This document shows, piece by piece, positions 1 through 33,088 of a stretch of DNA of 33,088 nucleotides. The notes beneath the pieces are model-generated. The model was not told the origin of the DNA and searched no databases. It saw only the letters and a program-made list of their open reading frames with translations. The position numbers and the translations under genes are program-made. This DNA is from Fibrobacteria bacterium (GTDB taxonomy: Bacteria > Fibrobacterota > Fibrobacteria > UBA11236). The first letter of the stretch is position 1, and each line of letters starts with the position of its first letter. The stretch spans positions 1 to 33,088 of the forward strand of contig JANYDA010000020.1 of NCBI GenBank assembly GCA_025360005.1. The letters are read 5' to 3'.

Positions 1-166
1 CTTGCATTTGCGCCCGACACCCGACGCCAAGGCTCGTCTTTGACGGGCCGGTCGCCCGACGAAAGACCGCAAAGCATAGTCTGCGTAGACTCTTCCCCCC
101 CTTGTTTTTACCTTTCGCCCCTGGCCCTTTCGGGTCTCTGGTCCGTTGGGCCTTAATGGATGACAC

Positions 167-208
167 ATGGCACCGGCCATGGTACAGGAAGATGGCCCTC
201 CGGGCCAT
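167..208 (+). promoter_or_regulatory. Tandem hairpins in the purA leader
   Basis: Two perfect short hairpins lie just before purA. The first has arms ATGGC (167-171) and GCCAT (176-180). The second has arms ATGGCCC (192-198) and GGGCCAT (202-208) around a TCC loop, and ends 14 bases before the start codon. The 3' arm of the first can also pair with the 5' arm of the second, so the two folds can exclude each other. That layout would suit translational or attenuation control of purA. It matches no riboswitch I recognise. The rest of 1-222 holds another small hairpin (78-91) and no gene I can support. Confidence 0.35.
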
Positions 209-222
209 GAGCGGGAAGCAAA

Positions 223-1503
223 ATGCCGAATCGAGTGGTAGTGGGTGCCCAATGGGGTGATGAGGGCAAGGCCAAGATCGTGGACTTTTTGACGCACGAA
301 GCGGATCTGGTGATCCGGTTCCAGGGCGGCGCCAACGCGGGCCATACCGTGGAAGTGGGCGATCAGAAATTCATCTTCCATCTTATCCCCGCCGGCATCA
401 TGCACCCCGGCAAGCAATGCGTGATCGGCAACGGCGTGGTGCTGGACCCGGGGCAGTTCCTGAATGAGATCGACGAAGTGCGCGCCAAGGGCATGGACAT
501 GGACGGACGCTTGTGGGTGGCCGATAACGCCCAGGTGGTTTTGCCCTACCATAAGGTGCTGGATCAACTGAAGGAAAAAGCCGCGGGCAAGGCCGCCATC
601 GGCACCACCGGCCGGGGCATCGGCCCCGCCTATTACGACAAGGTCAACCGCAGCGGCATCCGCGTGGGGGACTTGCTGGAAGAGGCCGCGCTCAAGGAAA
701 AAATCGCCAAGCAAGTGGCCGCCCATAACGAAGTGATCGTGAAGATGTACGGCGCCGAGCCCTTGTCCGCCGATAAAATCTTCGCCGAGTACCGCGAGTT
801 CGGCCGGCGCCTGGCCCCTTACATCGCCGACACCGTCGCCCTCATCAACTCCGCGCTCAAGCAAGGCAAGCGGCTCATATTCGAAGGCGCGCAGGGCACG
901 GTCCTGGACGTGGACCATGGCACCTATCCTTTCGTCACCTCCTCCAACACGGTGGCCGCGGCCGCCTGCATCGGTTCCGGAGTGGGGCCCACCGCAATCC
1001 AGCAAGTCATCGGCGTGGTCAAGGCTTACACCACCCGCGTCGGCAATGGTCCTTTCCCCACCGAGGAACCGGGAGAGGTGGGCAAGCGCCTGCGTCTGAT
1101 CGGCCATGAATACGGCGCCACCACGGGGCGCGAACGCCGCTGCGGCTGGTTCGATGCCGTGCTGGTACGCCGCGCCGCCATGGTCAACGGCCTCACCCAC
1201 CTGGCCATCACCAAGATGGACGTGATGGACGATTTCGACGAGATCCAGGTTTGCACCGCTTACGAAGTGAACGGCCGCCGCATGGATCAATTCCCGTCCC
1301 AGATCTCGGCGCTGGAAAAAGTGAAACCCGTCTATGAATCCATGCCCGGTTGGAAATCGCCCACCGTGGGCGTTACGGAATGGAAAGAGCTTCCCGAGAA
1401 GGCGCGCAAGTACCTGAAGCGGGTGGCGGATCTGCTGGAAGTGCCCATCGGGATCATCTCCTTGGGACCCAAACGCCATCAGACGATCCAGTTGGAGATG
1501 TGA
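223..1503 (+). CDS. purA: Adenylosuccinate synthetase PurA
   Basis: This enzyme joins IMP and aspartate using GTP to give adenylosuccinate, the first committed step from IMP to AMP, in the cytoplasm. The 426-residue length is normal for the family. The N-terminal GTP loop WGDEGKAK (residues 11-18) carries the catalytic Asp13, and His41 lies in NAGHT. The IMP-binding TTGRGIGPAYYDK stretch, EGAQGT and VTSSN motifs and the late TKMD guanine-recognition motif are all visible. The loop has Ala17 where most bacteria have Gly; the same GKAK variant is known in Leptospira, so this is unlikely to disable it. The ATG at 223 is preceded by a purine-rich GAGCGGGAAG. The gene stands alone, with hairpins in its leader and a repeat-rich spacer downstream. 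Confidence 0.97.
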   Translation: MPNRVVVGAQWGDEGKAKIVDFLTHEADLVIRFQGGANAGHTVEVGDQKFIFHLIPAGIMHPGKQCVIGNGVVLDPGQFLNEIDEVRAKGMDMDGRLWVADNAQVVLPYHKVLDQLKEKAAGKAAIGTTGRGIGPAYYDKVNRSGIRVGDLLEEAALKEKIAKQVAAHNEVIVKMYGAEPLSADKIFAEYREFGRRLAPYIADTVALINSALKQGKRLIFEGAQGTVLDVDHGTYPFVTSSNTVAAAACIGSGVGPTAIQQVIGVVKAYTTRVGNGPFPTEEPGEVGKRLRLIGHEYGATTGRERRCGWFDAVLVRRAAMVNGLTHLAITKMDVMDDFDEIQVCTAYEVNGRRMDQFPSQISALEKVKPVYESMPGWKSPTVGVTEWKELPEKARKYLKRVADLLEVPIGIISLGPKRHQTIQLEM

Positions 1504-1514
1504 ACGGAAGAGAA

Positions 1515-1650
1515 GAGAGATTGAAAATTGAAAATGGGGAACAGGGTGCCGCAACGCGGTGGGAAAAGTCGTGAATGAATAACGTACCGGAAATCGGAGG
1601 CGTTTCTTCTCTTCACAATTTGCAATTTTCAATTTGCATTTTGCAATCTC
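1515..1650. repeat. Heptanucleotide tandem repeats in inverted arrangement
   Basis: The purA-crp spacer has four tandem heptamers at 1617-1644 (AATTTGC, AATTTTC, AATTTGC, ATTTTGC) ending in AATC. An opposite-strand pair of the same units lies at 1520-1535 (ATTGAAAATTGAAAAT). The arms 1515-1535 and 1632-1650 can form an imperfect stem of about 20 bp around a loop of about 100 bases. This AT-rich patch is unlike its GC-rich surroundings. It could act as a terminator-like structure for purA or be a simple-sequence repeat; nothing codes here. Confidence 0.6.
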
Positions 1651-1683
1651 CTTTCCCTTCTACCCCTCGACTGTGGAGGCCAA

Positions 1684-2376
1684 ATGGGCTTAAAGAATGA
1701 GCTTCTAAAAGGTGTCGATCTCTTCTCCGCCCTCGACGACGCCCAACTCAATACCATCGCGCAGATGCTCATCGAAAAGACCTTCCGCAAGGGCGACATC
1801 ATTCTCATGGAGGACGATGAAAGCAACCAGAGCCTTTTCATCATCGCCAAGGGCGAGGTGAAGGTGGTCCTGACCGCGGAAGACGGCCGCGAAGCCATCC
1901 TGGCATCCCTGAAGGAAGGGGATTTCTTCGGCGAGATGGCCTTGCTGGACGGGGAACCGCGTTCGGCTACCGTGCGCGCCGTGGAGGAGTCCCGTCTTTT
2001 GACCATCCGGCGCGAGGATTTCATGGCCGCCATGAAAAAGCAGCCGGACCTGGCGCTGACCCTGCTCGGGGAAATGTCGCGGCGCTTGCGCAAATCCAAC
2101 CGCCAGATTTCCTCGCTGGCCCTGATGCGCGTATACGGCCGCGTGGCCGCTACCTTGCTCCAACTGATGGAAGAGCGCGGCATACGCTCCAAAACCAAGG
2201 ACGGCAAAAGCATGATCGTGGTCAAGGATAGACCCACCCAGCAATTCATCGCGGACATGTCCGGTACCACCCGCGAGACGGTATCGCGGGTGCTGAATTA
2301 CTTCCAGAAAAAAGGGTATATTGTGCTGGACGGCAAAGACCTCCTGATTTTGCAAGAGGATGAACTCAAAACCTGA
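1684..2376 (+). CDS. Crp/Fnr family transcriptional regulator
   Basis: This is a cytoplasmic one-component regulator of 230 residues. Residues about 12-125 form a cyclic-nucleotide-binding beta-roll. The phosphate-binding cassette F82-G-E-M-A-L then P92-R93-S-A-T matches the canonical cAMP/cGMP-binding pattern, with the ligand-contacting Glu84 and Arg93 kept. A long dimer helix follows, then a C-terminal winged helix-turn-helix around residues 170-210 (TQQFIADMSGTTRETVSRVL). There is no N-terminal cysteine cluster, so it is Crp-like rather than an oxygen-sensing Fnr. The ATG at 1684 has a good GGAGG seven bases upstream. It overlaps the next gene by 17 bp and heads an envelope gene cluster, so it may control its own operon; that last point is inference. 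Confidence 0.9.
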   Translation: MGLKNELLKGVDLFSALDDAQLNTIAQMLIEKTFRKGDIILMEDDESNQSLFIIAKGEVKVVLTAEDGREAILASLKEGDFFGEMALLDGEPRSATVRAVEESRLLTIRREDFMAAMKKQPDLALTLLGEMSRRLRKSNRQISSLALMRVYGRVAATLLQLMEERGIRSKTKDGKSMIVVKDRPTQQFIADMSGTTRETVSRVLNYFQKKGYIVLDGKDLLILQEDELKT

Positions 2377-3130
2377 GAGGGAAACCCCATCGGTGTTGGC
2401 GCGTCTTTTTTCCCGACCCTTCTTCCTGGCCCTCCTGTTCTGGATCCTGGCCGTAGCCGTTTTGTATCTGCTGACCAATATGCTCATCATGCCGTATGTG
2501 GCGGGTAAATTCAAAGGCACGGTCAAGGTTCCCGCATTGGTAAGCTTGCCCCCGGAACAGGGCAAGGCTATACTGGCTAGGAACGGGCTCATTTACATGC
2601 TGGATTCCACCGGCGATTACAGTACCGACATCGCCGCGGGGAAAATCCTCACCCAATATCCGGAGACGGGCACGGAGGTGAAGAAGGGCCGGCGCGTATG
2701 GGTCCGCATCAGTAAGGGTTTGAAGAGCGTCGAGCTGCCCGCCTTGCGCGGCCTCTCGTTGCGCCAGGCGGAGATCACCTTGCAGCAATTGGGATTGAAA
2801 GTGGGCCGGGTGAGGGAGGTGCGCAACGCCATTTTTCCCGCGGGCGCCGTGATAGGGACTACCCCGGCCGCCAACGCCGTTTTGGAAAAGGGCCGCGAGG
2901 TCAATATCGAGTTGTCCCAGGGAAAGGACGCGGCGCCCTCCGGCATGCCCTCCCTGATTGGCCAGTCGCTGAGCCAGGCCAAGGAGCAGATCAAGAGCCT
3001 GGGCCTTACCCTGGGCAAGATAGCCTACAAGAAGCAAGCGCGGAGCCTGCCCAATACGATCCTTTCGCAAACCCCGCCCGCCGGCGGGGATTACCAGGGC
3101 CGCAGCGTAGACTTGGTCGTCACCAAGTAA
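2360..3130 (+). CDS. Membrane-anchored PASTA-repeat protein
   Basis: This 256-residue protein has a short cytoplasmic N-terminus, one transmembrane segment at about residues 21-46, and three PASTA domains (about 54-118, 119-187 and 190-255). Each domain shows the usual pattern of P-x-L-x-G/S start, an amphipathic helix, a GL turn and a P-A/E-x-G ending. PASTA domains are known to bind peptidoglycan stem peptides or beta-lactams and normally sit on Ser/Thr kinases or penicillin-binding proteins. Here there is no catalytic domain, so it would be a wall-sensing or scaffolding protein facing the periplasm. The start overlaps the end of the Crp-type gene by 17 bp, implying translational coupling. 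The TPR lipoprotein gene follows after 8 bp. Confidence 0.88.
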   Translation: MNSKPERETPSVLARLFSRPFFLALLFWILAVAVLYLLTNMLIMPYVAGKFKGTVKVPALVSLPPEQGKAILARNGLIYMLDSTGDYSTDIAAGKILTQYPETGTEVKKGRRVWVRISKGLKSVELPALRGLSLRQAEITLQQLGLKVGRVREVRNAIFPAGAVIGTTPAANAVLEKGREVNIELSQGKDAAPSGMPSLIGQSLSQAKEQIKSLGLTLGKIAYKKQARSLPNTILSQTPPAGGDYQGRSVDLVVTK

Positions 3131-3138
3131 GGATCCAG

Positions 3139-5028
3139 ATGCCTCGCACTTCCAGACACCCGCACCGTAACGGCCCCGTTACCTTGGCCGCGCCTGCCCT
3201 TTTGGCCGCGTTGCTGCTCGCCGGCTGCGCCACCTCGCGCAAGGCCGGTCCCGCCAAGCCTGCCGCGCCGGAAGCGGATCGCAATCAGGAGATCCACAAC
3301 GAACAGCGCGCGTTCATCGCCCATGAGTTCTTCCTGCGCGCGCGTCAGCAGGAAATGGAAGGCAACGATGCGGTGGCGCTTTCCTATTTCCAAATCGCTT
3401 ATGAGTACGATCCGGACAGCCGCGATCTCTGCTTCCTCCTGACCGACAAGCTCAAGGCCGCGGGCAAAATGGATTCGGCGCTGGTGACGGGCAAGCGGTG
3501 CCTGGAGTTGAAGGGCGTACCGGACAGCCGCGAATACCAGGCAGTGGCGGAGATCCTCTTGCGCAAGGGCGATGTCCCCGGGGCGCTCGTCTTCTATAAC
3601 AAGGCCGTGGATCTGGATGACCAGGACAAGGATCTCCTCTATACGCTGGCGACCTTGTATGAAAGCCTCAAGGACGTGCCGCGGCACGTGGCGGTGATGG
3701 AAAAGCTGCTGCCGCGCATCGAATATCCGGTACGGTTGGTGGAAAAGCAGGGGCAGAATTACCGCCTCCTGGGCCGCGTGGACGCGGTGGCGGCGCTCTA
3801 TCGCACGGCCTGGGAAAAGACCGGCAATCCCCTGTTCGGGGAAAAGCTCGTCTCCTTCTACGAGGATCAGGAGATGTTCGCCAGCCTCCTGGACGTGCTG
3901 CGCAAGCTGGCCGCGGAGAATCCCGACAACCTCCATTATGAATTGCAGAAAGCGCGCGCGCAGATCCTGGCGGGCAAACCGGACTCGGCCATGGCTGCTT
4001 ACCAAACCCTGATCAAGAAGAGCCCGGAAGAGCGCGAGTTCCTTTCGCCCTATGCCACCCTGCTGTTTGAACAGGGCCGTTACCGGGAGGCCAAGGAGAT
4101 TTTCCAGAAGCTCATCAAGAGCCAGCCGGAAAACCCCATCAACCATTTCTACCTCGGATCCATCGGCATGGAGTTGCGGGACAAGGCCATCGCGGAGGCC
4201 GAACTCAAAAAGGCCATCGATCTGGACGCGAAGGTTCCGGAGTACTGGGCCAAGCTGGCGTCCTTCTACATCCGCGAAGGCACGGAGCAGAAGGCCGTGG
4301 ATTTGCTGGAGAAGATGGGCGAAGGCAAGGACTGGTACGCCAGCTATATCCAGGGGGTGGTCTTTACCCAGGTCGCGAAGAAGTTGGAATCCGACCGCAG
4401 GTCGGACGCGGACAAGCGGGCGGATTCGGACCGCAAGCCGGATGCGGCCGGCAAACCGGATTCCACCCGCAAAGTGGCGGACGGCAGGACGCTGGCACCG
4501 CATGATACCGGCATGACCGCGCAAACGCGCCGCTTCCGGGAACAGGGCGTGCAGTACTTCAAGAAGGCCCTGGAGCTGGAGGGCAACAACCGCCGCGTGC
4601 TGTTCGAGCTGGGCGTGGCGCTGGAGCAGCTGAACGAGCGGAGCGAGTCCATCGACGTGATGAAGCGCCTGGTCAAGCTGGATTCCAGCGACGCCACCAT
4701 CCTCAATTACCTGGGCTATATGCTGGTGGAAGAGAACCGCGAACTTGATTATGCAGGCAGCCTCATAGAACGGGCGCTCACCTTTGAACCCGAGAATGGC
4801 GCCTTTCTGGATTCCAAAGGCTGGCTGTACTATCGCAAGAACGATTTCCCCAAGGCCCGCAAGTTCATCGAGATGGCCATCGGCCGCATCCCGCAGGACA
4901 CGACCATCCTGGAGCATTACGCCCTGATCCTGGAAAAGCTGGGCCTTTCCGATCTGGCCGGTGAGAAATGGCGGCAGATCCTCAAGCTGGATCCGGCTCA
5001 TGAGCTGGCGCACCGCAAGGTGAATTAA
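3139..5028 (+). CDS. TPR-repeat lipoprotein
   Basis: A 629-residue lipoprotein. The N-terminus is a basic stretch, a hydrophobic core and the lipobox LLAGC with the lipidated Cys30, so it should be exported and anchored in a membrane, probably the outer one. The rest is a series of tetratricopeptide repeats, with clear units at about residues 60-130, 140-210, 265-395 and 465-625. Such proteins are protein-protein scaffolds. An Asp/Arg/Lys-rich low-complexity insert at about residues 417-452, made of short imperfect repeats, interrupts the repeats. The ATG at 3139 has AAGGA six bases upstream. TPR proteins often sit next to LolB- or DUF4292-type genes, and one follows here after 27 bp. Confidence 0.88.
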   Translation: MPRTSRHPHRNGPVTLAAPALLAALLLAGCATSRKAGPAKPAAPEADRNQEIHNEQRAFIAHEFFLRARQQEMEGNDAVALSYFQIAYEYDPDSRDLCFLLTDKLKAAGKMDSALVTGKRCLELKGVPDSREYQAVAEILLRKGDVPGALVFYNKAVDLDDQDKDLLYTLATLYESLKDVPRHVAVMEKLLPRIEYPVRLVEKQGQNYRLLGRVDAVAALYRTAWEKTGNPLFGEKLVSFYEDQEMFASLLDVLRKLAAENPDNLHYELQKARAQILAGKPDSAMAAYQTLIKKSPEEREFLSPYATLLFEQGRYREAKEIFQKLIKSQPENPINHFYLGSIGMELRDKAIAEAELKKAIDLDAKVPEYWAKLASFYIREGTEQKAVDLLEKMGEGKDWYASYIQGVVFTQVAKKLESDRRSDADKRADSDRKPDAAGKPDSTRKVADGRTLAPHDTGMTAQTRRFREQGVQYFKKALELEGNNRRVLFELGVALEQLNERSESIDVMKRLVKLDSSDATILNYLGYMLVEENRELDYAGSLIERALTFEPENGAFLDSKGWLYYRKNDFPKARKFIEMAIGRIPQDTTILEHYALILEKLGLSDLAGEKWRQILKLDPAHELAHRKVN

Positions 5029-5055
5029 GCGGATGAATTCCTCCTTTTCCCTACA

Positions 5056-5949
5056 TTGAAATCCCTGACCGGCCCCGATAGGATCCCCGTTGTCGCGTCC
5101 GCCTTGGCGGCGTTCGCATTCGCCGCGTTCGTTTCCGGCTGCGCCACGGCTCCCCGTTACCCGGCGGGCCAAGCCGCGCTCCGGGGGGAAACTCCCGTGT
5201 TACCCAAGGCCCCGGACTCCCTGCGCGCGGAGTTGGAGTTGACCGCTTTCGCGGGCGGACGCAAGTCCACCGTCTCGGCCGCGTTCTCGGCCAAACCGCG
5301 GGGCGGCTACAAGCTGGATTTGTACGGGCTGCCGGGGATGGTGGCGGCCAGCTTCCTGTGGACGCGGGAACAATGGACCCTGGTGCTGTTCGATCGCGAG
5401 GAGTTCTCCCAAGGCGCCGGCGAGCATGTGGAAATGGGAAACCTGGGGTTGCGGGAGGTTTCCGTGCATGACATCTTCTCTTTTCTGTGGGGGGACTTCG
5501 CTCCCGGTGATGCGCCGCGCGATGCCGGCGGCGATCCGGACAGCTTGAAGGCGGAGTTGCCGCAGGATTGGCGGGCGCTGGGCGGAGGCACGTTCGGCTA
5601 TACCGGCGACGGCGTGCGTTGGCGCATGCGCCTGGACCAGCAGACGGGGCTGGCGCGGGAGGCATGGCGGGAGGACTCGGCCTTCCGCATCGAGTTCACG
5701 GACTATAGGACGGTGGGAAGCGGAGCAGTAGGCAGCGGGGATGGGGCCCACGGGAGCAACCGGCCGTTGCCCGGCAAGGTTCGCCTCTATCGGTACCGGG
5801 ATCCGGTTCTGGAGATCAAGGTGAAAAGCGTAGAGGACAATCCCCATTGGCGCCGGAATCCGTTTTTCATCAAAGTGCCCAAAGGGTTCACCGGATTGCG
5901 GCCTGCGCGCGATGCGGACGACGCGGCACCGCCCGTGCAGCCGCACTAG
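5056..5949 (+). CDS. LolB/DUF4292-like outer-membrane lipoprotein
   Basis: A 297-residue putative lipoprotein. The hydrophobic N-terminus ends in a lipobox (FVSGC, Cys29). The following pattern, a beta-strand reading LRAELELTAF, a GGRKSTVSAAF strand and YKLDLYGLPGMVAASFLW, resembles the half-barrel of LolB-type and DUF4292 lipoproteins, which bind lipoprotein acyl chains or lipids. Family assignment is by pattern, not search. The start is uncertain: TTG at 5056 is the first codon giving a full signal peptide, with no clear ribosome-binding site, and the ATG at 5033 is out of frame and stops quickly. Position directly after a TPR lipoprotein supports a lipoprotein-sorting or envelope role. Confidence 0.7.
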   Translation: MKSLTGPDRIPVVASALAAFAFAAFVSGCATAPRYPAGQAALRGETPVLPKAPDSLRAELELTAFAGGRKSTVSAAFSAKPRGGYKLDLYGLPGMVAASFLWTREQWTLVLFDREEFSQGAGEHVEMGNLGLREVSVHDIFSFLWGDFAPGDAPRDAGGDPDSLKAELPQDWRALGGGTFGYTGDGVRWRMRLDQQTGLAREAWREDSAFRIEFTDYRTVGSGAVGSGDGAHGSNRPLPGKVRLYRYRDPVLEIKVKSVEDNPHWRRNPFFIKVPKGFTGLRPARDADDAAPPVQPH

Positions 5950-6040
5950 CGCGGTAACCCGCACCGTTCCACGCGACCGGCCCGCCTACCCCGGATTCCG
6001 GGGAGTTTGTACTTTTGTCTACCCAACCGAAAGCGTAAAC

Positions 6041-9000
6041 ATGACGGCGAATGGCGGGAAACGGGGCGGCCCCGGCGGGAGAAGCTCCCGGGCATGGGCC
6101 CATGGGATGAGAGCGGCAATGGCCCTGGGTCTCAGCTTGGTTTCCCTGGCGGCGGCCAAATCCCAGCGGTCCCCGCTTTTCAAAACTTCCGGTTCCGCGG
6201 CGCAAGCCGCCGTGGACGGACCGGATACCTTGGAGGTCTACGCCCTCTATGTGCAGTTCAAAAATGAAACCGATGCCGATGATGAGGCCTCCACCACCGG
6301 TCTGGGGCAGTTCGGGACGGCGGGCTCCAAGGCCGACGCCGATAAGAAGCAAGATTATACGCTGGATCCCAACGGAGCGCCCCGCAGGTATGAGTACTAC
6401 CTGGAAAAACATTTCGAGTTCGCCAAGAATTATTTCGAAAAGGTCTCCAACAACCGGGTGACCGTGGCCGTCAAGATTTTCCCGCGGCCGGACGCGCAGG
6501 GGGAAATCAAGCCGATCACGCTCGACAATCGCATGAAGTACTACAACCCTTCCGAACTGGACAGGGATTCCAAACAGAAGATCAGCGACTTCAATGAAGA
6601 GCGCGGCCAGCATCTGATGTTCTTCGTATACGATGCGATCAAGAAAGCCGATGGATTCGACGGGGATGATGCGAATCCGTTCAAGGCCGCCCGCAAGGAC
6701 TCCGTCGATCATCCCCTCAACACCAAGAAACACCGGTGTTACCTGCTGTTCCATGCCGGGCATTCCCGATTGTTGGACGGGGGCCAGTTGGGCGCCTTCG
6801 GAGCCAATACGCCCAACGACTTCACCGATTTCTATGTCACGCCGGACGATTTCCATTTGCTGGACAGCGCCACCTTGGACGGCAAGAAAGGCGCTGCGCC
6901 TGATAATCCCCGACGGGCCGCCAACCGGGGCGTCAAGGTCGGCACCGGCGACACCGTGAACAACATCATGATGCTTTCCGAGGCCGCCAGCCAGGATAAG
7001 GTCAACTGGGGCATCAACGGCATACTCATCAACCAATTGGCCCGGCAAATGGGCATGCCGGATATGTTCGACGTGGTCAAGGGCATTTCCCAATTGGGAT
7101 TCTTCGACGTGATGGATTTCGCCGGGTACAATACCCTGAACGGCTTCCTGCCCGTGTATCCTTCCGCCTGGGTGCGCGCCTATATGGGTTGGGATGTGCC
7201 CGTGGTGGCCAAGGCCGGCACCGGTCCATACAGCGAATACAAACTCTGGGCGCCTACCGCGGGCCAGGATCCCGCCCGGGCCACCACCGTAAAGGTTCCC
7301 ATCAACGATCGCGAATATTTCCTGGTGGAGAACCGGCAGCGCGCCGGGGCCGATTCCTTGGTCACCATCTATTACAGCGAGCAGGCCGGACCCGGCGATT
7401 TGGCCTTCAGCAAGAAGGGATCGAAAACGGTACGCTTTTCACAAGTCGATTCGCTGTTCCTGGATTCCATCACCGATCCCGCCACGGCCAACACCAAGAC
7501 CAAGAAGCTGATCGCCAATCCCAACAAGCCCGCCGGAATCATCACCGGGGCCAGCAGCTATGACCTGGGGCTGCCGGCATCGGGAATGCTGGTTTGGCAC
7601 GTGAACGAATGGTTCATCTCCCAGTTCCTCAAGGATGGCGCCGTCAACGCGTACCTGGGCGATACCCTGCGCAGCCAGTACAAGGGCCTGGAGTTGGTGG
7701 AGGCCGACGGGTCCTTGAGCATCGGCAAGGAGTTCAAGGATCAATTGGGGCAGCCTGCCTTCGACTATGGATCCGGATCGGACATGCTGCCGCACGTGCG
7801 GCGCAAGCGCGTCAATCCCCCCAAGGACACCGCCTGGTCAAACACGGTGGATACCCTCGATCAGATTGGCCCGTACGGCGCGGCCAACACCAATGCCTGG
7901 AACGACGGCCGCACGCATTTGCGCCTGGAGGCTTTGGTGCCGGACAAGGCTCTTCTGGAGCCGGGCATGAGTTCCTTCAGCGGCGATTCCATTTTCAACG
8001 TACGCGATTCCGCCTTGACTCTGCGCGTGCATTGGCCCGATAACAAAACCGTGAAGCAGGATCCGAAATGGTCCTGGCCCGTGAAGCTGGATCCGGGCGG
8101 CTTGCCGCAATCGGTCAATGTGCTCAAGGGTCCCGGCGGCGGCGAATACGTGGTGGCGGTGAGCGATCGGGGGTATGCGCAAACCTTCACCTCGGACGGC
8201 CATACCGCGCTGGACGCGGACACCACCCTTAAAGGCCTGCCCGGCTACGATTCCGTAAAAACCCTGTTGCCCAGCGGCCTGACGCGCGACACATCGACCA
8301 TTCCCGTCACTTCCCTGGCAGGGAAGCTGGGCGGCCCTCTGGGCTCGGCCACGGCAGGGGACAGCGTGCTGGCGGTGCTGACCTCGGACGCGCTCACCCT
8401 GATGAAGTTGAGCCCGGCCGGCCTGGCGGCGCGATCCAAGGATTCCTCCGCCGTCTCCGTTTCCATTTCCCTTCCGGGTCTGGTAGGCCCCGTGGCCGCG
8501 GGCGATCGCATATGGATAGTCACGCGCGATCATCGAGCCAAATCTTTCGGCCTGGGCGGCGCGCCGCTGGATGACATCGCCCTTCCGGACCTGGAATACC
8601 AAGCCCTGGCGGCCTACCCCGGCGGCGGAACCAAGCCTATGAACCTGGCGGTCGCGGCCAAAGGCGGGCAAGCCGTGATCGTGAATCCGGATGCCGGCGC
8701 GGCCGTGAAACTGGACAAGGCCTGGGGCGATCAGCAACCGGCCGGGGACGAGGCTTTCACGGTAAGCGCTTCCGATTTCGATCGGGACGGCAAGGTGGAT
8801 CTGTTCCTGTTGGGATCGAAAGGCGCCGCCACCTTGATCGATATCGGCCAAGCGCCCAATGCCCGGCCCATGGCCGGCTTCCCGCAGCGTTTTCAGCGCA
8901 GCGTGCATTTCGTCGACACGGTTTACGAAACCAAGAACGGTTCCAGCAAGCTTTCCCGCGTTATCGATTTCAACAGCGACGACCATAGCGCGCCCGCGTT

Positions 9001-9880
9001 GGCGGATCTCAACGGGGACGGCCACCCGGACATCCTTTTCTCCGCTTCCAATGCCGTCTTCGCCATCGACTATCACGGCGCGGTCCTCAAAGGCTGGCCC
9101 TTTGCGCTCGAGCCCCGCCAGAACGTCGGCTTCGCATACGGAAGCGCCCTGCATCCGGAAACCTCCATCCGCTCCACGCCCCTGGCGCTTTCCCTGGGCG
9201 GCCATCCCGCCGTTCTCATCGGTTCGCCGGACGGTCTGATCCTGGCGGTGGACAGCCTGGGCCGCAAGCTGCGGGCTTCTTCTTTCCAGGCCGCGCAAAA
9301 CAAGCGCGGCGGGCTGCTGGCGTCGGACGTGGCCGATTGGCCGCTCACCATGGGAGGCCTGACGCTGGACTCGAATGACAATCCTTACATCCATCTTTCC
9401 GCGGCGGATCTGGACGGGGACGGGAACCTGGAATTGCTGGCGCAATCCGGCACCGGCAGCCTGAACGCCTGGACCCTGGTTAATGGCCAGGCCTCGCAAG
9501 GCCAAGCCTGGACGCGGCCCGGAGGCGATGCCGGCCGCAGCAACTTCCTGGACGTAAGCGCCTGGTCCGCGGCTGCCGCGGCGGGAACCTCCGAGACCAT
9601 CGAGGAATTCCACCTGTTCCCCAGTCCGTTGCGCGGCTCCACCGCCACCATCCATTTGCGGCTGGGCGCCGCCGCCAAGAAGGCCCGCGTCCGCATCTAC
9701 GATATAGCGGGCACGGTGGTCAAAGATCAAAGTTGGGAAAACCTCACCGAGGGCCTGCAACCCTTCAACCAGATCCTGGATCTGCAAAAGCTGGGTGCGG
9801 ACGTATACTCGGCGCAAGTGGAAGTCTGGTTCCCGGGCGGTAAACGCAAGGCCTGGGAGCGGTTCGGGGTTATCCGGTAA
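6041..9880 (+). CDS. Secreted M6-type pseudopeptidase with FG-GAP repeats and sorting tail
   Basis: A 1279-residue secreted protein. The open frame extends up to an ATG at 5912 inside the previous gene, but the ATG at 6041 places a signal peptide (about residues 22-40) near the N-terminus and is preferred; 6107 is also possible. Residues about 55-560 follow the M6 (immune inhibitor A-like) pattern: YALYVQFKN, an HAGHS strand, the G-M-P-D-M-F-D turn, DVMDFAGYNT and SAWVRAYMGW. The zinc motif is gone: where HExxH should precede GxPD, the sequence reads N331-Q-L-A-R335, so proteolysis is not expected. Then come calcium-binding FG-GAP/VCBS-like DxDxDG repeats (about 905, 990 and 1120). A final domain from about 1190 resembles a type IX-style sorting domain. 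Probable role: surface binding or scaffolding. Confidence 0.85.
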   Translation: MTANGGKRGGPGGRSSRAWAHGMRAAMALGLSLVSLAAAKSQRSPLFKTSGSAAQAAVDGPDTLEVYALYVQFKNETDADDEASTTGLGQFGTAGSKADADKKQDYTLDPNGAPRRYEYYLEKHFEFAKNYFEKVSNNRVTVAVKIFPRPDAQGEIKPITLDNRMKYYNPSELDRDSKQKISDFNEERGQHLMFFVYDAIKKADGFDGDDANPFKAARKDSVDHPLNTKKHRCYLLFHAGHSRLLDGGQLGAFGANTPNDFTDFYVTPDDFHLLDSATLDGKKGAAPDNPRRAANRGVKVGTGDTVNNIMMLSEAASQDKVNWGINGILINQLARQMGMPDMFDVVKGISQLGFFDVMDFAGYNTLNGFLPVYPSAWVRAYMGWDVPVVAKAGTGPYSEYKLWAPTAGQDPARATTVKVPINDREYFLVENRQRAGADSLVTIYYSEQAGPGDLAFSKKGSKTVRFSQVDSLFLDSITDPATANTKTKKLIANPNKPAGIITGASSYDLGLPASGMLVWHVNEWFISQFLKDGAVNAYLGDTLRSQYKGLELVEADGSLSIGKEFKDQLGQPAFDYGSGSDMLPHVRRKRVNPPKDTAWSNTVDTLDQIGPYGAANTNAWNDGRTHLRLEALVPDKALLEPGMSSFSGDSIFNVRDSALTLRVHWPDNKTVKQDPKWSWPVKLDPGGLPQSVNVLKGPGGGEYVVAVSDRGYAQTFTSDGHTALDADTTLKGLPGYDSVKTLLPSGLTRDTSTIPVTSLAGKLGGPLGSATAGDSVLAVLTSDALTLMKLSPAGLAARSKDSSAVSVSISLPGLVGPVAAGDRIWIVTRDHRAKSFGLGGAPLDDIALPDLEYQALAAYPGGGTKPMNLAVAAKGGQAVIVNPDAGAAVKLDKAWGDQQPAGDEAFTVSASDFDRDGKVDLFLLGSKGAATLIDIGQAPNARPMAGFPQRFQRSVHFVDTVYETKNGSSKLSRVIDFNSDDHSAPALADLNGDGHPDILFSASNAVFAIDYHGAVLKGWPFALEPRQNVGFAYGSALHPETSIRSTPLALSLGGHPAVLIGSPDGLILAVDSLGRKLRASSFQAAQNKRGGLLASDVADWPLTMGGLTLDSNDNPYIHLSAADLDGDGNLELLAQSGTGSLNAWTLVNGQASQGQAWTRPGGDAGRSNFLDVSAWSAAAAAGTSETIEEFHLFPSPLRGSTATIHLRLGAAAKKARVRIYDIAGTVVKDQSWENLTEGLQPFNQILDLQKLGADVYSAQVEVWFPGGKRKAWERFGVIR

Positions 9881-10025
9881 GAGTTGGATCTTGCCATCTC
9901 GATCCTAGTGGTTGGGTCCGCCGGGGGCAGGGCCGGGTTCGCGGGCTTGCGCGCATACTTCAAAAACTTCCAAGTCGGCGATTCGATCATATCCTGCGAA
10001 GGTTTAGTCTCTTCTCGGCGTAAAA

Positions 10026-10059
10026 GCCGCGGGGAAGGGGGGTTTTTACCCCTTCCGGC
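10026..10059 (+). terminator. Hairpin between the M6-type gene and adk
   Basis: A perfect 8-bp stem GGAAGGGG (10033-10040) / CCCCTTCC (10049-10056) with the loop GGTTTTTA, extended by GCC/GGC (10026-10028 with 10057-10059) across a bulge. There is no clean U-tract after it, so it is a weak intrinsic terminator for the M6-type gene or a leader structure for adk. The remaining 9881-10116 spacer holds a TAATAT box at 10064 but no convincing promoter. Confidence 0.45.
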
Positions 10060-10116
10060 ATCGTAATATTTGCTTGGATTTTTAACTTTGTTCCGGCAAA
10101 AGGAACGAGCGGAAAC

Positions 10117-10803
10117 ATGTACAAATACATCATCATGGGCATACAGGGCTGCGGCAAAGGCACGCAGGCGAAGCTGTTGTGCGACAAATACGACTTTACC
10201 CACATCTCCATCGGGGACATTTTCCGCTGGCATATCGCGAATCATACCAAGCTGGCCGCCAAGATCAACCGGATCATCTCCAAAGGGCAGATGGTGGGGG
10301 ATGACCTGGTGGCCAAGGTGGTGTCTGAGCGCATGTCCTGGCACAATTGGAATTACGGCTTTGTCCTGGATGGTTTCCCGCGCAATTTCGCTCAGGCGGA
10401 ATTCCTATTCGAGAGCTACAACATCAACGCCGTGATCCACATGGACGCGCCGGACAGCCTGGTCACCGAGCGCGTGATGGCCCGGCGGGTTTGCTCGCAA
10501 TGCGGCCTCGATTATAACCTAATCGGCCATCGCCCCAAGGTGGAAGGCATTTGCGACGTATGCGGCGGCAAATTACTGCAACGCTCGGACGATCATCCCG
10601 AGGCCATCCAGAAACGCATCGAGGATTACCATGCCAAGACCGAGCCCATGTTGACGTTCTTCCGGCGCATCAACATCCTTCACAGCGTGGACGCCACCAG
10701 ATCGATCCCGGAAGTGTTCGAGGAGATCCGGAAATCCCTGGGCCTGCCCGCGCAACCCAAAGCGATGAATTCGAACACCTTGAGCACGGAGGCGCTTACT
10801 TGA
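10117..10803 (+). CDS. adk: Adenylate kinase
   Basis: Converts AMP and ATP into two ADP in the cytoplasm and so balances the adenylate pool. The 228-residue length is that of a long-type enzyme. The P-loop G8-I-Q-G-C-G-K14-G-T is intact, followed by the AMP-binding SIGDIFR and DGFPRN motifs. The lid domain has a four-cysteine zinc site, Cys126/Cys129 and Cys146/Cys149, as in many Gram-positive and thermophile enzymes. The C-terminal tail of about 15 residues is unusual for the family and is probably unstructured. The ATG at 10117 is preceded by AAAGGAACGAG. Its TGA overlaps the start codon of rfbA, so the two are likely co-translated. Confidence 0.95.
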
Positions 10804-11666
10804 AGGGGATCATCCTGGCCGGCGGAGCGGGAACGCGGCTCTATCCGCTTACCTCGGTGGCGAGCAAGCAATTGCTCCCTATCTACGACAAGCCTTTGAT
10901 CTATTATCCCTTGGCCACGCTCATGCTGGGCGGCATCAAGGAATATCTGCTCATCTCCACGCCGGAGGATACGCCCCGCTTCCAGGCCCTTTTGGGAGAC
11001 GGCAGCCCCTGGGGCATCAAGATCGAATATGCCGTGCAGCCCAAGCCGGACGGCATCGCCAAGGCATTCCTGATCGGCGAGAAGTTCATAGGTAACGATC
11101 CGGTTACCCTGATCCTGGGCGACAACCTCTTCTACGGATCGATGAAGCTGGACGACATCATCGGCAACTTCAAGTCGGGCGCCAACGTATTCGGTTATTA
11201 CGTGAAGGATCCGGAACGGTACGGCGTGGTGGAATTCGACGCCGCCCGCAAAGTGGTGGGCCTGGAGGAAAAACCCAGGGCCCCCAAGTCCAACTACGCG
11301 GTGCCGGGTTTGTATATCTACGACAATGATGTGGTGGAGATGGCCCGCAACCTCAAGCCTTCGCCGCGCGGGGAATTGGAAATCACCGATCTCAACATCG
11401 CCTATCTCAAGCAGGGCCGCTTATCCGTGCAATTGCTGGGCCGGGGCATCGCCTGGCTGGATACCGGCACGCATGCCAGCTTGCTGGAAGCCAGCACGTT
11501 CATTTATACCCTGGAAGCGCGTCAGGGTCTGAAAATCGCGTGCTTGGAAGAAATCGCCTATCTGCGCGGCTTCATCGATACGGATCGCTTTAAGGAAACC
11601 GTGGGCAAAATGCCCAAGTCCCCGTACAAGGAATACCTGCTCCAACGCTTCAAGGGCGAAGTTTAA
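10800..11666 (+). CDS. rfbA: Glucose-1-phosphate thymidylyltransferase RfbA
   Basis: Makes dTDP-glucose from glucose 1-phosphate and dTTP, the first step toward dTDP-rhamnose and related sugars. The nucleotide-binding [11 protein letters not shown] loop lies at residues 7-17, followed by [11 protein letters not shown], the metal-binding LGDN and the EEKP motif. The start is TTG at 10800, sharing bases with the adk stop (TTGA). A GGAGG at 10788-10792 sits seven bases upstream, and this start gives 288 residues, the family length. The open frame continues further upstream inside adk, but that part is just adk read out of frame. Its stop codon interlocks with that of the opposite-strand glycosyltransferase through a shared TTAA. 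No rfbB, rfbC or rfbD is in the window. Confidence 0.95.
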
Positions 11667-13495
11667 GCCCTGGCCCTTTCCTGCCGCAAGCGGGCGCGGA
11701 TGGCCTCCCCCTGATCCGGAGTCAGAAAGTGGCGCGCAAGCGTCAGGAGCTCCTCCAGGAAACCAATCAGGCTCGGCCGATCGTCGATGCGGATCAGGGA
11801 TTCGGCGACCTTGTCCCACATGGTCCAGTCCAAGGGGTTCTCCGCGAACCAAGCGGGCAGCAATTCGCGCAGGCGGGCGCGGTCGTCCATGCGGGAATGG
11901 ACCTCATGGAGAAGCAGATAGGGATCCAGGGAAACCCATCGGTTCTTAGGAATGCCTTCGGCGCATTCCCGCGCCTCCTCCAGGCGGTTTAGCGAAAGCA
12001 ATGCGCGCGCGCGCGCCGAAAGCGCATGGGCCCGCAGCAGCCCCAGGTAACCTCGCTGTGACCCCGAATCCAGGTCTTCCCGGAAGGCGCGGTTGAGATC
12101 GGTATTCATGCCTTTGCCCAATCCGATGGGCGGCAGGAAAAAACCGTAGCGGGCGGCTTCGGGGCCCGCGGCGGGGGAATCGGATCCGCCGGCGGCCAGA
12201 TCGGCCAAGCAACGTTCGGTCCAGGCCAGGGACTCCTGCCATTGGCCGCGCGCGGCGTGCAGGCGGGTGTGCAGCAGGGCGCGCGCCGGAGCCGGGATTC
12301 CGGGTCCTTCCAGCAATCTTTCCAATAGGGCGTTGACGGCGGCTAGGGTATCCCGCGGGTTACCCTCGAGGAGTTCCAACAAGGCGGCCGGCAGGGATTC
12401 CGCGGCCAGGCCGGGCAAGTCACGGTCCCGCGCCTGCAATTCCGAAATCGCCTCCGCCAGAGTGTAGGCCGCGCCCAGCACGCGCATTTTCACCAAGGCC
12501 TTGCCGGCGGACACCGGTGCGGATCCGTAGCCCGCACTTGCCCCGGTCCGTGGAATGCCGGGAGCGGGAGCATCCGCGGACCCGACCTCCGCGGGCGGAA
12601 GGGCCCATCCGGGGTTGGGCCGGGCGGGCCTATCTCGGCCGGCAAAGTCGAGCAAGGATTGGATTTGCCTGGCCTTGGTGTGGGCGGCTACCGCGGCGAC
12701 CGCCTCCCGCGACACGGCCTCGATGCGGGCGGGATCGGCGAGCAGGGATTCCAGGCGCGCTTCCAGGTGTTGCGGATGATAGGGGAAGTAATGGCGATCG
12801 GGCTGGAACAGAATCGGGACTTCTTGATTGCCCGCCTCCACCAAGGGAACGGCGCCGCAGGCCATGGCTTCGTATAAGCGCATATTGGCTTCGCCGCGGA
12901 TGGAATAGTTGAAGACCAGGCGGCTGCGGGCCAGGATAGCCACGTAGTCTTGGCCGAATGCCTGGCCCAGATGGATGTTCCTGGCGGCCCCCCATTTTCC
13001 CAGGCGGGCCAGCAGGCGGTTGCGTTCGCGATGGAGGCCCGCGTTCAGGTTGCCGCAGAAGGAAACATCCAGGTTACGCTGGCCCTCCTGCATGCGGAAG
13101 ATGGCGGGATCATGGCCGAACATGGGTTGGTGATGCACGTTGGCGACGCCGGCCCTGCAGAGCAGGCGATAGCCCGGCCAGTCGATGAAGCAATAATCAA
13201 ACAGGCCGCATACTTCCGGTAGGAAGCGCAGGCACATGTTCCAATCGGTGATGAGCAGAATGCGGATTCCGGGAAAGGCGGCCACGTCGCAGGGGATGGG
13301 CAGGTATTCGGGACTGGAGCAGATGAGGACGTCCGGCTTTTCCGCTTGCGGGATGAGAGGAAGTATGTCACCGAGCGCGCGGCGTTCGTATTCCGGTTTC
13401 CAGGGCCCGGAAGCGGAGAATGGGCGATAGTCGCCGAAGGTTTTGACGGCATGGGTCCCGGATGGGAGAGGGAGGTTGGAAAGGACGCGGAGCAT
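11663..13495 (-). CDS. CgeB-like glycosyltransferase with C-terminal helical domain
   Basis: A 610-residue cytoplasmic protein. Residues 1 to about 285 resemble CgeB/DUF3880-type GT-B glycosyltransferases: an N-terminal Rossmann-like half ending in the DYCFIDWPG strand, then DVSFCGNLN, and the donor-site pattern of group 1 enzymes, [17 protein letters not shown]. Residues from about 335 to the end are alpha-helical and Leu/Ala/Arg-rich, with TPR-like spacing, and may hold a protein partner. Substrate cannot be read from sequence. The ATG at 13495 is preceded by TGGAAA. It converges on rfbA with a 4-bp overlap. The gene lies among sugar-nucleotide genes, so a role in surface glycan assembly is likely. 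Confidence 0.75.
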
Positions 13496-13520
13496 TTTCC
13501 ATTATCGCACTACTCTTGGT

Positions 13521-13782
13521 ATTGGTGCAGGGGGGTGGCCTGGGGGCGGCTGCGGTCCGGGGCCCAGACGGCTCCGGTCTCGGCTGATCGTTGGCGGCGT
13601 CTGCCGGCTGGGCGGATGAACGCGCTGGTTCCCACGTATGCTCCGTAACGCGCAATCGAGGCCGCACGGTATTGGGTCGCGGTGGCGCTGGATTGAAGCC
13701 AGGGCCGCTCCGCCATGCCTGCGACCTGCGCCGATTCGCCCCGGACCGCAGCCGCCCCCAGGCCCAACACGACCGCACCAAT
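13521..13782. repeat. Inverted repeat with 27-bp perfect arms
   Basis: The segment 13537-13563 is an exact reverse complement of 13738-13764. A second matching pair lies outside it, ATTGGTGC (13521-13528) with GCACCAAT (13775-13782). The arms are separated by 174 bases with no open frame I can support. No target-site duplication or transposase is seen. It could be a non-autonomous mobile element, a long stem-loop RNA or a recombination site. It sits in the 498-bp non-coding gap 13496-13993 between two minus-strand genes; the other half of that gap holds the C-rich repeat. Confidence 0.8.
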
Positions 13783-13827
13783 CGCCGCGGGACGCGTCGG
13801 GGGGGTGGGTCGCGTGGCGGTGAATGC

Positions 13828-13990
13828 GGGGTCGCGCGAGGTTGGGTCGAATCCAGGGGTCGGGGGACCGCGACGGGGGGTGGGATTAAGCTGTGGAAAA
13901 CCGCGCGGGGGTGGGCGGGAGAAGAGGGGAGGGAGGTTGGCGCGGGGGCCGCGATGGGTGTGAGTTTGAGCGGTGGAAAGTCGCGCGGCG
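13828..13990 (-). repeat. C-rich post-stop repeat, copy A
   Basis: Read on the minus strand, this begins a few bases after the DUF4954 stop codon. It aligns over about 160 bases with 18134-18297 on the plus strand. The best-conserved part is 13840-13916, including a shared 25-base exact run ending in CCCCTGGAT. In the sense of the upstream gene the first half is very rich in C and poor in G, the usual make-up of a Rho loading site, and the second half contains a small hairpin GGTC-CCCC-GACC. It may be a 3'-end termination element or a dispersed intergenic repeat. Confidence 0.8.
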
Positions 13991-13993
13991 AAG

Positions 13994-15943
13994 TTAGGGG
14001 GCGGACAGGTAGGCGTCCAGGCGTTGGTTTAGTTGGGCCAGGTCTTGGTCCAAGCGGAGCAGGGTTGGGTCGGATTCGGGGGTTGGGTGGAAGTCGGCGT
14101 AGTCGGGGAGGATTTGTCGGCCACGGGTGTCGTCGCGGAGTAGGGAGGCGTGGATGGATTGTTTCAGGGCGGGGATGCGGGAGCGTTGGGCGGAGATAAA
14201 GGCTTTGAGGTCCGTTCCGGCGAAAAGTTCTTTTGTGATATTTGTGACAAGTATTGAAATAGTTTTGTTCCCGGCCGTTCGCGAACCGTCGGTGAGGGAG
14301 CGGAAGAGGAAGAAGATGAGGTAGTCTTGGTAGGCGGCCATGCCGCGGTCGCGGGAGTGGCTGCGGAGGAAGTTCTTGCCGAGGCCGGGGATGGCGGCAT
14401 CCAGGTGATAGGCCTGGCCTGCTGGGGCGGCGCGGAGGGATTGGAGGGCGTGGAGGACTTTGGCGGCCAGTTCCGGGTGGAAAATACGCCCGGCGAAGAA
14501 ACCGGTTTTCCAGGTGGAGGATGCGTCCGGGCCGAAGCGGTGCCGGCGGGCTTGGTCGGAGGTTTCGGATTTGTAGCTGCGGCGCAGGAGAGAGTAGACG
14601 TTGTCCGACCACATCCAGCCGGGGATGATTTCGTTGATGGCGGGTCCGAGTTCGGGAATTCCGGCCGAGGGTTGGTTGATGAGGGAGAAGGGGAAGGCCA
14701 TGCGCTGGGGTAACGTGCAAGTACCGGCGGCGATGAGGGAGTAGGGGGCGTCCCGGAAGTCGGCGGGGAATTTGATCGTGCAGCCGAGACCGAAAAAGGC
14801 GCCTTCACCCGGGCGGATTTCCTGATCGGGTTTCCGGCCGGTATGGTTGCTGCCCACGTTGGCGCCGTAGGCGATGTTGCCGCGGCCTTCCGGCCAGAGA
14901 GCGGAGATGAGGAGCGATTGGTGGTGGAAGCCGACGAAGGGGCCTAGCACGCAGGCGGTCATTTCGCCTTTGTGGATTTGCGTGTTGGGGCCGACGACGG
15001 ATTGGATGACCATCCCCCCCCAGGCTACGGAGGCGTGTTCCAGCAGGATGCTGTGGGAGACCTTGCCGCCGGATTCCACGCCGGCCCCGGGTTGCAAGAG
15101 CGAGTGTTCGATCCAGCCGTCATCGCCTATGATGCAACGTTCGTCGGGCGCGGATAGGAGGGCGCTTTCACGGATGAGGGAAGCGCCGATGACGGCGGTG
15201 CCGGGCGCGATATAGGCGCTGACGACGCGGCGCGTGTGCAGGATGGTCGCGCCCTGGCCCACGTATCCGAAGCGGGAGGTGAGCGGCGTGAGCGCGGCGG
15301 CGAGTTTTTCCCGGAAGTTTTTCTGCGCGGCCGTGGTGAGCGAGAGCGCGTCCATGCAATCGTCCAGGGTGAGCGGGTCCAGGATCCAGACGCTGCGCGA
15401 ACCCGCTTCCGTACCGGGATGGATGGCGGATCCCAGGCCGAACAGGGTGGGCGCCGGGCAGTCCAGTTCGCCCAGTCCTACCAGCACGGCGCCGTCCGAT
15501 ATCACCTGGCGTTGCAGGCGCGCGATTCGGCGCAGGCAGGCGTTGCCGATAATGGCGTCGGCCGCGTCGCAATCCCACATGCCGGCGGGCCAGCTGCGGC
15601 CTTGCGAATCCGTGCAAGCGCCGTGGAAGCCTTCTATGAGGATGTCTCCGGAAAAGCGATTGTTGCGGATGGCGCTTAAGCCACCGTCGTCTTTGCCGTC
15701 GCGCGCCGACGCCGGCGCCGAATTAGCCAGGCGCACGCGGGACCAGTCCGCGCAGAGATTGCCTTGGCTTTCCAGGCGCTGGAGTTCGGCCGGATTAAGC
15801 GGCCGACCGCCCTGGAGGCGCTGATCCGTTTTCAGCAGCAGTCTCAGCGTAGCGACGATTTCGGATTCGGCAAGAGTCTTGTCGAGCCCGGCCGAAAGGC
15901 TTTCCAGGTTGGCTGGGATGTTTTTTCCGCCCATAAGAATCAA
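13994..15943 (-). CDS. DUF4954 family left-handed beta-helix protein
   Basis: A 649-residue protein resembling DUF4954, a family of about 700 residues from Bacteroidetes and spirochaetes with no established function. Visible family-like traits are the early NNRFSGDILIEGFHG block and a central run of hexapeptide-like repeats (about residues 240-400, including YIAPGTAVIGASLIRESALL and GPNTQIHKGEMTACVLGPFVGFHH). The hexapeptide run indicates a left-handed parallel beta-helix, like that of sugar acyl- and nucleotidyltransferases. A helical C-terminal part follows. Start choice is open: TTG at 15943 or ATG at 15934, both near a GGAG. Sitting among sugar-nucleotide genes, it may modify or regulate an activated sugar; that is inference. 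It shares an 87-bp divergent intergenic region with the HAD gene. Confidence 0.75.
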   Translation of the reverse strand: MILMGGKNIPANLESLSAGLDKTLAESEIVATLRLLLKTDQRLQGGRPLNPAELQRLESQGNLCADWSRVRLANSAPASARDGKDDGGLSAIRNNRFSGDILIEGFHGACTDSQGRSWPAGMWDCDAADAIIGNACLRRIARLQRQVISDGAVLVGLGELDCPAPTLFGLGSAIHPGTEAGSRSVWILDPLTLDDCMDALSLTTAAQKNFREKLAAALTPLTSRFGYVGQGATILHTRRVVSAYIAPGTAVIGASLIRESALLSAPDERCIIGDDGWIEHSLLQPGAGVESGGKVSHSILLEHASVAWGGMVIQSVVGPNTQIHKGEMTACVLGPFVGFHHQSLLISALWPEGRGNIAYGANVGSNHTGRKPDQEIRPGEGAFFGLGCTIKFPADFRDAPYSLIAAGTCTLPQRMAFPFSLINQPSAGIPELGPAINEIIPGWMWSDNVYSLLRRSYKSETSDQARRHRFGPDASSTWKTGFFAGRIFHPELAAKVLHALQSLRAAPAGQAYHLDAAIPGLGKNFLRSHSRDRGMAAYQDYLIFFLFRSLTDGSRTAGNKTISILVTNITKELFAGTDLKAFISAQRSRIPALKQSIHASLLRDDTRGRQILPDYADFHPTPESDPTLLRLDQDLAQLNQRLDAYLSAP

Positions 15944-16010
15944 GGGCTCCAGGTCCCCGCGAAGATGATGCTATCCCCCGCGACAAAGTAGATTTTTTGC
16001 GCCGATCCCT

Positions 16011-16030
16011 TAATATTCTATTTTTGCCGC
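16011..16030 (+). promoter_or_regulatory. Candidate -10 region just before the HAD gene
   Basis: An AT-rich stretch with overlapping -10-like boxes (TAATAT at 16011, TATTCT at 16014) ends about 12 bases before the GTG at 16031. There is no Shine-Dalgarno sequence. If used, transcription would begin at or within a few bases of the start codon, giving a leaderless mRNA. No clear -35 box is present, so this is weak. Confidence 0.25.
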
Positions 16031-16981
16031 GTGTCCCAGGTCCATGCATTTTTCGATTTCGACGACACGCTGTTGCGCGGGGACAGCATCCTGTTCTGGT
16101 TGCGCTACTACTATCGCCGTCGTCCGCTGCGGCGTGTTTTCCAGTTGGCCAATTGGACCGGCCTCATCCTGTTCGCATTGCGGCTCATCGACAGCCATAC
16201 CCTCAAGCGGATTTTCCTGATGCCCATGGGCCTGGAGGATCCGGAGGCGTTGGACCGCATGGCCGCCGATTTCGTGCATCAGGACCTATCCCGTCGCATG
16301 CATATCCCCGTTCTGCAGCGCCTGTGGACCCATCACCTGCTGGGCCATAAGGTGGTCCTGGTTTCGGCCAGCGCCACCTTCTATTTGCGCCACCTGAAAA
16401 CTTTCCTTCCCATGGCGGATATCCAGGGTTCGGAAATGATCTGGCCGCGCGGCGGCTTCGGCATTCCGCGCTACCGGGATGGCAACCTGCGCGGCGAGAA
16501 CAAGATCGCGCGTCTGCAAGCGCTCGGCTACGCGCAGGCGGGACCGTTGTCGTTCGCCTATTCCGATCATCAGCACGATCGCTTCCTGCTCGCCTTTTCC
16601 GAGTTCCCCATCTGCACGCGGCCCACGCCCAAGCTGCGCCGCTTGGCCGCGCAACAAGGCTGGCCGGTAATGGACTGGCCGGATCCGGATCCGGCCGCGC
16701 CTCCATCTATTTCGCTCCCCGCTTGGGATGGCGCGCAACCTCCGCTTGTCCGCCGCGGCATGGACATCCAGGTGAAGCTGCGGAAACTGGGATTGCTCAT
16801 CCTGGCCGCGGGCCCCGGTTTACCGCCCACGGGAAGCGATCCATTGCGGGAGGCCGCCGCCGCCCGCGAGTACGCGCCGACGCATACGCGCGCTTTGCGG
16901 GAACGCGTGGAGCTTCGCTACCCGGAGGGCCGTCCGGAGGAAATCTTCCGCAGGATTTTCGGGGAGTCCGGACTGCGCTGA
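16031..16981 (+). CDS. HAD-superfamily (subfamily IB) phosphatase
   Basis: A 316-residue predicted cytoplasmic hydrolase of the SerB-like HAD-IB group. Motif I is D9-F-D11-D-T, giving the nucleophile and acid/base aspartates. Motif II is the serine in VLVSAS (about residue 112). A lysine in RGENK and the SDHQHD motif give motifs III and IV. The insert between motifs I and II is helical, as in HAD-IB caps that act on phosphoserine or lipid and sugar phosphates. About 95 residues after the core have no recognisable domain. The start is GTG at 16031 with no ribosome-binding site. It is divergent from DUF4954. A glycan- or lipid-phosphate substrate is plausible from context only. Confidence 0.82.
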   Translation: MSQVHAFFDFDDTLLRGDSILFWLRYYYRRRPLRRVFQLANWTGLILFALRLIDSHTLKRIFLMPMGLEDPEALDRMAADFVHQDLSRRMHIPVLQRLWTHHLLGHKVVLVSASATFYLRHLKTFLPMADIQGSEMIWPRGGFGIPRYRDGNLRGENKIARLQALGYAQAGPLSFAYSDHQHDRFLLAFSEFPICTRPTPKLRRLAAQQGWPVMDWPDPDPAAPPSISLPAWDGAQPPLVRRGMDIQVKLRKLGLLILAAGPGLPPTGSDPLREAAAAREYAPTHTRALRERVELRYPEGRPEEIFRRIFGESGLR

Positions 16982-17104
16982 ATCGCGCCGCGGTCATTGT
17001 CGCGTATCCCCCCAATCCCGGTCCGGCCGCATCGGCGGGCCCAGGAATGCTATGTTTGCGGGGCGCCGCCGGCGGGAAGGCATAAGGATAAGCATGGGGG
17101 AACG

Positions 17105-18133
17105 ATGGCCAGCGCATTTTCGAACTTGAAGGAATCCTTGGTCCGAGAACCCCAGTCATGGGCCGTCACCGGCGCGGCCGGTTTCATCGGATCCCATCTC
17201 CTGGAACACCTCCTGCGCCTGGGCCAAACCGTCACCGGCTTCGATAACTTCGCCACCGGCCATCGCCGCAACCTGGAAGACGTGCGCAAGCTTGTCGGAG
17301 AAGCCGCATGGGCGCGCTTTCGATTCGTCGAGGGCGATATCCGCGACGCGGAAGCCTGCCGCCGGGCCGTCGCCGTCGCCCGCTACGTGCTCCACCAGGC
17401 CGCGCTGGGCTCCGTCCCTCGCTCCATCGCCGATCCGCACACCACCCACGCGGTCAACGTGGATGGAACTCTCAACATCCTCATCGCCGCGCGCGACGCC
17501 AGGGTCAAGCGCGTGGTCTATGCTTCCAGCAGCTCCGTCTACGGGGACGAGCCGAACCTCCCCAAGCGCGAGGATCGCGTGGGCAAGCCGCTCTCTCCGT
17601 ACGCGCTCACCAAATGGATCAACGAACTCTACGCCGGCATCTTCATGCGCACCTACGGGCTGGAAAGCGCCGGCCTGCGTTACTTCAACGTCTTCGGCGC
17701 GCGCCAGGATCCGGAAGGGCAGTATGCCGCCGTGATTCCCAAGTGGACCGCCGCCCTCATCAAAGGCCAACCCGTGCGCGTGAACGGCCAGGGTGAAATC
17801 AGCCGCGACTTCTGCTACGTGGAGAACGTGGTGCAAGCGAACCTATTGGCCGCCACCGCGCCGGAGGCTGCCGGGCACGCCTTCAACGTGGCGCTCAACG
17901 ATCGCATCGACCTCAACCAACTGTTCGAGCATCTGCGGATCCGCTTGCTCCCGCATTTCCCGCATCTCAAGGATGTCCGTCCCGAATACGGCCCCTATCG
18001 CGAAGGCGATATCATGCATTCGCTGGCGGATATTTCCCAAGCGAGGAAACTCCTGGGTTACCAACCAACGCATACGGTGTCGCAAGGATTGGATGCGGCC
18101 ATGGATTGGTATCGCGCCAACGTTGCGGTTTAG
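17105..18133 (+). CDS. wbpP: UDP-N-acetylhexosamine 4-epimerase, WbpP/TviC type
   Basis: An extended short-chain dehydrogenase/reductase that interconverts UDP-GlcNAc and UDP-GalNAc (or the uronic acid forms), supplying activated sugars for surface polysaccharide. The NAD-binding loop is [11 protein letters not shown]. The catalytic SSSSVYG and SPYALTK (Tyr-xxx-Lys) motifs and the [12 protein letters not shown] substrate loop match the WbpP/WbgU/TviC group, as does the long N-terminal arm before the NAD loop. The ATG at 17105 follows GGGGGAACG and gives 342 residues, almost the length of WbpP. The open frame reaches upstream to 16997, but that part has no family match. The C-rich repeat copy B begins right after its stop codon. 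Confidence 0.88.
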
Positions 18134-18297
18134 CGGTCAGTTTCCACAACCTCACCCCACACGCCCGCCGCCCACGCGCTCAACCTCAATTCCCCTCTTC
18201 CCTTCCCGTGTCCCACCCCCGCGCGGTTTTCCGAAGCTTAGTCCCAACCCCGTCGCGGTCCCCCGACCCCTGGATCCGCCCAACCCCCCGCGACCCG
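18134..18297 (+). repeat. C-rich post-stop repeat, copy B
   Basis: This starts directly after the epimerase stop codon and lies between the ends of two convergent genes. It aligns over about 160 bases with the reverse complement of 13828-13990; the core is 18212-18286, differing from copy A at only a handful of positions. Bases 18141-18220 are strongly C-rich and G-poor in the sense of the epimerase mRNA, as in Rho-dependent terminators. Both copies stand in the same orientation relative to their upstream gene. Confidence 0.8.
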
Positions 18298-18337
18298 CTC
18301 TTAGCGACCCGCAGTCCGCACTCGCTCCAGGGCCGAA

Positions 18338-19780
18338 CTACCGCGCGCCGTGGCCGGTGATGACCACCCACACCGTCCGCACCAGGATCAAGAGGTCCAA
18401 GGAGATGGACATGTTCTCGAAGTACCACAGATCGAAAAGCACCTTGGTCTTCACGTCGTCGATGTTGGTATCGTAGCGATGCTTCACCTGGGCCCAGCCG
18501 GTGAGGCCGGGTTTCATCTTGAGGCGGCGCAGGTAGAGGGGCACCTCGTGCTTGAGCTGGTTGATGAAATGCTGGCGTTCCGGGCGCGGGCCCACCAGGC
18601 TCATGTCCCCGATCAGGATGCACCACAGCTGGGGCAGCTCGTCGATGCGGCTGCGGCGCAGGAAGCGGCCCAGCCGGGTAACGCGCGAGTCACCCTGGGT
18701 GGCCCATTGCGGACCCTGCTTTTCCGCGTCCGTGCGCATGGTGCGGAATTTGTGGACCCGGATGCGCTTGCCGTACAGGCCGATGCGTTCCTGGCTGTAG
18801 AAGACGGGCCCGGGCGAATCCAGCTTGATCCACAAGGCGGTGAGCAGCATCAGCGGGAAGGCGAGTACCAACACCGCGGCGGAAAGGGTGATGTCCATCA
18901 GGCGCTTGATCTTGGCTTCCCAGGCGGGCATGTGCTCGGGGAAAAGCACTTTGAGGGTGATGCCGTGCACGGCGCTGGTTTTGAAATGGCCGCTGGCCAC
19001 GTCGTAGAGATCCGGTACGATGAAGATGGAGAGCGGGAATTCGGCCACGTGGGAGAGCACGCGGATGATCTCGTTATGGGACGCGGAATCGTGGCTGATG
19101 ATGATGCCGCCGATGCGGTGCTTGGGGATTATTTCCGGCAGGTCCGCGTACTTGCCGAGCACGGGCACGCCCTGGAACTCCTTGCCCTTGAGCGAAGCGT
19201 TCTCATCCACGTAGCCGAACAACTGCCAGCCCATTTCCGGCACCTCCCGCAATTGGCGTTGCAGTTGGCCGCCGGCTTCGGTGGCGCCCAGGATCAGGAC
19301 GCGATCGAGCCCGATGCCTTTGCGCAGCAAGCGCCGCACCAGACCCTGGGCCAACATGCGGAAGCCGTTGACGGAGATGAGAAAAGTGCCCCAATAGGAA
19401 CCGAAGGAGGCGGCGCGCGACCAGGTGAATACGTGGCTCAGGCGGTGATCGTAAATCTGCTCCAGGATGTCCGAGCCGGTGGTCACGGCGAATATGATCA
19501 GGCAGCCGGTGGTGATCTCCTTGGACACCACCAGCAACTGCACCGCCCGCGATTGCAGGTACCAATCGCGGTACAGGCCGCTGATGAAGAAGTAGGCGAT
19601 CCAGATGAGCGAAAGGATGAAGGTAACACGGGTGAAATGGGCGAAGTCGCGGCCGGGATCGAAGGAGTCCGGAAAGAGATTGCTTTTGTAACGCATCCAA
19701 AAGATGAACGCGAAAGAAAGGTTGATCGATACCGCGTCGGAAAAGAAAATGAGGTATTTCTCGAATTTTCTGGCGAGCAT
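18338..19780 (-). CDS. Polyprenyl glycosylphosphotransferase (WbaP/WcaJ type)
   Basis: Starts surface-polysaccharide repeat units by moving a sugar 1-phosphate from a nucleotide sugar to undecaprenyl phosphate in the inner membrane. The 480-residue protein has the full family layout. Hydrophobic segments lie at about residues 10-30, 50-70, 85-105 and 125-145. A CoA-binding-like Rossmann domain follows (VLILGATEAGG, about 182-290), then a membrane re-entrant helix at about 303-325. The catalytic domain shows SPGPVFYSQERIG, HKFRTM, RIDELPQLW and GDMSLVGPRPE. The ATG at 19780 fits the usual N-terminus. It converges on the epimerase gene, and the two ends flank repeat copy B. The transferred sugar cannot be told from sequence. 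The 204-bp spacer 19781-19984 shows nothing recognisable. Confidence 0.93.
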   Translation of the reverse strand: MLARKFEKYLIFFSDAVSINLSFAFIFWMRYKSNLFPDSFDPGRDFAHFTRVTFILSLIWIAYFFISGLYRDWYLQSRAVQLLVVSKEITTGCLIIFAVTTGSDILEQIYDHRLSHVFTWSRAASFGSYWGTFLISVNGFRMLAQGLVRRLLRKGIGLDRVLILGATEAGGQLQRQLREVPEMGWQLFGYVDENASLKGKEFQGVPVLGKYADLPEIIPKHRIGGIIISHDSASHNEIIRVLSHVAEFPLSIFIVPDLYDVASGHFKTSAVHGITLKVLFPEHMPAWEAKIKRLMDITLSAAVLVLAFPLMLLTALWIKLDSPGPVFYSQERIGLYGKRIRVHKFRTMRTDAEKQGPQWATQGDSRVTRLGRFLRRSRIDELPQLWCILIGDMSLVGPRPERQHFINQLKHEVPLYLRRLKMKPGLTGWAQVKHRYDTNIDDVKTKVLFDLWYFENMSISLDLLILVRTVWVVITGHGAR

Positions 19781-19984
19781 GGGGTTTCCGGCGAGTTGCG
19801 GTTCCGGGTTAAATTACAAGGAAAAGGGAAGGCCGGGATATGGGATCGGATGCCTCCCGACCGGGCGGGAAGTTCCCGAAATGAATCCTCCGAGCCCAAT
19901 TAACAATCGGTGCGAAACCTTTACATGGCCGTGACACTCAATGGCTCCGGCAGGTAAGCCGTACCGGGGCTATTCCCAATCCCT

Positions 19985-21310
19985 CTACCGATAGAAGCGC
20001 AAAACCTGGGTGGGCGCCTGAATGATATCCAGCGCATCGATTCGCTTGAGCGCTTTGCTGACCTTGGCGTTCCTGGTCGCGTGGGTCAGGAAGATGACCG
20101 GCACATGCTCGGGGTCATGCTCCGGCTTTTGCATCAGCGCGCGGATGGAGATACCCTCTTCTCCTAGGATGGCCGTGACCTTGGCTAGCACGCCCGGTTG
20201 GTCCACGGCGGTGAGCCGCAGGTAGAATTCGGTTTCCAATTCGCCGATGGGCAGGAGTTCGGCGCGGTTGTCCGCGGAGAAGAACCCCATGCCCTGGGCG
20301 ATGGGATGCCCCGTTGCCAACTGGCGCGCCAGGGAAACCAGGTCGGCGATGACGGAGCTGGCGGTAGGCAGTTTGCCCGCGCCCGCCCCGGTCAGGAGGA
20401 TGGGCCCCACCGAAGAGGTCTTCACGAACACGGCGTTGAGGACGCCGTCCACCGTAGCCAACTGATGCTTCTTTTCGAGCAAGGCAGGGTACACATTGGC
20501 CTGGATATTCCCGGTCTTGTCCTGAGAGACGATGCCCAGCAGTTTGATGGCGAAGCCCATCTCTTCGGCCATCTGGATGTCGATGGCGGAGATGGTGGTG
20601 ATGCCTTCCACGCTCATGCTCGCGTAGTCGACGTATTTGCCGTAGCACAGGGAGGCCAAAAGCGCCACCTTATGCGCCGAGTCCGTGCCTTCGATGTCGA
20701 AGGAAGGATCCGCTTCCGCATAGCCCAACTCCTGCGCGGCCTTGAGTGCTCTCTCGAAAGAGAGTTTTTTGCCCGTCATCTCCGAAAGGATGTAGTTGCA
20801 GGTGCCGTTGATGATGCAGGCCAGGCCGTGGATATCATTGGCGATGAAGGATTCCTGCAGGGTACGGATGATGGGGATACCGCCGCCCACAGCGGCCTCG
20901 AACAGGAGGAAGCAACCGCTCTTCTGGGCGAGCGGGAACAGATCCTTGCCGTGTTTGGCGAGCAGGGCTTTGTTGGCGGTGATAACGTGTTTTTTATGCT
21001 TGAAGGCGGATTCTATCCATGCTTTGGGGGCGTCCTCGCCGCCCGCCACTTCCAGCACCACATCCACGTCCGGACGGGAAACCAGCTCCAGGGGGGATTG
21101 CGTCAAGAATGCCGGAGTTAAGGCCGGGTTCCCCGCTGCGGCTTTTCCTGTCTTGGCGTGATCAAGGCGCGTACGCGAACGGGAGCACAAAACTGTGATT
21201 TCGAAATCGAAGCCCAGATCGCGAAAGAAAAACTCCCGATGCTTTTCCATCAACTGTAAGACTCCGGATCCCACCGTACCCAAGCCGATAATTCCTACGC
21301 GTATCTTCAT
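19985..21310 (-). CDS. hom: Homoserine dehydrogenase
   Basis: Reduces aspartate semialdehyde to homoserine, the branch point toward threonine and methionine, in the cytoplasm. The start at ATG 21310 gives 441 residues, the standard length, and begins MKIRVGIIGLGTVGSG, the NAD(P)-binding loop. An upstream GTG at 21352 would add 14 residues with no family match and is not preferred. The catalytic stretch YAEADPSFDIEGTDSAHK carries the conserved Asp and Lys residues. The C-terminal 80 residues (about 360-441) form an ACT domain, which suggests feedback control by threonine. It stands alone, with no thrB, thrC or lysC nearby, between polysaccharide genes. Confidence 0.95.
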   Translation of the reverse strand: MKIRVGIIGLGTVGSGVLQLMEKHREFFFRDLGFDFEITVLCSRSRTRLDHAKTGKAAAGNPALTPAFLTQSPLELVSRPDVDVVLEVAGGEDAPKAWIESAFKHKKHVITANKALLAKHGKDLFPLAQKSGCFLLFEAAVGGGIPIIRTLQESFIANDIHGLACIINGTCNYILSEMTGKKLSFERALKAAQELGYAEADPSFDIEGTDSAHKVALLASLCYGKYVDYASMSVEGITTISAIDIQMAEEMGFAIKLLGIVSQDKTGNIQANVYPALLEKKHQLATVDGVLNAVFVKTSSVGPILLTGAGAGKLPTASSVIADLVSLARQLATGHPIAQGMGFFSADNRAELLPIGELETEFYLRLTAVDQPGVLAKVTAILGEEGISIRALMQKPEHDPEHVPVIFLTHATRNAKVSKALKRIDALDIIQAPTQVLRFYR

Positions 21311-21397
21311 GTCCCGGAATTTAGCAAGAAGGGGGTAGTTTTGCCGCTTCACGAAAGAATGCGCGGTGCGGCTAATCCCCTACGCGCGTCCGCCGCC

Positions 21398-22879
21398 TTG
21401 TGGCTTACATTGCCAAAATCCCTGCTGCTTTTCCTGCCGATCCTTCTTTGTTTACCTGTCTGGGCAGGGGGACTGTAGGTATCGCCCCAGGCGCGGTTAA
21501 CCGCAGCTTGTTCTGCCGTCGATCCATGCGGCTTGTTGCAGGCCCGAGAGCGGGCCAGGGCATTGCTTCCCGCAGCGATGGGTGACATGATTGTGCAATT
21601 GGGCGGGGGCGCTTATGCATTGAAGGCTTCATTTACCCTGGATGCTCGTGACGCGGGGGTCCCGGGGTGCATATGGTTTACCACGCGACTCCGGGGCAGA
21701 TCTCGATCCTCAGCGGAGGCCGGCAGGTGACGGGTTGGAAACTATTCGACGCGGACAAGAATATCTGGTACGCCCGGGTTCCCATGGGCCTCCGCACGCG
21801 ACAGATTTACATCAACGAGGTCTGCGCCACCCGGGCCCGCAGTCAAATGGATGCAGCCAAGCTCCCCCGAAGGCTACCCGGATCTGCAAAGCACCTATCA
21901 GTACGGCGATGACGAATACGGCGGGAACAAGATTCCTTCCTCGGTGGCGTTTTGGTTCACCGACAGCCTGGTTGTGGAGAGAAATGCATTCCGATCCCTG
22001 GGAGGCAACGGTCCCGCACTGGAAGCCGGGTCTCGCCACGCCCGGATTTCCGGGAATACGATGGCGGATATTTCCGGGAACGGACTGCATATCGGGAACA
22101 TCACGGCAAACCCGGACGACAGGCGGGAAAGGGTGGAGGACGTCACGGTCGACAATAATTCCGTTCCCCGCATCGGCCAGGATTACCATGGCGCCAGCGG
22201 CATATTCGTGGGATATGTCGCGGAAACGCGCATTCTCAACAATGAAATCAGCGAGGTGCCTTACACGGGGATCTCCGTGGGATGGGGTTGGGGGCGCGCT
22301 TCGATCATGAAGAACAACGAGGTAGCTTTCAACCATAGCCACAACCACATGAACGCGCTGGTGAACGGAGGGGGGGTCTACACCTTGGGTGCACAACCGG
22401 GCACACGCATCCACCACAATGACGTTCGTGATCAAGCGCACGAATACGGCGGCCTATATCCAGATCAGGGATCGAGCTATCTGCGGATGGACAGTAATGT
22501 CGTTCAAGGTGCAAACCAGTGGATTTTCATGTCGAACGGCGATATGAACGGCAATACCATTGTCGGGAATTATTCCGATACGCGCACCGCCGTGATGGTC
22601 GGAGTTGATTGCCAGGTGGACCCCAACCATGTGGTTTCCGATGGACAATGGCCCAGCGAGGCCCTGGACATCATCGCCGGGTCGGGACTGGAGATGCGCT
22701 TCCGGGAAGGATCCCATCCGACGGGCGTCTTTTCGTCCCCCCGCGGCCAAGCCAAGGAAACGCGTTCGATTCCCAAACCCGAATCCGCACCATTCAAAAA
22801 CGCTCCTCATGGTGGGATGTGGCGATGGGTAGCGCCGGCGCGCGATCGGAACCTTTTGGGAGCGGCGATGGACCGTTAA
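21398..22879 (+). pseudogene. Decayed right-handed parallel beta-helix protein
   Basis: Remains of a secreted beta-helix (polysaccharide-lyase-like) gene, spread over two frames. A signal-peptide-like start (TTG 21398, LLLFLPILLCLPVWA) runs into a TAG at 21476. The TAG stands where related proteins usually have Tyr before VSPQ. The frame continues as LGGGAYALKASFTLDARDAGVPG, then a frameshift near 21660-21668 leads to ILSGGRQVTGWKLFDADKNIW and RQIYINEVCATRAR. Near 21840 the frame changes again straight to WMQPSSPEGYPDLQS, skipping what I judge from family knowledge to be some 130-200 residues. The last part, 21851-22879, keeps a good beta-helix run (GNGLHIGNI, GIFVGYV, PYTGISVGWGWG). The C-terminal piece could still be translated from the ATG at 21851, but without a signal peptide. 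Confidence 0.85.
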
Positions 22880-22956
22880 TGCGGTTTCCGCGGAAGGGGT
22901 TCCGGGAGCTTGATTTTCGGTTTTTTTCTACCTTTACCCGTGCAAATAAATACCCT

Positions 22957-23023
22957 ATCGCCGGGAACGGCGATCCGATTAAAGTCTCCCAAACAGCCAT
23001 TGGCAATCGGCGGTTTGGGAGGC
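22957..23023 (+). promoter_or_regulatory. Structured leader of gmd with two hairpins
   Basis: Two strong perfect stems precede gmd. ATCGCCG (22957-22963) pairs with CGGCGAT (22968-22974) around a GGAA loop of the stable GNRA type. CTCCCAAAC (22986-22994) pairs with GTTTGGGAG (23013-23021), extended by a G-U and a G-C pair, and its loop can form a further GCC/GGC helix. The second ends just before the AAGGAAAG ribosome-binding site. A TAAATA box at 22947 would place the mRNA start near 22957. It fits no riboswitch class I know; it could be a regulatory leader or a 5' stabiliser. Confidence 0.5.
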
Positions 23024-23040
23024 AACAAGGAAAGTGAAGC

Positions 23041-24075
23041 ATGGCTAAGAAAGTGGCATTGGTCACCGGCATTACAGGACAAGATGGATCCTACCTGGCG
23101 GAATTCCTTCTGCAAAAAGGCTATGACGTCCATGGCATCATCCGCCGGACCTCGCTGTTCAACCGGGATAGAATCGAGGAGGCCCGTAACAAAGCCCGGA
23201 ATTCAGGCTTGGTATATGATCTCCATTACGGGGATATGGGCGATTCCAGCAGCCTGAATCGCATCATCGCCGCCACGCGTCCCGATGAAGTGTACAACCT
23301 GGCGGCCCAAAGCCATGTGCAGGTTTCTTTCGACTCCCCCGAGTTCACCGCCGATGTCGATGCCACCGGAGTCCTGCGTTTAATGGAAGCAGTGCGCAGC
23401 AACAAATTGCCCAGCCGCATCTACCAGGCTTCCACTTCCGAGCTTTTCGGAAAAGTGATGGAAGTGCCGCAATCGGAGAAAACACCCTTCTACCCCCGTT
23501 CGCCGTACGGGGTGGCCAAGCTTTACGCATACTGGATCGTCAAGAATTACCGGGAATCCTATAACATGCATGCCAGCAACGGCATCCTGTTCAACCATGA
23601 ATCGCCCCGCCGCGGGGAGAATTTCGTGACCCGCAAAGTCACCCTTTCTCTGGCCAAGATCAAAGCTGGCCTGCAGCAAACCGTTCGCATGGGTAACCTA
23701 GACTCCCAGCGCGATTGGGGTTATGCCAAGGACTACGTGGAGATGATGTGGATAATGCTCCAGCAGCCGGAGCCGGATGATTATGTAGCCGCGACGGGGG
23801 AAATGCACACAATTCGGGAGTTCATCGAAAAAGCCGCCCCCTATGCGGGATATGAGATCGCCTGGGAAGGCGAAGGCGTTAAGGAAGTCGGCCGGGATCG
23901 GAAATCCGGCAAGGTCATCGTCGAGGTGGATCCGAAATTCTTCCGCCCCTCCGAAGTGGAGCAATTGCTCGGTGATCCCACCAAGGCAAAGAAAAAGCTG
24001 GGCTGGGAGCCCAAGGTGAAATTCGAGGAGCTGGTGGAAATCATGATGAAGGCCGACCTCAAGGCCTTCGCCTGA
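23041..24075 (+). CDS. gmd: GDP-mannose 4,6-dehydratase
   Basis: Turns GDP-mannose into GDP-4-keto-6-deoxymannose, the precursor of GDP-fucose, GDP-rhamnose, GDP-perosamine and related sugars. The 344 residues match the family. The NADP-binding loop is [16 protein letters not shown] (residues 9-24), followed by RRTS, the [14 protein letters not shown] segment, the catalytic STSELFG and [10 protein letters not shown] (Tyr-xxx-Lys) and the [16 protein letters not shown] substrate loop. The ATG at 23041 has AAGGA eight bases upstream. No partner reductase or epimerase (fcl, rmd or per) is in the window, so the final sugar is unknown. A clear hairpin follows the gene, and a structured leader precedes it. 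Confidence 0.97.
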
Positions 24076-24081
24076 CCCCGG

Positions 24082-24103
24082 GAGGGGCGTGTACCCGCCC
24101 CTC
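24082..24103 (+). terminator. Intrinsic-type terminator after gmd
   Basis: A perfect 8-bp GC-rich stem GAGGGGCG (24082-24089) / CGCCCCTC (24096-24103) with the loop TGTACC, starting six bases after the gmd stop and followed by ATTCTAT. The U-tract is short, so termination may be partial and could let some transcription reach the Wzi-like gene 11 bases on. Confidence 0.65.
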
Positions 24104-24113
24104 ATTCTATCCC

Positions 24114-25673
24114 ATGGCGCTGCGAGACTCTCCCGTAATCCGAAACGCAAGCCTCGTACCTCTGATCGCAGCCATCGCTTTTTTCCTAGCCGTGTCCTCT
24201 TCCTATGGCCAGGGCAAACCTGATTTGGACATCCCCGCCGACAGCCCGGCTTTCCAGACCCTGCGTCGCATCCAGACCCGTTCCGGCCTCCTGTTACCGG
24301 GCCAGGCTTTTCCCCAAAGCGAATGGGCCGTGGAGCGCTACCTGGCCGACAAACGGGTCACCCCCGCGGATTCCGCCGCCTTAACCCTTTCCCTGCCGGG
24401 CTTTCGGCGCGAATGGATCCACTGGGCCGATACCGCCAGTCGTCATTCGCTCTACGTTTCCCCTGCCTTGAACCTGGCATGGCATGGCGAAACCCATACG
24501 GATTCCAACGATGCAGCCATGTTGGCTGGGGTGGGCGGGACCCTGTACGGCCAACTCGCCCCCCACCTTTCTTTCTATAGCCGAGGCATGGTTTATACGG
24601 AGTACACGGACAAGGCCCAGTTCACCCATCAGTTCAGCCCTGAACAAGGGGAAACCTATTCGGTGGAAAAAGGCGCCGGCGACAGCTTGCTGTCGGACAG
24701 GACGTTCAACCGCTTTGAATGTTACGTGCAGGCGGATCTGCCTTGGGGCATCACGCTGAAAGCCGGCCGCGACCGGGTCCACACGGGTCCGGGGTATTTC
24801 ACCTCCTTGATGGCCACGCGGGATACGCCGCCTTATTGGCTCATGGAGGCGCGCGTTGAATTCGCCCCCTGGCTTTCCCTGGACGACTACCTGTTGCGGA
24901 TGACCGATACCCGGCACGACATCCAGAAATACGCCAACCTGCACCGCTTCGAGTTCAAGCCCGGCAATTCTCTGAGCCTAGCCTTCCAGGACATCGTCAT
25001 CTACCAGGACCGGGATCCGGATTGGCGCTACGCCCTTCCGCTCGCCCCCCTTACCTTCACCGAATCGGATATGGGCGGCCCCGACAATTCCGCCATGGGC
25101 TTCGATTTCCTCTATGCAGGCGTTCGCAACCTGTCAGTCTGGGGAGAACTCTTCATTGATGACCTTTTAGGGCCGACCTCATTTTTCAACGACTTCTGGG
25201 AAAACCGTTGGGCGGGGCTCGCAGGATTCCAGGTCACCTCCCCGTTACCCCGGCTGGATGCGGACCTCGTGGTGGAATACGGCCATGTGGAACCTTGGAC
25301 CTACAATGGCCGCCAGGCCCAGACGAGCTTTAAGCATTTCAACGTGCCCAGCGCCAGCAGGTTGGGGCCGGATTCGCGCACGTGGGACGCCCAACTGTCC
25401 TATCGGCCGGTGAAGTGGGCGCAAGTGAAGGAACGGCTGGACTTCAGCGATAAGGGTCTGGGTCGCCAGGGCACCTTGGGAGTCATCCACGATGATGCGG
25501 TGGATGGGGTTACTAAAAGCTGGCTGAGCGGGCCCGTGGCCTCCCGGCGGGTTTGGGCACAGGAATTGGCCGTATCCTACCGCCAATTCCTATCTGTGGA
25601 TTTGGGATGGGCGATGGATTTCGGGGACGCTAAGGCTAATGAGCTGTCCGCGGGTTTGCGGGCGATGTGGTGA
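24114..25673 (+). CDS. Wzi-like outer-membrane capsule assembly protein
   Basis: A 519-residue protein with a signal peptide (about residues 1-32, hydrophobic core LVPLIAAIAFFLAVSSS). A helical stretch follows, then a long series of amphipathic beta-strands ending in an aromatic C-terminus (RAMW), as expected for an outer-membrane barrel. The segments LKAGRDRVHTGPGYFTSL and PPYWLMEARVEF match the typical pattern of the Wzi capsule-assembly family, whose known members bind and anchor capsule at the cell surface. Family call is by pattern. No good ribosome-binding site precedes the ATG, and a terminator lies in the 38-bp gap after gmd. The context of sugar-nucleotide genes agrees with a capsule role. 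Confidence 0.75.
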   Translation: MALRDSPVIRNASLVPLIAAIAFFLAVSSSYGQGKPDLDIPADSPAFQTLRRIQTRSGLLLPGQAFPQSEWAVERYLADKRVTPADSAALTLSLPGFRREWIHWADTASRHSLYVSPALNLAWHGETHTDSNDAAMLAGVGGTLYGQLAPHLSFYSRGMVYTEYTDKAQFTHQFSPEQGETYSVEKGAGDSLLSDRTFNRFECYVQADLPWGITLKAGRDRVHTGPGYFTSLMATRDTPPYWLMEARVEFAPWLSLDDYLLRMTDTRHDIQKYANLHRFEFKPGNSLSLAFQDIVIYQDRDPDWRYALPLAPLTFTESDMGGPDNSAMGFDFLYAGVRNLSVWGELFIDDLLGPTSFFNDFWENRWAGLAGFQVTSPLPRLDADLVVEYGHVEPWTYNGRQAQTSFKHFNVPSASRLGPDSRTWDAQLSYRPVKWAQVKERLDFSDKGLGRQGTLGVIHDDAVDGVTKSWLSGPVASRRVWAQELAVSYRQFLSVDLGWAMDFGDAKANELSAGLRAMW

Positions 25674-25703
25674 CTTGGTAAACTAGGAAAGTACCAGCTT
25701 CAA

Positions 25704-27913
25704 TCAGAGCTTTCCGGTTATCCTTCCCGTCGAAAAATCGCATTTAAAGAAGAGGGGTTGTCCCGCGATATCATTTGTGACGCTTCCGGTTTTCCAGGAA
25801 AGAAGATGTTTTCCGGCATCTAGATTCCTATCGCTGAATGACCATAGCATCTTCCCATCCAAGTTGTAGACATACAAGGAATACCGTCCTGAGCCACCCA
25901 AATCGAGAATGAACTGGGCGGTTTGCCTGTCCAAGCCGATGTGAATCACCGGGGACTTTACCTGCTCACGTATCCTTTGCTCCATTTTTATCGAGACGGA
26001 ATTCTGCGGCCAAGCCCCAATTTGCAGCCGGGCTTCATCGATGAACGCGACACGATCGGAGCCCACAATCATGGAGACAAAGTACTCGGGAGTCTTCAGT
26101 GTAAAGAGGGTTTTCCCGGCATTGAAATCATAAACGGAATTATTGCGCGGGCTGAAAAGGGTGGAGTCGGACAAAAGCACGGTTTCACCGGGAAAACCGG
26201 AATAATTGCTTGGAACGGGAGTTGTTTTCAATAATTTCCCGGTAATGTCGTAAATCATGAGATCGGTGTTGCTGATGGTCGCCAACAAACTATCTGAGAG
26301 CCATCCGACTCCATATCCGATGACTGCATCCGCCAATTTGCCGTTGTCGTATATCTTTGTGAGTTTGCCGTCCGCGCTCACAATAATAAAGGACTTTCCA
26401 TCATGGGAAAGGATCGGAGCCCAGGACGCGGAGGTCTCTATGTCTCGAGGGGCCACACCTGTTACAGCAGAATGGAATTCATCGGTATTTCCCGTGTCCG
26501 TCAAGATTCTCGAGGTCAAGTACCACAACCCGACATACGTTCCGGATACCATTGACACCGTATGCCCGTCATCCGACAGGTTAAAATTGAACAGCGTTGC
26601 ATAGCTGCCTGGAAAGGTCAACGTTTTCAAATACCGATCTTGCTCTATCGAGTACAAGAAAAGCGTGTCCGAAGTATCGCCCGCAACGGGTCGGGAGACA
26701 AAGGCCAAGATTTTACCATCCTTGCTTATTTTCATGGAGTTGGAGGAGCGCTCCAGTTCCCTTTCGAGTTGAGCCGAATCGCCGACACGTTTATAGACCA
26801 GGATTTTCCCCAATGGACTTGAAACGGCAAATTCACCTGAAGGAGAGGACGCCATGGAGTTCACCGATCCGAGGGCGAACGCCTCCTCTTTCCCGCCCGA
26901 AACCTGGAGGTCGCCGTTCACCAGGGCGCCCCTATCCGTTCCTGCGATCCAACTGCCGGAATCGTCGATAAAAAAGTTCGCAAAATATCCGAAAGGTCCA
27001 GACCATCCATACGAAGGCAGGCCATACTTTAATAGTTTGGAGACACCTGGCCCAATCCACGGCCGAGATACCATTGAGTCGGATTGCAGATTGATAACCT
27101 CATTACCAGCGACAAGGTATTTCCCGGAAGCCGCGGCACTCACCGCGGAAGTATTAGGGAGGGTTTTGATGGGTCCGGGATCTCCCCCTATTTTGTAAAT
27201 GCTGATTGCGTAATCCGGGCTATGGATCGAATTCGTCCAGAACCAATCGCCGGAGCCGCCCAACTCATCCTCGGCTCGGAATTTGAAAATGCCGACCCGC
27301 GATCCGCTTACGGAATAGATCCGGGCAATGAGCCCTTCCGTAGTAATGAATTTTTTCTTGTCGTCGAACCAGCAATAAAATGTTCCTGAATATCCAATAC
27401 CGGTTTTGCTCCCATCAACGGGGCTCACGGTTTCCAACGTATCCACATCCAACCGTACGATATGAACACCTCCGGAGTCGGCAACCACCTCAGCCTTGGA
27501 GTAATCGCCGTTCCTTTTGAATATTTTCACACCTTGTTTTGAAAAAAATAAAAATCCGGTTGTGGTGGTGATCCAATAGTATTGACCGTCCAGGGACAAT
27601 CCAGACTCGATGAAGGATCCGGTCCAGGAGGAAGCTTTTTTTGTGTATCCGAATCGTAGACTTTCAACTCCGTGCCGATCGAGGACAGGATTGTATTTCC
27701 TTCGAAATCCACCGCGGTTCCTTTCCCGCTAAGCAGTACTTTTTTGGAACCTGTTTCCCATAACCTCCATGCATAGGAATAATCCATGGTTACGAGTTTA
27801 TCCCCCGATTTTTTGACGTACCAGATAGGAGACGTATGGCCCAGATCCAATACTGTCACGCCAAAAGAGAACCGGATTAGCTCCAGAAATAAAATTGGGA
27901 ATAGGCGTTTCAT
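25704..27913 (-). CDS. Secreted beta-propeller protein, frame broken at an A AAA AAG site
   Basis: Two frames make one protein of about 736 residues. The first, from ATG 27913, has a signal peptide (MKRLFPILFLELIRFSFG) and beta-propeller blades (LVTMDYSYAWRLWE, NTILSSIGTELKVYD). It runs on to a stop at 27527, giving only 128 residues. The second frame, ending at 25704, carries the rest of the WD40/YVTN-like blades and a C-terminal domain resembling a sorting tail (SLYVYNLDGKMLW). It has no signal peptide of its own. The frames join by a -1 shift at 27635-27641, where the mRNA reads A AAA AAG. This could be programmed frameshifting, transcript slippage, a mutation, or an assembly error in a run of seven A. 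Function is unknown; a secreted surface protein is likely. Confidence 0.7.
27635..27641 (-). other. A AAA AAG slippery heptamer
   Basis: On the minus strand the codons CAA AAA AAG contain the heptamer A AAA AAG in the zero frame, the same sequence and phase used for the -1 frameshift in E. coli dnaX. A -1 shift leads directly into the long open frame ending at 25704. No strong stem-loop just downstream and no well-placed upstream Shine-Dalgarno-like stimulator is evident. Confidence 0.6.
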
Positions 27914-27967
27914 GGGGTTACATCAATATCTTTAGGCTGTGATTGCGCGGCCGTTCGACTTGTCCAT

Positions 27968-28174
27968 TCATTCCCATTTAGGTCGGATAGGGTCGCCAGG
28001 AAAATCGCAGGAAATACGAGGCGAACGAAGCGCTTCATGTATCGTTCCCCAGTAATATTTGTTGTATTTCCAAACATAACTCAAACCGGATTCCGCTGCA
28101 TCTCTGCAGTAATGTGGCTCGGTCATCATCTTTACGTGGAAATTTTCGTAACAGCTGCTGCACGGTGTGCTCAA
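27968..28174 (-). CDS. Possible small cysteine-rich protein
   Basis: A 68-residue open frame in the 257-bp gap between two surface-protein genes. It starts at a TTG that overlaps the stop of the preceding gene (TTGA). It contains a CSSC pair and two more cysteines plus many Tyr and Trp residues, which is not typical of chance translation. There is no signal peptide, no good ribosome-binding site and no family I recognise. It may equally be leftover coding sequence of a decayed gene. Confidence 0.25.
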   Translation of the reverse strand: MSTPCSSCYENFHVKMMTEPHYCRDAAESGLSYVWKYNKYYWGTIHEALRSPRISCDFPGDPIRPKWE

Positions 28175-29863
28175 AAACCGACATTGATCTTCAGAGTTTT
28201 TGTATCCATGTGGTGTTGAAGATAAAGCGCACCGCTACGATACTTCAATGCTCCATATCCAGTCCCCGGAATGGAGCCTATCAATACGTATTCCGGTGAA
28301 AAGACATCTACGGCGGGCGTTGCTCCTTCGCAGACATACCATCTCCCTGCTGGGTCCCGGGTAAGACCCTGGGGATAAGCTTGATTATCCAGAGCCCAAT
28401 CAAATATTAAGTGACCTGACTGATCCAATAGGGTCACGCCATTTTCCCTAGGGGAGTAAAATCCGGTTTCCGTCGAGAATAGAGCGGTTCCAACTCCAAA
28501 CGAAGTTTCCTGCTTGAGTATATTTCCATTTTTATCCAAGTAAACCATAACTCGGCTGTCGATTTCCCAAACTAGTAGAGTATCGCCCGATTGCTCGAAG
28601 GAAAAGTTTAGGCCCCCATCCGAGGACAGAGTGTTGCTCGTCCACTTTTTGTTTCCGGACGAATCAAGTTCCCAGACACGTAATGGTTTCAGATCCAAAA
28701 CGTAGATATTCGAACCGGAAGGTTCGGCTACCAACGCCCGCAGGAAAAGCATCGAACCCCCTTCGGGGTAAGACCACCTCGAAATGGTTCCTTGATGTCC
28801 GTACCGAACGATGGTCCCATCAGATTCCGCAAGGTAAATGTTCCCAATGGAATCGACGTCGTATTTGCATTCGCCACTTGAGCAAGCGCTATTTGAGATC
28901 GCGGTATCAATTGTATAGCGAACGGCGGCCTTGAGCGTCACCGCAAGGCCTTTTTTCCCTTCGTTGCCTTTAGCATCGAGCACGGTTACGGAATACGCAT
29001 ACTTTTCGTTCGGCTGGATTCCGGACCTCCAATCATCGATGAAAACGGTATCCTTGACCGGCGCATCGCTTATCCGGACAAAGGCCGAATCTTCGTGCTT
29101 CCTGTACACGAAATAGGCGCTGGCAAGAGCGGCATCCTGTTTTTTCCAGGTCAACCGTGCGGAAATCTTTGTGGTATCGTATTCCAAGTTCACTTCATCT
29201 ATTTCCGGAAGTTCACCTGCCGGAGCCTTGTAGATCAAGCGCAAGGTATCCCGTAGTCTGCTCTGTACGCCTGATTGGATCGAGAGGACGGTATCCAGGG
29301 GCTTATATGTATCCAGCGTACTAAGCACCCGCAGCCGATACTCGCCTTCGGCAAGGTTTTCCAGGGTGAAATTTCCGATCGAATCCGTAGGAATCGAAAA
29401 GGTGGTGGTTCCCAAAAGGATAATGAATACGGTCCGGCTGTCGTGCCCGGGCCGAAGCCGTACCACGCCTGTTACCGAGCCTGCGGACTTGAGAACGTCA
29501 TTGGGCACCTTTATTCCGGAATCGCCCTTCACCAATACGGAATCGCGGAATGCGAGCTTGTTATCCTTGTTTTCCAGGAGGGTGTAAACACCGTCCGGTA
29601 GCGGTCAGGAAGTTCCCGTCCGCTCCGGTCAATACGATGGTCTCGCTATCGCTGGACCCGGAACGTCCCGGTCCCGGATTAAAGTTCACCGTCAATACAT
29701 GAACTCTGGCGTTGGCTACCCCGTTGCCTTGAGTATCGAGTACGCGTCCGGCAATCGTGCCTTTACTGGCGCCTTCAATCGGGTCGCTGTTTGTCACCCG
29801 GTCCCGGCAGCCGATGATCAGGGAGAGAAGCGATATTGGGATGAGGAGGATAACGGGTTTCAT
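28171..29863 (-). pseudogene. Frameshifted lipoprotein with CarboxypepD_reg, FnIII and NHL-like domains
   Basis: Two frames form one broken gene of about 563 residues. The first, from ATG 29863 (AAGG upstream), has a lipobox (LSLIIGC, Cys19) and a carboxypeptidase-regulatory-like beta-sandwich (GTIAGRVLDTQGNGVANARVHV). It ends in nonsense at 29561. The second frame resumes at 29604 with PLPDGVYTLLENKDNK, the natural end of that same beta-sandwich. It then has a second such domain (SVTGVVRLRPG), an FnIII domain (about 29220-28920) and an NHL/six-bladed-propeller region to the stop at 28171. Skipping one base (29605) restores the frame. No slippery sequence is present, so a mutation or sequence error is more likely than programmed shifting. 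It starts 11 bp after the BNR-repeat gene, so the block is probably one operon. Confidence 0.75.
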
Positions 29864-29874
29864 TGCATACCTTA

Positions 29875-31932
29875 TTATCGGACAAGTGAAAGGGTGCGAA
29901 TGAGCTTGGAATTCGGTGTCTTAACCTCGACCAGGTATAGCCCACCTTCAAGGGTTGGACAAGGAACGGAAAATTCGCCTTTGGAGGCCTCAGCGGTCAT
30001 CACCGTGATCCGCTTTCCCGCAAGTGAGTAAAGCGTAACATGAACCGCGCCCTGGAAATGGGCATCCAGTTTTAAAAATAACCGATTATCAGAAATGCGG
30101 GCGGACAGTTTTCCCTGTTGGGAAATTCGCTTTTCGACCGATACAGTGGGCTCATGCGATGCCGTGAGTATTGCCCCTCGCTCTCCTACCGCCACATAGC
30201 GGGTTTCCGCCGAGGCTACGGACAATAGAGTGGGTTCCGAGGAGGAGTGGGTATCGGAACGGCCGTTTGACCAATCGACCCCATTGGGCGAATGGAAAAC
30301 ATCCCCGCTACCTCCTACTGCTATTAATTCATCGCCAGACCAAATAACGGAACTCAAATAGCTTGGTGATGCTGGCTGTTTCGACCAAGTGTAGCCATCT
30401 GGAGATGTGTAAACGAATTCCGCCCCGGCCAGAACGAATTGGGATCCCGCCCAGATCAAGCTGTGGCGTATTACCGCGCGGGCGTCGGTTTCGTTTCTGG
30501 CCCAGGTGTCCCCGCCATTGTCGGAGGTAAATATTGCTGCAGTACCCGAACCATCACCATTCCATCCAATTACGACGTAGGTACTTCCTGACCAAGCCAC
30601 CGAGTGAAGAGTGTACCCGTGACCAGGTCGAACGACCTGCCCAATGTCTCTGGCATACCAAGCTATTCCCTCAAGCGAAGTTCCATAATTTCCGCCAACT
30701 GCGATAATTTGTTTGCCATCCCACTTTACCTCTGCAGGGTAGAACAAATCAGGATGACGAACCTTCCAGAGAATCCCATCAGGGGAGGTCATAATGACAG
30801 TGCCCCCAACGGCATTACCGGAAGTGTCAAAATAAAAGAAGGAACCTGCCGCAATTAATTGGGTACCAGCCCACGTCACTGAATTTAATGTTATCGTGCT
30901 ATCGAAATACCTCTGCTCCCAGGTTTCTCCATCCTCGGAGGTGAGAATGGTGCCTTTTCCGCTGACAGCCACGAATTGATTTCCCGTCCAGGTTACGGAA
31001 TTAAGGTTCTCCCGGGTCAGCCATTTATTCCAAACCGACCAGTCCGCGCCATCGGTAGAGATTCCGATCTCACCGTTCGCGCCTATCAGCACAAAATGGC
31101 CATCGCGCCAACTGAAATCGGAAAGGCCTTGAAGCCCCGGATTTCTTTTCGTCCACGTAACCCCGTCAGGCGAGGTCACTAAGGTATCGCGGACTATGGC
31201 GAGGAATTGGGTTCCGGCCCAGGAAAATTTTGTCAACGCACCCGTAACACTCAAGGAATGTTCGGTCCAGGATTTGAAATCCGAGGTGGTAAGAATGCGT
31301 CCCTCCGCGCAAGATGCGACCAATTGATTTTCCGTCCAGGTTACCGAGGTGACTTGACACGGAATGGATGAGCCCAATTGATTCCAAGCCAAACCATCCG
31401 GGGAGGTCAACAGGGTTGCCTGAGCATCGACAACGACTATTTGGCTGCCGGTCCATTTCACGAATACCAGATTGTTGCTGTTACCGGTCGTTCTAATCGC
31501 CCACGCACCCCCATCAGGCGAGGTCAGGACGGTTCCCGCATCACCGACAGCCACGAGCTGAGTGCCGGTCCAAGCCAAGGAACGCAAAGCGCTTCCCGGA
31601 CCGGAGCGGATTAGAGTCCAATGTGAACTATCGGAGGAAATCAGAACCCGGGTTCCTCCACCCAAGGCCAGAAATTGGCTGTCGGTTTTTACTACCGAGT
31701 AAAGCGAATCCGTTACGACGGGATTTCCGGTGAGCGCGGACCAAGTGGTGCCGTTTTGAGTCGAGAAATAAGACTCGCTGAAGTTGGCCACCAAATGGTC
31801 TCCGATCCAGGTGGCGGAAGTCAGAGGCTTCAAGCTTGGGGCAGGATTTCGGATGGTCCAATCCAAGGTGGCGGATCTGGAGGACAGGGTAAGCGAAAAA
31901 AAAGTGGTGAGGACAACTCCAGTTTTTTTCAT
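29875..31932 (-). CDS. Secreted BNR/YCF48-like repeat protein with sorting tail
   Basis: A 685-residue secreted protein. A signal peptide (about residues 1-21) is followed by about 13 tandem units of roughly 42 residues on the pattern L-x-S-V-x-W-T-G-x-Q-L-V-A-V-G-x-x-G, then I-L-T-S-P-D-G-x-x-W. The S-P-D-G-x-x-W element is the Asp-box of sialidase-type beta-propellers, but the catalytic arginine triad of a sialidase is not seen, so it is likely a binding or structural protein. The last 75 residues form a beta-sandwich (VHVTLYSLAGKRI and GGLYLVEVKTPNSK, ending LVR) like a type IX-style sorting domain. The ATG at 31932 has GAGG upstream. A shorter paralogue lies 74 bp upstream. Confidence 0.85.
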   Translation of the reverse strand: MKKTGVVLTTFFSLTLSSRSATLDWTIRNPAPSLKPLTSATWIGDHLVANFSESYFSTQNGTTWSALTGNPVVTDSLYSVVKTDSQFLALGGGTRVLISSDSSHWTLIRSGPGSALRSLAWTGTQLVAVGDAGTVLTSPDGGAWAIRTTGNSNNLVFVKWTGSQIVVVDAQATLLTSPDGLAWNQLGSSIPCQVTSVTWTENQLVASCAEGRILTTSDFKSWTEHSLSVTGALTKFSWAGTQFLAIVRDTLVTSPDGVTWTKRNPGLQGLSDFSWRDGHFVLIGANGEIGISTDGADWSVWNKWLTRENLNSVTWTGNQFVAVSGKGTILTSEDGETWEQRYFDSTITLNSVTWAGTQLIAAGSFFYFDTSGNAVGGTVIMTSPDGILWKVRHPDLFYPAEVKWDGKQIIAVGGNYGTSLEGIAWYARDIGQVVRPGHGYTLHSVAWSGSTYVVIGWNGDGSGTAAIFTSDNGGDTWARNETDARAVIRHSLIWAGSQFVLAGAEFVYTSPDGYTWSKQPASPSYLSSVIWSGDELIAVGGSGDVFHSPNGVDWSNGRSDTHSSSEPTLLSVASAETRYVAVGERGAILTASHEPTVSVEKRISQQGKLSARISDNRLFLKLDAHFQGAVHVTLYSLAGKRITVMTAEASKGEFSVPCPTLEGGLYLVEVKTPNSKLIRTLSLVR

Positions 31933-32006
31933 CTTTAATCCTCGGGTAGAATTGCTAAAGAAAACCTATGCAAAGGAATAGGATCTTTTACTTTGATCAA
32001 ATCAGT

Positions 32007-32984
32007 TTAGCGAACAAGGGTAAACTCACGAACGGTACGTTTGCCGGCGTACTCGGATTTTAAAACATAAACACCGCGTTCGAATCCCTGTAAGGAAAAA
32101 GAAACACGGTTTTTGGAATTAGACTCTTTGAAGAAGCCCTTTTTGTGACCGCTTAAATCGTAAATTTCGACTTTGACATCTTTGATGCCCGAGTAAGGCA
32201 AAACCACTTCCAGATTGGCTCCAACGATGCGTAATGACATTTCAGGATTGACCGGTGCGCTGCGAGATTTTATCGATGTGGGTTCTATTTGAGAGGTGAT
32301 TATAATCCCATGATTACCGACAGCGACTAATGCTTTTCCTGTCGAGGTCACGGAGAGAATGTCATTCCCATCCGTATTCGTAGACGAAAGGCGAGTGGGC
32401 TCACCAAGTATTCCTTCCAACGGGTGATTTAACCAAGAAACGCCGTCCGCAGAGGTTAGGATTGCCGCGCCTGACACCATTAGGTAGGATCGCTGGGAAG
32501 TTTGCTGTATGATTGCTCCGGTGGAGCCTACGGTTATTAATTGATTCCCGAACGAGGCGACATCGTTCAAGTAAGCGTAAGGGCTAAATGATTGCGATAT
32601 CCAAGAGACTCCGTCTGTAGAAGTCAAGATCGTGCCGCTACCCACCGCTACCAATTGTGTTCCAATTGATTTCACGGCAGACAACGACAACGGATCCCCA
32701 GGTCTGCTTTGTCCTTTCCAAAGGACGCCATCCGAAGAGGTATAGATGGTGGGGTTGGCAGATAGGCGGGTGTTCTCTCCTATAGCCAGGAACTGCGATC
32801 CGGTCCAGGTTACGCTTTTGAAAACCCTTTGAGACATCTCGGGAGGTGTCCAGGAGATCCATTTTACGCCATCTTCGGATCGAAGGACAATACCCCCTTC
32901 GCCGCCTCTTCCAACCACTACAAACTCTTTACCATCCCATGTCACATCATTTAGTATTGCGCTGGTTATCGGTAACCGTTCCAC
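32007..32984 (-). CDS. BNR/YCF48-like repeat protein lacking a signal peptide
   Basis: A 325-residue paralogue of the next gene in the block. It has about five to six units of the same L-N-D-V-x-W-x-G-K-x-F-V-V-V-G and TSxDGxxW type and the same C-terminal sorting-like domain (VKVEIYDLSGHKKG and RGVYVLKSEYAGKRTV, ending LVR). One unit carries an insert of about 16 residues (IIQQTSQRSYLM). The frame is open from 33023, with a GTG at 32984 as the only plausible start and a stop at 33024-33026. No signal peptide is found in any frame upstream to the window edge, although the tail implies export. It is therefore probably 5'-truncated, or its start is disrupted just beyond the repeat region. Confidence 0.7.
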   Translation of the reverse strand: MERLPITSAILNDVTWDGKEFVVVGRGGEGGIVLRSEDGVKWISWTPPEMSQRVFKSVTWTGSQFLAIGENTRLSANPTIYTSSDGVLWKGQSRPGDPLSLSAVKSIGTQLVAVGSGTILTSTDGVSWISQSFSPYAYLNDVASFGNQLITVGSTGAIIQQTSQRSYLMVSGAAILTSADGVSWLNHPLEGILGEPTRLSSTNTDGNDILSVTSTGKALVAVGNHGIIITSQIEPTSIKSRSAPVNPEMSLRIVGANLEVVLPYSGIKDVKVEIYDLSGHKKGFFKESNSKNRVSFSLQGFERGVYVLKSEYAGKRTVREFTLVR

Positions 32985-33088
32985 GCCCCACCCTTGTTCA
33001 AGGGCGGCATCGTGATTACCGGATCAGGCAGGTATTGAGCGAAGCTTGAAGGCTCGGGGCGTCAGCTCAGCGAGCCGGTGGATGGAAT

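Follow-up and report, generated by a model that had tools for sequence, protein, structure and literature searches.

The closest described relative of the protein analysed here is the NCBIfam family NF052323 (T9SSA_dep_M6i), named "T9SS-dependent M6-like inactivated metalloprotease"; a dead M6 protein with a type IX tail has already been recognised by NCBI curators and is, hence, not new as a kind. The accessions NF052323, NF052324 (putative PorU2) and NF052325 (putative PorV2) are consecutive, a numbering which suggests that the three families were regarded as connected when they were curated, but the neighbours of the M6 genes described below match the canonical PorU and PorV-family models much better than those of PorU2/PorV2. 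A literature search with limited coverage of subscription journals found no paper on such proteins.

PorZ, a component of the attachment complex of P. gingivalis, has in common with our protein a make-up of a propeller plus a C-terminal domain (CTD) and, to our knowledge, contains no M6 domain. It is a CTD protein paired with a barrel of the PorV/PorQ type, in a complex formed by PorU:PorV with PorQ:PorZ (PMC5562754), and this pairing resembles that of the M6 and PorV genes. The idea that the M6-like protein replaces PorZ was dropped, because separate PorZ-like proteins coexist with it in the same genomes. The PorU sortase is likewise a CTD protein with a protease fold and is encoded beside porV in P. 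gingivalis and C. hutchinsonii (PMC8564354), but that fold is of the C25 cysteine protease type, unrelated to M6, and our genome encodes a separate PorU.

We analysed a 33,088-nt stretch of a Fibrobacteria genome (contig JANYDA010000020.1, hereafter the window; Table 1). The product of its M6-like gene is similar to NF052323 over the full length, in three stretches spanning model positions 14-1030 of 1043, and has the same architecture, with an M6-like region lacking HExxH, a middle region and a T9SS type A tail. However, the score, 255 bits, does not reach the cut-off of 600, and Fibrobacterota have fixed an NQxxR motif where dead copies outside the phylum vary. The protein shares with the M6 peptidases (immune inhibitor A) a predicted fold over about 400 residues, the GxPD turn and the MD turn, but lacks HExxH and matches the M6 domain model TIGR03296 with 40.3 bits (cut-off 110.8), over positions 178-275 of 286. 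The phylum-wide fixed replacement motif, together with a row of genes, PorU-PorV-M6(-Peptidase_MA), is what our analysis adds to the named family, and on these two observations the reading with the best support is that the protein has a non-catalytic role in T9SS sorting.

Predicted fold and domain layout

The gene is open across all 1279 codons, as originally predicted; another in-frame ATG is present upstream of 6041, at 5912. The M6-like region, modelled using 43 homologues (mean pLDDT 82.2, pTM 0.87), gave Bacillus immune inhibitor A2 (InhA2, M6) as its best VIA-align match (4yu5/4yu6, Z 19.6/19.1). The Z 19.6 superposition covers 398 residues at 16% identity, and the next family follows at Z 8.0. 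For this region, Foldseek alone returned no match at E ≤ 0.001, and InhA2 came from the second look with VIA-align. Searches by sequence against solved structures recovered no M6 relative, whether the query was the window protein, a profile of the 43 homologues (sole match by chance, E 1.1) or an active relative. On the strength of the model and the superposition, the predicted fold of residues 41-700 is that of M6, in line with the original prediction that the fold pattern had been kept.

The remainder, residues 690-1279, is modelled (pLDDT 82.5) as a propeller plus a C-terminal beta domain. Its first Foldseek match is PorZ (5m11, E 4.9e-11), and the propeller half reaches fold matches of Z up to 27.7, with FG-GAP_3 (1.5e-10) and FG-GAP (1.2e-9) as its Pfam matches. 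The calcium-binding repeats of the original prediction correspond to these FG-GAP repeats. Its sorting tail corresponds to a T9SS type A-like CTD that is also covered by NF052323 positions 767-1030, although the domain alone scores 15.2 bits against Por_Secre_tail, below the Pfam cut-off of 27.

Table 1. Features of the M6-like gene and its neighbours (window positions; residues refer to the M6-like protein)
Feature	Position	Strand	Basis
PASTA protein without kinase domain, neighbour kept across class Fibrobacteria	2360..3130	+	Pfam PASTA 1e-34; synteny
TPR protein with lipoprotein-like N terminus, conserved neighbour	3139..5028	+	family search, synteny
Putative lipoprotein immediately upstream, neighbour kept across class Fibrobacteria	5056..5949	+	synteny
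M6-like inactivated, T9SS-type surface protein (putative)	6041..9880	+	open frame, 1279 aa; NCBIfam NF052323
M6-like region, residues 41-700, including beta domains after the catalytic domain	6161..8140	+	structure model and VIA-align
HAG, residues 238-240, invariant	6752..6760	+	homologue alignment
NQLAR replacing HExxH, residues 331-335, in predicted helix of residues 326-337	7031..7045	+	sequence, alignment, model
MDFAGY, residues 358-363, conserved, at the metzincin Met-turn position	7112..7129	+	homologue alignment
Beta-propeller with FG-GAP repeats, about residues 690-1148	8108..9484	+	Pfam, model, fold match
T9SS type A-like CTD for sorting, about residues 1187-1279	9599..9877	+	Por_Secre_tail, model, tail comparison
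Adenylate kinase, downstream neighbour within the genus	10117..10803	+	family search, synteny

The lost zinc site and the NQxxR motif

Residues 331-344 (7031-7072) read NQLARQMGMPDMFD, letter for letter as had been claimed, and NQLAR in place of HExxH leaves neither the two zinc histidines nor the catalytic glutamate. The alignment of NQLAR with HExxH, first drawn from the GxPDxxD turn, does not depend on that turn only, as homologues outside the phylum with an intact HEFGHQLGLPDLYD share the same columns and the model of residues 41-700 superposes on InhA2. No HExxH occurs anywhere in the 1279-aa protein, which was scanned in full, and the motif is kept in 0 of the 79 Fibrobacterota sequences that reach this position (the window protein and 78 named homologues). 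Of these 79 sequences, 71 retain N331, 77 retain Q332 and 77 retain R335. The phylum has thus come close to fixing NQ-x-[AG]-R as the replacement, with Q332 and R335 ranking 71st and 79th by entropy among 1065 columns. Position 341, presumably the place of the third ligand, is more commonly Asn than Asp in the Fibrobacterota sequences, and HAG is invariant, a motif that we take to be a kept M6-type one. Two Fibrobacterota copies (HQIAR in L114 and HQVAR in L116) keep the first histidine and are possible intermediates of the motif loss.

Pairwise dN/dS for residues 41-690 against six relatives is 0.14-0.25, rough values with dS near saturation that nevertheless indicate purifying selection. Together with the complete absence of HExxH from the 79 sequences and the conservation of N331, Q332 and R335, this range rules out both a sequencing accident and a decaying gene. 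The description of the protein as a dead protease thus stands as far as the motif loss, the M6-like fold and the retention of the gene are concerned; that proteolysis has been lost is what we infer from the sequence. Either another HExxH-like site or a non-M6 fold would have spoken against that description, and neither was found when both were looked for. The only histidines conserved in at least 85% of sequences within residues 41-700 are H238 and H585, so that no second histidine-based zinc site is visible.

Conservation of the motif could instead reflect another enzymatic activity, or another metal site, in the old cleft, built from H238, E314, D319, D359, Q332 and R335. Q332, R335 and the surrounding polar set are indeed conserved as functional residues are, but because residues 41-700 contain just two conserved histidines and nothing resembling HExxH, and with E314, Q318 and D319 present in active relatives too and therefore not part of a new site, we consider such an activity improbable. 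It is very unlikely, in our estimate, that NQxxR merely packs the old active-site helix and that the domain is a passive spacer carrying the propeller and the tail. The helix is predicted at the same place, and hydrogen bonds from Asn, Gln and Arg can stand in for a zinc site. Yet mean column identity is higher in the M6-like region (41%) than in the propeller that it would carry (28%), and dead relatives elsewhere tolerate very different letters, which argues that packing alone does not need NQxxR. We favour the interpretation that NQxxR in Fibrobacterota serves as a structural or binding element.

Two observations concern other copies. In one same-genus genome, the M6-like gene is broken into two frames (L040:3350-6871 and 6073-7404), through either a frameshift or an assembly error. 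The genome that contains the window also encodes (L007; G000:C2, about 6024-7421) a separate 466-aa ORF with HELGHSLGLPHAHS, by its sequence a predicted M6-like/metzincin protease with an intact zinc motif.

Relatives outside the phylum and the PorU-PorV-M6 row

The family is present in 162 of 168 Fibrobacterota genomes, and in 89/89 of the good ones, although the NF052323 cut-off is passed by none of them; the substitution is common to this phylum-wide family and not peculiar to the window gene. Outside the phylum, we examined 30 loci, nearly all from different family-level groups and chosen by NF052323 score. Nine have HExxH and are referred to as active (HEFGH, HEMGH, HEVGH), and the other 21 have varied decayed motifs (ANFAS, LMFGH, KLFGN, HQFGH and others). 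In the tree, a branch with full support separates Fibrobacterota from the rest, and no fewer than four switches between the active and dead states are needed; grouping every dead row into a single clade is weakly rejected (p 0.036). When Fibrobacterota are forced together with an 18-row dead clade, the AU test does not reject the constraint (p 0.43), and a separate catalytic loss in Fibrobacterota is accordingly not established. A single loss shared with that clade is possible and is favoured by the shared PorV-M6-MA gene order. The contrast between the fixed NQxxR of Fibrobacterota and the varied motifs elsewhere stands under one loss or two.

The genome of the window encodes T9SS components: SprA together with its neighbours (622 bits, cut-off 200), the PorU sortase (443 bits, cut-off 420) and PorV-family genes. 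Across genomes outside the phylum, the M6-like family and SprA co-occur: 44 genomes have the two together, 5 have M6 without SprA, 11 have SprA without M6 and 164 lack both (Fisher 1.6e-30, with phylogeny not corrected for). Each of the 30 outside loci has a PorV/PorQ-family gene adjoining M6 in the same orientation, directly 5' in 27, an adjacency that holds for good NF052323 matches, the loci being chosen by that score, and all 10 of the neighbours tested exceed the family cut-off of 90 bits. In 11 of the 20 longer outside loci, a C25 gene comes first, completing a PorU-PorV-M6 row, and 5/5 of the C25 genes tested pass the PorU sortase cut-off. Because these rows hold six active and five dead M6 genes, the linkage is independent of catalysis. 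The sister class (Chitinivibrionales and Chitinispirillia by name) has 18 loci in which a PorV-family gene precedes the M6 gene, and the PorV-family product carries an inserted propeller of the two-component type. Fibrobacterota PorV-family proteins (L168:3344-5755, L192:6234-8933) have a long, weakly PorZ-like Reg_prop propeller insert, that is, a barrel fused with a PorZ-like propeller.

The main rival to a sorting role is that the protein is ordinary T9SS cargo, a surface adhesin or a carbohydrate- or polymer-binding pseudoprotease with its own PorV-family carrier, and no part of the sorting machine; the PorV-family adjacency would then only reflect a carrier/cargo pair. Propellers and FG-GAP repeats are frequent binding modules. 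Carrier/cargo pairs are documented in Flavobacterium, where type B CTD proteins go with SprF-like shuttles (PMC12618676), and Fibrobacter cellulases have been proposed as T9SS users (PMC6851124). Typical cargo, in contrast, is variable, whereas this family is near-universal in the phylum and occurs in 44 of the 55 sampled outside genomes with SprA; furthermore, the row described above includes the PorU sortase and not only a carrier. We therefore find the cargo interpretation rather doubtful, while taking it seriously, and prefer that of a sorting partner.

Dead and active loci differ in what lies downstream. A gene encoding a Peptidase_MA/PD40 protein of 1000-1200 aa lies directly 3' of the M6 gene in 17 of the 21 dead outside loci and in 0 of the 8 active ones that could be tested, the ninth (L089) having no downstream DNA; Fisher's test on 9 active and 21 dead loci, L089 included, gives p 5e-5. 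On the tree, this association amounts to one or two events with only one supported independent pair, which places it beyond statistical test, and it is probably one evolutionary event. Peptidase_MA genes occupy the same position in 13 sister-class loci. In the ten sequences compared, HExxH and the distal Glu are invariant, and the homologue in the genome of the window (G000:C52:131805-134927) has HEFSH and WFAEG, such that the protein is predicted from its motifs to be an active protease. We suggest that Peptidase_MA could be a replacement for the lost M6 protease activity.

A candidate sorting partner and its setting in Fibrobacteria

We consider it somewhat more probable than the alternatives combined that the protein is a non-catalytic, surface-exposed partner of PorV and PorU in type IX sorting, a reading that includes the non-catalytic surface role of the original prediction. 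The protein would be made with a Sec-type signal, and its CTD would carry it through the SprA translocon and across the outer membrane to the cell surface, where a PorV/PorQ-family barrel may hold it. There, it could join the PorU-PorV sorting/attachment apparatus as a subunit or an escort without catalytic activity, making contacts via a binding surface of the dead M6 domain and the beta-propeller. It probably descends from an active M6 protease encoded in the same row. Catalytic activity would have been lost, plausibly as an active Peptidase_MA protease joined the row, and the former zinc site would have become the fixed NQxxR element in Fibrobacterota. The surface location, the physical partnership with PorV and PorU, the takeover by Peptidase_MA and the role of NQxxR are all parts of this scheme that we infer.

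In the window's own class, the M6-like gene lies apart from the PorV, PorU and Peptidase_MA genes (a PorV-family homologue of the same genome is at G000:C14, about 246733-249432), so that the partnership there rests on ancestry. The envelope cluster of the original prediction is recognisable in the PASTA, TPR and lipoprotein neighbours, but it is probably a secondary home, given the PorV/PorU row of the relatives. The order of PASTA, TPR, lipoprotein and M6-like genes reaches as far as Fibrobacter.

More tentatively, and with less than even confidence, we propose the protein as a so far unrecognised core subunit for T9SS sorting outside Bacteroidota: an M6 surface protein made with PorU and PorV, whose catalysis would have been lost on the arrival of Peptidase_MA in the row and whose dead site would have turned into a fixed NQxxR binding element in Fibrobacterota. 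Knowledge of the T9SS comes almost exclusively from Bacteroidota, and Fibrobacterota are rumen cellulose degraders; a near-universal CTD protein with relatives in a PorU/PorV row is a concrete candidate for cargo processing or anchoring beyond Bacteroidota. The family also offers a natural series from an active protease to a pseudoprotease with a newly fixed motif, which helps to ask why dead proteases are kept.

Several further genes in these neighbourhoods deserve mention. The PASTA protein has a membrane segment and no kinase domain, and its gene precedes the TPR, lipoprotein and M6-like genes across class Fibrobacteria; a family search on the putative lipoprotein found no family. In 42 loci, mostly Fibrobacter by name, a gene for an FGE-fold lipoprotein comes right after the M6-like gene, with a median gap of 16 bp, and the products (for example, L161:9486-10328 and L181:9373-10272) resemble PorK/GldK with scores that reach 93 bits at most, against a cut-off of 350. 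Finally, three other proteins of the window, at 25704-27599, 29875-31932 and 32007-32984 (-), give further weak T9SS tail matches, below the curated cut-offs.
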